Below are positions 1-64,000 of a DNA stretch of 64,000 bases, one piece after another; positions within the stretch are counted from its first letter, which is position 1, and the number at the start of each line of letters is the position of its first letter. The notes beneath the pieces are model-generated. The model was not told the DNA's origin, did no database searches, and was given only the letters and a program-made list of their open reading frames with translations. This DNA is from Amycolatopsis granulosa (GTDB lineage Bacteria; Actinomycetota; Actinomycetes; Mycobacteriales; Pseudonocardiaceae). The stretch covers positions 5,084,001 through 5,148,000 of the forward strand of contig NZ_JAANOV010000001.1 in assembly GCF_011758745.1 (NCBI RefSeq). The letters are read 5' to 3'. The position numbers and the translations under genes were made by a program.

Positions 1-1
1 C

Positions 2-2716
2 GAGGCGGTGCGGCTCCGGCCGGCGCTGGCGCGGTTGCTGCCCCAGGGGGCGATGCCGCCGGCGCCGGGTGGCGATTACCTGGTGCCGGACACGTCGGGG
101 GAGCGGGACGTGCCCTACCGGGTCCGGCAGGAGCAGGACCTCGGGCAGCTCCAGTTGTTCGACGCGGTGTTCGGCGTGCTGACCCAGATCGCCGAGCACC
201 GGCCCGTCGTGCTGGTGCTGGAGGACCTGCACTGGGCCGACTCCTCCAGCCGGAACCTGCTGTCGTTCCTGCTCAACCGCCTGCGTGTGCATCGGTTGCT
301 GGTGGTCGGCAGCTACCGGGAGGAGGACGTGCACCGGCGGCACCCGTTGCGGGCGCTGCTGGTCGAGCTGGTCCGCCTGCCCGTGGTGTCGCGGATCGAC
401 CTGCGGCCGTTCGGCGCCACGGAGGCGCGGGCGTTCGTTGCGGCGCTGGCCGACGGGCCGGTGTCACCCGAGGTGCTGACGGACATCGCGGAGCGGTCGG
501 AGGGCAACCCGTTCTTCGCCGAGGAGCTGATGGCCGCCGGCCTGGACTGCGAGGACCTGCCCGCCGGGCTGGCGGAGGTGCTGCTGTCGCGCCTGGAACG
601 GCTCTCGCCGCAGGCGCGGCGCGTGGTGCGCACCGTCTCGGCGGCGGGTGACTCCGTCGCGCACGCCGCGCTGGCCGAGGTCAGCGGGCTGGACGAGCTC
701 GAGCTGGACGAGGCGCTGCGCGAGGCGGTGCAGCACCACGTCCTGGTCATCGAGCGCGGCGCCTACACGTTCCGGCACGCGTTGCTGCAGGAGGCGGTGT
801 ACGCGGACCTGTTGCCGGGGGAGCGGGTGCGCCTGCACGCGGCGTACGCCGAGCGCATCCGCCGCATCCCGCAGGGGCGTGGTCACGACGCGAAGCTGGC
901 GTACCACAGCCTGCGCAGCCGTGACCTGAGGGCGGCGCTGCCGGCGCTGGCACGCGCGGCCGACGAGGCCGAGCGGCTGGGCGCGCCGGGTGCGGCACTG
1001 CGGCACATCGAACAGGCCCTGGAGATCTGGGACGCGGTGCCGGAGGCCGACCGGCCCGCCGACATCACCGAGCTGCGCCTGCTGCAGGAGGCGTCCTACT
1101 TCGCCGGCACGACCGGCGAGCCGGAGCGCGCCATCGCCTACGCCCGCTCATCGGTGCAGGCGCTGGGGCCGGACGTGCCGGCGGAGACGGCGGCCAAGAC
1201 GTGGCGGCGCCTCGCCGAGGCACTGCTCAACGCCGAGGGCACCCTGGACGAGGCGCTCGGTGCGATCAACCGCGCGTGGGACCTGGTCGCCGAGCGCGAG
1301 CCCAGCAAGACCCGCGCGTGGGTGCTGGCCACGCGGGCCTTGATCCTGCGCAGCGCGGGCGAATACGAGGCGGCCAGCTGGAACGCGCACACGGCGGTCG
1401 CCGACGCGCAGGCCGTCGGCACCACCGGCGGGGAGGCCGCCGCCCTGGTCACCCTGGGGGCCCTGGCGGACTGGGCGGGCGAGCCGGTGGAGGCACGCAA
1501 GCGGTTGCGGGAGGCCGAGCGCAAGGCCGTCGACTCCGGTTCGCTGAACGTCGAGCTGCGGGCGATCTGCTACCAGGGGTTCAGCCACGAGGACCTGGGC
1601 GAGTACGCCGAGGCGATGGAGATCTACCAGCGCGGCATCGCGCGGGCCGAGCAGACCGGCCTCACCTGGAGCATCTTCGGACTGGAGATGCGCGCCCGGT
1701 ACGTGATGCTGCGCTACCTCACCGGGGACTGGCCGGAGATGGCGAGCACGGACGCGCCGGCCCGGGGCGTCTCGAGCGTGCTGGCGGCCCGGATGACGTC
1801 GTCGTGGCTGCCGTTCGAGGTCGCGCGCGGCCGGGTGGCGACGGCGGAGAAGCTCCTGGAGGAGCTGCGGCCGCACTGGCGTGCCGAAACGGCGACCGCG
1901 ATCGTGAGCGGCGCGACCGGTGCCGAACTCGCCTACTGGCACGGCGACTACGAGCAGGCGGTGGGTCGGGCCCGGAAGGTCATCGACTTCCTGCTGGCCT
2001 CCGACGAGAACTACCTGCTCGCCACCGTCCGCCTGGGCGCGCTCGCGGTCGAGGCGGCCGCGGCGTGGGCGGGGAGCGCCCGCGCGCACGGCGATCAGGA
2101 GCGGGCCGGGAGCGCGGCCGCGGTGGGCCGGGAGATGATCGAGCACGCGCGGTACGCGGTGGCCAACGGCCGGCCGCGGGCGCAGAAGGTCGGCCCGGAG
2201 GCGCGGGCCTGGCTGGCGCGGGCCGAGGCGTCGGCGAGCGGCCTGGCGGGCCCGGCCGATCCGGCGCTGTGGGCCGCGGCGGTCGCCGCGTTCGATTACG
2301 GCGCGGTCTACGAGCAGGCGATCTGCCGCCTGCACCACGCCGAAGCGCTCCTGTCCGGGCAGGGCGACGCCGGTCTGGCGGCGAAGGAACTGCTCGCCGC
2401 GCACGAGGTCGCCGACCGCCTGGGAGCAGGCCCCCTGCGCACCGCGATCCGCGAACTGGCCCGCCGGGCGCGCATCGACATCCCCGGGACGGAGCCGAAA
2501 CCCGCCCCGCGCACCGCGATCGACCCGCTGACCGAACGCGAACGCGCCGTGCTCGAACGGGTGGCGCTCGGCCGGACGAACAAGCAGGTGGGCGAGGAGC
2601 TCTACATCAGCGAGAAGACGGTCAGCGTGCACCTGTCCCGGGTGATGGCGAAACTCGGCGCGAGCCGGCGCGCGGAAGCGGTGGCGATCGCCTACGACCG
2701 GGGCCTGCTCACCTGA
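2..2716 (+). CDS. LAL/LuxR-family ATPase regulator, 5'-truncated
   Basis: Large ATP-binding LuxR-type transcriptional regulator cut by the left edge of the window. The reading frame is open through base 2 and the visible protein lacks the N-terminal P-loop that opens this family, so the GTG at base 8 is probably not the true start. A Walker B-like stretch (LVLEDLHWAD, about nt 212-243) remains from the AAA/NACHT ATPase, followed by a long helical TPR-like middle. The C-terminus (about nt 2521-2700) is a LuxR helix-turn-helix beginning LTERERAVLERVALG and containing NKQV...SEKTVSVHLSRVMAKL. Family knowledge: a large sensor/ATPase controls DNA binding by the C-terminal domain, often as an activator of nearby genes. 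The target is not visible. The next gene is convergent, so no operon partner is seen here. Confidence 0.9.
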   Translation, partial: EAVRLRPALARLLPQGAMPPAPGGDYLVPDTSGERDVPYRVRQEQDLGQLQLFDAVFGVLTQIAEHRPVVLVLEDLHWADSSSRNLLSFLLNRLRVHRLLVVGSYREEDVHRRHPLRALLVELVRLPVVSRIDLRPFGATEARAFVAALADGPVSPEVLTDIAERSEGNPFFAEELMAAGLDCEDLPAGLAEVLLSRLERLSPQARRVVRTVSAAGDSVAHAALAEVSGLDELELDEALREAVQHHVLVIERGAYTFRHALLQEAVYADLLPGERVRLHAAYAERIRRIPQGRGHDAKLAYHSLRSRDLRAALPALARAADEAERLGAPGAALRHIEQALEIWDAVPEADRPADITELRLLQEASYFAGTTGEPERAIAYARSSVQALGPDVPAETAAKTWRRLAEALLNAEGTLDEALGAINRAWDLVAEREPSKTRAWVLATRALILRSAGEYEAASWNAHTAVADAQAVGTTGGEAAALVTLGALADWAGEPVEARKRLREAERKAVDSGSLNVELRAICYQGFSHEDLGEYAEAMEIYQRGIARAEQTGLTWSIFGLEMRARYVMLRYLTGDWPEMASTDAPARGVSSVLAARMTSSWLPFEVARGRVATAEKLLEELRPHWRAETATAIVSGATGAELAYWHGDYEQAVGRARKVIDFLLASDENYLLATVRLGALAVEAAAAWAGSARAHGDQERAGSAAAVGREMIEHARYAVANGRPRAQKVGPEARAWLARAEASASGLAGPADPALWAAAVAAFDYGAVYEQAICRLHHAEALLSGQGDAGLAAKELLAAHEVADRLGAGPLRTAIRELARRARIDIPGTEPKPAPRTAIDPLTERERAVLERVALGRTNKQVGEELYISEKTVSVHLSRVMAKLGASRRAEAVAIAYDRGLLT

Positions 2717-2767
2717 GCGGGCCGGCTCCTGCCGGTGCGCGAGAGTGCGCCTGCGGTGCCGGTGGTG

Positions 2768-2829
2768 GCGCCGGGTGCTGACCTCTCCCGCTTCGACGGG
2801 CGCCTGGACGGGGTGTCAGCGCCCGGCGC
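2768..2829 (+). terminator. Probable terminator hairpin between convergent genes
   Basis: Arms 2768-2782 (GCGCCGGGTGCTGAC) and 2815-2829 (GTCAGCGCCCGGCGC) pair over 15 bases with one odd position and a 32-base loop. The odd pair is G-U in plus-strand RNA but A-C in minus-strand RNA, which fits termination of the LuxR-family transcript better than that of the aldehyde dehydrogenase. There is no T-run, as is common in high-GC actinomycetes. Confidence 0.45.
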
Positions 2830-2843
2830 CGCCGTCCGGGCGC

Positions 2844-4454
2844 TCACCGGCCCGGGAGCTTGCCCAGCAGCCGCAACCCGACGGTCATCCCCTTGGCCCA
2901 GGCGCTGCCCGGCACGACCCGCGGGGGCCGCAGCCGCACGCCGCGCTGGACGGCGATCGACTGGGCCTCGGTGTACTTCAGCAACCCGTCCCGGCCGTTG
3001 CGCCGCCCCACACCGCTGGCCTTCATGCCACCCATGGGCAGCCCGACGCTGCCGAAGGTCGCCGCGTAGCCCTCGTTCACGTTGACCGTTCCGGCCCGCA
3101 ACCGGGACGCCACCGCCCAGCCCGCCGCGCCGCTGCCGGACCACACGCTCGCGTTCAGCCCGTACTCGGTGTCGTTCGCCCGCTCGATCGCGTCGTCCAG
3201 ATCCGTGTAACCGTAGATCGCCACGACCGGGCCGAACGTCTCCTCGCGGAACAGGGCCACGTCCTCGGTCACGTCCGTCACGATCGTGGGCTCGTAGAAC
3301 AGCGGGCCGAGGTCGGGACGGGCCCGGCCGCCGGTCAGGATCGTCGCGCCCTTGGCCCGTGCGTCCTCGACGTGCGCGCTCACCGCCGCCAGCTGGGCCG
3401 TGCTGGTCAGCGACCCCATGTCGGCGCCGAACCCGAGCTCGGCGCCCAGCCGCAGCGCCCGCGTCCTCGCCACGAACGCCCGGGTGAACTCGTCACGGAC
3501 GTTCTCGTGCACGTAGATCCGCTCGACCGACACGCACAGCTGCCCCGCCGAGGAGAAGCACGCGGTGACGGCGCCTGCCGCCGCCTTGGCGATGTTCGCG
3601 TCCGGCAGGACGACCATCGGGTTCTTGCCACCCAGCTCGAGCGAGTACCCGGTCAGCCGCTTCGCGACCTTCTCCGCCAGCACCTTGCCCGTCGGCGTCG
3701 ACCCGGTGAAGCACAGGTAGTCCGACTCCTCGGCGATCGCGTCGCCGATCTGGGAGCCCCGGCCGAGCACGATGCGCCACACCCCCGCGGGCAGCCCGGC
3801 CTCCTCGGCCAGCTCGTGCAGCCACAGGGCGGACAGCGCCGTCTGGTTGTCGGGTTTCTGCACGACGGCGTTGCCGGCGGCGAGCGCGGGCAGCACGTCC
3901 ATGGCGGTCAGCGCGAGGGGGTAGTTCCACGGCGAGATCACCGCGACGACGCCCTTCGGGTGACGGATCTCGCCTGCCTTCGTGGCCACCGGGATGACCC
4001 CCGCCGCCCGGCGCGCACCGAGGAACTTCGCGCTGTGCCTGCCGTAGTAGCCCGCCACCAGAGCGGTGGCGCTGACCTCGTCGAACGCGTCGATGCGGGC
4101 CTTGCCGGCCTCGACCTGCACCAGGTTGAGGATCTCCTCCTGGCGGCCGAGGATGAGCTCGCCCAGCCGCCGGAGCACGCGTTGCCGCTCGGTCACCGGG
4201 CGCGCCGCCCACGCCCGCTGCGCGGCACGGGCGCGGGCGAACACCGCGCGGACGTCGGGATCGGTGGCCTGGGGCAACGTCACGGTCGGCAGCCCGGTGA
4301 ACGGCGCGGTCACCTCGACCGGGGCGGAGTCCTGCCCGCCCTCGGCGCGGCGGGCGAGCTGCGCGGCCCGGGCGGCGGTGGGTGCGCCGGTGATCCCGCC
4401 GACCGTGGCCGGCCCCGGCGAAGTCTCACCCGTGCTCGCGGTGGTGCTGGTCAT
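2844..4454 (-). CDS. gabD2: Aldehyde dehydrogenase, succinate-semialdehyde dehydrogenase type
   Basis: NAD(P)+-dependent aldehyde dehydrogenase of 536 residues. The closest family I recognise is actinobacterial GabD2, which oxidises succinic semialdehyde to succinate. Visible motifs are the oxyanion/cofactor segment SPWNYPLALT, the general-base glutamate in LELGGKNP (about residue 272), the nucleophile cysteine in SSAGQLCVS (about residue 306) and the C-terminal GMKASGVGRRNG, all at normal spacing. An N-terminal extension rich in Ala/Thr precedes the core. The ATG at 4454 lies in a TGATG junction with a 12-codon leader ORF. The good ribosome site (GGAGGG) stands before that leader rather than before this gene, so translation is probably coupled. 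Substrate assignment is by family resemblance only; another aliphatic semialdehyde is possible. Confidence 0.85.
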   Translation of the reverse strand: MTSTTASTGETSPGPATVGGITGAPTAARAAQLARRAEGGQDSAPVEVTAPFTGLPTVTLPQATDPDVRAVFARARAAQRAWAARPVTERQRVLRRLGELILGRQEEILNLVQVEAGKARIDAFDEVSATALVAGYYGRHSAKFLGARRAAGVIPVATKAGEIRHPKGVVAVISPWNYPLALTAMDVLPALAAGNAVVQKPDNQTALSALWLHELAEEAGLPAGVWRIVLGRGSQIGDAIAEESDYLCFTGSTPTGKVLAEKVAKRLTGYSLELGGKNPMVVLPDANIAKAAAGAVTACFSSAGQLCVSVERIYVHENVRDEFTRAFVARTRALRLGAELGFGADMGSLTSTAQLAAVSAHVEDARAKGATILTGGRARPDLGPLFYEPTIVTDVTEDVALFREETFGPVVAIYGYTDLDDAIERANDTEYGLNASVWSGSGAAGWAVASRLRAGTVNVNEGYAATFGSVGLPMGGMKASGVGRRNGRDGLLKYTEAQSIAVQRGVRLRPPRVVPGSAWAKGMTVGLRLLGKLPGR

Positions 4455-4489
4455 CGGCCCTCACCCGTGCCCGCGATCGTGCTGGTCAT
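4451..4489 (-). CDS. 12-codon leader ORF duplicated from the downstream gene start
   Basis: An ATG at 4489 with GGAGGG three bases upstream opens a 12-residue frame (MTSTIAGTGEGR) ending in TGA at 4453-4451. That stop overlaps the ATG of the aldehyde dehydrogenase (TGATG). The peptide mirrors the start of that enzyme (MTSTTASTGETS). At DNA level the first 35 bases of the two frames are a direct tandem repeat with a few changes. This looks like a local duplication of the start region that left one strong ribosome site in front of a mini-ORF, coupling translation of the enzyme to it. Whether the peptide is made or useful is unknown. Confidence 0.4.
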   Translation of the reverse strand: MTSTIAGTGEGR

Positions 4490-4660
4490 TGACCCTCCTG
4501 ACGCTGGTCGGCAACATTACCGGCGAGTACAGCATACCGACAGTATGGCCGTCCGCCATTTGCGTTCGCGAACGTCACGACCCGGCAGCCGCCCCGTCTC
4601 CCTCTGGGGTGGCCGGCCCGGGCGAGGGCCGGGCCGGCCACCCGGCGCCGCACCGGGCCG
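4490..4660 (-). promoter_or_regulatory. Upstream region of the aldehyde dehydrogenase with two palindromes
   Basis: The region holds CATAC-N5-GTATG (4533-4547), which overlaps a possible minus-strand -10 element (TATGCT), and a perfect 12-base palindrome CGTTCGCGAACG (4563-4574). Either could be an operator for a dimeric repressor. No regulator can be assigned from the sequence alone. Confidence 0.35.
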
Positions 4661-4681
4661 CCCAGCACGCCGCGCGCAGAA

Positions 4682-4792
4682 GCAAACACGCCGCGGGTGG
4701 CGTGTCTGCTGTCGCGGGCAGCGTGTTCGCCGGTGGGGGCGCAGTGTTTGCTGTTGAGGCGTCGTGTTTGCCGCTTGGGGTGGCGTGTTGGC
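4682..4792. repeat. 21-bp-phased GTGTTYGC repeat cluster, locus A
   Basis: GTGT-beginning octamers start at 4702 (GTGTCTGC), 4723 (GTGTTCGC), 4744 (GTGTTTGC), 4764 (GTGTTTGC) and 4785 (GTGTTGGC), at steps of 21, 21, 20 and 21 bases. One inverted copy (GCAAACAC, 4682-4689) closes the distal side. The cluster begins about 55 bases past the stop codon of the minus-strand TetR gene. The same unit and phase recur at 10834-10906 and 55236-55285, also just downstream of minus-strand stop codons. Confidence 0.7.
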
Positions 4793-4846
4793 GGTGTACG
4801 TGGGAGGCGGTCGCGCTAGCGGTGCGGTACGGCGGCCGCGTTCGTC

Positions 4847-5449
4847 TCACGCGCCCCGGTACGCGGCGAGCGCCAGCCGCTTCCACTCCTCGAGCAGCTG
4901 CTTCCGCCGTGCGGGTGCGCCGCCCAGTTCGGCGTCCAGCGCCAGCCCGCGGGTGAAGTTCACCGTCAGCCAGAACAGCGTCTCCAGCCGTTCGCGGGGC
5001 AGCTCCGGCGCGATCGTACGGATCTGCGTGAGCGTCTCCCGCCCCAGCGCCCGGTCGACCGGGCGGATGGCGGCGCGCAGTGCGGGGTCGGTGCGGGCGG
5101 CGATCCACAGCTCCGTCGCCGCCGTCGCCAGCGTGCCGGAATACCCCGCCCACAACAGGTCGATCGCCGCGGGGATGGCCGCCTCGCCCCTGGGCAGGTC
5201 CGCGAACGACGCCGACAGCGCCGCCATCCGCCGTGTCGTCAGGTGGGCCACGGCGGAGGCCATCAGGTCGGCCTTGTCGGCGAAGTGGTGCTGCGCCGCG
5301 CCCTTCGACACCCCGGCCCTGGCGCAGATTTCCTGCACCGACGTGCGTGCGTAGCCGAGTTCGACCAGGCACTCGATGGTCGCGTCGAGCAGGGCCGTCC
5401 GGGTCTGCTCCCGGCGCTCGGCCTGAGTGCGGTGCCGCCGCGCAGTCAC
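4847..5449 (-). CDS. TetR-family transcriptional regulator
   Basis: A 200-residue TetR-type repressor. The N-terminal helix-turn-helix is clear (TSVQEICARAGVSKGAAQHHF, about residues 32-52), with a divergent ligand-binding C-terminal domain. I chose the GTG at 5449 because GGGAGG stands six bases upstream and the protein then starts at a normal distance from the helix-turn-helix. The longer in-frame extension would run through the promoter into the opposite gene. It is divergent from the acyl-CoA dehydrogenase/racemase pair, with a 91-base shared control region, so it most likely represses that pair in response to an acyl-CoA or fatty acid. The ligand is an inference. Confidence 0.85.
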   Translation of the reverse strand: MTARRHRTQAERREQTRTALLDATIECLVELGYARTSVQEICARAGVSKGAAQHHFADKADLMASAVAHLTTRRMAALSASFADLPRGEAAIPAAIDLLWAGYSGTLATAATELWIAARTDPALRAAIRPVDRALGRETLTQIRTIAPELPRERLETLFWLTVNFTRGLALDAELGGAPARRKQLLEEWKRLALAAYRGA

Positions 5450-5540
5450 GTTGCCTCCCTTTACCGGCGGACCCGCCGGATGTACATTCCAGTGAGAACT
5501 TACATTCCGAACGTCATGTTTTCCCGGCTGGAGGTCACCG
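5450..5540. promoter_or_regulatory. Divergent promoter/operator region (TetR / acyl-CoA dehydrogenase)
   Basis: The region contains two direct copies of TACATTCC (5483-5490 and 5501-5508, 18 bases apart) and an inverted repeat CCGGCGG-acc-CGCCGG next to the regulator start. The plus-strand gene has GGAGG six bases before its ATG. The direct repeat is the best candidate binding site for the adjacent TetR protein. Confidence 0.4.
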
Positions 5541-6686
5541 ATGCCGCTGCCCGCACCGAGGAGTTCCTGGGCGCAGGACCTGGGCGAGTTCCGTGAGCTG
5601 GCTCGCGCGTTCTGCCAGAAGGAGCTCGCGCCGAACCAGGAGCGGTGGGCCGAGGACAAGCACGTCGACCGCGAGCTGTGGACGAAGGCCGGTGAGGTCG
5701 GTCTGCTCGCGATCTCCATCCCCGAGGAGTACGGCGGCGGTGGTGGCACCTTCGCCCACGAAGCGGTCCTCTACGAGGAGCAGGCCCGCAGTGGCGACGG
5801 CGCGTGGGGCGTCTCCGTGCACAACGGGATTGTGGCGCACTACCTGCTCAACTACGCCACCGAGGAGAAGAAGAAGGAGTGGCTGCCCAAGCTCGCCAGC
5901 GGCGAGTGGGTCGGCGCGATCGGCATGACCGAGCCGGGCACCGGCTCCGACCTCCAGGGCATCAAGACCCGCGCGGTGCGCGAGGGCGACGAGTACGTCA
6001 TCAACGGCGCCAAGACGTTCATCAGCAACGGCGGCATGGCCGACCTCGTCGTCCTGGCCTGCAAGACCGATCCGGACGCGGGCGCGGCCGGTGTGTCGCT
6101 GATCGTCGTCGAGACGCACCGCGCGGGCTTCCGCCGCGGCCGGGTGCTGAACAAGGTCGGCCTCAAGGGCCAGGACACCGCCGAGCTGTTCTTCGACGAC
6201 GTCCGCGTGCCCGCCGCGAACCTGCTCGGCGAGGAGGGGCAGGGCTTCATCCAGATGATGGAGCAGCTCCCGCAGGAGCGGCTGATCATCGCCGTCACCG
6301 CGGTCGCCGGGATGGAGGCCGCGATCGACCTGACCATCGACTACACCAAGGGCCGCACCGCCTTCGGCCGCCCGGTCTACAACTTCCAGAACAGCAAGTT
6401 CACGCTCGCGGACGCGGCCACCGAGGCCGTGGCCGCCCGGGCCTTCCTCGACCAGTGCGTCGAACGGCACCTGAAGGGCGAGCTGGACGTGCAGGGCGCG
6501 GCCATGGTCAAGCTGTGGACGACCGAGCGCGCGAACAAGGTGGTGGACGACTGCGTCCAGCTGCACGGCGGCTACGGCTACATGACCGAGTACCCGATCG
6601 CCCGCGCGTGGACGGATCTGCGCGTCTCCCGCATCTTCGGCGGGACCAGCGAGATCATGCGCGAAGTCATCTCCCGGACGCTGTGA
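5541..6686 (+). CDS. Acyl-CoA dehydrogenase, long-chain-type
   Basis: FAD-dependent acyl-CoA dehydrogenase of 381 residues, catalysing the first alpha,beta-desaturation of beta-oxidation. Seen are the FAD/substrate motif GMTEPGTGSDLQGIKT (about residues 130-145), the segment LPQERLIIAV followed by a glutamate at the start of the next helix (GMEAAID), and the C-terminal signature LHGGYGYMTEYP...RIFGGTSEIM. The position that carries the catalytic Glu in medium-chain enzymes (EGT) is Gly here (FGGT). This matches long-chain/isovaleryl-type enzymes, in which the base comes from the earlier helix. It overlaps the following racemase gene by one base (TGATG), so the two are translated together, probably for methyl-branched acyl chains. 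Confidence 0.93.
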   Translation: MPLPAPRSSWAQDLGEFRELARAFCQKELAPNQERWAEDKHVDRELWTKAGEVGLLAISIPEEYGGGGGTFAHEAVLYEEQARSGDGAWGVSVHNGIVAHYLLNYATEEKKKEWLPKLASGEWVGAIGMTEPGTGSDLQGIKTRAVREGDEYVINGAKTFISNGGMADLVVLACKTDPDAGAAGVSLIVVETHRAGFRRGRVLNKVGLKGQDTAELFFDDVRVPAANLLGEEGQGFIQMMEQLPQERLIIAVTAVAGMEAAIDLTIDYTKGRTAFGRPVYNFQNSKFTLADAATEAVAARAFLDQCVERHLKGELDVQGAAMVKLWTTERANKVVDDCVQLHGGYGYMTEYPIARAWTDLRVSRIFGGTSEIMREVISRTL

Positions 6687-7828
6687 TGGCGGGACCACTC
6701 GCCGGGCTGACGGTCGTCGAGCTCGCCGGGCTGGCTCCGGCGCCGTTCGCCGGCACGCTGCTGGCCGACCTCGGCGCGGACGTGGTGCGCGTCGACCGGG
6801 CCAGGCCGGGCGCCGACGTGCTGGGCGTGCCGGACGACCCGCTGATGCGCGGGCGCCGGACCATCGGTGTGGACACCAAGACCACCGAGGGCGTCGAGGT
6901 GGTGCTGCGGCTCGCCGAGCGGGCCGACGTGTTCATCGAGGGGTTCCGGCCGGGTGTGGCCGAGCGCATGGGGCTGGGCCCGGAGCAGGTCCAGGCACGC
7001 AATCCGCGCATCGTCTACGGCCGGGTGACCGGCTGGGGCCAGGACGGGCCGCTCGCCTCCGCGGCCGGGCACGACATCAACTACCTCAGCCTGGCCGGCG
7101 CGCTCGAACCGGTCGGGCGCGCGGGGGAGCGGCCGGTGCCGCCGCTCAACCTGGTCGGCGACTTCGCCGGCGGCGGCATGCTGCTGGCGCTGGGCGTCCT
7201 GGCCGCGCTGCACGAGCGCACGACCTCCGGGCGCGGGCAGGTCGTGGATGCGGCGATGGTCGACGGCGCGGCGCTGCTGATGACCCAGCTGTTCGGGATG
7301 CGCGCGGCCGGGTTGTGGCCGAACGAGCGGGGCGGCAACCTCCTCGACGGCGGCGCGCCGTTCTACGACACGTACGAGACCGCGGACGGCAAGTACGTGG
7401 CCGTGGGCGCGATCGAGATGCGCTTCTGGGGTGACCTGGTGCGGGTGCTCGAGCTGGATCCGGCCGAGCTGCCCCCGCACCTGGACTGGAACCAGTGGCC
7501 GCGGCTGCGGGAGATCCTGGCGGCGGCGATCGCGAAGTACACCCGGGACGAGTTGGTGGCCCGGGCCGAGGGTACGGACGCCTGCCTGACCCCGGTGCTC
7601 AGTCCGTGGGAGGCGGCCGGGCACCCGCACAACGCGGCACGCGGCACGTTCGTCGAGATCGGCGGGGTCGTGCAGCCGGCGCCGGCGCCGCGGTTCGACC
7701 GCACCCCGCCCGGCACGCCGGAGCCGCCGCACGAGAAAGGTGCCGACACCGCGGATGTCCTGGCCGAACTCGGGTATGACTCCGACCGCCTCGCGGCGCT
7801 GCGCGCGGCGGGGGTGATCGTCTCCTGA
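6686..7828 (+). CDS. mcr: Alpha-methylacyl-CoA racemase (CoA-transferase family III fold)
   Basis: Converts (2R)- to (2S)-methylacyl-CoA so that alpha-methyl-branched chains, such as sterol side chains or phytanate products, can enter beta-oxidation. The protein has 380 residues. The three catalytic residues known from mycobacterial Mcr are recognisable: His in GHDINY, Asp in VGDFAGGG and Glu in VGAIEMRFW. The ATG overlaps the stop of the acyl-CoA dehydrogenase. Since sterol side-chain oxidation gives a 25R/25S mixture, this pair could feed the sterol pathway encoded 30 kb away, but no KstR box precedes it. A formyl-CoA-transferase-like activity is the alternative; conservation of all three residues argues for racemase. 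Confidence 0.88.
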   Translation: MAGPLAGLTVVELAGLAPAPFAGTLLADLGADVVRVDRARPGADVLGVPDDPLMRGRRTIGVDTKTTEGVEVVLRLAERADVFIEGFRPGVAERMGLGPEQVQARNPRIVYGRVTGWGQDGPLASAAGHDINYLSLAGALEPVGRAGERPVPPLNLVGDFAGGGMLLALGVLAALHERTTSGRGQVVDAAMVDGAALLMTQLFGMRAAGLWPNERGGNLLDGGAPFYDTYETADGKYVAVGAIEMRFWGDLVRVLELDPAELPPHLDWNQWPRLREILAAAIAKYTRDELVARAEGTDACLTPVLSPWEAAGHPHNAARGTFVEIGGVVQPAPAPRFDRTPPGTPEPPHEKGADTADVLAELGYDSDRLAALRAAGVIVS

Positions 7829-8013
7829 CGCGGAGCGGACGGATCGTTTAGAGTGGTCATCGGCCCGGGCTGGGCACGCAGGGTCACCACGTCCAGCCGT
7901 TCGTGTGAAGGGGTGTTGAAAACGTCCCGGTGACGGCAGGATTGCCGGTGATCCGGGGGCGCACGAGCCCGCGGCACGACGCGGGCGCAGCGGAGCGAGG
8001 GGAAGGCGTAGCC

Positions 8014-8181
8014 ATGTCGGCGAACACCAAGAAGATCGTCATCGTGGCCGTCGTCGCGCTCGTTCTCTTCTTCCTGATCTCGCGTCCGACGCAGTCCGCC
8101 GAGGTCGTGCGCAGCGCACTGGGCTGGCTGCGCGACGGCGCGGAAGCGATCGTGACATTCGTGCGCAGCCTCTTCTCCTGA
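8014..8181 (+). CDS. Small single-span membrane protein (55 aa)
   Basis: A 55-residue product starting MSANTKKIVIVAVVALVLFF: a short positively charged N-terminus, one hydrophobic span (about residues 7-23), then an amphipathic tail. The ATG at 8014 follows a purine-rich GGGGAAGG; a longer in-frame start lacks such a site. A strong hairpin follows the stop directly. Proteins of this type recur as unannotated small genes in Pseudonocardiaceae (general recollection). No function can be assigned. The 185 bases before it hold no other gene. Confidence 0.6.
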   Translation: MSANTKKIVIVAVVALVLFFLISRPTQSAEVVRSALGWLRDGAEAIVTFVRSLFS

Positions 8182-8189
8182 CCCCATCC

Positions 8190-8230
8190 GGCCACGGCCG
8201 GCACCGTCGCGTGCGGTGCCGGCCGTGGCC
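8190..8230 (+). terminator. Perfect 17-bp hairpin terminator
   Basis: GGCCACGGCCGGCACCG (8190-8206) and its exact complement (8214-8230) are separated by a 7-base loop, starting nine bases after the stop of the small membrane protein. There is no T-run, so this is the I-shaped type usual in actinomycetes. The following 253 bases up to the next gene show no coding region. Confidence 0.7.
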
Positions 8231-8483
8231 GTGCGCGCGTCCGCAGTCGCTACCGAAAGTCACGAAGGTTGGCATCTGAGGGTGCTGTTCGACCATCCGG
8301 GTGGATTGGTGTGATTAACGTGCTGGTCGCCGAATTCCTTGCCCCGAACCTCTGGCGCGGCAGGCCGGATTCGCCCTACGGTGCTCACATTGCGTGACCA
8401 GCCGGTTCTTCCCGGCGAAACGGTCAATCGCTTCGATCATCGCCGTTCGACGGTGGCTTTCAGCGGGGCACGAGGAGGCAGGG

Positions 8484-8966
8484 ATGACCGGAGATCCCGG
8501 AGTGGATGCGGTGATTGCGCAGTGGGCGGCCGAGCTCGAGCGCACGCCCGAGGAGATGGAGGCCGACCGGATCGCCTCCGCCTGGCTCGCCGAACTGCCC
8601 CAGCAACCACCAGGGATCCCCGGCCAGCGCGCCCGCACCGGCACCCGCACCTGGAAGCCGGTCGAGTCGGCCGACCCGGACTACCTCGACGCCATGCGGG
8701 AGCGCCTGCCCGGGGTGCCGCTGGACCTGCTGGTCGCCGCCGCGGGGTGGTGGCAGATGGTCGGTGACATCGCGGAGGCGAAGGCGTGGTGGGACGCCGG
8801 CATCAGCCCGCTGGACCAGCGCGCGCTCGACTACCGGTCCGCCGGGCTCACCCCCGCCGACCTGTCCCGCCGCCTGGGCCCGATGACGGTCCTGCAGCAC
8901 CTGCGCCGCGGCAGCGCCCCGGCCTGGTGCGTGGCGCGGCTCGCCCGGCAGCAGCGCGCCGGCTGA
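8484..8966 (+). CDS. Hypothetical protein (160 aa)
   Basis: A soluble 160-residue protein starting MTGDPGVDAVIAQWAAELER. The ATG at 8484 is preceded by GAGGAGG, which is why I prefer it to the upstream in-frame start. The sequence is acidic at the N-terminus, with a Trp-rich middle (AAGWWQMVGDIAEAKAWWDAG) and a C-terminal helical segment (GLTPADLSRRLGPMTVLQHL) that looks like a small helix-turn-helix-like unit. No signal peptide, membrane span or catalytic motif is seen. I do not recognise the family. Codon usage with G/C at third positions supports a real gene. Confidence 0.65.
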   Translation: MTGDPGVDAVIAQWAAELERTPEEMEADRIASAWLAELPQQPPGIPGQRARTGTRTWKPVESADPDYLDAMRERLPGVPLDLLVAAAGWWQMVGDIAEAKAWWDAGISPLDQRALDYRSAGLTPADLSRRLGPMTVLQHLRRGSAPAWCVARLARQQRAG

Positions 8967-9087
8967 CCGGTCGCGTAACGTCGGTGGCCGCCGCCTCGTT
9001 GGTCAGGCAGGGCTTCGCGCTCGCTTGACACCGCTGCACCTAACGTCGGCGCGCGAGGCGTGCGCACGTCGCTGGGAGGCAAGGTTC

Positions 9088-10014
9088 TTGGACACGGGGC
9101 AGATCGAGCACGAACCTGCGGACGTGTCCACCGAGGACGACGCGGACGACGCGGACGACCGGATCGCGGAGGACACGCGGCCCGCTCGGCGGCGGGCCGC
9201 CCCGCCGGTGCTCGGCCGGGTCGCGGTCGTGGTGGTGGTGCTGGCCACGGCGGTCGGCGGGATCTGGGCGACCAGCACGGTCGCCCGCCCCGGCCACACG
9301 CCGACCACCACCGAGATCCCGGACCTGGACAACCTCGCGGCTTCGGTCGAACCCGGCACGGCGGCCCCGGTCAACGCGACCATCGAGGGCACGCCGGTGG
9401 TGGAGACGCGGCCGCCCGAGCAGGCGCAGCAGCACCAGCAGAGCGCCGGTGGTCCGGACCTGCTGTCGCGGTGGGCGGACAAGGTCGCCGAGGTCACCGG
9501 CGTCCCGGCCCGCGCGCTCGTCGCGTACGGCAACGCCGAACTGGAGATGCGGGCCACCCAGCCGAAATGCCGGCTGTCCTGGGCCACGCTCGCCGGGATC
9601 GGCCGGATCGAGTCCAACCACGGCCAGTACGGCGGCGCCGTGTTGCAGGCCAGCGGGCTGCCGTCGAAGCCGATCGTCGGCGTGCCGCTGGACGGCTCGC
9701 CGGGTGTGCGGGCCATCGCCGACACCGACGGCGGCCGGTTCGACGGCGACCCGGTCTACGACCGGGCGGTCGGGCCGATGCAGTTCCTGCCCGGCACGTG
9801 GGCGCGCTACGGCGGCGGGTACAACCCGCAGCAGATCGATGCGGCCGCGCTCGCTGCCGCGAAGTACCTGTGCGCCGGCGGCCGGGACATGGCCACCGCG
9901 AGCGGCTGGTGGTCGGGAATCCTGTCCTACAACAACTCCGTGGACTACGGGCAGAAGGTGTTCGCCCTGGCCGACGCCTACGCCAAGGCCGCCCAGGTCG
10001 TCAAGGTCTCCTGA
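9088..10014 (+). CDS. Membrane-anchored lytic transglycosylase (SLT/MltB-type)
   Basis: Peptidoglycan-cleaving lytic transglycosylase of about 308 residues. A TTG start at 9088 lies eight bases after GGGAGG; an ATG-less frame also extends 21 codons upstream without a ribosome site. Layout: an acidic cytoplasmic head, one membrane span (VLGRVAVVVVVLATAVGGIW, about residues 42-61), a Thr/Glu-rich linker, then the SLT domain. The catalytic Glu is in IGRIESNHGQYGG, and the supporting motifs AVGPMQFLPGTWARYG and SYNNSVDYGQKVF are all present. It acts outside the membrane in wall remodelling. Two small membrane-protein genes follow in the same direction. Confidence 0.88.
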   Translation: MDTGQIEHEPADVSTEDDADDADDRIAEDTRPARRRAAPPVLGRVAVVVVVLATAVGGIWATSTVARPGHTPTTTEIPDLDNLAASVEPGTAAPVNATIEGTPVVETRPPEQAQQHQQSAGGPDLLSRWADKVAEVTGVPARALVAYGNAELEMRATQPKCRLSWATLAGIGRIESNHGQYGGAVLQASGLPSKPIVGVPLDGSPGVRAIADTDGGRFDGDPVYDRAVGPMQFLPGTWARYGGGYNPQQIDAAALAAAKYLCAGGRDMATASGWWSGILSYNNSVDYGQKVFALADAYAKAAQVVKVS

Positions 10015-10037
10015 CCCGCAGGTGCTAGCGTCGTGGT

Positions 10038-10433
10038 GTGCCCACGAAGCTGTTCACGCCCCGGCGGATCGCGATCGGCGCGCTGTGCGTCGCCGCGTTC
10101 GCGGTGTGCTGTGGACTGGCGTGGTGGCAGTGGAACCGGTTCGAGTCGGCGAGCGGTACCTTCCAGAACCTGGGTTACGTGTTGCAGTGGCCGCTGTTCG
10201 GGGTGTTCCCGGCGTTCATGGTGTGGCGGATCATGAGGCTGCGCCGCGAGGCCGCCGAGCAGGACGCGGCGCAGCCGGAGCAGGCCCGCGCCGAGTGGGG
10301 CCGTCCGGCCCCGGTGCCGGCGCCCCGCGCGCCGGTGATGCGGCAGGCCGCGCCCGACGAGCCCGACGACGAGCTCGCCGCCTACAACCGGTACCTGGCC
10401 GAGCTGCACGCTCGGGACCAGCGCGAGAGTTAG
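10038..10433 (+). CDS. Conserved actinobacterial small membrane protein (131 aa)
   Basis: A 131-residue protein with a GTG start at 10038. Two hydrophobic spans (about residues 12-28, AIGALCVAAFAVCCGLAWW, and 43-60) are followed by a charged, Pro/Ala-rich cytoplasmic tail. Relatives in actinobacteria are sometimes labelled as glucitol-operon regulator-like, but no DNA-binding motif is visible and I would not use that name. It is followed after 14 bases by a DUF3817 gene, so the two are probably co-transcribed. Confidence 0.7.
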   Translation: MPTKLFTPRRIAIGALCVAAFAVCCGLAWWQWNRFESASGTFQNLGYVLQWPLFGVFPAFMVWRIMRLRREAAEQDAAQPEQARAEWGRPAPVPAPRAPVMRQAAPDEPDDELAAYNRYLAELHARDQRES

Positions 10434-10447
10434 GAAGGCAGACTGCG

Positions 10448-10804
10448 ATGGTGGACACGGACGAACGCGCCGGCGCCCCGGCCGCGAAGGCCGGCCCGGC
10501 CCTGCGGGGGCCGCTGCTGCGGTACCGCGTGCTGGCCTACGCCACCGGTGTGGCGCTGCTGCTGCTGACGGTGGCGTTCATCCTCAAGTACGGGTTCGAC
10601 TCGGCCGGCATGATGAGCTGGGCCGGCGTCACCCACGGCGTGTTCTACATGGTCTACCTGGTGCTCGCGGTCGACCTGGCGCTCAAGGCGCGGTGGTCGA
10701 TCAAGGGGACGGTCCTCGTGCTGCTGGCGGGCACCATCCCGTTCCTGTCCTTCGTCGCCGAGCGCGCCGTCACGCACCGCGTGCGGGCGGGCCGCAAGCT
10801 CTGA
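10448..10804 (+). CDS. DUF3817 integral membrane protein
   Basis: A 118-residue membrane protein with an AGGAAGG ribosome site before its ATG. Three hydrophobic spans (VLAYATGVALLLLTVAFIL; GVFYMVYLVLAVDLAL; GTVLVLLAGTIPFLSFVAE) and the motif THGVFYMVYLV are typical of DUF3817. This family is widespread in actinobacteria, and its role is not established. It is downstream of the 131-aa membrane protein and convergent with the spermidine synthase gene. Confidence 0.8.
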   Translation: MVDTDERAGAPAAKAGPALRGPLLRYRVLAYATGVALLLLTVAFILKYGFDSAGMMSWAGVTHGVFYMVYLVLAVDLALKARWSIKGTVLVLLAGTIPFLSFVAERAVTHRVRAGRKL

Positions 10805-10833
10805 CGCCCAGCGCCACCCCACCACCCGGAGCG

Positions 10834-10906
10834 GCGAACACGCCGGGCGGCGGGCGTGGTGGCTGCTGCGGGCGGTGTGTCGGCCGGTGGGGGGCGGTGT
10901 GTTGGC
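10834..10906. repeat. 21-bp-phased GTGTTSGC repeat cluster, locus B
   Basis: Units start at 10856 (GTGGTGGC, degenerate), 10877 (GTGTCGGC) and 10899 (GTGTTGGC), at steps of 21 and 22. An inverted copy GCGAACAC (10834-10841) lies on the distal side, as at locus A. The cluster fills the space between the convergent DUF3817 and spermidine synthase genes and abuts the stop codon of the latter. Confidence 0.6.
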
Positions 10907-10909
10907 CGC

Positions 10910-11755
10910 TCAGCGGCGCGCGCGGAGGTTGAACGGCACCACGGTCGAGCCACGCAGGGTCTGCGCGTCCAGGGTGGCGGGCGCGCGGGTGCCCAGCCGG
11001 GAGATCATCGCCCCCACCGGGTCGGCCACCTCGTCCACCCGGCCGGACAGGAACGCCCATTCGTGCTCGTCCGAGCCGAAGTACACCGGGGTGGCGAACA
11101 CCTCGGTGAACCGGGCCCACGCGGCGCGCAGCGTGTCGTTGCGCCACAGCGTCGGGCAGCCGCCCTGGCAGCTCACCACGCCGCCGGGCGCGAGCAGCGC
11201 CGCGCACCGGCGCAGGAAATCCGCCCCGTACAACCGGTTGTGCTGGGCGCCGGCGTCGGTGCTCTCGTCCGGCAGGTCGATCACCACCACGTCGTAGCCC
11301 CCGTCGGACGCGTCCACGAACGCGAAACCGTCCGCGTAGTGCATCCGCACCGGTCCCTCCCCGCGCTCGGCCGCCTCCAGCTCCTCGACGGTGTAGCCGT
11401 AGGGAAGCAGCTCCGCGCACGCTCGCACCGCCACCCGGTCGAGGTCCACGTGGTCCACCAGCGTCGCACCGAACTCGACCGCCAGCCGGCTCGCCACCCC
11501 CTCGCTCGACCCGATGATCAGCACCCGCCGCACCGCGTCCGCCAGCAGCATCGCCGGCACCATCAGCGCCTCGTGGTAGACGAGCTGGCTCGCCTCGGTG
11601 CTCTGCCGCTCGTCGTCGCAGAACAGCGACACTCCCTGCGCGGTGCGGCCGATCAGCACCTGCTGGAAACCGGTGTGCTCGTCGAACAGCACCTCCGAGA
11701 CGTCCCACACCCGCGACAGCCCGGGGCCGAGGGACTCAACGACTCGCCGCGACAT
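10910..11755 (-). CDS. speE: Spermidine synthase-like aminopropyltransferase
   Basis: A 281-residue protein with the Rossmann fold of spermidine synthases: glycine-rich loop VLIIGSSEGVASRL (about residues 79-92), acidic DHVDLD, and the DVVVIDLPDES motif (about residues 156-166) corresponding to the catalytic D.. D region. Known reaction: transfer of the aminopropyl group of decarboxylated S-adenosylmethionine to putrescine, giving spermidine. It overlaps the upstream speD by 20 bases and follows an ornithine decarboxylase gene. This gives putrescine, decarboxylated SAM and the transferase in one operon. The usual GGGDG loop is GSSEG here, so the exact acceptor amine is less certain. Confidence 0.85.
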   Translation of the reverse strand: MSRRVVESLGPGLSRVWDVSEVLFDEHTGFQQVLIGRTAQGVSLFCDDERQSTEASQLVYHEALMVPAMLLADAVRRVLIIGSSEGVASRLAVEFGATLVDHVDLDRVAVRACAELLPYGYTVEELEAAERGEGPVRMHYADGFAFVDASDGGYDVVVIDLPDESTDAGAQHNRLYGADFLRRCAALLAPGGVVSCQGGCPTLWRNDTLRAAWARFTEVFATPVYFGSDEHEWAFLSGRVDEVADPVGAMISRLGTRAPATLDAQTLRGSTVVPFNLRARR

Positions 11756-12116
11756 CCTTCTCCCCGCGGTCGACGACCGACATGTGCACCGCGGTGGTGC
11801 CCAGTGCCGCGGCCAGCAGCCGGACCGCCAGCACCGGGTCGGCCTGGTGCCCGCAGGTGAACACGTCCGCGAACAGCGCCCCGACCTCCGGGTAGGTGTG
11901 CACCGAGGCGTGTGACTCCGACAGCAGCGCCAGCACGGTCACGCCCTGGGGCTCGAACCGGTGGTCGACGACCTCGCGCACCGACGCGCCGGCCTCGGTC
12001 ACCGCCACCCGCAGCGCCGCGCGCAGGAACGCCGGATCGTCCAGCAGCACCGGGTCGATGCTCCTCAGCTCGGCCAGGACGTGCCGCCCGGCGAACGCGC
12101 CGATCTCAGGTGTCAT
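11736..12116 (-). CDS. speD: S-adenosylmethionine decarboxylase proenzyme
   Basis: A pyruvoyl enzyme of 126 residues making decarboxylated SAM, the aminopropyl donor. The self-cleavage site is clear: LSESHASVHTYPE, with cleavage expected between Glu67 and Ser68 to generate the pyruvoyl group. The catalytic Cys88 is in FTCG. I use the ATG at 12116: AAGGAG lies 12 bases upstream, whereas a TTG 21 bases further up would place that site inside the gene. The start overlaps the end of the ornithine decarboxylase gene by 11 bases and the 3' end overlaps speE by 20, showing tight translational coupling. Confidence 0.9.
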   Translation of the reverse strand: MTPEIGAFAGRHVLAELRSIDPVLLDDPAFLRAALRVAVTEAGASVREVVDHRFEPQGVTVLALLSESHASVHTYPEVGALFADVFTCGHQADPVLAVRLLAAALGTTAVHMSVVDRGEKDVAASR

Positions 12117-13263
12117 GGGTGGTCGTGTCTCCTTCAAGGCAGTAGGTGGGCAGCGGTGGGATCCCGTTGAACGCCACCGACGAGTAGCTCGCCGTGTAGG
12201 CGCCGGCGTCGAGGATGTCCAGCCGGTCGCCGGCCCGCAGCGACAACGGCAGTTCGTACGGCGTGCGCTGGTACATCACGTCGTCCCCGTCGCAGGTCGG
12301 TCCGGCGATCACGACCGGCCCGCGCGGACCGTACCGGTCGGGCGGATCCAGCCGGTAGGGGATCGCCTCGTTCTCGGTCTCCGCCAGCCCGTTGTATCGC
12401 CCGACGTCGAGATAGACCCAGCGCCGGCCGAACCTGCTGGACACCAGCACCACCTCCGTGCGAATCAGGCCGGCCTCCGCCACCACGGCGCGACCGGGCT
12501 CGAGCAGGACCTCCGGTTCCCGGGGGAAGTGCGCCCGCACCGCGGCGCGGATCGTCCGCGCGTAGGACTCCAGCGGTGGCACCGCCTCCCGATATGTGAC
12601 GCCGAAGCCACCGCCGAGGTTCAGCCGCCGCGGCTGCACACCTGCGGCGGCGCACTCGGCGAAGATCTTCGCCGCCGCCGCGATCCCCGTCTCCCACGCC
12701 TGCGGGTCCGCCTGCTGCGAGCCGACGTGGAACGCGACCCCGGCGGCGTCCAGCCCCAGCCGGCCGGCCGCGACCAGCAGTTCGGCCGCGCGGTCCGGTT
12801 CGCAGCCGAACTTCTGCCCGAACGGGGTCGCCGAAGCCGGGCCGTCGACGAGGATCCGCACCGATACCGACGCGCCCGGCGCGTGTTCCGCGAGCGCCGC
12901 CAGGTCGCCCGCGGAGTCAGTGGTGAAGTCCCGCACGCCCCGGCCGTGGGCGAAGGCGATGTCGGCGGCCTTCTTGATCGTGTTGCCGTAGGACAGCGCG
13001 GCCGGGTCGGCACCGGCGGCCAGGCACGCGTCGATCTCGGCGGGGCTCGCGACGTCGAACCCGCCGCCCGCGGCCAGGACGGCCCGGAGCACGGCCGGCT
13101 CGGGGTTCGCCTTGACCGCGTAGCACAGCCGGGAATGCGGGAAGTCCCGGCCGAACTCCCGTACCCGGGCGGCGACGGCGCCGGCGTCCACCACCAGGCA
13201 CGGTGCGGGCGGGTCGTGCTCACGCAGGAACCGGCGGATCCGGTCCAGGGTTGCTGGTGTCAC
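12106..13263 (-). CDS. Ornithine-type PLP decarboxylase (alanine-racemase fold)
   Basis: A 385-residue fold-type III PLP decarboxylase. Lys51 in YAVKANP forms the Schiff base. HVGSQ, GGGFG (phosphate loop) and EPGR (PLP-binding) follow in order, and PTCDGDD carries the second-subunit catalytic cysteine. Family members decarboxylate ornithine, lysine or diaminopimelate. The coupled speD and speE genes make ornithine to putrescine the likely reaction. It starts with GTG 12 bases after the acetate-permease stop, so it may be read from the same transcript. Confidence 0.87.
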   Translation of the reverse strand: MTPATLDRIRRFLREHDPPAPCLVVDAGAVAARVREFGRDFPHSRLCYAVKANPEPAVLRAVLAAGGGFDVASPAEIDACLAAGADPAALSYGNTIKKAADIAFAHGRGVRDFTTDSAGDLAALAEHAPGASVSVRILVDGPASATPFGQKFGCEPDRAAELLVAAGRLGLDAAGVAFHVGSQQADPQAWETGIAAAAKIFAECAAAGVQPRRLNLGGGFGVTYREAVPPLESYARTIRAAVRAHFPREPEVLLEPGRAVVAEAGLIRTEVVLVSSRFGRRWVYLDVGRYNGLAETENEAIPYRLDPPDRYGPRGPVVIAGPTCDGDDVMYQRTPYELPLSLRAGDRLDILDAGAYTASYSSVAFNGIPPLPTYCLEGDTTTHDT

Positions 13264-13275
13264 CGCCGAAGGGTC

Positions 13276-14874
13276 TCAGGAGCCGATGCCGGTCATCGCA
13301 CGGACCTCCATCTCGGCGTGCTTGCGCGCGTCGGCCTTGTCCCGGCCGGCCAGCGTGCCGAGGAAGCCGCACAGGAACGAGAACGGGATCGACACCAGAC
13401 CCGGGTTCTTCAGCGGGAACCAGTGGAAGTCCACGCCCTTGATGATCGACTCCGGCGCCCCGGACACGACCGGCGAGAAGACCACCAGCACCAGGCACGC
13501 GCCCAGGCCGCCGTAGATCGCCCACAGCGTGCCGGTGGTGTTGAAGCGCTTCCAGAACAGCGAGTACAGCAGCGTCGAGAGGTTCGCCGACGCCGCGACC
13601 GCGAACGCCAGCGCGACCAGGAACGCGATGTTCTGCCCGTTGGCGAGGATTCCGCCGATGATCGCCAGCACGCCGATCACGATCGCGGTCAGCCGCGCCA
13701 CCCGCACCTCGTCGGCCGGGTCGGCCTGCCCGCGCTTGACGATGTTCGCGTACACGTCGTGCGCGAAGGAGGCCGACGCGGTGAGCGTCAGGCCCGCCAC
13801 GACCGCGAGGATCGTCGCGAAGGCGACCGCCGCGATGATGCCCAGCAGCAGGGTGCCGCCGATGTGCAGGGCCAGCAGCGGCGCCGCGGAGTTCTCGCCG
13901 CCCGGCGCGGCCTTGATCTCGCCGCTGCCGACCAGTGCGGCGGCGCCGAAGCCGATCACCAGGGTGCACAGGTAGAACACGAACATGCAGGCGGTGGCCC
14001 ACACCACCGAGCGGCGCGCCTCCTGCGCGTTGGGCACGGTGTAGAAGCGCATCAGGACGTGCGGCAGCGCGGCGGCACCCAGGATCAGCGCCACGGCGAG
14101 CGACACGAAGTCCAGCTTCGTGGTGCCGTTGGCGCCGTACTGGCCGCCCGGCTCGAGCAGCCGCTCGCCCATCGGGCTGCGGTAGGCGGCCTGCGAGAGC
14201 AGGTTCGACAGGCTGAACCCGAACTTGCCGAACAGGAACACCGTCATCAGCACCGCGGCCAGGATCAGGATGGCGGCCTTGATGATCTGCACGTAGGTGG
14301 TGCCCTTCATGCCGCCGACCAGCACGTACACGACCATCACGATGCCCACCACGGCGATGACCAGCGCCTGGCCGAAACCGCCGCGGATGTCCAGCAGCAG
14401 CGCGATCAGGCCGCCGGCACCGGCCATCTGGGCCAGCATGTAGAACAGCGAGATCACCAGCGTCGACGTCGCGGCCGCGGCCCGCACCGGGCGCTGCTTC
14501 ATCCGGAAACTCAGCACGTCGCCCATGGTGAAGCGGCCGGTGTTGCGCAGCAGCTCCGCGATGAGCAGCAGGTCCACCAGCCAGGCGACCAGGAAACCGA
14601 TGGAGTAGAGGAAGCCGTCGTAGCCGTGCACGGCGATGGCGCCGGCGATGCCGAGGAACGAGGCGGCCGACAGGAAGTCGCCGGACAGCGCGATCCCGTT
14701 CTGCCTGCCGGTGAACACGCCGCCCGCGGCGTAGTAGTCGGAGCGGGAGGAATGCCTGCTGCCCACGCGGTACACCACGTACAGCGTGATGGCGACGAAC
14801 AGGGCGAACACGGCCACGTTCAGGATCGGGCTGCTGTCCGCGGTCGCGCTGCCCGCGACGAGAAGGTGGCTCAT
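13276..14874 (-). CDS. actP: Cation/acetate symporter ActP (sodium:solute symporter family)
   Basis: A 532-residue membrane transporter with about 13 hydrophobic spans. The SSS-family core is visible (GDFLSAASFLGIAGAIAVHG near residues 63-82; GGMKGTTYVQIIKA; ASFAHDVYANI near residue 355). Known relatives import acetate and other short monocarboxylates with Na+ or H+. It follows a DUF485 gene with a 4-base gap; that pairing is characteristic of actP loci. Its stop is 12 bases before the ornithine decarboxylase start. Confidence 0.9.
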   Translation of the reverse strand: MSHLLVAGSATADSSPILNVAVFALFVAITLYVVYRVGSRHSSRSDYYAAGGVFTGRQNGIALSGDFLSAASFLGIAGAIAVHGYDGFLYSIGFLVAWLVDLLLIAELLRNTGRFTMGDVLSFRMKQRPVRAAAATSTLVISLFYMLAQMAGAGGLIALLLDIRGGFGQALVIAVVGIVMVVYVLVGGMKGTTYVQIIKAAILILAAVLMTVFLFGKFGFSLSNLLSQAAYRSPMGERLLEPGGQYGANGTTKLDFVSLAVALILGAAALPHVLMRFYTVPNAQEARRSVVWATACMFVFYLCTLVIGFGAAALVGSGEIKAAPGGENSAAPLLALHIGGTLLLGIIAAVAFATILAVVAGLTLTASASFAHDVYANIVKRGQADPADEVRVARLTAIVIGVLAIIGGILANGQNIAFLVALAFAVAASANLSTLLYSLFWKRFNTTGTLWAIYGGLGACLVLVVFSPVVSGAPESIIKGVDFHWFPLKNPGLVSIPFSFLCGFLGTLAGRDKADARKHAEMEVRAMTGIGS

Positions 14875-14878
14875 CGGA

Positions 14879-15295
14879 TCACTGCACTCCTGCCTGCCGG
14901 CGGACCTTGTCCACGCCGGGATCGATCCGGCGCCGCGCGAACCGCAGGTACCCGGCGGTGATCGCGGCCGTGGACACGAACTGGAGAACCCCGAGCACGA
15001 TCGCGACGTTGACCTCGCCGAACACCTTCGTGCTCATGAAGGCGTGGGCGTACGCGGCGAGCAGCACGTAGGCGAGGTACCAGAGCACGAACGCCAGGCT
15101 CATCGGGAACACGAACCGCCGGAAGCGGCCGCGCAACTCGGTGAATTCGGGACTGTGCTGGATGGCCACGAAGTCGGGGCCGGCCGGAGGGCGTGGCCGC
15201 GGCGCCTTCTCCGCGGGAGCGCCGAACAGCGGCCGCAGTTCTCCCGGATCCTCCACGGGGTTGGGCGCCGCAGGGGTAGGGGCGACGTCCTGCAT
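14879..15295 (-). CDS. DUF485 membrane protein, ActP partner
   Basis: A 138-residue protein: a Pro/Ala-rich N-terminus of about 45 residues, the DUF485 motif FTELRGRFRRFVFPMSLAFV, and two membrane spans (about residues 63-85 and 98-118). GGGAGG lies five bases before the ATG at 15295. DUF485 proteins are small partners encoded just before acetate symporters; their exact role is not settled. It is the first gene of the actP transcript, with the promoter in the long intergenic region to its right. Confidence 0.88.
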   Translation of the reverse strand: MQDVAPTPAAPNPVEDPGELRPLFGAPAEKAPRPRPPAGPDFVAIQHSPEFTELRGRFRRFVFPMSLAFVLWYLAYVLLAAYAHAFMSTKVFGEVNVAIVLGVLQFVSTAAITAGYLRFARRRIDPGVDKVRRQAGVQ

Positions 15296-16162
15296 TTCTG
15301 CCTCCCGGCAAGCGAGCGAACTCGGTGGAATTCCTTCGGTGGGCGCACATGCTAGCCACGCCGACCTGGGCCGCTGCCGGCGGAGGACCTGGGAGGACCT
15401 CGTCAGGGTGAAGCGATGCTGCGCCACCCGGATGGGTTAATCCGCTGTTCGGGGGAAAGGACTACGTCATTCCGCGCAAGCATGTGACGGGCAGTTATGT
15501 GACGCGGGGTGTCGTACCTTGAAGGGGTGAGGTGCGGTGGAATGCGCAACACCGCGCCAATGGTGGGAAAGTGCTGGCCAACGGCGGTGACCCGGCAGGA
15601 ATCCACATCATCGCGAATGCCACAAGATCGGGGGGTATTGGGCTGTATCGGCACGCGCTGTTCGTACAGCCCGTGCGGATTCTCCCATTTATCACCGCAC
15701 ACCTTGGGCTATGTGGGTGACGCTCGTGGCCCCCGGCGTGTCCTCGCGTAACCGGAAGCACGGCCCGCAGTGCCCTGACGAGGGATTTTCCGGTCAACCC
15801 CTGGTCACGTCCGGTGTTTCCGCAGGTCAGCCCGGCTGGCTTCGGTGGAGTTCCGGTCAGCCCGATTGGTGTACGCTTCCGGGGCCACGCTGACTCGCTG
15901 TGACCGAGCGTAAACCGGTGTTGTGCACCGCATTGTGCACACCGCATGATGCACGGCACCGCCGCCGTGATCCGGTCCGGCGGGACGGCGGGCGGCCGGG
16001 ACAGCGCCGTCGGCTGGGGCTGGGGCTGCACGAGAAGCGACGAGTTCTACCCGTGACGAGGAGAGCCATGCGGTTGACGCCACACGGTGCCGCCGCCATG
16101 TGCCCCGCCACGGGTCCGGCCCACCGACGCGAACACGAAACGCCGGACAGGGAGTCACCTTC
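15296..16162. other. Long intergenic region between actP operon and conservon
   Basis: There are 867 bases without a convincing gene; the open frames present have poor codon bias and no ribosome sites. The region must hold the actP-operon promoter (minus) and the conservon promoter (plus). Visible elements are two direct copies of ATGTGACG (15482-15489 and 15497-15504, 15 bases apart) and a cluster of TTGTGCAC-type repeats (15921-15957). G+C is lower than in the flanks between about 15420 and 15720. Confidence 0.6.
15921..15957. promoter_or_regulatory. Triple TGCAC repeat upstream of cvnA
   Basis: TTGTGCACCGCA (15921-15932) is followed directly by TTGTGCACACCGCA (15933-15946) and a degenerate TGATGCACGGCA. 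Each of the first two contains the palindrome GTGCAC. The spacing (12-14 bases) suggests an array of operator half-sites 200 bases before the sensor gene. The regulator is unknown. Confidence 0.3.
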
Positions 16163-19100
16163 GTGACCGTTGCAGGACAGGGCCAGGTGCCGGTGGGGCA
16201 GCTCCTCGGCCAGCAGCCCAAGGAGCCGTCGAAGTGGGCCGCGTTCACGCGGTGGCGTGACTGGCGGCTGTCCGCCAAGCTCGCCGCCGTGTCCCTGGTG
16301 CCCATCGTGGTTGCCCTGGTGCTGGGCGGGATCACCATCGGCAGCCAGGTCGAGCGCTCCGGCAACTACGAGCGGATGAACCGGCTGGTCGAGCTGAGCG
16401 GCACGGTCCGCACGCTGGTGGACGCGCTGGAGCGGGAACGCACCGAGACAGCGGCCCTGCTCACCCCGGGCACCGTCGGCAGTTCGCCGCAGCTGGACGC
16501 GGCCCGCCGGCAGGTGGACGCCGCGACCGGTCCGGTCGGCAACGCCATCGCCCGCGCCACCAACGCGGACGGGAGCGTCCGCGCACCCGGCACGGCGGCC
16601 ACCGCGGCGGTCGGGCGCCTGGCCGAGGTCCGCCGCCAGATCGCCGAGGGCCGCCTGGACGCGGTGCAGGCCCTGACCGCCTACAGCGAGATGACCGACG
16701 CGCTGGTCGGGCTGGACACGGCAGTGGTCGCCGGCATCGGCGACGACGCCATCGGCGGCACCCCGAGCGCCCTGCACGACCTGATGGTCGTCAAGGAGGA
16801 GGTGTCCACCTCCCAGGCGCTGCTCGGCTACGGCATCACCCGCGGCAACCTGACCCCGGGCCAGCTCAACGACCTGCGCACCGCCGAGCTGCGCGTGGCC
16901 GACCGGCTCGCCGACTTCCGCGCCGCGGCCTCCGCCGCCCAGGAAACCCAGTTCGACCAGGCCGTCGTCGGTCCCGACTTCACCACCCGCACCCGGCTGG
17001 TCAACGGGGTGCTCGCCGCCGAGGGCGCCTCGGTGCCCAACGCTCTGCACGGAATTTCCGCGCCGCAATGGACGTCGGTGTCGGCGTCGGTGCTCGCCGC
17101 GCTCACCACGGTCGGCGACAGCCTGGGCAACGAGCTCACGGCCACCGCCACCGGCCTCGCCGACAGCGCCGGTACCCACGCGGGCCTGCTCGCGGTACTG
17201 CTGTTCCTCGCGCTGGTGCTCACCGCCGCGGTCGTCATCCTGATCACCCGCCACTTGCTGCATTCGCTGCGGGTGCTCCGGGCCGGTGCACACGACATCG
17301 CCGATCGGCAGCTGCCCGCGGCGGTGCGCAACATCCAGGAGGGCCGCGAGCAGACGATCGACGTCCAACCGGTCCCGGTGGACAGCAAGGACGAAATCGG
17401 CGAGGTGGCCAGGGCGTTCGACGCGGTGCACAGCCAGGCGCTGCGGCTGGCGGTCGAGCAGGCCAACATGCGCGCCGGCTACAGCAGCGTGTTCGTCAAC
17501 CTGTCCCGCCGCAGCCAGAGCCTCGTGCAGCGGCAGCTGCAGCTGATCGAGCGGCTCGAGCGGGACGAGGAGGACGCCGACCAGCTGGCGACCCTGTTCC
17601 AGCTCGACCACCTCGCCACCCGGATGCGGCGCAACAACGAGAACCTGATGGTGCTTTCCGGTGCCGAGCCGGGGCGCCGTTCCGGGCAGCCGGTCATCAC
17701 CTCCGACGTGCTGCGGGCCGCGGTGTCGGAGATCGAGCAGTACCAGCGGGTCGTGGTGCAGGCGCCGCCGGACGCGCGGATCGTCGGGTTCGCCGCGAGC
17801 GACCTGATGCGCCTGGTCGCGGAGCTGCTGGACAACGCCACCGCGTTCTCCGCGCCGGAGACCCAGGTGACGGTGACGACCCGGGTGTCCGACGCCGGCG
17901 GGCTGGTCGTCGACATCATCGACCAGGGCATCGGCATGAACGAGGCCGAGGTTGCCGAGGCCAACGCGCGGCTGCGCGAGGCCGGCACGATCGACCTCGC
18001 GACGTCCCGGCGGATGGGCCTGTTCGTGGTCGGCCGCCTCGCGGGGCGGCACGACATCGGCGTGGTCCTGCACGGCGGCAAGGACATCGTGGGGGTGCGG
18101 GCGACGGTGACCGTGCCCCCGGACCTGGTGATGGACCTGCCCGCGCCGGCACCGGCCCGCCAGCAGGCGCCGGACGCGGCGGCCGCGCTGCCGCGGCGGC
18201 GCACGGTCAACGGGGCCGGGCGGCCGGAGGCGCTGGCGAACTTCGGTCAGAGCGAGGACGGGCACAACGGGCACGCCGGGGTGCTGCCACCGCGGCCGCC
18301 GTCGGACCTGGAGATCTCGGGCACCGCGCTGTTCACCCCGATTCCCGCCGAGGAGGGCGGCCAGCCACCCGCGCCGCCGGTGGCGCCGCCCGCCGAGCCG
18401 GAGCCGGCGTCCGACGAACTGCCCAGTGGCAAGGCGCTGTTCGCGGCGAACAGCAGCCCGTTGTCGGAGTGGTGGAGCTCGGCCGCGAACGAGCCGAAGC
18501 CGGTCACGCCGCCGCCGTCGCGCCGCGAGACGACGCCGATCTTCGACGAGACGCTGTCCGCGTGGTTCCGCAGCGACGATCCGCCGGCCGCCACGGAGTC
18601 CACTGCGGACAAACCGGCGAGCCCCAAGGCGGCCAGCAGCTGGGACTTCGCGGTCGACGAGAACTGGCGCGCCGTGCAGGCGGCGTCCCAGGCGGAGCCG
18701 AAGACGTTCACCGACGCCGGCCTGCCCAAGCGGCGGCGCGGCGAGCAGCTGCTTCCGGGCAGTGCGACCGGCGAGGCTCCCGCGGCCGCTCCGCAGGTGC
18801 CGGCGCGCGACCCGGCCGACGTGCGCGGGAGGCTGAGCAGCTTCCAGCACGGGGTGAACCGGGCGCGTCACGTCAAGCGGGATCAGTCCACCGAGGACAG
18901 TGCACACCAGACCGGTGCGGCTCCGGTCACGGACCAGGCGGACGGGACGGCTCAGGGGTCGCCGGTGCAGCCGGCCGGGCGGTCCGCCACCCAGCTCCCC
19001 GGCTCGCCGGAGAACGGCGCGGACACCGACGGCGGTGACCTGCCCCGCCGGAAGCCGCGAACCTCCCCGGACAGCGCGGTCACGCCCCAGCCCGACAGCG

Positions 19101-20029
19101 GTCTGCCCCAGCGGCGCCCGGCACCGGAAGGCACGGACGAGGCGGCGCCGCAGGCGACAGCCACGGGAACCGAGTCCGCCCCGAGCAGCCCTGGACCCAA
19201 GCCGGCGAGCGGCACCGAACCGGCTCCGGCCCAGGCCGGCGCCGCCCAGACCGACGCAGCCCAGACCGACGCAGCCCAGACCGAAGCCGCCCCGGCCGGG
19301 ACCGGGCTGCCCCGCCGGGAGACCACGCCGGGCGAAGGTGCCCCACCGCAGCGGCAGCCGGCGCGGCCCGGGGCGGACAGGCAGCCGGCCGGCGCGGCCG
19401 CCCAGGCCGACGGTGGTTCGCCCCAGCCGGACCGCTCCGGCACCGCTCTCCCGCAGCGGCAGCCCACGCCGGGCAGTGGGTCCGGCAGCGGGCTGCCCCG
19501 GCGCCGGCCGGGTGCGACTGCGGAGCACGGCACCGCGGGATTCGCCCAGCCGGCCGGCGAGGGCACCGGCCTGTTCCAGCCCGTCACCGGTGAGGGCAGC
19601 GGCCTGTTCCAGCGGCCGGAGCCGGCACAGGCCGGTCCAGCCGCCCAGGCCGAGGGGGCCGCCGACGGCCCGCCGGTTCCGCCCCGCGAGCCGGCCGAGG
19701 CCGAGCCGCAGCGGCCGGCCGGCGGGGAGGGCTCCTGGTCGTTCGCGACCGACGAGAGCTGGGCCGCGGTGCAGGCGGTCTCCTCGGCGTCCTCGTCGTC
19801 ACCGTCGAGTTTCACCGCCGCGGGACTGCCCAAGCGGCGCCGCGGCGAACAGCTTCTGCCCGGCAGCGCCCTGTCCCCGGGCGCGGCCACACCGGCGGCG
19901 CCGCGGACTCGCCGCGACCCGCAGGACGTGCGTGGCAGGCTGAGCAGTTTCCAGCAAGGTGTTCAGCGTGGAAGGCACCGGACCGCTCAGTCCGCCGACC
20001 CCGATCAAGGAACCATGGAGGGTGAATGA
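16163..20029 (+). CDS. cvnA: Conservon sensor histidine kinase-like protein CvnA
   Basis: A 1288-residue membrane sensor, first gene of a conservon. Order: short cytoplasmic head; span 1 (about 38-60); extracellular nitrate/nitrite-sensor-like helical domain (to about 340); span 2 (AVLLFLALVLTAAVVILIT); HAMP; dimerisation helix with the His of LFQLDHLATRMRRNNENL (about 475-492); ATPase domain with N-box LVAELLDNATAFSAPE (about 553) and G-boxes DQGIGMNEAE and RRMGLFVVG. About 630 residues of Pro/Ala-rich tail follow, containing a tail module twice (see repeat). The GTG at 16163 follows GGGAG. It overlaps cvnB by four bases. In Streptomyces, CvnA-D proteins form a membrane complex likened to GPCR/G-protein signalling. 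Confidence 0.93.
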   Translation: MTVAGQGQVPVGQLLGQQPKEPSKWAAFTRWRDWRLSAKLAAVSLVPIVVALVLGGITIGSQVERSGNYERMNRLVELSGTVRTLVDALERERTETAALLTPGTVGSSPQLDAARRQVDAATGPVGNAIARATNADGSVRAPGTAATAAVGRLAEVRRQIAEGRLDAVQALTAYSEMTDALVGLDTAVVAGIGDDAIGGTPSALHDLMVVKEEVSTSQALLGYGITRGNLTPGQLNDLRTAELRVADRLADFRAAASAAQETQFDQAVVGPDFTTRTRLVNGVLAAEGASVPNALHGISAPQWTSVSASVLAALTTVGDSLGNELTATATGLADSAGTHAGLLAVLLFLALVLTAAVVILITRHLLHSLRVLRAGAHDIADRQLPAAVRNIQEGREQTIDVQPVPVDSKDEIGEVARAFDAVHSQALRLAVEQANMRAGYSSVFVNLSRRSQSLVQRQLQLIERLERDEEDADQLATLFQLDHLATRMRRNNENLMVLSGAEPGRRSGQPVITSDVLRAAVSEIEQYQRVVVQAPPDARIVGFAASDLMRLVAELLDNATAFSAPETQVTVTTRVSDAGGLVVDIIDQGIGMNEAEVAEANARLREAGTIDLATSRRMGLFVVGRLAGRHDIGVVLHGGKDIVGVRATVTVPPDLVMDLPAPAPARQQAPDAAAALPRRRTVNGAGRPEALANFGQSEDGHNGHAGVLPPRPPSDLEISGTALFTPIPAEEGGQPPAPPVAPPAEPEPASDELPSGKALFAANSSPLSEWWSSAANEPKPVTPPPSRRETTPIFDETLSAWFRSDDPPAATESTADKPASPKAASSWDFAVDENWRAVQAASQAEPKTFTDAGLPKRRRGEQLLPGSATGEAPAAAPQVPARDPADVRGRLSSFQHGVNRARHVKRDQSTEDSAHQTGAAPVTDQADGTAQGSPVQPAGRSATQLPGSPENGADTDGGDLPRRKPRTSPDSAVTPQPDSGLPQRRPAPEGTDEAAPQATATGTESAPSSPGPKPASGTEPAPAQAGAAQTDAAQTDAAQTEAAPAGTGLPRRETTPGEGAPPQRQPARPGADRQPAGAAAQADGGSPQPDRSGTALPQRQPTPGSGSGSGLPRRRPGATAEHGTAGFAQPAGEGTGLFQPVTGEGSGLFQRPEPAQAGPAAQAEGAADGPPVPPREPAEAEPQRPAGGEGSWSFATDESWAAVQAVSSASSSSPSSFTAAGLPKRRRGEQLLPGSALSPGAATPAAPRTRRDPQDVRGRLSSFQQGVQRGRHRTAQSADPDQGTMEGE
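18635..19970 (+). repeat. Duplicated C-terminal module within cvnA
   Basis: Two copies of an approximately 78-residue block occur in the CvnA tail (nt about 18635-18868 and 19737-19970; residues about 825-902 and 1192-1270). Each has W-x-FA-x-DE-x-W-x-AVQA, then AGLPKRRRGEQLLPGS, then DVRGRLSSFQ-x-GV. Between them is low-complexity sequence, including short AAQTDAAQTDA repeats. The second copy sits at the usual C-terminal position. Confidence 0.8.
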
Positions 20030-20466
20030 CCACGCCGCAGCCACAAAACCAGTTCGGATGGCTGGTCAACGATTTCGCCGAGCGTGTGCCTGGCGTGGCG
20101 CACGCGGTGGTCGTTTCGGCCGACGGCCTGTTGCTGACCGCCTCGAACCGGTTGCCGCTCGACCGCGCCGACCAGCTCGCCGCGGTGGCCTCCGGGCTCA
20201 TCAGCCTGACGCAGGGCGCGGCGCGGTGCTTCGAGGCCGGTGCGGTCAACGAGACCGTCGTGGAGATGGAGCTCGGGATCATGATCCTGATGTCCATCAG
20301 CGACGGCTCGTGCCTGGCTGTCCTGGCCGCCCCGAACTGCGACATCGGCCAGGTCGCCTACGAGATGACCATGCTCGTCGACCGGGTGGGCCAGATCCTC
20401 ACCCCCGAACTGCGCGCCCAGCTGCAGGGTGCCGGCGGGGCCCTGATCGGCGAACCGGTGGGATGA
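20026..20466 (+). CDS. cvnB: Roadblock/LC7 domain protein CvnB
   Basis: A 146-residue Roadblock/LC7-fold protein (NQFGWLVNDFAERVPGVAHA, then VVSADGLLLTASNRLP). These small dynein-light-chain-like proteins regulate Ras-like GTPases. In conservons CvnB links the sensor to the GTPase. It is translated from an ATGA overlap with cvnA and is followed by cvnC seven bases later. Length is normal for the family. Confidence 0.95.
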   Translation: MTTPQPQNQFGWLVNDFAERVPGVAHAVVVSADGLLLTASNRLPLDRADQLAAVASGLISLTQGAARCFEAGAVNETVVEMELGIMILMSISDGSCLAVLAAPNCDIGQVAYEMTMLVDRVGQILTPELRAQLQGAGGALIGEPVG

Positions 20467-20473
20467 TGCCGAC

Positions 20474-21238
20474 ATGACCACGGGATCCGAGAATGGCTCC
20501 CCGTCCGGCGGCGAAGCACAGCCCACGTTCGCCGACGTGATGAACAGCTTCAGCCTGGACTCCGGTCGGGGCCGCCGGAAGCGCAAGAAGCAGCGCGACC
20601 CGCGGCCCGAGCCGGACCGGGCGGTCGCCCCCGAGGCACCGCGGGCCGAGCAGGCGAAGCCCGCACCGGCGCCGCAGCCCTCGCCGTCACCACATCCGGC
20701 GCCCTCACCACATCCGGCGCCGTCGCCCCATCCGGCGCCGGAGAGCCGGGTGCAGGCGGCGAGCCGGTCCGGCTCCGCGCCGGGCACCGGGTTCTTCGAG
20801 CCGGTGCAGCCCGTCCAGCACGCGGAGCCGGCCCAGCCGGCCCAGCCCGTGTGGCCGGAGGAGCCGGAGATCCACCCCGCCGAGGAGACCGCCGTGGTGC
20901 GCCCGTACGCGCTCACCGGCGGCCGCACCAAGGCCCGGGTCGCACTGGAGCTGGAGACCCTGGTCTCCGTCCAGGACGCCGTCCTCGCCCGGCTGGACGC
21001 CGGGACGCTGACGGTGCAGTTCGAGCACCGCTCGATCATGGAAGAATGTCGCACACCTCGGTCGGTCGCGGAGATCGCAGCGCTGCTGCGGGTCCCGATC
21101 GGCGTGGCCAGAGTCCTCATCAGCGACGCCGCCGATGCTGGTCTGGTCACCGTGCACCGCACGGTGTCGACCAACGACGACGCCGAGGCGCATCTCATGT
21201 TGATGGAAAGGGTGTTGAGTGGACTCCGTCGGCTTTAA
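20474..21238 (+). CDS. cvnC: DUF742 protein CvnC
   Basis: A 254-residue protein. The C-terminal half (from about residue 140, VRPYALTGGRTKAR) is the DUF742 domain with a winged-helix-like end (RTPRSVAEIAALLRVPIGVA). DUF742 proteins are usually about 120 residues, so the first 140 residues are an unusual Pro/Ala-rich extension that includes a tandem PSPHPA repeat. It overlaps cvnD by 20 bases. Confidence 0.93.
   Translation: MTTGSENGSPSGGEAQPTFADVMNSFSLDSGRGRRKRKKQRDPRPEPDRAVAPEAPRAEQAKPAPAPQPSPSPHPAPSPHPAPSPHPAPESRVQAASRSGSAPGTGFFEPVQPVQHAEPAQPAQPVWPEEPEIHPAEETAVVRPYALTGGRTKARVALELETLVSVQDAVLARLDAGTLTVQFEHRSIMEECRTPRSVAEIAALLRVPIGVARVLISDAADAGLVTVHRTVSTNDDAEAHLMLMERVLSGLRRL
20687..20740 (+). 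repeat. Three 18-bp tandem repeats inside cvnC
   Basis: Three units of 18 bases (20687-20704, 20705-20722, 20723-20740), of the form TCACCACATCCGGCGCCS with two changes in the third, encode repeated SPHPAP hexapeptides. The number is a multiple of three per unit, so copy-number change would keep the frame. Confidence 0.8.
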
Positions 21239-21827
21239 GGCACCGCGGCAGACCGCGCCGCAGACCATGACCTCGGCGAAGATCGTCGTCGCCGGTGGGT
21301 TCGGTGCCGGTAAGACCACCTTCGTCGGCTCGGTTTCGGAGATCGTGCCGCTCACCACCGAGGCGATGATGACCGACGCCAGTCGCGGCATCGACAACCT
21401 CGACCAGACACCCAACAAGTCGACCACCACCGTGGCCATGGACTTCGGGCGCGTGTCGCTGGACACCGACCTGATCCTGTACCTGTTCGGTACGCCGGGT
21501 CAGCAGCGGTTCTGGTTCATGTGGGACGACCTGGTGCGGGGTGCGATCGGCGCGGTGGTGCTGGCGGACACCCGCCGGCTGGCGGACTCGTTCGCGCCGG
21601 TCGACTTCTTCGAGGACCGCGGGCTGCCCTACATCATCGGGGTCAACACCTTCGACGGGCAGCTGCACCACGAGCTGAGCGACGTGCGCGAGGCGCTGGC
21701 GATCGACGAGAGCATCCCGATCGTGCGGTGCGACGCCCGCGACCGCGAATCGACCAAGCAGACGCTGATCACGCTGGTCGAGTACGCGATGCGGCAGTGG
21801 ATCGCGATGCGCGCGGGCACACCCTGA
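21219..21827 (+). CDS. cvnD: Conservon Ras-like GTPase CvnD
   Basis: A 202-residue small GTP-binding protein. P-loop GGFGAGKTTFVG (about residues 26-37), DxxG-equivalent FGTPGQQRFW (about 91-100) and base-recognition motif GVNTFDG (about 147) are present. The G3 motif is TPGQ rather than DTAGQ, typical of CvnD/MglA-like GTPases. The GTG start lies inside the end of cvnC. It is the last gene of this conservon; there is no CvnE cytochrome P450 next to it. Confidence 0.95.
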   Translation: MDSVGFKAPRQTAPQTMTSAKIVVAGGFGAGKTTFVGSVSEIVPLTTEAMMTDASRGIDNLDQTPNKSTTTVAMDFGRVSLDTDLILYLFGTPGQQRFWFMWDDLVRGAIGAVVLADTRRLADSFAPVDFFEDRGLPYIIGVNTFDGQLHHELSDVREALAIDESIPIVRCDARDRESTKQTLITLVEYAMRQWIAMRAGTP

Positions 21828-21992
21828 CCCAGTCGGGACAGGCGCAACGGGGTGCCGGGCGGCGGCCCGGCACACATCCGTCCGGCGCCGGCTTCGTGCT
21901 GCCCGTCTCCTGAATCGTTACCGTACCCCGCGGGATGTCGCGGCGGTCACGCTTGGGTTTGCGATAGTAGGAAGTCCAAGTATTTTTGAGGC

Positions 21993-24900
21993 ATGAACGC
22001 CTCACTTCACCGGCCCGCGCACCCGGTGCGGTTCGTCACCGCCTCGAGTCTGTTCGACGGGCACGACGCTTCCATCAACATCATGCGGCGCATCCTCCAG
22101 TCGCAGGGTGCGGAGGTCGTCCACCTCGGGCACAACCGGTCGGTCGACGAGGTCGTCCGCGCGGCGATCAGCGAGGACGCCCAGGGTGTGGCGATCAGCG
22201 CCTACCAGGGCGGGCACGTCGAGTACTTCAGTTACCTGGTGGAGCTGCTGAACGAGCGCGGCGCCGGGCACATCAAGGTGTACGGCGGTGGTGGTGGCGT
22301 CATCGTGCGCGAGGAGATCGAGCTGCTGCACTCCCGTGGCGTCGCGCGGATCTTCTCCCCGGACGACGGGCTCCAGCTGGGGCTGCCGGGGATGGTCAAC
22401 CTGATGATCAAGGAGTGCGACTACGACCTCGCGGAGGTGCCCGCGGGGCCGGACGACGACCTCCTGGCCGGCGACGTGCCGACCCTGGCGCGCTTCATCA
22501 CCCAGCTGCAGGCCGGCCGCGTGGACGACGACCGGCTGGCGCGCATCACGGAGGCGGCCCGGACGCGGCCGGTGCCGGTCCTCGGCATCACCGGCACCGG
22601 TGGGTCCGGCAAGTCGTCGCTGACCGACGAGCTGATCCGGCGGTTCCGGCTGGACCAGGAGGACAAGCTGCGGATCGCGGTGCTGGCGGTCGACCCGACC
22701 CGGCGCCGCGGCGGTGGCGCGCTGCTGGGCGACCGGATCCGGATGAACGGGCTGGACAGCTCGCAGATCTACTTCCGGTCGCTGGCCACCCGGCAGGCCG
22801 GCGGCGAGGTGCCGGAAGGGCTCGACGAGGCGGTGCTGGCGTGCAAGGCCGCCGGCTACGACCTGGTGATCGTCGAGACGCCGGGCATCGGGCAGGGTGA
22901 CGCCGGCATCGTCGACCACGTCGACTACTCGCTGTATGTGATGACGCCGGAGTTCGGCGCCGCCTCGCAGCTGGAGAAGATCGACATGCTCGACTTCGCC
23001 GACGTGGTCGCGATCAACAAGTTCGAGCGCCGCGGCGCCGAGGACGCCCGCCGGGACGTGGCGCGCCAGCTGCTGCGCAACCGCGAGGAGTTCGGCGCCT
23101 CGCCCGAGGACATGCCGGTGTTCGGCACCAGCGCCGCGCGCTTCAACGACGACGGTGTGACCGCGCTGTACCAGTACCTGCGGGACGCGCTGGCCGAGCG
23201 GGGCCTGTCGGTGTCGGCGGGGCAGCTGCCCAGGGCCGGGACCAAGGTGTCCACCGGCGCCTCGGTGATCATCCCGCCGGCGCGTGAGCGCTACCTCGCC
23301 GACATCGCCGCCACCGTGCGCGGCTACCACGAGCAGACGCGGGAGCAGGTCGCGTCGGTCCGCCAGGTCGACCACCTGCGCGCGGCGAAGGACGCGCTCG
23401 CCGCGGACAACGCGGACACCGAGGCCATCGAACGGCTCCTGGCGAAGGCGGAGTCCGAAGTCGACTCGTCCGTCGCCGGGCTGCTGGAGCGCTGGGGTGA
23501 GCTGTCGGAGTCCTACCGGCAGCAGGAGCTCGTCGTCCGCATCCGGGACAAGGAGCTGCGCACCCAGCTGTGGCGGGAGACGCTGTCCGGCAACCGGATC
23601 CCGCGCGTGGCGCTGCCCCGCTACACCGACCGGGGCGAGCTGGTGTCGTTCCTGCGCCGGGAGAACCTGCCCGGCTACTTCCCGTTCACCGCGGGCGTGT
23701 TCCCGTTCAAGCGCGAGGGTGAGGACCCGGCACGCATGTTCGCCGGCGAGGGCGACGCGTTCCGCACCAACCGCCGGTTCAAGTACCTCTCCGCCGATTC
23801 CGAGGCCAAGCGGTTGTCGACCGCGTTCGACTCGGTCACGCTGTACGGGCACGACCCGGACACCCGCCCGGACATCTACGGCAAGATCGGCACGTCCGGC
23901 GTGTCCATCGCGACGCTGGACGACATGAAGGCGCTGTACGACGGTTTCGACCTGACCGCGCCGAACACGTCGGTGTCGATGACCATCAACGGTCCCGCGC
24001 CGACGATCCTGGCGTTCTTCCTCAACACCGCGATCGACCAGCGGATGGACGCCTTCCGCGCCGAGCACGGCCGCGAACCCACCGCGGAGGAGGCCGGCGA
24101 GCTGCGGGAGTGGACGCTGCGCAACGTCCGCGGCACGGTGCAGGCCGACATCCTCAAGGAGGACCAGGGGCAGAACACCTGTATCTTCTCCACCGAGTTC
24201 TCGCTGCGGATGATGGCCGACATCCAGGAGTGGTTCATCGAGCACGGCGTCCGCAACTTCTACTCGGTGTCGATCTCCGGCTACCACATCGCCGAGGCCG
24301 GGGCGAACCCCATTTCGCAGCTCGCGTTCACGCTGGCCAACGGGTTCACCTACGTCGAGTCCTACCTGGCGCGCGGCATGCACGTCGACGACTTCGCGCC
24401 GAACCTGTCGTTCTTCTTCTCCAACGGGATGGACGCGGAGTACTCGGTGCTGGGCCGCGTCGCCCGCCGGATCTGGGCGATCGCGATGAAGGAGCGCTAC
24501 GGCGCGAACGAGCGTTCGCAGAAGCTGAAGTACCACGTGCAGACCTCCGGCCGGTCGCTGCACGCACAGGAGATGAGCTTCAACGACATCCGCACCACGC
24601 TGCAGGCGTTGTGCGCGTTGTACGACAACGCCAACTCGTTGCACACCAACGCCTACGACGAGGCCATCACCACGCCGACGGAGAGCTCGGTGCGCCGCGC
24701 CATGGCGATCCAGATGATCATCAACAAGGAGTGGGGCCTGGCGAAGAACGAAAACCCGTTGCAGGGTTCGTTCATCATCGACGAGCTGACCGACCTGGTC
24801 GAGGAAGCGGTGCTGGCCGAGTTCGACCGGATGGCCGAACGCGGCGGGGTGCTGGGGGCGATGGAGACCGGCTACCAGCGCGGCAAGATCCAGGACGAGT

Positions 24901-25229
24901 CGATGCTGTACGAGCGGCTCAAGCACGAGGGCTCGCTGCCGATCGTCGGGGTCAACACGTTCCGCAACCCGCACCCGGAGGACGACGAGGTCGAGGTCGA
25001 GCTGGCCCGCGCCACGGAGGAGGAGAAGCAGTCGCAGCTGACGCGGCTGGCCGGTTTCCAGCAGCGGCACGGCCAGGAGGCCCAGGAGGCGCTGCAGGCG
25101 CTCCGGGACGCCGCCACACGTGGTGAGAACGTCTTCGGTGTGCTGATGGACGCCGCGCGGGTGTGTTCGCTGGGGCAGATCACGGAGGCGTTCTTCGAGG
25201 TCGGCGGCCAGTACCGGCGCAACATCTGA
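21993..25229 (+). CDS. icmF: Fused isobutyryl-CoA mutase IcmF
   Basis: A 1078-residue B12-dependent mutase interconverting isobutyryl-CoA and n-butyryl-CoA, with its G-protein chaperone fused in the middle. Domains: B12-binding with the base-off motif LFDGHDASIN (about residues 18-27) and a GGGGGVI loop; MeaI-type GTPase with P-loop GITGTGGSGKSSL (about 198-210), VDPTRRRGGGALLGDRIRM and base-recognition NKF (about 340); linker; then the acyl-CoA mutase barrel (about 520-1078). Length and order are standard. It starts 165 bases after cvnD, with its own probable promoter, and ends before a strong hairpin. It links valine/branched-chain breakdown to butyryl- and methylmalonyl-type metabolism. 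Confidence 0.95.
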   Translation: MNASLHRPAHPVRFVTASSLFDGHDASINIMRRILQSQGAEVVHLGHNRSVDEVVRAAISEDAQGVAISAYQGGHVEYFSYLVELLNERGAGHIKVYGGGGGVIVREEIELLHSRGVARIFSPDDGLQLGLPGMVNLMIKECDYDLAEVPAGPDDDLLAGDVPTLARFITQLQAGRVDDDRLARITEAARTRPVPVLGITGTGGSGKSSLTDELIRRFRLDQEDKLRIAVLAVDPTRRRGGGALLGDRIRMNGLDSSQIYFRSLATRQAGGEVPEGLDEAVLACKAAGYDLVIVETPGIGQGDAGIVDHVDYSLYVMTPEFGAASQLEKIDMLDFADVVAINKFERRGAEDARRDVARQLLRNREEFGASPEDMPVFGTSAARFNDDGVTALYQYLRDALAERGLSVSAGQLPRAGTKVSTGASVIIPPARERYLADIAATVRGYHEQTREQVASVRQVDHLRAAKDALAADNADTEAIERLLAKAESEVDSSVAGLLERWGELSESYRQQELVVRIRDKELRTQLWRETLSGNRIPRVALPRYTDRGELVSFLRRENLPGYFPFTAGVFPFKREGEDPARMFAGEGDAFRTNRRFKYLSADSEAKRLSTAFDSVTLYGHDPDTRPDIYGKIGTSGVSIATLDDMKALYDGFDLTAPNTSVSMTINGPAPTILAFFLNTAIDQRMDAFRAEHGREPTAEEAGELREWTLRNVRGTVQADILKEDQGQNTCIFSTEFSLRMMADIQEWFIEHGVRNFYSVSISGYHIAEAGANPISQLAFTLANGFTYVESYLARGMHVDDFAPNLSFFFSNGMDAEYSVLGRVARRIWAIAMKERYGANERSQKLKYHVQTSGRSLHAQEMSFNDIRTTLQALCALYDNANSLHTNAYDEAITTPTESSVRRAMAIQMIINKEWGLAKNENPLQGSFIIDELTDLVEEAVLAEFDRMAERGGVLGAMETGYQRGKIQDESMLYERLKHEGSLPIVGVNTFRNPHPEDDEVEVELARATEEEKQSQLTRLAGFQQRHGQEAQEALQALRDAATRGENVFGVLMDAARVCSLGQITEAFFEVGGQYRRNI

Positions 25230-25245
25230 CCGCCGCGGCCCGGCC

Positions 25246-25279
25246 CGGGACCCCGCGGGAATAGCCCGCCGGGGTCCCG
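25246..25279 (+). terminator. Hairpin terminator after icmF
   Basis: CGGGACCCCG (25246-25255) and CGGGGTCCCG (25270-25279) are exact complements around a 14-base loop, beginning 16 bases after the icmF stop and 15 bases before the next ATG. It separates icmF from the oxidoreductase pair. Confidence 0.65.
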
Positions 25280-25294
25280 CGGTTACCGGAGGAC

Positions 25295-26125
25295 ATGAAG
25301 TTCGGGATCGCCGCCTTCGTGACCGACGAAGGAATCCGCCCCGGCGCGCTGGGCCGCGCGCTGGAGGAACGCGGGTTCGACTCGCTGCTGCTCGCCGAGC
25401 ATTCGCACATCCCGGTCAGCCGGGAGAGCCCCTATCCCGGCGGGGGTGAGCTGCCGCGGGTCTACTACCGCACCCTCGACCCGTTCGTCGCGCTGACCGC
25501 GGCCGCGGCCGAGACCACCGACCTGCTCCTGTTCACCGGGGTCGCCCTGCTGGTCCAGCGCGACGTGATCCACACCGCCAAGGAGGTCGCGAGTCTCGAC
25601 CTCCTCTCCGGCGGCCGGGTCGTGTTCGGTGTGGGCGTGGGCTGGAACCGCGAGGAGATGCGCAACCACGGCACCGAACCACGCACCCGCGGCGCGTTGA
25701 TCGACGAGCAGCTCCAGGCGCTCAAGGCGATCTGGACCTCCGACGAGGCCGAGTTCCACGGCAAGCACGTCGACTTCGACCCGATCTGGCAGTGGCCCAA
25801 GCCGGTGCAGCGCCCGCACCCGCCGATCTACGTCGGCGGCGAGAGCGAGGCCGCGCTCACCCGGCTCGCCAGGCACGCCGACGGGTGGATGCCCCGGGCG
25901 CACACCTCGCCGCAGAAGATCAAGCGGGTCCGCGCGTGGCTGGCCGAGCAGGGCCGGCCGGACGTCCCGTTCACGGTGTTCGGCGCCGGGCGCAACGAGG
26001 AGGCGCTGGCCGGTTTCGCCGACGCCGGTGTCGAGCGCGTGACGTTCCTGCTGGGTACCCGTCCCGAGTCGGAGACGCTGACCAAGCTGGACGAGCTCGC
26101 CGCACTCGCGGAGGGCTACCGGTGA
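25295..26125 (+). CDS. LLM-class F420-dependent oxidoreductase, copy 1
   Basis: A 276-residue luciferase-like TIM-barrel flavin/F420 oxidoreductase. Signature pieces are LLAEHSHIPVSRESPYPGGG, LDPFVALTAAAAETT, SLDLLSGGRVVFGVGVGWN and PPIYVGGESEAALTRLARHADGWMP. They match the TIGR03619-type subgroup that includes mycobacterial Rv3520c. The hydride carrier is expected to be coenzyme F420; the substrate is unknown. GGAGG stands before the ATG. It overlaps the next gene by four bases (GTGA), and the two proteins are clearly paralogous. Confidence 0.87.
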   Translation: MKFGIAAFVTDEGIRPGALGRALEERGFDSLLLAEHSHIPVSRESPYPGGGELPRVYYRTLDPFVALTAAAAETTDLLLFTGVALLVQRDVIHTAKEVASLDLLSGGRVVFGVGVGWNREEMRNHGTEPRTRGALIDEQLQALKAIWTSDEAEFHGKHVDFDPIWQWPKPVQRPHPPIYVGGESEAALTRLARHADGWMPRAHTSPQKIKRVRAWLAEQGRPDVPFTVFGAGRNEEALAGFADAGVERVTFLLGTRPESETLTKLDELAALAEGYR

Positions 26126-26931
26126 AGCTGGGGATCTCGACGTTCGTCACGGACGAGAGCGCGCGCCCGGAGGTGCTCGCGAAGGCGGTCGAGGAGCGCG
26201 GGTTCGACTCGCTGCTGCTCGCGGAGCATTCGCACATCCCGGTCAGCCGGGAGTCCCCGTACCCGCCTGGTGGCGAGATGGCGCGCCACTACTACCGCGC
26301 GCTCGACCCGTTCGTCGCGCTGACCGCGGCCGCCGCCGCGACCACGACGCTCACGCTGGGCACCGGGATCGCGCTGCTGATCCAGCGGGACGTGCTGCAC
26401 ACCGCGAAGTCCGTCGCGAGCCTGGACCTGCTGTCCGGTGGGCGGTTCCTGTTCGGCGTCGGCGCCGGCTGGAACCGCGAGGAGATGCGCAACCACGGCA
26501 CGGACCCGCGCACCCGCGGCGCGCTGCTGGACGAGCAGATCCAGGCGCTACGGACACTGTGGACGAATGACGAGGCGGAGTTCCACGGCGTGCACGTGAA
26601 CTTCGACCCGGTGTTCCAGTGGCCCAAGCCGGCCCGCGAGGTGCCCGTCTACATCGGCGGCACCAGCGCGGCGGCCCTCGACCGGGCGAAGCGGCTCGGC
26701 GCCGGGTGGATGCCCAGCGCGGTGCGTGACCCGGAAGCGGCGACCGCGCAGCTGGCGCACGCCGGCTCGGTGCCGGTGACGGCAACGTCCGCGCCCCCGG
26801 ACCCGGGTCTGCTCGACGCCTACGCCGAGGCCGGGGCCGAGCGGGTCACGCTCGTCCTGCCCGCGTCGTCGCCGGGCAGCGCGATGCGCCGCCTCGACGC
26901 GCTCGCCGCGCTGGTTCCCCGGTTCAGGTGA
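26122..26931 (+). CDS. LLM-class F420-dependent oxidoreductase, copy 2
   Basis: A 269-residue paralogue of the preceding gene, nearly superimposable over the first 200 residues (LLAEHSHIPVSRESPYPPGG; SLDLLSGGRFLFGVGAGWN; NHGTDPRTRGALLDEQIQAL). The C-terminal third is shorter and more diverged (RAKRLGAGWMPSAVRDPEAA). The GTG start overlaps the stop of copy 1. The likely origin is tandem duplication, with divergence in the part that shapes the substrate pocket. Its last eight bases overlap the end of the opposing beta-lactamase-fold gene. Confidence 0.86.
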   Translation: MKLGISTFVTDESARPEVLAKAVEERGFDSLLLAEHSHIPVSRESPYPPGGEMARHYYRALDPFVALTAAAAATTTLTLGTGIALLIQRDVLHTAKSVASLDLLSGGRFLFGVGAGWNREEMRNHGTDPRTRGALLDEQIQALRTLWTNDEAEFHGVHVNFDPVFQWPKPAREVPVYIGGTSAAALDRAKRLGAGWMPSAVRDPEAATAQLAHAGSVPVTATSAPPDPGLLDAYAEAGAERVTLVLPASSPGSAMRRLDALAALVPRFR

Positions 26932-27793
26932 GCAGCGGCCGCAGGGCGGCGGTGCCGGCGGTCAGGGCCGGCGGGAGCGCGACGTAGGACCTGAGCGGCG
27001 CGCTGCTCAGCACGACCACCACGTACCGCGCGTCGGCGCCGAGCAGACCCGTCGTGTGGTGGAAAGCCTTTCCGTCGCTGGTGCCCCAGCCCTGTTTGAT
27101 CGCCCACGTCGTGCCGGGCAGCGCGTCCGGGATGCCGAAGTACTGGTACTTGCCGTCCGCAGCCGTCGCCGGTGCGCGGCACAGGGCGCGGTAGAGCAGG
27201 TCGCGCGCCGGCCGGGGCAGGCTCTCCTCGAGGTAGCGGTAGACCGTGACGACGTCTTCGGCGGTGATCCGGGTGGAGCCCCACTGGCCGGGCGTGGCCG
27301 GCGGTTGGGTGCCGTGCAGCCCCAGCAGGTGCGCCACGCGGGTCACCAGCGCGTCGCCACCCTGCTGCACCCAGAAGGCACTGGCGATGGTGTCGTCGCT
27401 GGCGCTGATCATCCGGGTGAGCCGGGCCTGCGTGTGCGCGTCGGGCACCTCCCAGTGGCCGGCGCGCAGCACGTCCAGCGCGATCAGCAACTTGACCACG
27501 GACATCGACGCGAACTGCCGGTCGGGGTCCAGCCGCGTCAGCACGGTGCCGGTGCGCCGGTCGAACACCTCGACCGCGACCTGGGCGGCGGGCAGTGCCG
27601 CTCGCACCCGTTCCCGCACCTGCATGGCGATGTCCGCGTCCGCCCGGGGAACCGTGGCGTGCGTGGCGGTCAGCTTCGGGACGGTGCTCGCCAGCGAGGT
27701 CGGGGATTGGTGCCCGACGGTGAGGATCAGCGTGGTGACCGCGGCGAACACGGCAGCGGGGAGCGCGACCTTGGCGGCCGTCTTGCCTCTCAT
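26924..27793 (-). CDS. Exported class A beta-lactamase-fold serine hydrolase
   Basis: About 289 residues. An Arg/Lys start followed by a hydrophobic stretch (VALPAAVFAAVTTLILTVG) gives a signal/anchor. The domain carries S-V-V-K (SxxK motif, FASMSVVKLL, about residue 95), SDD in ISASDDTIAS where SDN is usual, and KQGWG where KTG is usual. The fold is that of beta-lactamase/DD-peptidase-like enzymes, but the changed second and third motifs make true penicillinase activity doubtful. A cell-wall-related or lipoprotein-like role is possible. The ATG at 27793 is used; a GTG two codons earlier is equally possible. Confidence 0.75.
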   Translation of the reverse strand: MRGKTAAKVALPAAVFAAVTTLILTVGHQSPTSLASTVPKLTATHATVPRADADIAMQVRERVRAALPAAQVAVEVFDRRTGTVLTRLDPDRQFASMSVVKLLIALDVLRAGHWEVPDAHTQARLTRMISASDDTIASAFWVQQGGDALVTRVAHLLGLHGTQPPATPGQWGSTRITAEDVVTVYRYLEESLPRPARDLLYRALCRAPATAADGKYQYFGIPDALPGTTWAIKQGWGTSDGKAFHHTTGLLGADARYVVVVLSSAPLRSYVALPPALTAGTAALRPLLT

Positions 27794-27859
27794 GCCCACC
27801 AGACGCGGGCACGATCATGACTTGTTGCGGCCGGATCGCGGGTCCCCGGCGAACCGGTG

Positions 27860-28495
27860 TCAGCGCGTGTCGTCCAGCAGCAGGTGCACCGACAGCTCCA
27901 GCCGGTTCGCGACATCGGCGGCCGAGGCGCGCCGGGTCACCCAGGCCACCAGGTTCGCCATCCACACGTCGGCGATGAGGTGGAACACCGCGCGGTCGTG
28001 CTCGGTCGGCTCCTCGATGCCCATGGCGCGGGCGAACATGCTCTCCAGCAGCCGCCCGACCTGTTCGACCTCGGCCGCGGCCGTGGTGTCGGCGAACATG
28101 AACGCGCGCACCATCGCTTCGGTCAGGTGCGGATCGCGCTGCATCAGCCGGGTGTTGCGGCTGAGCACGAAGATGAGCCGTTCGGTCGGCGTGTCGCCGG
28201 GGATGCTGGTGCGCTGCAGCTTCTCGTGCGCGCGCTCGAACTCGCGCGCCAGACCCGACACCAGCAGGTGGATCTTGGACGGGAAGTAGCGGTAGAGGGT
28301 GCCCAGCGCGACGTCGGCCTTCTCGGCGACGGCCCGCATCTGGACGGCGTCGTACCCGCCCTTGGACGCCAGCGCCAGCGTCGCGTCGATGATGCGCCTG
28401 CGCCGGTCCCGCTGCGCGGCGGAACCGAGCTCGTCGCTGGGCAGCGCGCTCAGCCCGTTCTTCGGTTGGGTGGACGTCTTCGCTCTGGCGGCCAT
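27860..28495 (-). CDS. kstR: KstR, TetR-family repressor of sterol catabolism
   Basis: A 211-residue TetR regulator. The region from ELGSAAQRDRRRRIIDATLA through SKGGYDAVQMRAVAEKADVA and LGTLYRYFPSKIHLLVSGLA follows mycobacterial KstR (Rv3574) almost residue for residue. So do LTEAMVRAFMFADTTAAAEV and DVWMANLVAWVTRRASAADV further on. Known function: binds TNNAACNNGTTNNA operators and is released by a 3-oxo-cholestenoyl-type CoA thioester, derepressing cholesterol genes. The ATG at 28495 is 12 bases from a KstR box, so it is autoregulated. It is divergent from fadE34, as in Mycobacterium. A 16-residue N-terminal extension precedes the conserved part. Confidence 0.95.
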   Translation of the reverse strand: MAARAKTSTQPKNGLSALPSDELGSAAQRDRRRRIIDATLALASKGGYDAVQMRAVAEKADVALGTLYRYFPSKIHLLVSGLAREFERAHEKLQRTSIPGDTPTERLIFVLSRNTRLMQRDPHLTEAMVRAFMFADTTAAAEVEQVGRLLESMFARAMGIEEPTEHDRAVFHLIADVWMANLVAWVTRRASAADVANRLELSVHLLLDDTR

Positions 28496-28507
28496 CGGCA
28501 CCTGCTC

Positions 28508-28521
28508 CGGAACTTGTTTCA
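28508..28521. promoter_or_regulatory. KstR operator 1 (kstR side)
   Basis: CGGAACTTGTTTCA matches the KstR consensus TNNAACNNGTTNNA at all fixed positions except the first T. It lies 13 bases upstream of the kstR ATG and fits autoregulation. Confidence 0.75.
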
Positions 28522-28586
28522 GTTTCGCTCGACAGTTTACCGGTAGGTCTGCTGATCTCGCGCAGGGAGTGATCTGGCCGAAAAAC

Positions 28587-28600
28587 TGAAACACGTTCTA
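28587..28600. promoter_or_regulatory. KstR operator 2 (fadE34 side)
   Basis: TGAAACACGTTCTA is a perfect TNNAACNNGTTNNA match. It ends two bases before the GTG and 11 bases before the ATG of fadE34, so it overlaps the transcription start region of a leaderless or short-leader mRNA. Confidence 0.85.
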
Positions 28601-28611
28601 TAGTGAGCCGC

Positions 28612-30606
<1,995 letters not shown>

Positions 30607-30637
30607 ACTGTCGGTGGTCCCGCCTAGGGTGACCGCC

Positions 30638-33274
30638 GTGGACTGGACCGCGACCACCAGGGCGATCTTCGTGCCCTCCGACCCGCCCCGCGACGGCGTG
30701 CTGGCCGTGTGGGGGGACGAGCCGGGGCCGACGCCGGTCGAGCTCGTGCTGCCCGGGGCGGGCAAGTCCGTGCACCGCACCAAGGTCGGGGCGCACGTCC
30801 TCCCGCTCGCCGACGCCCTGCCGCGGTTGCTCGCCGCCGGCGACGGCAGCCCGGGCCTGCGCGCGTGGTCGGCGGCGGTGGCGGCGGGAGCGGACCTGGT
30901 CTCCCGCGGCCGGGTGCGGCCGGTGCCGGGGCCGGGCGCGGTGGCGGCCTGGCGGGCCGGCCCGCTCGACCGGGCGGACGAGGAACTGCTGCGGGACCTG
31001 GCCGCGGCCCTGCCGCCCGAGGCCCACGCCCTGCCGCTGTCCGGCCTCAAGCGGATCCGCCTGCACTCGCCGGAGACCCTGGTGCGCGCGCTCTGGGACG
31101 CCACCGCCGACGTGCTCGCCGGCGGGGCCGCCGCGGACGGGGCACAGCTCCAGCTCCGCGTCGAGGTCCGGGAGACCGGCGACGGCTTCGCCTTCGCCGG
31201 CGTCCTGGCGCTGCGCAGCCGCGCCGACCCCAGCCTGGTGGTGGACGCGGCCGCGCTGCCGGATGCGCCGGCGGCGGTGCGGTCCCGGTTCGGCGGTCAG
31301 GTGCAGGCCCAGCTGCTCGTCGCGGTGCGGCGCGCCGCCCGCGCCTGGCCGCCGCTGGGCCGCCTGCTCGGCGCCGCCGCGCCGGCCGGGCTGTCCCTGG
31401 ACGACGCCGAGGTCGCCGAGCTGCTCGACGACGGCCGGGGCGCGCTGGCCGCTGCCGGTGTCGAGGTGCTGTGGCCACGCGGCCTGGCCGCCGAGCCGGT
31501 ACGGGTGCGGGCGAGCGTCACGCCGTCGCCGGGCGGCGAGGGCGTGTTCCGCCTGAGCGAGCTGTTGCGCTTCCGCTGGCAGCTGAGTGTGGGCGAGCAG
31601 ACCCTGACGGACGCCGAGGTCACCGCGCTCGCCGAGGCCAAGCGCCCGCTGGTGCGGCTGCGCGGGCACTGGGTGCGGGTGGACGACGCTCTGCTGTCCC
31701 GCCTGCGCGCGGTGCGCCGGCCGGTCAGCGGTGCGCAGGCGCTCGCCGCGGCACTGACCGGCGAACTCGAGCTCGGCGGCGAGCACGTGGACTTCGCCGC
31801 CCCGCCGGCGCTCGCCGGGCTCGCCGCCCGGTTGCGCGCACCGGGGGAGCCGGTCGAACCGGACGCCGGCCTGCGGGCCACCCTGCGGCCCTACCAGCGC
31901 GCCGGGTTGTCCTGGCTGGCGCGCATGACCGAGCTGGGGCTCGGTGGCGTCCTCGCCGACGACATGGGCCTGGGCAAGACGATCCAGCTGATCGCGCTGC
32001 ACCTGCACCGGCGTGCGCTCGGCGCGGGTCCGACGCTGGTGCTGTGCCCGGTGTCGCTGCTGGGCAACTGGGAACGCGAGGTGTCGCGGTTCGCGCCGGC
32101 GGTCCCGGTGCGGCGCTTCCACGGCGGCGGGCGGCACCTGGCCGGGGTGGCGCCGGACGGGATCGTGCTCGCCACCTACGGGGTGCTGCGCCGCGACCGG
32201 GCCGCGCTGTCCGAAGTGGACTGGGGCCTGGTGGCGGCGGACGAGGCCCAGCACGTGAAGAACCCGCAGTCGGTGACGGCCAGGGAGTTGCGCCGTATCC
32301 CGGCCGCGGCCCGTGTCGCGCTCACCGGGACGCCGGTGGAGAACCGGCTCACCGACCTGTGGTCCATTCTGGACTGGACCACCCCGGGCCTGCTCGGCAC
32401 CCTGGAGCACTTCCGCCGCACCATCGTGCGCCCGGTCGAGCGCCACCGGGACGCAGCCGCCGCCGACCGGCTGGCGGCGACGGTGCGGCCGTTCCTGTTG
32501 CGGCGCCGCAAGACCGACCCGGACATCGCGCCGGAGCTGCCGCGCAAGACCGAGACCGACCGGTACGTGCCGCTGACCGCGGAGCAGGCCACCCTGTACG
32601 AGGCCGTCGTGCGGGAGAACCTGGCGGTGATCCGGGAGTCCCGTGGCGTGCGGCGGCGTGGGCAGGTGCTCAAGCTGCTCACCGCGCTGAAGCAGATCTG
32701 CAACCACCCGGCGCAGTACCTGAAGGAGGCCGGGCCGCTGCCCGGGAGGTCGGGCAAGCTGGCCGCGTTCGAGGAGCTGCTGGACGTGATCCTCGACGAG
32801 GGTGAGAGCGTGCTGGTGTTCAGCCAGTACGTGCGCCTGTGCCGGTTGCTGGCGGCGCGGCTGGGCGAACGCGGGTTGCCGGTGCAACTGCTGTCCGGCG
32901 CGGATTCCGCGGGGGAGCGGGAGGTGAAGGTGGCACGGTTCCAGCGAGGTGACGTGCCGGTGTTCCTGTTGTCGCTCAAGGCTGGGGGCGTCGGGCTGAA
33001 CCTGACCCGCGCGACGCACGTGATCCACTACGACCGCTGGTGGAATCCCGCGGTGGAGGACCAGGCGACCGACCGGGCCCACCGGATCGGCCAGGACCGA
33101 CCGGTGCAGGTCCACCGCCTCGTCGCGGAGGGCACGGTGGAGGAGCGGGTGGCCACCGTGCTCGCCGCGAAGCGCCGCCTGGCGGAGGACGTGATCGGTT
33201 CCGGGGAGGACTGGATCACCGACCTGTCCGACGAGGAGCTGACCACGCTGGTCCGGCTGGGTGAGCCGGGCTGA
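30638..33274 (+). CDS. SNF2-family DEAD/DEAH helicase
   Basis: About 878 residues. A poorly conserved 400-residue N-terminal region precedes a full SNF2 motor: Walker A DDMGLGKTIQL, DEAQ box ADEAQHVKN, motif III LTGTPVENRL, motif IV VFSQYVRLC, motifs V/VI LKAGGVGLNL and DRAHRIGQ. It resembles actinobacterial HelZ (Rv2101). Such ATPases translocate on DNA and remodel protein-DNA complexes; the cellular role here is unknown. GTG 30638 follows AGGGTGA; GTG codons at 30614 and 30629 are alternatives. It has no KstR box and no obvious link to sterol genes. Its end is seven bases from the convergent esterase gene. Confidence 0.9.
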   Translation: MDWTATTRAIFVPSDPPRDGVLAVWGDEPGPTPVELVLPGAGKSVHRTKVGAHVLPLADALPRLLAAGDGSPGLRAWSAAVAAGADLVSRGRVRPVPGPGAVAAWRAGPLDRADEELLRDLAAALPPEAHALPLSGLKRIRLHSPETLVRALWDATADVLAGGAAADGAQLQLRVEVRETGDGFAFAGVLALRSRADPSLVVDAAALPDAPAAVRSRFGGQVQAQLLVAVRRAARAWPPLGRLLGAAAPAGLSLDDAEVAELLDDGRGALAAAGVEVLWPRGLAAEPVRVRASVTPSPGGEGVFRLSELLRFRWQLSVGEQTLTDAEVTALAEAKRPLVRLRGHWVRVDDALLSRLRAVRRPVSGAQALAAALTGELELGGEHVDFAAPPALAGLAARLRAPGEPVEPDAGLRATLRPYQRAGLSWLARMTELGLGGVLADDMGLGKTIQLIALHLHRRALGAGPTLVLCPVSLLGNWEREVSRFAPAVPVRRFHGGGRHLAGVAPDGIVLATYGVLRRDRAALSEVDWGLVAADEAQHVKNPQSVTARELRRIPAAARVALTGTPVENRLTDLWSILDWTTPGLLGTLEHFRRTIVRPVERHRDAAAADRLAATVRPFLLRRRKTDPDIAPELPRKTETDRYVPLTAEQATLYEAVVRENLAVIRESRGVRRRGQVLKLLTALKQICNHPAQYLKEAGPLPGRSGKLAAFEELLDVILDEGESVLVFSQYVRLCRLLAARLGERGLPVQLLSGADSAGEREVKVARFQRGDVPVFLLSLKAGGVGLNLTRATHVIHYDRWWNPAVEDQATDRAHRIGQDRPVQVHRLVAEGTVEERVATVLAAKRRLAEDVIGSGEDWITDLSDEELTTLVRLGEPG

Positions 33275-33281
33275 GTTCCGG

Positions 33282-34523
33282 TCAGGTGCCCTGGCGGAGC
33301 CAACGCAGATAGGTCCACTCCAGGAAGCGTTCCACCCCCCGTATCACGTGGGCGCTGCGGATGGACGGGAAGACGTCGAACGCGTGCTGCGCGCCGGGCA
33401 GCTCCGCGTACGCCACCGGCTGTCCGGAGGTCTGGCGCAGGCGCCGGACGAACTCGCGCGCCTCCCGGACCGGCACCAGCGAGTCGTGCGCGCCGTGGAT
33501 CACGAAGAACGGCGGCGCCGTGTCGGTGATCCGCTCCAGCGGGGAGGCGGCGAGGTACTCGTCCAGGTGCCGCGCCGGGTCCTTGCCCACCACGTACCGG
33601 GCCAGCAGCGTGTGCAACCGCACCGTGCTGGCCCGCGAACCGCTCGACGCGGCGAAGTCGTACACCCCGTAGTGCGGCACGCACGCCTGCACCCCGGTGT
33701 CGGCGTCGGCGAAACCCGGTTGCAGTCCCGCGTCGTTCGCGGTGAGCGCCAGCAGCGCGGCCAGGTGACCGCCGGCCGAACCGCCCGTGGCGGCCAGGAA
33801 CGCCGGATCGCCGCCGTATTCGCCGATGTGTTCGCGGATCCACGCCACCGCGCGCTTGATGCCGACGATGTGGTCCGGCCAGTGCGCCTTCGGCGACAGC
33901 GGGTAGTTCACCGCCACGCACACCCAGCCGCGCTGCGCCATGTGCAGCATCAGCGGAATGCCCTGGTGGTCCTTGCTGTCCACCATCCAGGCGCCGCCGT
34001 GGATCTGCAGCAGCACCGGGCGCCCCCGCACCGGTTCACGCGGCCGGTAGATGTCCATCAGGAACCGCTTGCCCCCCGGCGCGTAGGCGAGGTTGCGGTC
34101 GCGCCGCACGTCCGGGTTGCGCATCCGGAACGGCAGCACCAGCTGCCCCCACGGCGTCGCCAGGTCCCGCGGGTCCGGCGGGCGTTCCAGATCCGCCGCG
34201 TACCGCGGCCCGAGCGCCTCCGCCAGCGCCTGCTCCACCGCGCCCTTCGCCCGCTGCGACGTCACGACCAGCGACCCCAGCCCGGCCACCGACGCCGCGG
34301 CGAGCCCCAGGCCGGCCCGGTCCGCCCGCGTGCGCAGCCCGTACCGCGCCAGGTGCGCGGCCGTGTCGGCGACCGTGAGCGCGAGCAGGTGCGGCGCGAG
34401 CTCCCCGGTCAGCCAGCCGGCGAAGAACGCGGGCACCGAGGCGCGCACCCCGGGCACCGGGCGCAGCGCGTTCGCCGTCAGGGCGAGCTGCAGGGCCCGC
34501 CGGGTGCGGAAACGGGGTCGCAT
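33282..34523 (-). CDS. Alpha/beta-hydrolase esterase (Lip/HSL-like)
   Basis: A 413-residue carboxylesterase resembling mycobacterial LipC/LipM. A hydrophobic, probably membrane-associated N-terminus (about residues 20-95) precedes the hydrolase core: oxyanion motif IHGGAWMVDSKDHQG, nucleophile ATGGSAGGHLAALL (Ser about residue 263), and acid/base residues in HGAHDSLVPV and PGAQHAFD. It probably cleaves lipid or steryl esters near the membrane. It is divergent from a WS/DGAT gene (38-base gap), so hydrolysis and synthesis of storage esters are encoded side by side. Confidence 0.85.
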   Translation of the reverse strand: MRPRFRTRRALQLALTANALRPVPGVRASVPAFFAGWLTGELAPHLLALTVADTAAHLARYGLRTRADRAGLGLAAASVAGLGSLVVTSQRAKGAVEQALAEALGPRYAADLERPPDPRDLATPWGQLVLPFRMRNPDVRRDRNLAYAPGGKRFLMDIYRPREPVRGRPVLLQIHGGAWMVDSKDHQGIPLMLHMAQRGWVCVAVNYPLSPKAHWPDHIVGIKRAVAWIREHIGEYGGDPAFLAATGGSAGGHLAALLALTANDAGLQPGFADADTGVQACVPHYGVYDFAASSGSRASTVRLHTLLARYVVGKDPARHLDEYLAASPLERITDTAPPFFVIHGAHDSLVPVREAREFVRRLRQTSGQPVAYAELPGAQHAFDVFPSIRSAHVIRGVERFLEWTYLRWLRQGT

Positions 34524-34561
34524 GTCCCATGATCGTAGTCGCTTTCCCTTACCCTTACCGG

Positions 34562-35959
34562 GTGCGACCGCTCAGTGGACTCGACGCCAGTTTCCTGTAC
34601 CTGGAAACGTCTTCGCAGGTGCTGCACGTGTGCGGGCTGCTCACCCTGGACGGGTCGAGCATCCCGGGTGGTTACCGCTTCGCGGAGTTCAAGCACACGC
34701 TCGCCGGGCGGATCCGCGCGATCCCGGAGTTCCGCCGGAAGCTGCACAATTCCCCGCTGAACTTCCTGCACCCGGTGTGGGTCGAGGACGACGCGTTCGA
34801 CATCGACCACCACGTGCACCGCGTCGCGGTGCCCGCGCCGGGCGACCGGGAGACGCTGGCCGAGTTGTGCGCCCACTTCGCCGGTCAGCCGCTCAACCGG
34901 GACCGGCCGCTGTGGGAGATGTACGTGATCGAGGGCCTGCCCGGCGACCAGGTCGCGGTGTTGTTCAAGATGCACCACGCGACCGTCGACGGGGTCGGCG
35001 GTGCCGGCCTGATCGCCTACCTGGCGGGCACCGAACCGGGTGAACTTCCGCCGCTGCCGGACCCCGAGCCCAACCTCGGGCCGCCCTCGCACCTGAAGCT
35101 GCTGCGCGCGAGCGTCCAGGAGCTGGCGCGGCGCCCGGTGGAGGTGGCCAAGCTGCTGCCCGGTCTCGCCGGGATGGCGCCGCGCTGGCTCGGCCGCGCG
35201 CTGCGCCGTCAGGGCATGCCGGTCCCGTTCACCGCGCCGCGCACCTCGTTCAACTCCACGATCACCGGCGTGCGCAGCATCGCCTACGGCACCGTGGATC
35301 TCGACGACGTCAAGACGGTGAAGAACGCCTTCGGCGTGAAGGTGAACGACGTGGTCCTGGCGCTGTGCGCGGGCGCGCTGCGCCGGTACCTGGACGGGCG
35401 TGGCGAACTGCCGCAGGATCCGCTGGTCGCGACCGTCCCGGTGTCCACGCTGGGCCGCACCGGCCAGGAGGGCGACAGCAGCAACAAGGTGTCCGCGTTC
35501 TTCGCGGCCCTGCCCACGCACCTGCCGGAGGCCGCCGCGCGGATCTACGCGGCCGCGGAGAGCAACCGGCAGGCCAAGGAGCACCACCACGAGATCGACG
35601 CCGACATGCTGCAGGACTGGGCGCAGTTCGCCGCGCCCGGCCTGTTCGGGCTCGCCGTGCGGGCGTACGCGGCGCTGCGCCTGGCGGACAAGCACCCGGT
35701 GGTGCACAACCTGGTCGTCTCCAACGTGCCCGGTCCGCCGATGCCGCTGTACTTCGTCGGCGCGCGGGTCACCGCGTTCTACCCGCTCGGCCCGGTGTTC
35801 CACGGAGCCGGGCTGAACGTGACCGTGCTGTCCTACGCCGGCACGATGGACATCGGCCTGCTCGCCGCGCGAGAACTGGTTCCAGATGTGTGGGTGCTCG
35901 CCGAGGCGATGCGGGACGAGATGCGGGAACTGCTGGCGGCGGCCACGGCCCTTGCCTGA
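34562..35959 (+). CDS. Wax ester synthase/diacylglycerol acyltransferase (WS/DGAT)
   Basis: About 465 residues. The family start LSGLDASFLYLETSSQVLHV and the catalytic HHxxxDG motif (MHHATVDGVGGAG, about residue 140) are present. So are SNKVSAFFAALPTHLPEAA and the C-terminal NVPGPPMPLYFVGARV. It transfers acyl-CoA to diacylglycerol or fatty alcohols to make storage lipid. I chose the GTG at 34562 because family members begin there; the ATG 11 codons earlier has no ribosome site. It is divergent from the esterase and directly upstream of the fadE28 operon, but separated from it by a KstR-controlled promoter. Confidence 0.92.
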   Translation: MRPLSGLDASFLYLETSSQVLHVCGLLTLDGSSIPGGYRFAEFKHTLAGRIRAIPEFRRKLHNSPLNFLHPVWVEDDAFDIDHHVHRVAVPAPGDRETLAELCAHFAGQPLNRDRPLWEMYVIEGLPGDQVAVLFKMHHATVDGVGGAGLIAYLAGTEPGELPPLPDPEPNLGPPSHLKLLRASVQELARRPVEVAKLLPGLAGMAPRWLGRALRRQGMPVPFTAPRTSFNSTITGVRSIAYGTVDLDDVKTVKNAFGVKVNDVVLALCAGALRRYLDGRGELPQDPLVATVPVSTLGRTGQEGDSSNKVSAFFAALPTHLPEAAARIYAAAESNRQAKEHHHEIDADMLQDWAQFAAPGLFGLAVRAYAALRLADKHPVVHNLVVSNVPGPPMPLYFVGARVTAFYPLGPVFHGAGLNVTVLSYAGTMDIGLLAARELVPDVWVLAEAMRDEMRELLAAATALA

Positions 35960-35980
35960 ACGCGCCTCCTCGGCTAAGAC

Positions 35981-35994
35981 TAGAACAGGTTTCA
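35981..35994. promoter_or_regulatory. KstR operator 3 (fadE28 operon)
   Basis: TAGAACAGGTTTCA is a perfect TNNAACNNGTTNNA match, 22 bases before the GTG of fadE28. It should control the whole fadE28-fadE29-chsH2-chsH1-ltp2 operon. Confidence 0.88.
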
Positions 35995-36016
35995 GTCTTG
36001 CTGCCGAGGAGCCGGT

Positions 36017-37039
36017 GTGGACTTCACCCTGGATGCGACCCAGGCCGACATCGCCGCGCTGACCGCGGACGTCCTGGCGCGGGAGCCCGGGCACGCGTGG
36101 CCCGCGCTGGCCAAGGCGGGCCTGCTCGCGCTCGCCGTGCCCGACGAGCTGGGCGGGGACGGGCTGGGCCCGGCGGAGGTCGCCGTGGTGCTCACCGAGG
36201 TCGGCCGGGCGGCCGCGGACGTGCCGGCGCTGGCCGCCCTCGCGCTCGGGGTGCTGCCGCTCGACCGGCTGGGCAGCCCGGAGCAGCGGGCCCGCTGGCT
36301 ACCGGAGATCGCGTCGGGCGAGGCGGTGGTCACGGCCGCGCCGCACGAACCGTCGGCCCCGTTCGTCACCGCGCCGTCCACCGAAGCCGTGCCGGCCGGT
36401 GGGGGATGGGCACTGACCGGCACGAAGACCCTCGTGCCGTCGCTGCCGCAGGCGCGGTGCGTGCTCGTGCCGGCCACCCTGCCGTGGGGCACCGGGGTGT
36501 TCCTGGTCGATCCGCGCGCACCGGGTGCGCAGGTCCGCGGCACCACCCTGCGGCTGACCGGCGTGCGGGCCGGGGAGGCGGACCTGCTGCCCGCGGGCGC
36601 ACCGGCGGACCTGCACCGGTTCGCGCTCGCCGGTGCGGTCGCGCTGGGCGACGGCGCGGTGGCCGGAGCGCTCGCGCTGACGACCGGGCACGTGCGGCGG
36701 CGCGAGCAGTTCGGCCGTCCACTCGCGACGTTCCAGGCGGTGGCCCAGCAGATCGCGGACGTCTACATCATCTCCCGCACGCTGCACCTGGCGGCGCTGT
36801 CGGCGGTGTGGCGGCTCGCCGAGGGGCTGGACCCGGACGAGGACCTGGCGGTCGCGGCGTACTGGCTGGCCGAGGAGGCCCCGCGGGCGCTGGCGCTGTG
36901 CCACCACCTGCACGGTGGGCTCGGTGTCGACGTCACCTACCCGCTGCACCGCCACTACGGGCTGGTCAAGGAGCTCGCCGCGATCGTCGGAGGCGCGGCG
37001 GAGCGGCTGGACCGGCTCGGCGACCTGGTGGAGTGCTGA
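36017..37039 (+). CDS. fadE28: Acyl-CoA dehydrogenase subunit ChsE1 (FadE28)
   Basis: A 340-residue short acyl-CoA dehydrogenase chain, first gene of the side-chain 'igr' operon. It resembles mycobacterial FadE28 (about 339 residues): LLALAVPDELGGDGLGPAEV, VRRREQFGRPLATFQAVAQQ and HHLHGGLGVDVTYPLHRHYG. With FadE29 it forms an alpha2-beta2 enzyme that desaturates the three-carbon side chain of 3-oxo-4-pregnene-20-carboxyl-CoA. The middle lacks the normal FAD/substrate loop (TEPxxGSD), expected because FAD is bound with the partner chain. It overlaps fadE29 by one base (TGATG). Confidence 0.93.
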   Translation: MDFTLDATQADIAALTADVLAREPGHAWPALAKAGLLALAVPDELGGDGLGPAEVAVVLTEVGRAAADVPALAALALGVLPLDRLGSPEQRARWLPEIASGEAVVTAAPHEPSAPFVTAPSTEAVPAGGGWALTGTKTLVPSLPQARCVLVPATLPWGTGVFLVDPRAPGAQVRGTTLRLTGVRAGEADLLPAGAPADLHRFALAGAVALGDGAVAGALALTTGHVRRREQFGRPLATFQAVAQQIADVYIISRTLHLAALSAVWRLAEGLDPDEDLAVAAYWLAEEAPRALALCHHLHGGLGVDVTYPLHRHYGLVKELAAIVGGAAERLDRLGDLVEC

Positions 37040-38181
37040 TGCACGTCGAACTGACCGCGGCGCAACGGAAACTGCGGGACGAGCTGCGCGAGTACTTCGC
37101 CGGGCTGGTCACGCCGGAGGAGCGGCGGGCGCTGCTGCGTGAGCGGCACGGCGAGGTCTACCGCCGCATCGTGCGCCGCATGGGCGCCGACGGGCGGCTG
37201 GGTGTGGGCTGGCCGGCGGAGTACGGCGGCGGCGGATTCGGTGATCTCGAGCAGCACCTGTTCGCCGACGAAGCCGCCCGCGCCGACGTGCAGCTGCCGT
37301 CGGTGACCCTGCAGACCGTCGGGCCGACGCTGCAGGAGTACGGCTCCCCGGAGCAGAAGGCGTTCTTCCTGCCGAAGATCCTGGCCGGTGAGGTGCACTT
37401 CGCGATCGGCTACACCGAACCGGATGCCGGCACCGACCTCGCGTCGCTGCGCACCACCGCGGTGCGGGACGGCGAGTCCTATGTGGTCAACGGGCAGAAG
37501 ATCTTCACCACGGGCGCGCACGACGCCGACTACATCTGGCTCGCGGCGCGCACCGACCCGGACGCGCCCAGGCACCGGGGCATCTCGATCCTCATCGTCG
37601 ACACCCGCGACCCCGGCTACTCCTGGACGCCGATCATCACCTGTGACGGCGCGCACCACGTCAACGCCACCTACTACTCCGGCGTCCGGGTGCCGGTGGC
37701 GATGCGGGTCGGCGCGGAGAACCAGGGCTGGCGGCTGATCACCACGCAGCTCAACCACGAGCGGGTCATGCTCGGCCCGGCCGGCCGGGCCGGCGGACTC
37801 TACGACCGGGTGCGCGCCTGGGCCGCGGAGCGTGGCCTGCTGGAGCGGCCGGACGTGCGGCGGGCGCTGGGGGAGACGCGGGCGGTGGTGCGCATCAACG
37901 AGCTGCTGAACTGGCAGGTGGCGGGTGCGGCCCTGGACGTCGCGGACGCCTCCGCGACGAAGGTGTTCGGCTCCGAGCGCATCCAGCGGATCGCGCGGCT
38001 GATGGAGGAGATCGTGGCACGACACGGTGACCTGTCCGATCCGGGCACCGCGGAACTGGCGGACTGGCTCGACGTGCTGGCGCGGCGGAACCTCGTCCTC
38101 ACCTTCGGTGGCGGCGTCAACGAGATCCAGCGCGAGCTGATCGCCACCGCCGGGCTGGGGCTGCCGAGGGTGCCGCGATGA
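37039..38181 (+). CDS. fadE29: Acyl-CoA dehydrogenase subunit ChsE2 (FadE29)
   Basis: A 380-residue partner of FadE28. It has the substrate/FAD loop YTEPDAGTDLASLRT (about residues 132-146), NGQKIFTTGAHDADYIWLAA, LNHERVMLGPAGR and the C-terminal FGGGVNEIQRELIA. The two subunits together make the active dehydrogenase for the last side-chain cycle. Tight overlap with both neighbours supports equimolar translation. Confidence 0.94.
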   Translation: MHVELTAAQRKLRDELREYFAGLVTPEERRALLRERHGEVYRRIVRRMGADGRLGVGWPAEYGGGGFGDLEQHLFADEAARADVQLPSVTLQTVGPTLQEYGSPEQKAFFLPKILAGEVHFAIGYTEPDAGTDLASLRTTAVRDGESYVVNGQKIFTTGAHDADYIWLAARTDPDAPRHRGISILIVDTRDPGYSWTPIITCDGAHHVNATYYSGVRVPVAMRVGAENQGWRLITTQLNHERVMLGPAGRAGGLYDRVRAWAAERGLLERPDVRRALGETRAVVRINELLNWQVAGAALDVADASATKVFGSERIQRIARLMEEIVARHGDLSDPGTAELADWLDVLARRNLVLTFGGGVNEIQRELIATAGLGLPRVPR

Positions 38182-39059
38182 GCATCGAAGCAGCCGCGGC
38201 GCGCATCGCCGCCCAGGGCGAGTCGTCCCCGCGGCTGGCACGTGATCCGGTGAACCAGGCGATGATCAACAACTGGGTGGAGGCCATCGGCGACACCGAC
38301 CCGCGCTACCGCCGCGGGGTCGCGCCACCGGCGATGGTGCAGGTGTGGACGATGCCCGGCCTGCACGGGCAGCGTGCCGCGGACGACCCGCTGGGTGCGA
38401 TGATGAGCGTGCTCGACGAGGCCGGCTACACCTCGGTGGTCGCGACCAACTCCGAGCAGACCTACCACCGCTACCTGCGCGTCGGCGAGCACGTCTCGGC
38501 GTCCACGGCGCTGGAGTCGGTGGTGGGTCCGAAGCGGACCGCGCTGGGCGAGGGCTGGTTCGTCACCACGCGCACGTCCTTCCACGTCGGCGGGGAACTG
38601 GTCGCCGACATGCTGTTCCGGGTGCTCAAGTTCGCGCCACCACCGGCACAGCCGGCACCGGCGGCGCCGGGTGTGCTGCGGCCGGTGATCAGCCGGGACA
38701 CCGAGTTCTTCTGGGCGGGCACGAAGGCCGGTGAGCTGCGGATCCAGCGGTGGGGCGAGACCCTGCGGCACCCGCCGGGACCGATGCCGCCGGACGGTGA
38801 CCTCGACGCGCAGCCCGGCTGGGTGGTGGCGAGCGGCCGCGGCACCGTCCACAGCTACGTCGTGCACCACCGTCCGGCGGTGCCCGGCCGGGAGCCGCCG
38901 TTCGTGATCGCGCTGGTCGAACTGGAGGAGGGGGTCCGCATGCTGGGTGAACTGGTCGGCGCCGATCCGGCGGAGGTCTGCATCGGACTACCGGTGACCG
39001 TCACCTTCGTGACCGTGGACGACGACCTGACCCTGCCGGCCTGGCGGGTGGCGCGATGA
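38178..39059 (+). CDS. chsH2: ChsH2: MaoC-like hydratase subunit with DUF35 domain
   Basis: A 293-residue two-domain protein. The N-terminal MaoC hot-dog half includes GVAPPAMVQVWTMPGL and TNSEQTYHRYLRVGEH. The C-terminal DUF35 OB-fold half (from about residue 165) includes DTEFFWAGTKAGELRIQRW and LRHPPGPMPPD. Known: ChsH1-ChsH2 hydrates the C17 side-chain enoyl-CoA, and the DUF35 part binds the aldolase Ltp2. The zinc-binding cysteines found in many DUF35 proteins are absent here. It starts inside the end of fadE29 (ATGA). Confidence 0.93.
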   Translation: MSIEAAAARIAAQGESSPRLARDPVNQAMINNWVEAIGDTDPRYRRGVAPPAMVQVWTMPGLHGQRAADDPLGAMMSVLDEAGYTSVVATNSEQTYHRYLRVGEHVSASTALESVVGPKRTALGEGWFVTTRTSFHVGGELVADMLFRVLKFAPPPAQPAPAAPGVLRPVISRDTEFFWAGTKAGELRIQRWGETLRHPPGPMPPDGDLDAQPGWVVASGRGTVHSYVVHHRPAVPGREPPFVIALVELEEGVRMLGELVGADPAEVCIGLPVTVTFVTVDDDLTLPAWRVAR

Positions 39060-39442
39060 TCGCCGCCGGCACCGAGCTGCCCGAACTGGCCTTCGACGTC
39101 ACGCCGACGTTCGTGATCAGCACCGCGCTGGCCACCCGGGACTTCCAGGACGTGCACCACGACCGGGACGCGGCCGTCGCGCGCGGCTCGGCGGACATCT
39201 TCCTCAACATCCTCACCGACACCGGGCTGGTGCAGCGGTTCGTCACCGGATGGGCCGGGCCGGACGCGCTGGTGCGGTCGATCAGGATCAAGCTGGGGGT
39301 GCCGTGTTACGCGGGGGACCGGCTGGTGTTCACCGGCCGGGTCCGTTCGGTCGAGGGCCGCGTGGCGGTCGTCGAGGTGACCGGGACCGGGAAACTGGGG
39401 GCGCACGTGAGCGGGACGGTGACCGTGGAGCTGGACTCATGA
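39056..39442 (+). CDS. chsH1: ChsH1: MaoC-like enoyl-CoA hydratase catalytic subunit
   Basis: A 128-residue single hot-dog protein. RDFQDVHHDRDAAVARGS carries the hydratase Asp/His pair (around residues 28-36), which ChsH2 lacks in this form. It works in the ChsH1-ChsH2 tetramer making the 17-hydroxy-acyl-CoA. ATGA overlaps join it to both neighbours. Length agrees with mycobacterial Rv3541c. Confidence 0.93.
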   Translation: MIAAGTELPELAFDVTPTFVISTALATRDFQDVHHDRDAAVARGSADIFLNILTDTGLVQRFVTGWAGPDALVRSIRIKLGVPCYAGDRLVFTGRVRSVEGRVAVVEVTGTGKLGAHVSGTVTVELDS

Positions 39443-40608
39443 GCCTGCGGGGCAAGGCGGCGATCGCCGGCATCGGCGCGACCGAGTTCTCCAAGGACTC
39501 CGGGCGCAGCGAGCTGCGGCTGGCGGCCGAGGCGGTGCGCGCCGCGCTGGACGACGCCGGGTTGCGTCCGTCCGATGTGGATGGTCTGGTGTCGTTCACC
39601 ATGGACGGCAACGCCGAGATCGCGGTGGCGCGGGAGCTGGGCATCCCGGAGCTGACGTTCTTCAGCCGCGTCCACTACGGCGGCGGCGCGGCGGCCGCGA
39701 CCGTGCAGCAGGCGGCGATGGCGGTCGCGACCGGCGTGGCCGAGGTGGTGGTCGCCTACCGGGCGTTCAACGAGCGCTCCGGGCACCGGTTCGGTCAGGT
39801 GTCGGCGGCGGCGGCGGGGCAGGTCAACTCCTCCGGGGTGGACAACGCGTTCCACTACCCGATGGGGCTGGCCACGCCGGCGGCCACCGTGGCGATGGTC
39901 GCGCAGCGGTATCTGCACGAGTACGGCGCCTCGACCGAGGACTTCGGCCGCATCGCCGTGCTGGACCGCAAGCACGCGGCGACCAACCCGAACGCGTGGT
40001 TCCACGGCAAGCCCATCACGCTCGAGGAGCACCAGGCGTCGAAGTGGATCGCCGAGCCGCTGCGGCTGCTGGACTGCTGCCAGGAATCCGACGGCGGGGT
40101 CGCCCTGGTGATCACGAGTGTGGCGCGGGCGCGGGACCTGCGGCGGAAACCGGCGGTGATCGCGGCGGCGGCGCAGGGCAGCGGTCCGGACCAGTACGTG
40201 ATGACCAGCTACTACCGGGACGAGCTCACGCAACTGCCCGAGATGGGCGTGGTGGCGCGGCAGCTGTGGGCGCAGGCCGGGGTGGGGCCGACGGAGGTGG
40301 ACGTGGCGGTGCTCTACGACCACTTCACGCCGTACGTGCTGATGCAGCTGGAGGAGCTGGGCTTCTGCGGGCGGGGTGAGGCGGCCGGTTTCGTCGCGTC
40401 CGGCGCGCTGGAACTGGACGGTGCGCTGCCGCTCAACCCGCACGGCGGTCAGCTCGGCGAGGCCTACATCCACGGCATGAACGGCATCGCCGAGGGCGTC
40501 CGGCAGATCCGCGGCGAGTCGTGCAACCAGGTGGCGTCGGTGGAGCACGTTCTCGTCACGGCTGGCACCGGGGTGCCGACGAGCGGGCTGGTGCTGGCTC
40601 AGTCGTAG
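39439..40608 (+). CDS. ltp2: Ltp2, side-chain retro-aldolase (thiolase fold)
   Basis: A 389-residue thiolase-superfamily protein named as lipid-transfer protein. In the sterol pathway it cleaves 17-hydroxy-3-oxo-4-pregnene-20-carboxyl-CoA to androstenedione and propionyl-CoA, in complex with the ChsH2 DUF35 domain. Motifs are AIAGIGATEFSKDSGRSELR, CCQESDGGVALVI, VAVLYDHFTPYVLMQLEELG, NPHGGQLGEAYIHGMNG and CNQVASVEHVLVTAGTGVP. The thiolase nucleophile Cys motif is replaced (HYGGGAAAA), as expected for an aldolase. The ATG at 39439 overlaps the chsH1 stop; its 3' end overlaps a small opposing ORF by 10 bases. Confidence 0.93.
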   Translation: MSLRGKAAIAGIGATEFSKDSGRSELRLAAEAVRAALDDAGLRPSDVDGLVSFTMDGNAEIAVARELGIPELTFFSRVHYGGGAAAATVQQAAMAVATGVAEVVVAYRAFNERSGHRFGQVSAAAAGQVNSSGVDNAFHYPMGLATPAATVAMVAQRYLHEYGASTEDFGRIAVLDRKHAATNPNAWFHGKPITLEEHQASKWIAEPLRLLDCCQESDGGVALVITSVARARDLRRKPAVIAAAAQGSGPDQYVMTSYYRDELTQLPEMGVVARQLWAQAGVGPTEVDVAVLYDHFTPYVLMQLEELGFCGRGEAAGFVASGALELDGALPLNPHGGQLGEAYIHGMNGIAEGVRQIRGESCNQVASVEHVLVTAGTGVPTSGLVLAQS

Positions 40609-40730
40609 CCGCGGACGAGGTGGCTCTCGTCGTCCACGGGCAGTGTTTCGGGCACGGTCCCGGGTGCCGTGCCGAGCGGCTCGCCGTCGAGGTCGGGCGC
40701 CGGGTCGGTGATCGGTTCGGTGCGGGTCAT
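40599..40730 (-). CDS. Small acidic ORF (43 aa), tail-to-tail with ltp2
   Basis: A 43-residue acidic, Pro/Thr/Glu-rich peptide (starts MTRTEPITDPAPDLDGEPLG, ends DDESHLVRGYD). The ATG at 40730 has a good purine-rich site (GGACGGAGAA) directly upstream, which the longer in-frame start lacks. There are no Cys residues and no hydrophobic segment. The neighbouring gene beyond a 214-base gap is divergent. I do not recognise it. It could be a regulatory micropeptide or RiPP-like precursor, but no modification enzymes lie next to it; a chance ORF is also possible. Confidence 0.4.
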   Translation of the reverse strand: MTRTEPITDPAPDLDGEPLGTAPGTVPETLPVDDESHLVRGYD

Positions 40731-40944
40731 CGTTCTCCGTCCTTCCTGACTTCGCCTGCCTGGTGTGGTTCCCGTCACATCTGCCGTGAAACGCACTGTC
40801 AGCGCATGGGGGGAACCCGCCCCCGGGTGGCTCCGCACCCGGATGCCGGTGCGGCGACGCGTCACCGGCTGCGTCGTCTCATGGTGTGGAATTCACCGGG
40901 TTGACCGCTAGCGCGCCGGCGGGGCCGTGCGCGAACTTGGGGGC

Positions 40945-41505
40945 ATGCACATCCCGGCCGCCCTCGCGTGGAGTTTGACCGTGGCGTTCGCGCTGCTGGC
41001 CGTGCCCAGCCTGGCGCGGCTGGTCCGCCTGGACGCGCTGACCACGACCCCGGACACCCGTCAGATGGACCTCGCCGAGCTGCTGATGGTCCTGGCGATG
41101 CTCGCGATGGTCTCGCCGCTCGGCGGGCCCATCCCGGCGGCCGGGTGGCAGGCGATCCTCGTGCTCACCGCGGGCTGGTTCCTCGTCGCCGCGCTGCGCG
41201 GGCGGCGCTGCTGCGCCCTGCACCACCTGGTGTCCGCCGCCGCGATGCTCTACATGATCACCGCGATGCCCGGCCACCACGACCACGGTCCGTGGCTGTC
41301 CATGGCGGGCCAGCCGGTCAAGCTCGCCTGGCCGGTGCTCGCCCTCGCCGCGATCGCCTACTTCGCGGTGGACAGCGTGCGCGCCGGGCTGCTGGGCGTG
41401 CGCTGGGCGCGCACGGAGAGTTTGCGCGACCACCGCGCGTCCCGCCAGGTCTGCCGGGCGCTGATGGGCGCCGGCATGGCCTACATGCTGATCACCGGTC
41501 TGTAG
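40945..41505 (+). CDS. DUF5134 membrane protein
   Basis: A 186-residue protein with about five hydrophobic spans. It has a Met-rich segment (MDLAELLMVLAMLAMV) and a His-rich loop (MPGHHDHGPW, about residue 108). These are typical of the DUF5134 family in actinomycetes and reminiscent of copper-handling membrane proteins; the latter is only a guess. TTGACC near 40900 may be its -35 box. No KstR box is present, so it seems to be an unrelated gene between two sterol operons. Confidence 0.75.
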   Translation: MHIPAALAWSLTVAFALLAVPSLARLVRLDALTTTPDTRQMDLAELLMVLAMLAMVSPLGGPIPAAGWQAILVLTAGWFLVAALRGRRCCALHHLVSAAAMLYMITAMPGHHDHGPWLSMAGQPVKLAWPVLALAAIAYFAVDSVRAGLLGVRWARTESLRDHRASRQVCRALMGAGMAYMLITGL

Positions 41506-41547
41506 GCACCAGCGGCGTGACACCGGTATCCACACATCGCCGATCTC

Positions 41548-42561
41548 CTACTCGTAGCTGACCGACACCTCGTCGGTCAACGGCACCGACTGGCAGGCCA
41601 GCACGATGCCGTCGGCGATGTCCTCGGCGTCCAGGACCTCGTTGTTCAGCATCTTCACCTCGCCGGAGGCGATGCGGCAGGCACACGCGCTGCATTGCCC
41701 CTCGCGGCAGGAGTACGGCGCGTCCAGCCCGGCGGCCAGCAGGACGTCGAGCAGTTTCTGCTGCCGGGGCCAGGAGAGCGAGTGCTGCGCACCGTCCAGA
41801 TCGACCGACAGCGCGGTCGTCCCGCCCGTCGCCGGCGCGGCCGCCGCACCCTTGTCCTCGAAGGGGTTCCCGCCCAGCGACACGAACCGTTCCAGGTGGA
41901 TCCGCCGGCGCGGCAGGCCGAGGTCCCGCAGCGCCTGCCGCCCGGCGGTCATGAACGCCTCGGGCCCGCACAGGAACGCGTCGAACTCCGCGTACGGCCG
42001 GGCCAGCTCGCGCAACTGGGTCACCGACGGCAGCCCCTGCACACTCTCCAGCCAGTGCACCAGGACCAGCCGATCCGGGTGCTGCCGCGCCAGCGCGGCC
42101 AGTTCCCGGGCGAAGATCACCGACGATTCGTCCCGGTTGGCGTAGACCAGCACGATCCGGCCACCGCCGGCGGCCAGCGCGGACTTCAGGATCGACATCA
42201 CCGGGGTGATCCCGCTGCCACCGGCCAGCAGCAGCAGGTCGGCGTCCAGCGACTCCGGGGTGAACACCCCCGCCGGCGGCAGCACGTCCACAGTGGATCC
42301 CGCGCGGACGTTGTCGCACAACCAGTTCGAGCCGTACCCGTCGGCGGTGCGCTTCACCGTCACCTTCAGCCGCGAGCCCTCGTGCGGGGCGCTGGACAAC
42401 GAGTAGCACCGCGCCGCCGCACCCGCCCGCAGCGTCAGGAACTGTCCCGGGCGGTACCGGAACTCCGCGGCGTGCTCGGCCGGCACGTCGAACACGATCG
42501 AGGACGCCTGCGCCGTTTCGGCGATCACCTCGGCGACGGTCAGCGGATAGCTATCCGGCAT
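41548..42561 (-). CDS. kshB: KshB, reductase of 3-ketosteroid 9alpha-hydroxylase
   Basis: A 337-residue electron-transfer protein passing electrons from NADH to the oxygenase KshA. Order: FAD-binding domain (RYRPGQFLTLR; RCYSLSSAPHEG), NAD domain (LLLLAGGSGITPVMSILKSA, about residues 110-129) and a C-terminal plant-type [2Fe-2S] ferredoxin (SCREGQCSACACRI with a fourth Cys in VLACQS). Length is close to Rv3571. Its ATG at 42561 lies inside the end of the 88-residue gene (11-base overlap), and the operon order is kstD-kshA-88 aa-kshB. Confidence 0.93.
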   Translation of the reverse strand: MPDSYPLTVAEVIAETAQASSIVFDVPAEHAAEFRYRPGQFLTLRAGAAARCYSLSSAPHEGSRLKVTVKRTADGYGSNWLCDNVRAGSTVDVLPPAGVFTPESLDADLLLLAGGSGITPVMSILKSALAAGGGRIVLVYANRDESSVIFARELAALARQHPDRLVLVHWLESVQGLPSVTQLRELARPYAEFDAFLCGPEAFMTAGRQALRDLGLPRRRIHLERFVSLGGNPFEDKGAAAAPATGGTTALSVDLDGAQHSLSWPRQQKLLDVLLAAGLDAPYSCREGQCSACACRIASGEVKMLNNEVLDAEDIADGIVLACQSVPLTDEVSVSYE

Positions 42562-42817
42562 CGAGAACCCCGAACTCCCCGCCCCGCACCGCCGCCCCGA
42601 TGCTGTCCACCAGCTTCGGGCAGGTGTCCAGCAGCGCGGTGGGCGCACCGCCCGCGGCGTGCTCGGCGAACACCGGGCAGCTGCCGGCGTCGCTGGTCCA
42701 CTGGATGCTGGTGTGCTTGAGGCTGTTCTTCTTCACCAGCACCCGCGTGCCGCACGACGCGCAGGCGTGCGGCCGCATCCCGCCGGCGAGGAACTCGGTG
42801 CGCTCGGCCGTCGTCAT
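42551..42817 (-). CDS. Uncharacterised 88-aa cysteine protein between kshA and kshB
   Basis: An 88-residue protein starting MTTAERTEFLAGGMRPHACA, translated from an ATGA overlap with kshA and overlapping the kshB start by 11 bases. Four cysteines are spaced C19-x2-C22-x24-C47-x18-C66, with His18 and His35 nearby. The first pair sits in ACASCGTRV, which looks like half a zinc ribbon or iron-sulfur knuckle. The middle KHTSIQWTSDAGSCPVFAEH reads as conserved. Its fixed place between the oxygenase and its reductase suggests an accessory, assembly or electron-transfer role in 9alpha-hydroxylation. I do not recognise a named family. Confidence 0.75.
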   Translation of the reverse strand: MTTAERTEFLAGGMRPHACASCGTRVLVKKNSLKHTSIQWTSDAGSCPVFAEHAAGGAPTALLDTCPKLVDSIGAAVRGGEFGVLDAG

Positions 42818-43947
42818 CCGGCGATCCCCGCCTCCTGCTGCCGGGCCAGGTTCTCGGCCACCTCCCGCGCCCACACCTCGTTGGCCCTGGTGGTGTCCAC
42901 CTCGAACTCGAACCGGCGCGTCATGTCCTCGGTGACGTCCTCGGCGTCCACGTAGAACTGCTCGTACCAGCGGCGCAGCTGGTAGACCGGGCCGTCCTCC
43001 TCGCACAGCAGCGGGTTGTCGATCCGGGTCTTGTTCTTCCAGATCTCCACGTCCTGCAGGAACCCCACGCCGATGCTCCGGGCGAACTTGCCGGCGATCT
43101 TGTCCGCCTGCTCGTCCGAGACGCCCGGCAGTTTCTTCACGCTCACGCCCCACTGCAGGACGAAGGAGTCCGGCGTGACCGGGTAGTGGCAGTTGATCAG
43201 CACGTTCTCGATCTCGAAGCCCCGGTAGGTGTTGAGCAGCTTGTTGATCATGTACGACGGCCCGAAGTAGCTCGCCTCGGAGCGCAGCAGGTTGTCCTCG
43301 CCGCCGTAGTTGGACGCCATCCCGGCGTCCGGGCGGCCCTTGGTATTGAGGTACTGCGTCGCGATGTGGCCCTCGAACACGTTCTTGAAGTAGGTCGGGA
43401 ACGCGTAGTGGATGTAGAAGAAGTGGGCCATGTCCACCATGTTGTCGATGATCTCGCGGCAGTTGGAGCCCTCGATCAGCACCGAGTCCCAGGTCCAGTT
43501 GCTCCACTCGCCGGTGAAGACGCCCTCGATCCGCGGGATCACCACGTCCGCCGGCGGTGGGTTGCCCTGCGGGTCGTGCCACACGAACAGCTGCTTGTTC
43601 TCCTCCAGCGCGAGCCACGACCGGGTGCGGGCACGCAGCGGAACCCGTTTGGCGTAGGGGATCGACACGCACTTGCCGTTGCCGCCCCAGCGCCAGTCGT
43701 GGAACGGGCAGGCGACCTCGTTGCCCTTGACGCTGCCCTGGCTCAGGTCACCGCCCATGTGGCGGCAGTAGGCGTCCAGGACGTGCAGCGTGCCGTCCGC
43801 GTCGGCGAACACCACCAGCTTGGTGCCGAACGCGTTGACGGCGTGTGGTTTCCCGTCCCGGAAGGTTTCGGCCAGCCCCAGGCAGTGCCAGCCGCGGGCG
43901 AACCGCGCCGGCGGCGCACCCGCGTCGATCGTGCGGACTTCAGTCAT
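42814..43947 (-). CDS. kshA: KshA, oxygenase of 3-ketosteroid 9alpha-hydroxylase
   Basis: A 377-residue Rieske non-haem iron monooxygenase that hydroxylates C9 of androsta(die)nedione, which with KstD opens ring B. The Rieske ligands C-x-H and C-x2-H are in YCRHMGGDLSQ and EVACPFHDWRW. The mononuclear iron site is in DNMVDMAHFFYIHYAFP (D-x2-H-x4-H region). There are two adjacent ATGs: 43950 is three bases and 43947 six bases after GGAGG, so I use 43947, which forms TGATG with the kstD stop. Confidence 0.95.
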   Translation of the reverse strand: MTEVRTIDAGAPPARFARGWHCLGLAETFRDGKPHAVNAFGTKLVVFADADGTLHVLDAYCRHMGGDLSQGSVKGNEVACPFHDWRWGGNGKCVSIPYAKRVPLRARTRSWLALEENKQLFVWHDPQGNPPPADVVIPRIEGVFTGEWSNWTWDSVLIEGSNCREIIDNMVDMAHFFYIHYAFPTYFKNVFEGHIATQYLNTKGRPDAGMASNYGGEDNLLRSEASYFGPSYMINKLLNTYRGFEIENVLINCHYPVTPDSFVLQWGVSVKKLPGVSDEQADKIAGKFARSIGVGFLQDVEIWKNKTRIDNPLLCEEDGPVYQLRRWYEQFYVDAEDVTEDMTRRFEFEVDTTRANEVWAREVAENLARQQEAGIAG

Positions 43948-45614
43948 CATCGACCTCCAGTGCGATTCTGGGTGGCCAGGTGCCGTGCGGCAAGGAACCC
44001 GAAGACCATCGCCGGCCCGATGGTGGCGCCGGGGCCGGCGTAGGTGTGTCCCATGACCGCGGCGCTGGTGTTCCCGGCCGCGTACAACCCGGGGATCACC
44101 GACCCGTCCTCGCGCAGCACGCGGGCGTGCGTGTCGGTGCGCAGCCCGCCCTTGGTGCCCAGGTCGCCGGGCACGATCCCGACCGCGTAGAACGGCGCCC
44201 GGTCCAGCGGGCCGAGGCTGGGGTTCGGCTGGTGGCGCGGGTCGCCGTAGTAGTGGTCGTAGGCGCTGCGCCCGCGACCGAAGTCGTCGTCCACGCCGCG
44301 CCGGGCGAAGCCGTTGAAGCGCTGCACGGTCGCGGTCAGCGCGCCGGGCGGGACCTCGATGCGGGCGGCGAGTTCGCCGAGGGTGGGCGCCGTGACCACG
44401 ACCCCGTCCCGGTACCAGCGGCCGGGCAGCTTCTGCCGCGGCCCGATCCCGGTGAACATGTACCGGTCGCGGTAGCGCTGGTCGAAGATCAGCCAGGCCG
44501 GGATGTTCACCGCGGGTCCCTCGCCCGGCCCGTACATCGCGTGGACCGCCTCGACGTAGGGCGCGGACTCGTTGACGAACCGTTCGCCGCGCGCGTTGAC
44601 CATGATGCTGCCCGGGCGGGAGCGCTCGGCCAGGGCGAACCACGGCCCGCCGGGCAGCGGGATCGTCGGGCCCCACCACGCGTCGTCCATCAGCGCGACC
44701 GCGGCGCCGAGCTTGAGCCCGGCCGTGATCGCGTCGCCGGTGTTGGCCTTCGCGCCGACGGTCCACCGGGTGCCGATCGGGCTGCGCTGGTACTTCGCGC
44801 GCATCTCCTCGTTGTGCTCGAACCCGCCCGCGGCGAGCACGACCCCCAGCCGCGCTCGCAGGATCTCCTCCCGGCCGTCCCGCCGGACCACCACACCGGT
44901 GACCCGGTCGTCCTCGGTGACCAGGTCGAGCAGGGGAGTCTCCAGCCACACCGGCACGTCCGCCCGCAGCAGGCCGGCGCGCAGCCCGGCGGCCAGCGCC
45001 TGGCCCATCGACAGCAGCCGCTGCCCGCGCGCCAGCCCGGCCAGCCACCGCGCGCCGATGCGCAGCACGCGCAGCACCCCCTTCGGGTGCCGCGCGAGCA
45101 GGCTCAGCCAGCGGTAATCCGCCTGCGTGATCGGCACGCCGAGCGGCGCCCCGCTGTAGGGCGGTTCCAGCCGGGCCAGCTCGGCACCGAGCACCTTGCC
45201 GTCCAGCGGGACCGGCTCGACCGACCGCCCGCCGGCCCGTCCACCGGGTGCCTCCGGGTGGTAGTCGGAGTACCCGGGCACCCAGCGCAGGCGCAGCGGG
45301 GTCACGCGGTGCACGAACGAGACCACCTCCGGCCCGTGGTCAAGGAAGGCCTGGCGCAGCCCGGCCGGCACGACGTCGCCGACGATCGCGTCGAGGTAGG
45401 TGCGCGCCTGTCCGGGGCTGTCCACGACACCGGCCGCACGCAGTGCCTCGTTGCCGGGGAGCCACACCCCGCCGCCGGAGCGGGCGGTGGAGCCGCCGAA
45501 CTTCGCCGCCTTCTCGATCACCACGACGGACAGGCCCGCGTCGGCGGCCGCGAGCGCGGCGGTCATGCCGGCGGCGCCGCTGCCGGCCACCACGACGTCG
45601 AACTCGCCGATCAT
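43947..45614 (-). CDS. kstD: KstD, 3-ketosteroid delta1-dehydrogenase
   Basis: A 555-residue flavoprotein inserting the C1-C2 double bond in ring A. The FAD dinucleotide motif is at the N-terminus (VVVAGSGAAGMTAALAAADA); KFGGSTARSGGGVWLPGNEA follows. The C-terminal AAGNTSAAVMGHTYAGPGAT with GPAMVFGFLAARH is characteristic of KstD and includes the Tyr/Gly of the active site. First gene of the kstD-kshA-88 aa-kshB operon, with a perfect KstR box 12 bases before its ATG. Confidence 0.94.
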   Translation of the reverse strand: MIGEFDVVVAGSGAAGMTAALAAADAGLSVVVIEKAAKFGGSTARSGGGVWLPGNEALRAAGVVDSPGQARTYLDAIVGDVVPAGLRQAFLDHGPEVVSFVHRVTPLRLRWVPGYSDYHPEAPGGRAGGRSVEPVPLDGKVLGAELARLEPPYSGAPLGVPITQADYRWLSLLARHPKGVLRVLRIGARWLAGLARGQRLLSMGQALAAGLRAGLLRADVPVWLETPLLDLVTEDDRVTGVVVRRDGREEILRARLGVVLAAGGFEHNEEMRAKYQRSPIGTRWTVGAKANTGDAITAGLKLGAAVALMDDAWWGPTIPLPGGPWFALAERSRPGSIMVNARGERFVNESAPYVEAVHAMYGPGEGPAVNIPAWLIFDQRYRDRYMFTGIGPRQKLPGRWYRDGVVVTAPTLGELAARIEVPPGALTATVQRFNGFARRGVDDDFGRGRSAYDHYYGDPRHQPNPSLGPLDRAPFYAVGIVPGDLGTKGGLRTDTHARVLREDGSVIPGLYAAGNTSAAVMGHTYAGPGATIGPAMVFGFLAARHLATQNRTGGR

Positions 45615-45625
45615 GCCACCTCCGC

Positions 45626-45639
45626 TGTAACCTGTTCCA
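45626..45639. promoter_or_regulatory. KstR operator 4 (kstD operon)
   Basis: TGTAACCTGTTCCA is a perfect TNNAACNNGTTNNA match just upstream of kstD, on the minus-gene side of the 99-base divergent promoter. Confidence 0.85.
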
Positions 45640-45682
45640 CTTCGCTTCCGTCCCGCTCGTCGTCCCGTTGGTCACGATAGAC

Positions 45683-45696
45683 GAGAACGTGTTTCA
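45683..45696. promoter_or_regulatory. KstR operator 5 (flavoprotein side)
   Basis: GAGAACGTGTTTCA matches the KstR consensus except for the first T. It lies 18 bases before the GTG of the divergent flavoprotein gene. Confidence 0.78.
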
Positions 45697-45713
45697 GTTC
45701 TAGGGTAGGGCGG

Positions 45714-47300
45714 GTGACACACACGGCGGATGTCATCGTGATCGGGTTCGGGGCGGCCGGCGCCTGTGCGGCGATCGAGGCCGCCGACGCCGGTGCCGAC
45801 GTGCTCGTGCTGGACCGCTTCGGTGGTGGCGGTGCGACCGCGCTGAGCGGCGGCATCGTCTACGCGGGCGGGGGCACCGCGCAGCAGCGGGAGGCCGGGG
45901 TCGACGACTCGGCCGACGCGATGTACGACTACCTGCGGCTCGAGGTCGGCGCCGCGGTGTCGGAGGAGACGCTGCGGCGCTTCTGCGACTCCAGCCCGGC
46001 GATGATCGAGTGGCTGGAGCGCAACGGTGTGCCGTTCGAGGGCAGCCTGTGCCCGTACAAGACGTCGTACCCCAACGACGACTACTACCTGTACCACTCG
46101 GGCAGCGAGTCCGCGGGCGGGTTCCGTGACCTGGCCAAGCCGGCGGCGCGCGGGCACCGCGCGAAGGGTCCGGGCACCTCGGGGAAGGTGCTGTTCGCCC
46201 GGCTGGCCGAGGCGGCCCGGCGGCGCGGCGTGCGGGTGCTGCCCGGTACCCGGGCCGAGTCGCTGATCGTCTCCGGCGGTGTGGTGACCGGCGTGCGCGT
46301 GCGGACCCTGCGCGACGCGCCCGCGTGGGTGCGTGCCGCGCACGCCCGGATGGCGCGGTACGCGGCCAAACCCGGCATCTACGTGCCGGCCGTGCGCAAC
46401 GCCCTGCGGGGACGGATCGAGCGGCTGGAGCGCCGGTACGCCCGCGAGGTGGAACTCACCGCCCGGTGCGGGGTCGTGATCGCGGCAGGCGGGTTCATCT
46501 CCAACCGGGCGCTCGTGCGTGAGCACGCCCCGGCCTACCGCGGCGGGCTGGCGCTGGGCACGATCGCCGACGACGGTTCCGGTATCGGGCTCGGCACGGC
46601 GGTGGGCGCGGCGACCGGCGAGATGCACCGGATCTCGGCCTGGCGGTTTCTCACCCCGCCGAGCGCGATGCTCACTGGCGTACTGGTCGACGCCGCCGGC
46701 CGGCGGATCATCGACGAGTCCCGCTACGGCGCAGCCATCGGCGAGGTGATGATCGGCAGGCACGACGGCAGGGGCTGGCTGCTCGCCGACGCCGGGACCA
46801 TCGCCGAGGCGCGCCGCACCGCGCGGCGGGAAAGCCAGTGGTTCCAGTGGTTGCAGGCCCGGTACCTGCTGCGGCGCGGCCGGGTGTCCGCGCACTCGCT
46901 GGAGGAGGTGGCCCGGCGCGCGGGGGTGGACGCCCAGGGGCTGAGGGCGACCGTCGAGGCGTACAACGCGGCCGCGGAGACCGGGGCGGCCGATCCGGCG
47001 GGCAAACCCGCCGAGTACGTGCGGCCGGTGCGCACGCCGCCGTTCTCGCTCATCGACGTCTCCATCAAGCCCAGCCTCGGTTTCCCGTGCCCGATGCTCA
47101 CCCTCGGTGGCCTGGTGGTGGACGAGTCGACCGGCCAGGTGTGCGCCGGGGACGGCACCGGGATCGCGGGCCTGTATGCCGCGGGCCGCTCCGCGGTGGG
47201 AATCTGTTCCAGGTCCTACGTGAGCGGGCTGTCCCTCGCCGACTGTGTGTTTTCCGGGCGTAGAGCGGGAGTATCCGCAGCTCGGTGGCTGGACGGGTGA
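45714..47300 (+). CDS. Steroid flavoprotein, probable 3-ketosteroid delta4(5alpha)-dehydrogenase
   Basis: A 528-residue FAD enzyme of the fumarate reductase/KstD superfamily. The N-terminal dinucleotide motif (VIVIGFGAAGACAAIEAADA) and the long C-terminal flavin motif (CSRSYVSGLSLADCVFSGRR) are clear. The C-terminus differs from KstD and matches what I recall of 3-ketosteroid delta4-(5alpha)-dehydrogenases, which convert 5alpha-reduced steroids to 4-ene-3-ones. It is divergent from kstD, with its own KstR box. A different steroid or fatty-acyl dehydrogenation cannot be excluded. Confidence 0.8.
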   Translation: MTHTADVIVIGFGAAGACAAIEAADAGADVLVLDRFGGGGATALSGGIVYAGGGTAQQREAGVDDSADAMYDYLRLEVGAAVSEETLRRFCDSSPAMIEWLERNGVPFEGSLCPYKTSYPNDDYYLYHSGSESAGGFRDLAKPAARGHRAKGPGTSGKVLFARLAEAARRRGVRVLPGTRAESLIVSGGVVTGVRVRTLRDAPAWVRAAHARMARYAAKPGIYVPAVRNALRGRIERLERRYAREVELTARCGVVIAAGGFISNRALVREHAPAYRGGLALGTIADDGSGIGLGTAVGAATGEMHRISAWRFLTPPSAMLTGVLVDAAGRRIIDESRYGAAIGEVMIGRHDGRGWLLADAGTIAEARRTARRESQWFQWLQARYLLRRGRVSAHSLEEVARRAGVDAQGLRATVEAYNAAAETGAADPAGKPAEYVRPVRTPPFSLIDVSIKPSLGFPCPMLTLGGLVVDESTGQVCAGDGTGIAGLYAAGRSAVGICSRSYVSGLSLADCVFSGRRAGVSAARWLDG

Positions 47301-47307
47301 CAAAAAC

Positions 47308-47321
47308 GAGAACGTGTTCTA
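47308..47321. promoter_or_regulatory. KstR operator 6 (hsaA operon)
   Basis: GAGAACGTGTTCTA matches TNNAACNNGTTNNA except for the first T, and its core is nearly palindromic. It lies between the preceding flavoprotein stop and hsaA. Confidence 0.8.
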
Positions 47322-47366
47322 GTCTTGGTGATGACCACAGAGGGACATGACGGACGGGGCGTGCAG

Positions 47367-50823
<3,457 letters not shown>

Positions 50824-50860
50824 CCTGCCGCCCGGCGCCGCGCGGCTCTAGAGTCGGGTA

Positions 50861-52066
50861 ATGGATCTCAGGCAAGACGCGCACGAGCTGTCCGGCGACC
50901 TCGTGGCACTCCGGCGCGCGCTCCACCAGGTTCCCGAACTCGGTCTCGACCTGCCCCGCACCCAGGAGACGGTCCTCGGCGCCCTCGACGGCCTGCCCCT
51001 GGAGATCAGCACCGGCACCGGCCTGTCGTCGGTCACCGCGGTGCTGCGCGGTACACGGGACGGCGGCGGTGGCCCGGTCGTGCTGCTGCGCGGCGACATG
51101 GACGCGCTGCCGGTCACCGAGGACACCGGGGCCGAGTTCAGCTCGCGGCACGAGGGGCGGATGCACGCGTGCGGTCACGACCTGCACACCGCGGGGCTCG
51201 TCGGCGCCGCGCGGCTGCTGTCGACACACCGGGACCGGCTCGCCGGGGACGTGGTGTTCATGTTCCAGCCCGGGGAGGAGGGCCACGACGGTGCCGGGCG
51301 CATGATCGCCGAGGGCGTGCTGGAGGCGGCCGGCCGTCCGGTCGCCGAAGCGTACGGGCTGCACGTGGTGTCCGCGATGATCCCGCGCGGGACGTTCGTC
51401 TCGCGGCCGGGACCGCTGATGGCCGCCTCCGACGGCTTGTTCGTACGGGTGCTCGGCGCCGGCGGGCACGGGTCGCGGCCGCACGCCGCACTCGACCCGG
51501 TGCCCGCGGCGTGCGAGATGGTGACCGCGCTGCAGACGATGGTGACCCGCCGGTTCAGCGTGTTCGACCCGGTCGTGGTCACCGTCGGTACGTTCCACGC
51601 CGGCACCCAGCGCAACATCATCCCCCCGGAGGCCCGCTTCGAGGCCACCATCCGCAGCTTCTCCCGGCAGGCGCGGGAGCGGGTGGCGGAGCTGGCCGTC
51701 CCACTGTGCCGGGACATCGCCGCGGCGCACGGCCTCGAGGTGGAGGTCCGCTACGAGGCCGAGTACCCGGTCACCGTCAACGACCCGGCCGGGCACGAGT
51801 TCGTCGCCGAGACCGTGCGGGAGGTGTTCGGCGAGGAGCGGTTCGCGGTGGCTCCGGATCCGGTCACCGGGTCCGAGGACTTCTCGCGCGTGCTGGATCG
51901 CGTCCCGGGCGCGTTCGTGTTCCTCGGCGCGACCTTCGCCGACGACCCCGACTCGGCTCCCTACAACCATTCTCCGCAGGCATCGTTCGACGACAGCGTG
52001 CTCGCCGACGGTGCGGCGCTGCTCGCCGAACTGGCCGCGCGGCGCCTGCAGGGGGTGCCGGCATGA
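50861..52066 (+). CDS. M20-family amidohydrolase
   Basis: A 401-residue metal-dependent amidohydrolase of the M20D group (hippurate/N-acyl-amino-acid hydrolase-like). The start RRALHQVPELGLDLPRTQE, metal-site motifs RGDMDALPVTED, HACGHDLHTA and PGEEGHDGAGRMI, the dimerisation domain (GAGGHGSRPHAALDPV) and the late TGSEDFSRVLDRVPG are all in place. It hydrolyses amide bonds of acylated amino acids. The 37-base gap after hsaB and ATGA overlap with the next gene suggest co-expression with steroid genes, which raises the idea of amino-acid-conjugated steroid substrates (inference only). Confidence 0.88.
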   Translation: MDLRQDAHELSGDLVALRRALHQVPELGLDLPRTQETVLGALDGLPLEISTGTGLSSVTAVLRGTRDGGGGPVVLLRGDMDALPVTEDTGAEFSSRHEGRMHACGHDLHTAGLVGAARLLSTHRDRLAGDVVFMFQPGEEGHDGAGRMIAEGVLEAAGRPVAEAYGLHVVSAMIPRGTFVSRPGPLMAASDGLFVRVLGAGGHGSRPHAALDPVPAACEMVTALQTMVTRRFSVFDPVVVTVGTFHAGTQRNIIPPEARFEATIRSFSRQARERVAELAVPLCRDIAAAHGLEVEVRYEAEYPVTVNDPAGHEFVAETVREVFGEERFAVAPDPVTGSEDFSRVLDRVPGAFVFLGATFADDPDSAPYNHSPQASFDDSVLADGAALLAELAARRLQGVPA

Positions 52067-53283
52067 CCCGGATCCTGTTCGCCGGCGGCCGCGTGTTCGA
52101 CGGCACCGGCAGCGACCCGTTCGAGGCGGACGTGGTGGTCGAGGACGGGCGCATCGCCGGGATCGGCACCGGCCTGGACGGCGACGAGGTCGTCGACTGC
52201 GCCGGCGCCACGCTGCTGCCCGGCCTGTTCGACTGCCACGTGCACGTCACGGTGTCCGACATCAGCCTGATCAAGCAGTTCCAGAAACCGTTTTCCTACC
52301 AGTTCTACGAGGCCGCGCGGAACCTGCGCAGCACCCTGGAGCTGGGCATCACGACGGTGCGGGACGCCGGCGGCGCCGATCTCGGCATCAAGAAAGCGCA
52401 GGCGGACGGACTGATCACCGGTCCGCGGCTGGACATCTCGATCGGCATCATCAGCCAGACCGGCGGGCACGGCGACGATTGGATGCCCTCCGGGCACTGC
52501 GTCCCGCTGACGCTGCCGCATCCCGGCCGCCCGCGGACGGTGGCCGACGGGCCGGACGAGATGCGCAAGGTCGCCCGCACCCTGCTGCGCGCCGGGGCCG
52601 ACGTGCTCAAGGTGTGCACCACGGGCGGTGTCCTCTCCCCGGGCGACGACCCGCGGCACACGCAGTTCTCGCCGGCCGAGCTCGACGTGCTCGTCGCCGA
52701 GGCGGCGATGCAGGGCAAGGCGGTGATGGCGCACGCGCAGGGCACCGACGGCATCAAGAACGCGGTGCGGGCGGGGATCCGGTCCATCGAGCACGGGATC
52801 TACCTCGACGACGAGGCCATCGACCTGATGCTCGCGCACGGCACCTGGCTGGTGCCGACGCTGATCGCGCCGGTCGCGGTGATCCGCGCGGCCCGGGCCG
52901 GTGCCGCCCTGACCGACGAGACGATCCGCAAGGCCGAGGACGTCGCCGAGGTGCACGCCTGCTCGGTGCGCCGTGCGGTCGAAGCCGGGGTGAAGATCGC
53001 GATGGGCACCGACAGCGGTGTCGGCCCGCACGGCACGAACCTCGAGGAGCTGCCGTTGATGCAGGCGGCCGGGATGACGCCGGGCCAGGTGCTCGCGGCA
53101 TCCACCTCGTCGGCCGCCGAACTGCTCGGCTACGGCGACTCACTGGGCCGGCTCGCGCCCGGGTTCCGTGCCGACCTGGTGGTCGCCTCCGGCGACCCCT
53201 ACGACCTGGCCGCGCTGCCCGGGCGCATCCGGGAGGTGTGGCAGGACGGCGTGCGGGTGGTGGCCCCGGGCTCACCGCAGTGA
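52063..53283 (+). CDS. Metal-dependent amidohydrolase (imidazolonepropionase/prolidase-like)
   Basis: A 406-residue TIM-barrel amidohydrolase. HxH of the metal site is in LFDCHVHVTVSD (about residue 59). A probable carboxylated Lys is in GADVLKVCTTGGV, further His ligands are in VMAHAQGTDG and SIEHGIYLDDEA, and the catalytic Asp is in IAMGTDSGVGPHG. The C-terminus closes the small beta-sandwich (GFRADLVVASGDPYDL). Relatives cleave dipeptides or cyclic amides; the substrate is not predictable. It overlaps the M20 gene by four bases, so the two act together. Confidence 0.87.
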   Translation: MTRILFAGGRVFDGTGSDPFEADVVVEDGRIAGIGTGLDGDEVVDCAGATLLPGLFDCHVHVTVSDISLIKQFQKPFSYQFYEAARNLRSTLELGITTVRDAGGADLGIKKAQADGLITGPRLDISIGIISQTGGHGDDWMPSGHCVPLTLPHPGRPRTVADGPDEMRKVARTLLRAGADVLKVCTTGGVLSPGDDPRHTQFSPAELDVLVAEAAMQGKAVMAHAQGTDGIKNAVRAGIRSIEHGIYLDDEAIDLMLAHGTWLVPTLIAPVAVIRAARAGAALTDETIRKAEDVAEVHACSVRRAVEAGVKIAMGTDSGVGPHGTNLEELPLMQAAGMTPGQVLAASTSSAAELLGYGDSLGRLAPGFRADLVVASGDPYDLAALPGRIREVWQDGVRVVAPGSPQ

Positions 53284-53341
53284 CCTCTGCGACCTCCGCG
53301 ACCTCCGCGTGGGTGCCGGCGTCCGCAGCTGGACGCCGGCA

Positions 53342-53477
53342 CGCGAAAAGACCCCCGGGCCGCACCGAACTGGGGGAGGAGGGCGCGGCCCGGGGGCCTA
53401 CGCTCCAGCGCCCGAGGGGGAGGTAAGCGCCGGAGCTCCGGCCGGTGTGAAACTGGGGAGGATGACACCGGCCGTAT
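53342..53477 (-). ncRNA. Probable 6C-type small RNA with three C-rich hairpins
   Basis: Read on the minus strand, three hairpins follow each other. The first has 10-bp arms 53474-53465/53448-53439 and loop sequence including CCTCCCC. The second has 7-bp arms 53433-53427/53411-53405 and loop including CCTCCCCC. The third has 12-bp arms 53396-53385/53363-53352, loop including CCTCCCCC, and a tail GTCTTTTC like an intrinsic terminator. The second stem needs a G-U pair that exists only in minus-strand RNA. A -10-like TATCCT (53489-53484) lies just upstream. This matches the actinobacterial 6C RNA, whose hallmark is C-rich hairpin loops. Mycobacterial 6C RNA acts by pairing of the C-rich loops with mRNAs. 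Confidence 0.72.
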
Positions 53478-53551
53478 GCCACCAGGATAGCGCGCGTTTT
53501 CCCGCCTGAAGCGGTTTCTCAGGAACTCGACAGGTTCTGCGCGGGTACGGG

Positions 53552-54355
53552 TCAGAGCACCAGATCGGCGAGAACGACGTTCAGCGCCGCGGCGAAGGTT
53601 TTCGCGTCCCGTTGCGGGGCCAGGTGCGCCCCGGGCAGCTCGACGAACGGCAGTCCGAGTTCGAGGGCGAGCGCGCGAGCCGGCCGGTAGTGGTAGTAGC
53701 CGCGGCTGCCCTCGCCCGCGGTCAGCACGATCGGCACCGGGCTGCGGCGCAGCGCGTCCAGGTCCGGCAGGTAGCGGTAGATGCCGGCGAGTTCACGGTC
53801 GAACAGCACCTGCCACTCGTGTTCGTGCGGCAGGCGCACCGTCTTGAGCGGGGGCAGCCCGGCGCCCGCGATCGAGGCGAGGAAGGCCCGGAAGGCGCCG
53901 AAGACGTCGCCGGATGCGCTCCGCGCCGCCTGTTCCTCGGCGAAGGCGATCCAGTCCTCGGCGTCGGGCAGCAGGCCGACCGCCGGTGGCTCGTGCACGA
54001 CCAGGCCACCGACGACCTCCGGGTGCCGGACAGCCAGCTCCAGGCCGATCTGGCCGCCCGCGCTGCTGCCGAACACGAGCGCCTTGCCGTAGCCGAAGTG
54101 CTCGATGACGGCACGCGCGTCGTCGGCGTGGCGGGTGACGGTGAGCGGGCCGCCGGTGGGGCTCGCGCTGCCGAAGTGACCGCGCCGGTCGTAGCCGAGG
54201 ACGGTGTAGTCGGCGGCGAGTTCGTCGGCGAGGGCGTGGTAGGCGGCCGCGGCTCCGGTGCCCCCGGTGACCAGGAGCAGGGCCGGACCCGATCCGCGTC
54301 GCTCGACGTGCAGTTGCCCGTCCGGCACCGGGCACGTACCGCTGTCCGAGATCAT
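53552..54355 (-). CDS. Alpha/beta-hydrolase fold protein
   Basis: A 267-residue hydrolase. The core shows LLVTGGTGAAAAYHALADEL, GYDRRGHFGSASPTG, nucleophile FGSSAGGQIGLELAV (Ser about residue 97), and a late HxxP-type end (PGAHLAPQRD) that should carry the catalytic His. Relatives include small esterases and haloperoxidase-like enzymes; the substrate is unknown. ATG 54355 is used rather than a TTG four codons earlier. It is convergent with the amidohydrolase genes, with the 6C RNA between. Confidence 0.82.
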   Translation of the reverse strand: MISDSGTCPVPDGQLHVERRGSGPALLLVTGGTGAAAAYHALADELAADYTVLGYDRRGHFGSASPTGGPLTVTRHADDARAVIEHFGYGKALVFGSSAGGQIGLELAVRHPEVVGGLVVHEPPAVGLLPDAEDWIAFAEEQAARSASGDVFGAFRAFLASIAGAGLPPLKTVRLPHEHEWQVLFDRELAGIYRYLPDLDALRRSPVPIVLTAGEGSRGYYHYRPARALALELGLPFVELPGAHLAPQRDAKTFAAALNVVLADLVL

Positions 54356-54428
54356 GTGCGCAGTCAAGCACAGCGCGGTGGCCGGCCCCGCCGCGAGGGC
54401 CGCGTCCGCGCTCGCCCTCCACAGTGGA

Positions 54429-55178
54429 TCAGGGCCGGCCCCGGTGCGCCGCCGGCTGGTCCCGTTCGGCCAGGAACACCAGTTCCGCGCCGGGCCGGTC
54501 CGGCGCGTCCCGCACGTCCGCCACGCGGAACCCCTGGGCCGCCAGGGTTTCGGTGATCTCCCCGCGGTCCCGGAACCGCAGCGTCGAGTCCGAAGTGACC
54601 ACTGCGCCGTCGTCGTGGAACCGGTAGGTGAACCGGAACGAGACGAGCGGCAGGCTGACGTCGGTCACCTCGAGCCGCCGGGTCACGGTGCCCGCCCCGG
54701 GGACGTCGAGCACGAGCGGTTCGCCCGCCGCCCAGTCCTCCCAGGCGCGCCGGTCCGGGCGCCGCGTCTCGAACACGAGCCGGCCGCCCGGCCGCAACGC
54801 GGCGTGGATGCCCGCGAGCGTGCGGCTCCACTCCTCGTCGGTGACGAAGACCTGCGCGACGTTGCCCGCCATGACGGCGAGGTCGGCCGCGGCGCGCGGC
54901 ACGTCGGTGGCATCCCCGTGGATCCAGGTCACGCGGCCGGTGGTGTCCTTCGCCCTGGCGATCTCCAGCGAGGCCGCGGCCGGATCGACGCCGATGACGG
55001 TGCGCCCCCGCCCGGCGAGCAGCACCGCCAGGCTGCCCGTCCCGCAGCCGACGTCGAGAACCCGCTCCGCGCCGAGTTCGTCGGCGATCGCGAGGTAGTG
55101 GCCGAGGTCGTCGCGGGGGCCGTCGAAGGTGTCGTAGACCGCGGCGAGACGGGGGTGGGCGAAGATCGCGTCCGGCAT
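54429..55178 (-). CDS. Class I SAM-dependent methyltransferase
   Basis: A 249-residue methyltransferase. Motif I is VLDVGCGTGSLAVLLAGRG (about residues 42-60), followed by VIGVDPAAASLEIARAKD, IHGDATDVPR and the post-motif LRPGGRLVFETRRPD. The fold is the general Methyltransf_25 type and the acceptor is unknown. I set the start at ATG 55178 (MPDAIFAHPRLAAVYDTFDG). The open frame continues 64 codons further, but that part is translated from the intergenic GTGTTSGC repeats and has no ribosome site. Confidence 0.83.
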   Translation of the reverse strand: MPDAIFAHPRLAAVYDTFDGPRDDLGHYLAIADELGAERVLDVGCGTGSLAVLLAGRGRTVIGVDPAAASLEIARAKDTTGRVTWIHGDATDVPRAAADLAVMAGNVAQVFVTDEEWSRTLAGIHAALRPGGRLVFETRRPDRRAWEDWAAGEPLVLDVPGAGTVTRRLEVTDVSLPLVSFRFTYRFHDDGAVVTSDSTLRFRDRGEITETLAAQGFRVADVRDAPDRPGAELVFLAERDQPAAHRGRP

Positions 55179-55235
55179 GTCCGCACCGTATTCGCGGCCG
55201 CCGCCCGGCGCGACCGGTTTCCCCGCCGCCCCGGC

Positions 55236-55285
55236 GTGTTCGCCGCTCACGGCAGCGTGTTCGCCGCTCCGGTCGGTGTGTTGGC
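55236..55285. repeat. 21-bp-phased GTGTTSGC repeat cluster, locus C
   Basis: Units start at 55236 (GTGTTCGC), 55257 (GTGTTCGC) and 55278 (GTGTTGGC), at exact 21-base steps, each followed by CGC or CG. The cluster sits about 40 bases past the stop of minus-strand fadA5. Same unit, phase and position relative to the gene as loci A and B; no distal inverted copy is seen here. Confidence 0.7.
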
Positions 55286-55321
55286 CGCCCCGGCCGGCCT
55301 TGGCTGTCCGCGTCGGCGGAA

Positions 55322-56533
<1,212 letters not shown>

Positions 56534-56673
56534 ATATCGGGCAAGTGTGATCCAGGTCAACCGCTATTCGGTGACGAATCGGACGCTATGCGACGACCAG
56601 GGATTTCAAGATCGAGTAAACGGGTATCACTCAAAAGCTCGACTTGGTTAACACCGTATGCTCTAATCGAATC

Positions 56674-56687
56674 TAGAACGTGTTCCA
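56674..56687. promoter_or_regulatory. KstR operator 8 (cyp125)
   Basis: TAGAACGTGTTCCA is a perfect TNNAACNNGTTNNA match, 30 bases before the cyp125 GTG. The separate boxes for the two divergent genes imply independent promoters. The sequence between the two boxes is unusually A+T-rich for this window. Confidence 0.88.
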
Positions 56688-56717
56688 CGACCACGTGAGG
56701 CACCTCGGGAGGTAGCC

Positions 56718-57944
56718 GTGGCCACGCCCCTGATCCCCGCCGGCTTCGATTTCACCGACCCCGACCTGATCGCGACGCGGCTGCCACTGGCGGAGTTCGC
56801 CGAGCTGCGCAGGACCGCACCGGTCTGGTGGAACGCCCAGCCGTACAACCGCGCGGGGTTCCGCGACGACGGCTTCTGGGTCGTCACCCGCCACGAGGAC
56901 GTCAAGACCGTGTCGAGGGACAGCGAGCTGTTCTCCTCGCGGGAGAAGCTGGCGATCATCCGCTTCGACGAGACGATGACCGACGAGAGCCTCGACGCGA
57001 ACCGGCTCGTCCTGCTGAACATGGACGCTCCGCAGCACACCAAGCTGCGCCGGATCGTGTCGAAGGGTTTCACGCCCCGCGCGATCTCCCGGCTGGAGGA
57101 CACCCTGCGCGAACGCGCGGCCCGCATCGTGCACGAGGCGAAGCGGAAGGGGTCCGGGGACTTCGTCGAGGACGTCGCGTGCGAGCTGCCGCTGCAGGCG
57201 ATCGCCGAGCTCATCGGCATCCCGCAGGAGGACCGGCGCAAGATCTTCGACTGGTCCAACCAGATGATCGGCTACGACGACCCGGAGTACGACGTCGAAC
57301 CGATCGCGGCCTCGGCCGAGCTGGTCGGCTACGCCTGGAACATGGCCGAGCAGCGGCGCACGTGTCCGATGGACGACATCGTCACCAAGCTGGTCCAGGC
57401 CGATGTGGACGGTGAGTCGCTCAGCTCCGAGGAGTTCGGGTTCTTCGTCATCCTGCTGTCGGTGGCCGGCAACGAGACCACCCGCAACGCGATCACGCAC
57501 GGCATGAAAGCCATGCTCGACCACCCGGAGCAGTGGGAGCTCTACCGCGAGCGGCGGCCGAAGACGGCGCCGGACGAGATCGTCCGCTGGGCGACACCGG
57601 TCATCGCCTTCCAGCGGACCGCGACCGCCGACACCGAACTGGGCGGGCAGCACATCCGCGCGGGCGATCGGGTCGGCATGTTCTACAGCTCGGCCAACTT
57701 CGACCCGGAGGTGTTCGACGAGCCGGAGCGCTTCGACGTGCTGCGCGACCCGAACCCGCACGTCGGCTTCGGCGGCACCGGCTCGCACTACTGCATCGGG
57801 GCGAATCTCGCACGGCTGGAGATCGACCTGATCTTCAACGCCATCGCCGACGAAATGCCTGGTATCCGTGAGGTCGCACCTCCGGAGCGGCTGCGGTCCG
57901 GCTGGCTCAACGGCATCAAGCACTACCGGGTGGCCTATACATAG
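56718..57944 (+). CDS. cyp125: Cytochrome P450 CYP125, steroid C26/27-monooxygenase
   Basis: A 408-residue P450 that oxidises the terminal side-chain methyl of cholesterol/cholestenone, starting side-chain degradation. I-helix VILLSVAGNETTRNAITHGM (about residues 236-255), ERR-type K-helix region (PDEIVRWATPVIAFQRTA) and haem-binding HVGFGGTGSHYCIGANLARL (Cys about residue 359) are present. The N-terminal part including FWVVTRHEDVKTVSRDSELF and the region LNMDAPQHTKLRRIVSKGFT are as in CYP125. GTG start with GGGAGG nearby. Here it is not joined to the fadE28 operon, unlike in Mycobacterium. Confidence 0.95.
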   Translation: MATPLIPAGFDFTDPDLIATRLPLAEFAELRRTAPVWWNAQPYNRAGFRDDGFWVVTRHEDVKTVSRDSELFSSREKLAIIRFDETMTDESLDANRLVLLNMDAPQHTKLRRIVSKGFTPRAISRLEDTLRERAARIVHEAKRKGSGDFVEDVACELPLQAIAELIGIPQEDRRKIFDWSNQMIGYDDPEYDVEPIAASAELVGYAWNMAEQRRTCPMDDIVTKLVQADVDGESLSSEEFGFFVILLSVAGNETTRNAITHGMKAMLDHPEQWELYRERRPKTAPDEIVRWATPVIAFQRTATADTELGGQHIRAGDRVGMFYSSANFDPEVFDEPERFDVLRDPNPHVGFGGTGSHYCIGANLARLEIDLIFNAIADEMPGIREVAPPERLRSGWLNGIKHYRVAYT

Positions 57945-57994
57945 GGGTTACGCTCACACCTCCCAGGTGATCGTCTGCGGCCAGGAGGTGCCCG

Positions 57995-59512
57995 GTGCCC
58001 GTCGTCCCGCCCACCCCGGAAGAACTCGCCGAACTCGGCGCGCGTTACGGCTTCCACTTCAGCGAAGCCGATCTGAAGTCCTTCACCGGTCTGGTGGAGG
58101 CCAACCTCGCCGCGCACAACGCCGTCGAGCGCCTGTACGCGCGTTCGGCGCCCACCGCCCCGCACCGGGACTTCTCCTGGCCCGGGGACAACCCGCTCGG
58201 CGCCTGGTACGTGCGCACCCGGATCCCGCCGACCGGCGACGGTCCGCTGGCCGGCCGCGAGGTGGCGGTGAAGGACAACATCGCGGTCGCCGGTGTCCCG
58301 ATGATGAACGGCTCCCGCGCGGTGGAAGGGTTCGTGCCGCGCCGTGATGCGACCGTCGTCAGCCGGGTGCTCGCGGCGGGCGGCACGATCGCCGGCAAGG
58401 CGGTGTGCGAGGACCTGTGCTACTCCGGGTCCAGCTTCACCTCGGCCAGCGGCCCGGTCCGCAACCCCTGGGACCCCACCCGCCAGACCGGCGGCTCGTC
58501 GTCGGGCAACGCGGCCCTGCTCGCCGCGGGCGAGGTCGACTTCGCCATCGGCGGTGACCAGGGCGGTTCGGTGCGGATCCCGGCGGCGTTCTGCGGCGTG
58601 GTCGGGCACAAGCCGACGCACGGGCTGGTGCCCTACACCGGCGCGTTCCCGATCGAAACCACGATCGACCACCTCGGCCCGATGACCCGCACCGTGCGGG
58701 ACGCGGCGTTGCTGCTGGCCGTTCTCGCCGGCGACGACGGCTACGACCCGCGCCAGTTCCGCACGCCCGGGCCGCAGGACTACCTGGCCGCCGTCGAGCA
58801 GGACATCCGCGGCCTGCGGGTCGGGGTGCTCACCGAGGGATTCGGGCTGCCGGTGTCCGAGCCGGGGGTCGACGACGCCGTGCGCGCCGCGGTCGACCGG
58901 CTCGCCGCCGCGGGCGCCGTGGTGTCCGAGGTGAGCGTGCCGTGGCACCGCGACGGGTTCGACGTGTGGACCGTGATCGGCACGGACGGCACCGCCCGTC
59001 AGATGATCGACGGCAACGGCTACGGCATGAACGTCTCCGGCCGGTACGACCCCGAGCTGGTGGTGCACTTCGCGCAGGGCAGGCGCGCGCACGGCGACGC
59101 CATGTCGGACATGCTCAAGACCGTGATCCTCACCGGTGCCCACGCGGCGGAGCGCTACGACATGCGGCACTACGCGATGGCGCGCGAGCTGGCGTGGGAG
59201 CTGCGGGCGGCCTACGACGCGGCGCTGACCGAGGTGGACGTGCTGGTCCTGCCGACCGTGCCCTACGTGGCGAAGCCGCTGCCCGGGCCGGACGCCAGCC
59301 ACGAGGAGAAGATGGCCAACGCGCTGGCCATGGTCGGCAACACCGCACCGTTCGACGCGAGCGGCCACCCGGCGATCTCGGTGCCGGCCGCCCTGGTGGA
59401 CGGCCTGCCGACCGGGTTGATGATCGCGGGCCGCCGCTTCGACGACGCGACGGTGCTGCGCGTGGCCGCGGCCTACGAGCGGGAGGTGGGTGGTTTCCCC
59501 GCGCCGCGGTAG
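57995..59512 (+). CDS. Amidase (amidase-signature family)
   Basis: A 505-residue amidase-signature hydrolase. The Lys-Ser-Ser triad is visible as Lys in EVAVKDNIAVAG (about residue 91), Ser in TGGSSSGNAALL (about 168) and Ser in GGDQGGSVRIPAAFCG (about 193). An N-terminal helical extension of about 80 residues and the long insert near DGNGYGMNVSGRYDPELV recall the enantioselective amidases associated with nitrile degradation, although no nitrile hydratase gene is next to it. GTG start. Its last 40 bases overlap the end of the opposing DHFR-fold gene. Confidence 0.88.
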   Translation: MPVVPPTPEELAELGARYGFHFSEADLKSFTGLVEANLAAHNAVERLYARSAPTAPHRDFSWPGDNPLGAWYVRTRIPPTGDGPLAGREVAVKDNIAVAGVPMMNGSRAVEGFVPRRDATVVSRVLAAGGTIAGKAVCEDLCYSGSSFTSASGPVRNPWDPTRQTGGSSSGNAALLAAGEVDFAIGGDQGGSVRIPAAFCGVVGHKPTHGLVPYTGAFPIETTIDHLGPMTRTVRDAALLLAVLAGDDGYDPRQFRTPGPQDYLAAVEQDIRGLRVGVLTEGFGLPVSEPGVDDAVRAAVDRLAAAGAVVSEVSVPWHRDGFDVWTVIGTDGTARQMIDGNGYGMNVSGRYDPELVVHFAQGRRAHGDAMSDMLKTVILTGAHAAERYDMRHYAMARELAWELRAAYDAALTEVDVLVLPTVPYVAKPLPGPDASHEEKMANALAMVGNTAPFDASGHPAISVPAALVDGLPTGLMIAGRRFDDATVLRVAAAYEREVGGFPAPR

Positions 59513-60057
59513 CACAGCAGCACCGCTTCGCCCTTCCGCCCGGCCGAGTGCAGCCGCAGCTCGGCGGGCGGGGTGCGGTCGGCGAACAGCCGCCGCCCGG
59601 TGCCGAGCACCGTCGGGAACACCATCAGCCGGTATTCGCCGACCAGGCCGTGGCCGGCCAGCTCGTGCACCACGCTGAGGCTGCCGGTGACGATGACGTC
59701 CTGGACGGCCGTGCGCGCGCGGACGGCCGGGACGAGGTTGTCCCCGAGCACCGACGAGTTCTGCCACCCGCCGGCGGCGGCCAGGGTCCGGGACGCGACG
59801 AGCTTGGGGATGGCGTTCATCCGCGCGGAGAACTCGTCGGTGCGGCCGGGCCAGATCTTCGCGAACAGCTCCCAGGTGGTGCGGCCGAGCAGCAGCACAC
59901 CGGTGTCGAGCACGGGTCCGAGCTCGAACTTGTCGCCGGCGACCGCCTCCGGGCCGTGCCGGAACGCCCAGCCGCCGCCCGGTGTGCCACCGGAACCGTC
60001 CGGGTCCTCGGCGACGCCGTCCAGCGTGACGAACTCGATGACGATGACCTTGCCCAT
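59473..60057 (-). CDS. Dihydrofolate reductase-fold (RibD C-terminal-like) protein
   Basis: A 194-residue protein of the dihydrofolate reductase/RibD C-terminal superfamily: VIVIEFVTLDGVAEDPDG, LGRTTWELFAKIWPGR, VTGSLSVVHELAGHGLVGEY and FPTVLGTGRRLF. GAGGAG precedes the ATG. Proteins of this kind are often encoded beside ECF sigma factors of the type that lies divergently here (80-base gap), and may be targets or signal partners. True DHFR activity is doubtful. Confidence 0.85.
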   Translation of the reverse strand: MGKVIVIEFVTLDGVAEDPDGSGGTPGGGWAFRHGPEAVAGDKFELGPVLDTGVLLLGRTTWELFAKIWPGRTDEFSARMNAIPKLVASRTLAAAGGWQNSSVLGDNLVPAVRARTAVQDVIVTGSLSVVHELAGHGLVGEYRLMVFPTVLGTGRRLFADRTPPAELRLHSAGRKGEAVLLCYRGAGKPPTSRS

Positions 60058-60137
60058 GGTGTGCTCCTCGGTTGTCCTCGCCGGCCGGGGTGGCTCGGCG
60101 CAGGTACGTACCGGCCGGAGCGGTCATACTCATCGCG

Positions 60138-61136
60138 ATGCCGATCGCCGATTTCGCCGCGCGCACCGAACCGCACCGCCCGGAGCTGCTCGCGTACTGC
60201 TACCGGATGCTCGGGTCCGTCCACGAGGCCGAGGACCTGGTGCAGGAGACGATGCTGCGGGCGTGGCGGGCGCGCGGGCGCTACGACGAGCGCAAGGCGT
60301 CGATCCGGACCTGGCTGTACCGCATCGCGACGAACGTGTGCCTGACCGCGCTGGAGGGCAGGGCACGCCGCCCGCTCCCGTCCGGGCTCGGCCCGCCGAG
60401 CACGGACCCCGGGACGCCGCTGCGGCCGGCGTTCGACGTGCCGTGGTTGCAGCCCTTCCCGGACGCCCGGCTGGACGACCCCGCCACGCGCGCGGTGCAC
60501 CGGGACAGCATGCGGCTGGCCCTGGTCGCCGCGATGCAGCTGCTGCCGCCGCGGCAGCGCGCCGTGTGGGTGCTGCGTGAGGTGCTGGAGTTCAGCGCCG
60601 CGGAGGTGGCCGGTCTGCTCGGCACGTCGGCCGCCGCGGTGAACAGCGCGCTGCAACGGGCGCGGGCGGGGCTGGGCGGCGCCGTCCTCGACGACATCAC
60701 CCGCCCCGCCGACCCGGCCGCCCGCCGGACGGTGGAGGCCTACGTCCGCGCCTTCGAAGCGGGCGATGTCGGTGCGCTGGTCGAGCTGCTCACCGACGAC
60801 GCCGTGCTGGAGATGCCGCCGGTGCCGCTGTGGTACCGCGGCCGCGACGACTACGCCGCGTTCATCCGGCGGGTCTTCGCGATGCGCGGGACCGGCTGGC
60901 GGATGGTCCCGGTCGCGGCCAACGGGCAGCCGGCCGTGGCCGCCTACGCGCCGAAACCGGGGACCGGGCACCGGCTGCACACGCTGCAGCTGTTCACCGT
61001 GACCGGTGGGAAGATCGCCCGCACCGTCGTGTTCGGAGACCCGGCGGTGTTCGCGACCTTCGGCCTGCCGCCGGTCCGTCAGGGCTTGCCCGCGCCCACC
61101 ACCCACATCGCGAAGTACTGCGATCCACCGCCGTAG
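60138..61136 (+). CDS. ECF sigma factor with SnoaL-like C-terminal domain
   Basis: A 332-residue extracytoplasmic-function sigma factor. Region 2 (LLAYCYRMLGSVHEAEDLVQ, about residues 20-39, then TWLYRIATNVCLTALEG), region 4 (LPPRQRAVWVLREVLEFSAA, about 140-159, then TSAAAVNSALQRARAGL) and a C-terminal SnoaL-like domain (VEAYVRAFEAGDVGALVELL onward) are clear. This is the SigG/SigX5-like layout, in which the fused C-terminal domain replaces a separate anti-sigma factor. ATG 60138 is used. Its last 58 bases overlap the end of ltp3 on the other strand. Confidence 0.88.
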   Translation: MPIADFAARTEPHRPELLAYCYRMLGSVHEAEDLVQETMLRAWRARGRYDERKASIRTWLYRIATNVCLTALEGRARRPLPSGLGPPSTDPGTPLRPAFDVPWLQPFPDARLDDPATRAVHRDSMRLALVAAMQLLPPRQRAVWVLREVLEFSAAEVAGLLGTSAAAVNSALQRARAGLGGAVLDDITRPADPAARRTVEAYVRAFEAGDVGALVELLTDDAVLEMPPVPLWYRGRDDYAAFIRRVFAMRGTGWRMVPVAANGQPAVAAYAPKPGTGHRLHTLQLFTVTGGKIARTVVFGDPAVFATFGLPPVRQGLPAPTTHIAKYCDPPP

Positions 61137-62239
61137 GCGTGCCCGAGCGCGCGCCGGGCGCCGTCGACCTGGTAGTCACCGGCCCGGCCCATCACCTGTT
61201 TGGCGGCCTCGGCGAAGCGGAGCATGCCGGACGCGCCGATCGGGTTCGACGACAGCACCCCGCCGGAGGGGTTGACCGGCAGCCGCCCGCCCAGTGCGGT
61301 TTCGCCGGCCTCGGTCAGCCGCCACCCCTCGCCCTCGGGCGTGAAGCCCAGGTTCTCCAGCCACATCGGTTCGAACCAGGAGAACGGCACGTAGATCTCC
61401 GCCGCGTCGATTTCGGACAGCGGGTCGGTGATCCCCGCCTCCCGCCACAGCGCGGCGGCCGCATCCCGGCCCGCCCGCGGGTTCACCTGGTCCCGCCCGG
61501 CGAACGTGGTCGGTTCGGTGCGCATCGCGGTCGCGTGCACCCAGGCCACGCCGCTTCCGGCCGCGTCACCGGCGGTCTCGTCACCGATCACCATCGCGCA
61601 CGCGCCGTCCGACGACGGGCAGGTCTCGTCGTAGCGGATCGGGTCCCACAGCACCTGCGAGGCGCGCACCTTCTCCACCGTGATGTCCGGCTGCCGCAGG
61701 TGCGCGTACGGGTTGAGCGCCCCGTTGCGCCGGTCCTTCGCCGCGACGATCGCGCCGACGTGCTCGGGCGCGCCGGACCGCCGGATGTAGGACCGCACGT
61801 GCGGCGCGAAGTACCCGCCGGCACCGGCCCCGACCGGCATGGTGAACGGCGGCGCGATCGACAGCGCCCACATCGCGTTCGACTCGGACTGCTTCTCGAA
61901 CGCCACCGTGAGCACCCGGCGGTGGATGCCGGACTGCACCAGGCTCGTCGCGACCAGCGCCGTCGACCCGCCCACCGAACCCGCGGTGTGCACGCGCAGC
62001 AACGGTTTCCCGGTCGCGCCCAGCGCGTCGGCCAGGAAGAGCTCGGGCATCATCACGCCCTCGAACAGGTCCGGCGCCTTGCCGACGACGACCGCGTCGA
62101 TGTCCGGCCACGCCACCCGGGCGTCGGCCATCGCCCGGTCGATCGCCTCGCGCAGCAGACCGGGCATGGACACGTCGGTCCGTTTGGCGCGGTGGTGGGT
62201 CTGCCCGGTGCCGAGCACCGCGGCGAGCTGTTTCGCCAT
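61079..62239 (-). CDS. ltp3: Ltp3, steroid side-chain aldol-lyase (thiolase fold)
   Basis: A 386-residue thiolase-superfamily protein, third gene of a DUF35-ltp4-ltp3 operon in the order of Rv3521-Rv3523. Sequence landmarks are LRVHTAGSVGGSTALVATSL (the nucleophile Cys position is not Cys), CPSSDGACAMVIGDE, AAEIYVPFSWFEPMWLENLG, NPSGGVLSSNPIGASGMLRF and HAYGGGSQYFAMWVVG. In Rhodococcus, Ltp3 and Ltp4 are aldol-lyases for C24-branched (plant sterol) side chains. The ATG directly follows the ltp4 stop. Confidence 0.88.
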   Translation of the reverse strand: MAKQLAAVLGTGQTHHRAKRTDVSMPGLLREAIDRAMADARVAWPDIDAVVVGKAPDLFEGVMMPELFLADALGATGKPLLRVHTAGSVGGSTALVATSLVQSGIHRRVLTVAFEKQSESNAMWALSIAPPFTMPVGAGAGGYFAPHVRSYIRRSGAPEHVGAIVAAKDRRNGALNPYAHLRQPDITVEKVRASQVLWDPIRYDETCPSSDGACAMVIGDETAGDAAGSGVAWVHATAMRTEPTTFAGRDQVNPRAGRDAAAALWREAGITDPLSEIDAAEIYVPFSWFEPMWLENLGFTPEGEGWRLTEAGETALGGRLPVNPSGGVLSSNPIGASGMLRFAEAAKQVMGRAGDYQVDGARRALGHAYGGGSQYFAMWVVGAGKP

Positions 62240-63298
62240 TCATGCCTCCAGGACCGCGACGAGGTTCTGCTGCAGGGCCGGCCCGCTCGTGGCGTGCGCG
62301 AGCACCTTCGACGCCTCCCCGGTGAGGATCCGGCTGGCGGCCTCGCCGATGCGCGCGAGCCCGGCCGCGAACATCGGGTTGCCGGCCAGCGCGCCGCCCG
62401 AGGGGTTGATGCGGACGTCGTCGCCGAGCCCGAGCGCGGTCCGCAGGATCAGCTCCTGGTGGGTGAACGGCGCGTGCAGCTCGGCGATCTCCACGCCGCC
62501 GGTGCCCACGGCCCGGCCGGCCGCCTCCGTCGACGGTGACCGGGTCAGGTCGCGGGCGCCGAGCACGGGCGTGTCCACCCGGTGTTCGATGCCCGTGATG
62601 ACCGCCGGGCGCTCGGCGAACTCGGCTGCCCGGTCGGCGGCGGCCAGGACGATCACCGCCGCGCCGTCGGTGACCGGCGCGATGTCGTGCGCGCGCAACG
62701 GGTCCGCGAGGTAGGGCGCGTCCAGCAATTCGGTGACCCCGCAGACCTCGGTGCCCCCGGAGACCTGGGCGAAGGGGTTGCGGGTGGCGTCGGCGCGGCT
62801 GCGGGCGGCGACCGCGGCCAGGTCCTTCTCGCTCCACAGCCCGGCGTCCAGCCCGAGCCGGGCCTGCAGGGCGGCGATGCTCACCGAGTCCGGCCACAGC
62901 GGCGCGACGGTGTAGGGGTCGAGCTGCAAGGCCAGCACCCGGCGCAGCTGTCCGGCCGAGGACTTGCCGAATCCGTACACCAGCGCGGTGTCGGCCTCGC
63001 CGGTGCGGATCTTCAGCCACGCCTCGTACAGCGCCCACGCCGCGTCCATCTCGACGTGCGACTCGTGGATCGGCGGGAACGCGCCGATCGCGTCGATGGC
63101 GGAGATGAACGAGAACGCCCGGCCCGCCAGGTAGTCCGACGAGCCCGAGCACCAGAACCCGATGTCCTGTTTGGACAGTCCGGTTTGCTCGTAGACCTGG
63201 GCGAGGATGGGCACGAGCATCTCCACGCCGTTGGTGGTGCCCGGGGTGGAGCGCACGTTCGGGGCCTGGGCGAACCCGACCACCGCGACGTCCCGCAT
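62240..63298 (-). CDS. ltp4: Ltp4, steroid side-chain aldol-lyase partner
   Basis: A 352-residue thiolase-superfamily protein acting with Ltp3. Landmarks: VAVVGFAQAPNVRSTPGTTN, GFWCSGSSDYLAGRAFSFIS, ADTALVYGFGKSSAGQLRRV, APVTDGAAVIVLAAADRA and NPSGGALAGNPMFAAGLARI. A Cys is present in WCSGS but not at the normal thiolase nucleophile context. It starts 12 bases after the DUF35 gene and abuts ltp3, indicating a multi-subunit complex. Confidence 0.88.
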   Translation of the reverse strand: MRDVAVVGFAQAPNVRSTPGTTNGVEMLVPILAQVYEQTGLSKQDIGFWCSGSSDYLAGRAFSFISAIDAIGAFPPIHESHVEMDAAWALYEAWLKIRTGEADTALVYGFGKSSAGQLRRVLALQLDPYTVAPLWPDSVSIAALQARLGLDAGLWSEKDLAAVAARSRADATRNPFAQVSGGTEVCGVTELLDAPYLADPLRAHDIAPVTDGAAVIVLAAADRAAEFAERPAVITGIEHRVDTPVLGARDLTRSPSTEAAGRAVGTGGVEIAELHAPFTHQELILRTALGLGDDVRINPSGGALAGNPMFAAGLARIGEAASRILTGEASKVLAHATSGPALQQNLVAVLEA

Positions 63299-63310
63299 GG
63301 CAGTTCCCCT

Positions 63311-64000
63311 CTACAGGTGGTGGGCGAAGGACTCGTACGGCGCGTCCGGCTCGCCGGTCGGCTCGAAGTGGCTGATGTTCTCCAGGCTCGTCCACCACTC
63401 GTCCCGCGGCTTCCAGGCCGCGCGCACCCGCATGCCCATCCGGACCTGCGCGGCGTCGCAGCCGAGGACCAGGTGCAGGAACGCGATGTCGGCGCCGTCG
63501 AGCAGGATGTAGGCCGCCACGTACGGCGGCGGGATGCGCTGGCCGAGGAACGGCACGTTGACGATGCAGAAGGTGGTGACGATCCCGGTGTCGGGCAGCT
63601 CCACCTCGTCCACTGTGGGCACACCGTCGGTGGGGCACGCGCCGCGCGGCGGGATGTAGACCTTCCCGCAGGCGGGGCAGCGCTGCCCGGTCAGCTTGCC
63701 CTCCGCGAGCCCGCGCAGGTAGCGGCTTTCCTCCGGCGAGGCCGAATGCCGGTAGTGCAGCTGGATCGGCGTGACCATGACACCGTCCTGCGCGGACTCC
63801 GGCGGCGGCGCGGGGGAGGGCCCGTCCGGGGCGCCGACGGGCAGGAAGTAGGCGATGTCGCGGATGTGGCCGACCGGCTCGGCGGCCCAGCGGGCCCGCA
63901 CCCGCATCCCGGTGCTCATGTCGGCGGGGCCGGGCACGTGCACGGCGTGCAGCATCGCGGTGTCGGCGCCGTCCAGGCGGATCAGCGCCCACGCGAACGG
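63311..64000 (-). CDS. Tandem DUF35 OB-fold protein, Ltp3/4 partner, 5'-truncated
   Basis: The right window edge cuts this gene; 229 codons plus the stop are visible and the frame stays open to base 64000. It contains the end of one DUF35 OB-fold (LIRLDGADTAMLHAVHVPG, then GMRVRARW). A complete second unit follows: a zinc ribbon (CPACGKVYIPPRGACPTDG) and an OB-fold with the matching LLDGADIAFLHLVLG and GMRVRAAW. So the protein is a tandem duplication, as in Rv3521. DUF35 proteins bind thiolase-like aldolases; here the partners should be Ltp3/Ltp4. The promoter and any KstR box lie outside the window. Confidence 0.87.
   Translation of the reverse strand, partial: PFAWALIRLDGADTAMLHAVHVPGPADMSTGMRVRARWAAEPVGHIRDIAYFLPVGAPDGPSPAPPPESAQDGVMVTPIQLHYRHSASPEESRYLRGLAEGKLTGQRCPACGKVYIPPRGACPTDGVPTVDEVELPDTGIVTTFCIVNVPFLGQRIPPPYVAAYILLDGADIAFLHLVLGCDAAQVRMGMRVRAAWKPRDEWWTSLENISHFEPTGEPDAPYESFAHHL

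Follow-up and report, generated by a model that had tools for sequence, protein, structure and literature searches.

Three arrays of a short direct repeat, here termed A, B and C, are found in the window, i.e., in the whole 64,000-nucleotide stretch of Amycolatopsis DNA that was analysed. Each consists of copies of the octamer GTGTTSGC, or variants of it (the 'core'), spaced at approximately two helical turns, with one core plus its adjoining spacer making up one 'unit'. Array A lies between an aldehyde dehydrogenase gene (minus strand, start 4454) and a TetR gene (minus strand, end 4847). Array B separates two convergent genes, that is, a DUF3817 gene (end 10804) and a speE-like, or spermidine-synthase-like, gene (end 10910). 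Array C has on one side a methyltransferase gene (minus strand, start uncertain, either 55178 or 55250) and on the other a thiolase gene (minus strand, end 55322), and is at most 58 bases from the former, depending on the start codon chosen. Besides following one minus-strand gene, arrays A and C thus lie upstream of a further one as well. The labels used for the speE-like and thiolase genes in the initial annotation are speE and fadA5. Coordinates are collected in Table 1.

Table 1. Array features, with positions counted from the first nucleotide of the window
Feature	Position	Strand	Basis or remark
Array A, inverted unit GTGTTTGC, 1 mismatch	4682..4689	-	12-bp RNA stem with first plus unit
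Array A, cores 4702, 4723, 4744, 4764, 4785	4702..4792	+	octamer scan, Tandem Repeats Finder
Array B, inverted unit GTGTTCGC, exact	10834..10841	-	octamer match
Array B, cores 10856, 10877, 10899	10856..10906	+	octamer scan, Tandem Repeats Finder
speE-like stop codon, inside the final array B unit of 21 bp (10899-10919)	10910..10912	-	
Array C, cores 55236, 55257, 55278	55236..55285	+	octamer scan, Tandem Repeats Finder

The initial annotation had placed the octamer, with variants, at steps of about 20 to 22 bases at these three loci, and its coordinates and variants are borne out. Steps are 21, 21, 20 and 21 bp in array A, where the core at 4702 has two mismatches, those at 4744 and 4764 one each, and those at 4723 and 4785 none; they are 21 and 22 bp in array B, with one mismatch each at 10856 and 10877 and none at 10899; and they are 21 and 21 bp in array C, all three cores of which are exact. 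Exact copies of the octamer number 22 in the window, as compared with 5.9 expected (sd 2.5; maximum of 13 among 100 shuffles). Scanning the window for at least two units at 20-22-bp steps, with at most one mismatch and at least one unit exact, recovered only loci A, B and C, all three of them intergenic, and Tandem Repeats Finder, in a window list of 26 rows, reports these as repeats of period 21, 22 and 21, respectively. From array end to stop codon the distances are 54 (TetR), 3 (speE-like) and 36 (thiolase) bases, in agreement with the limit of about 60 bases proposed earlier, and the inverted copies proposed for loci A and B are found at both. As a separate observation, the aldehyde dehydrogenase gene carries at its start (window positions 4425-4497) a tandem duplication of 35 bp, and here the sister species is approximately one copy shorter.

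Arrays of this kind are not peculiar to the window. Across the whole 5.62-Mb genome from which the window was taken (G000), a three-unit pattern yielded 14 matches versus 0 for a reversed control, and a two-unit pattern allowing at most one mismatch yielded 117 versus 1, i.e., the spacing of the octamer is non-random genome-wide. Exact GTGTTSGC pairs at 21-bp steps form, by my own grouping, 27 clusters, 12 of which are in convergent spacers, 15 in co-directional spacers and 0 in divergent spacers (p = 0.0012 and 0.00015), this against a background, in the G000 stretches examined, of 84 convergent, 257 co-directional and 132 divergent spacers. The bias towards positions downstream of genes that the initial annotation had proposed is thus seen, with gene calls here coming from a simple codon-usage caller such that single gene borders may be off. 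The biggest cluster among the G000 stretches read is at G000:C1:5192716-5193668 (pair 114), which is a 953-bp spacer full of units, mostly in a single orientation, and which is 1184 bp long in the sister species.

Placement counts cover Amycolatopsis genomes, and location at gene ends is seen in four of them. In the sister species (G012), stretches examined have arrays in 2 convergent, 4 co-directional and 0 divergent spacers (n=6). In G009 the equivalent numbers are 10, 4 and 2 (n=16), counting arrays of at least three units, excluding one array lacking a clear spacer, and with some stretches having been picked for their arrays. In A. acidicola (G008) they are 15, 5 and 0 (n=20 distinct spacers), for which 19 of at least 27 loci were read, with one dropped for a missing flank, and two spacers were added from stretches of sequence, from which one further spacer was dropped and two were duplicates; many of these loci were chosen for carrying arrays. 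Eight A. acidicola loci with one flank cut off stand outside that tally, the left gene being known in seven; in six of those seven this gene is on the plus strand and its stop precedes the array by 23-60 bp, locus L087 being the exception, and at L101 the right gene alone is known. Six loci in A. arida consist of 3 convergent, 1 co-directional and 1 divergent, plus 1 within a called gene.

The step between units is close to invariant. Where consecutive exact cores on the same strand are at most 30 bp apart, 198 of 201 spacings are 21 bp, the others being 20, 26 and 28; part of this sample was retrieved with search patterns in which the step is either fixed or bounded. In a contiguous 400-kb stretch of the sister species, chosen as a match to the window region, all 20 of 20 spacings are 21. 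A motif-free test, in which spacers with a strong self-match were counted for every lag between 10 and 40 in six genomes, found lag 21 three times in G000, 9 times in G012, 17 times in G009, 7 in G008 and 8 in G011, versus 5, 0, 1, 10 and 4, respectively, for all other lags combined. Lag 21 thus is the commonest single lag in five of the six genomes, with the remaining one, G005, providing no self-matching spacer among the 12 tested. How strict this phase is may be appreciated by considering that neighbouring array spacers differ at 34% of positions. Substitutions outnumber indels by 4.7 to 1 (1091 versus 232) across 115 array-free orthologous spacers, sampled at a length difference of at most 60 bp and an identity of at least 60%, and from that ratio approximately 39% of neighbour pairs would be expected still to be at 21. 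The 21-bp phase, that is, is far stricter than neutral drift predicts.

What is conserved along with the phase is, in particular, the core. In 81 middle units, for which only the two outer units were required to match, the core differs from neighbouring units at 4.9% of positions and the spacer at 29.9%; as those outer units were themselves selected for their cores, a fairer core value lies around 10%, roughly double, and the gap between core and spacer is then threefold. The claim that only octamer and phase are conserved therefore holds for core over spacer, but the spacers nonetheless are not free: a G at position -6 from the core is 98% conserved and several further spacer positions hold 0.8-1.3 bits. 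A conserved core, steps of whole helical turns and a less conserved spacer together are what distinguish a phased protein-binding array, and all three are found here. The strict two-turn phase and the conservation of the core both suggest that a putative protein recognizes the arrays, and the two taken together with position at gene 3' ends are consistent with such a protein lying along one helix face, which is a fit with what the initial annotation had suggested for a protein that stays putative.

Plain minisatellites, generated by replication slippage and recognized by no protein, would be a quite improbable description of the same arrays. Tandem Repeats Finder does call the three loci repeats of period 21-22, and copy number indeed differs at the same locus between sister species, with locus C having 3 units in the window's genome but 9 in the sister species. 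Units evidently do duplicate, therefore, and to that extent the earlier dismissal of slippage went too far. Copying alone, however, leaves core and phase unexplained: the core is kept over the spacer in units that played no part in detection, indels are far too few for the substitutions present, and the same step with related cores recurs in other genomes of the family. Coding repeats of seven residues were considered as well and are unlikely, as related genomes have 22-bp arrays and as arrays are mostly intergenic (three of three in the window, 21 of 22 in G009).

Orientation is less regular than is the step. A same orientation behind minus-strand genes had been claimed and holds at loci A, B and C, but a consistent strand relative to gene stops does not hold in general: for arrays within 25 bp of a stop in G000, G012 and G009, 16 are one way and 14 the other (n=30), and at the speE junction the units of G000 and G012 are in near-identical register yet opposite orientation. 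By contrast, arrays that face one another have a polarity, which is minus-then-plus in 16 of 18 pairs from G000, G012 and G009 and instead plus-then-minus in 16 of 17 pairs from A. acidicola (p = 6e-7 for the polarity contrast). Facing arrangements account for 15 of 53 clusters, with the other 38 being single-orientation (15 of 23 in G000), in a folding sample that omits clusters larger than 320 bp.

Facing units raise the question of RNA structure, that is, of whether arrays are bidirectional intrinsic terminators in which opposite units would give rise to a long RNA hairpin when transcribed from either strand. I consider this unlikely. Facing arrays do fold strongly (mean z of -3.6 in G000, n=8; -11.1 and -8.8 by strand in G009, n=5), the prevalence of one polarity per genome is in keeping with such a role, and the 12-bp stem of locus A has a z of -2.0, with 8 of 200 shuffles folding equally well. 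Loci B and C, however, fold weakly (z of -1.0 to -1.9), and single-orientation arrays, with mean z of +0.4 to -1.2, fold on average as their shuffles do and are outdone by 18 convergent spacers that lack arrays (mean z -1.9). A stable hairpin in every copy, as expected of intrinsic terminators, thus was not found across the 53 clusters, and a hairpin is not the general function; nor does a hairpin need a 21-bp phase. Two candidate stems within the unit lack compensatory pairing: for one hairpin per unit, with GTGTTS as loop, arm pairing is no greater than shuffled in seven unit groups (49 tests, maximum z +2.0), and for a stem joining positions 6-10 with 16-20 there is no pairing excess in four genomes (maximum z +1.9). 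Rfam gave no match across 144 kb including the window. Of the earlier suggestion of a 3'-UTR or termination element, then, position at gene 3' ends stands whereas an RNA hairpin or terminator as general role does not.

Beyond the window's genome, the core is spelled differently in different species. Arrays of GAGTTGGC are found in G003, G006, G008 and G013, of GAGTTCGA in G003, of GAGTTCCC in G011, of GAGTTCCA in G004 and of GTGTCCCA in G015. The step in these relatives is mostly 21, and is 22 in G014, G128, G184 and one place in G011 (e.g., GTGTTCGACACTCGGGTCCTGA). A combined pattern has matches in 65 of 249 Pseudonocardiaceae genomes, representing 21 of 46 genera, with at least five matches in 32 of those 65; many of the others have one or two, which may be due to chance or to coding sequence. 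Reversing this pattern as a control still produced about 50 matches, spread over 12 genomes, so that the control is not a clean one here; G015, the arrays of which fit the reversed pattern, accounts for 16 of these. In a further scan, the matches listed include Amycolatopsis acidicola, A. arida, Saccharomonospora, Prauserella, Crossiella and Actinophytocola. A narrower scan found no match in 51 of 61 genomes and the combined pattern none in 184 of 249, and as most relatives thus have no pattern match, the arrays are dispensable for the family. Neither core was matched in 24 genomes from other families of the order.

Two side observations belong here. Three-unit matches number 266 in G126 and 173 in G239, well above G000. 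The matches listed in that further scan also include loci from cyanobacteria and other phyla (L044, L095, L111, L116 and others) at which GTGTTSGC occurs three times with a 21-bp step; for 24 listed loci outside of Pseudonocardiaceae, 10 are in open reading frames of at least 900 bases, and these triplets probably are unrelated, i.e., seven-residue protein repeats.

Comparison of G000 with its sister species, for which median protein identity is 97%, indicates how arrays come and go. Arrays are present in either species at 8 of 319 orthologous adjacent gene pairs, at 7 of these in both species and at one in G012 only, with pair 237 supplying the clean presence/absence difference. On this comparison arrays probably are gained and lost slowly. 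The junction of array B can be followed further. The arrangement seen in 15 of 19 Amycolatopsis genomes is a 35-bp tail-to-tail overlap of the speE-like and DUF3817 genes. The two are separated instead by a gap that an array fills in G000 (105 bp), G012 (110 bp) and G009 (169 bp), and in G002 by a gap of 60 bp without an array. Based on a two-gene tree, the overlap appears to be older and the array to have been gained once or twice, the support of the deciding branch being 0.72.

The reading towards which I lean, with a confidence that falls just short of evenly balanced, is that arrays are rows of putative sites at which a sequence-specific DNA-binding protein would dock, and that these rows act as gene-end boundaries. 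One 21-bp unit would be one site, made up of the core, as Y-GTGTTSGC, plus the G six bases upstream. Given two helical turns per unit, neighbouring proteins would share a face of the DNA and would be able to touch, i.e., binding might be cooperative. A row so bound, behind genes that are chiefly convergent, would constitute a boundary, whether as a roadblock or as a topological barrier that halts RNA polymerase, and this barrier would keep two tail-to-tail genes apart. Duplication would add units, units would also be lost, and blocks could flip without consequence for the protein row. The variation of core spelling by species is as if a recognition protein and its sites may have changed together. 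The presence of arrays in both sister species at seven of eight junctions is counted in favour of arrays as boundaries; the array-free gap of G002 and the two divergent array spacers of G009 are counted against, as are the lack of pattern matches in most relatives, the mixed placement of the A. arida loci and the 232-bp element described below.

The same arrays may be viewed instead as a selfish repeat, with a trans-acting transposase or recombinase reading the 21-bp units and spreading or amplifying them, survival being best behind genes as that is where they would do least harm, and the core being kept for the enzyme rather than for host need. This I rank as a close rival to arrays serving as boundaries, that is, as a possibility of real weight, if one that I would sooner bet against. 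The patchy distribution among relatives would be in keeping with it, as would the difference at pair 237 and the near-identity, judged by eye, of two composite blocks (L163 and L172) from separate loci of G009. In addition, G003 and A. acidicola possess a dispersed element of 232 bp that ends in inverted repeats of 16 bp (CTAGTGTTTCGTGATC type) and encloses 21-bp units (e.g., L340 at about 1287-1516, with similar loci among L332-L361). Its ends have 30 matches over these two genomes, and 18 of 27 loci that match one end have both, about 216 bp apart, with all 18 of those holding at least two GAGTTGGC units. This element supports mobility of at least the GAGTTGGC branch. In the window's genome, however, the G003 terminal repeat has but one match, and that is away from arrays.

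Other findings also weigh against selfish spread. Among array-free orthologous spacers, length differences of at least 30 bp are found in 7 of 25 convergent, 25 of 86 co-directional and 16 of 57 divergent ones. They are no rarer between divergent genes, so plain tolerance of added DNA leaves the 3' bias unexplained. As most array junctions are common to the sister species, any movement must be slow, and an enzyme acting on the units was not found. A search for PF01797 (Y1/HUH transposase) in 19 Amycolatopsis genomes yielded one partial match, in G011; the other 18, which include G000, G012, G009 and G008, gave none.

To return to arrays as boundaries, a broader version can be stated for Pseudonocardiaceae as a whole, though as such I regard it as doubtful. 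In that version, a putative protein would coat arrays between convergent genes, thereby creating a barrier to transcription and supercoiling that is blind to orientation, with the word rewritten from species to species (GTGTTSGC, GAGTTGGC, GAGTTCCC, GAGTTCGA, GTGTCCCA) while the two-turn step is held constant.

Certain known repeats invite comparison. The DNA uptake sequences of Neisseria are short words that have species-specific spellings and often are found as inverted pairs behind genes; they do not form fixed-step tandem arrays, however, and nothing in the Amycolatopsis arrays suggests uptake. The REP/BIME sequences of enterobacteria are short extragenic repeats which occur at many sites, frequently between convergent genes, and which alternate in orientation and are bound by host proteins (PMC1525189). 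Amycolatopsis arrays resemble these in being short extragenic repeats at many sites, at convergent junctions and in varying orientations, with preference for convergent junctions being a REP/REPIN trait that is present here. REP units, though, are palindromes linked with Y1 (RAYT, TnpA-REP) transposases (PMC1525189), whereas the array unit is non-palindromic and repeats head to tail every 21 bp, and the Y1 family is the one with no match in nearly all Amycolatopsis genomes, the window's included.

BrickBuilt of Porphyromonas gingivalis is a minisatellite of 23-nt units within a MITE-like intergenic element (PMC4596501), and G003 and A. acidicola likewise have a minisatellite inside an element, the one of 232 bp. 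In contrast to BrickBuilt, the G003-type end is not at arrays in the window's genome, and arrays keep their core while the spacer drifts, have species-specific spellings and favour gene 3' ends. The TAACTGA direct repeats of Beggiatoaceae similarly are intergenic direct repeats of a short word, are patchy among relatives and have had a binding protein proposed for them; they are mostly found just upstream of putative start codons (PMC4679880), however, rather than behind stop codons as in Amycolatopsis. In the literature searched, and judging by titles and the openings of abstracts, there is no description of the present arrays.

As far as I am aware, how high-GC actinobacteria keep tail-to-tail genes from colliding is poorly understood. 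The repeat described here provides a word that can be assayed for binding, a phase held strictly at two turns, and junctions at which the sister species can be seen to differ, along with one junction at which an array separates genes that in relatives overlap. Should the repeat prove to be selfish, then it would be one that possesses a strict helical phase but without the usual REP transposase. If instead a protein reads the repeat, then the family would represent a natural series of site words that have changed between species.
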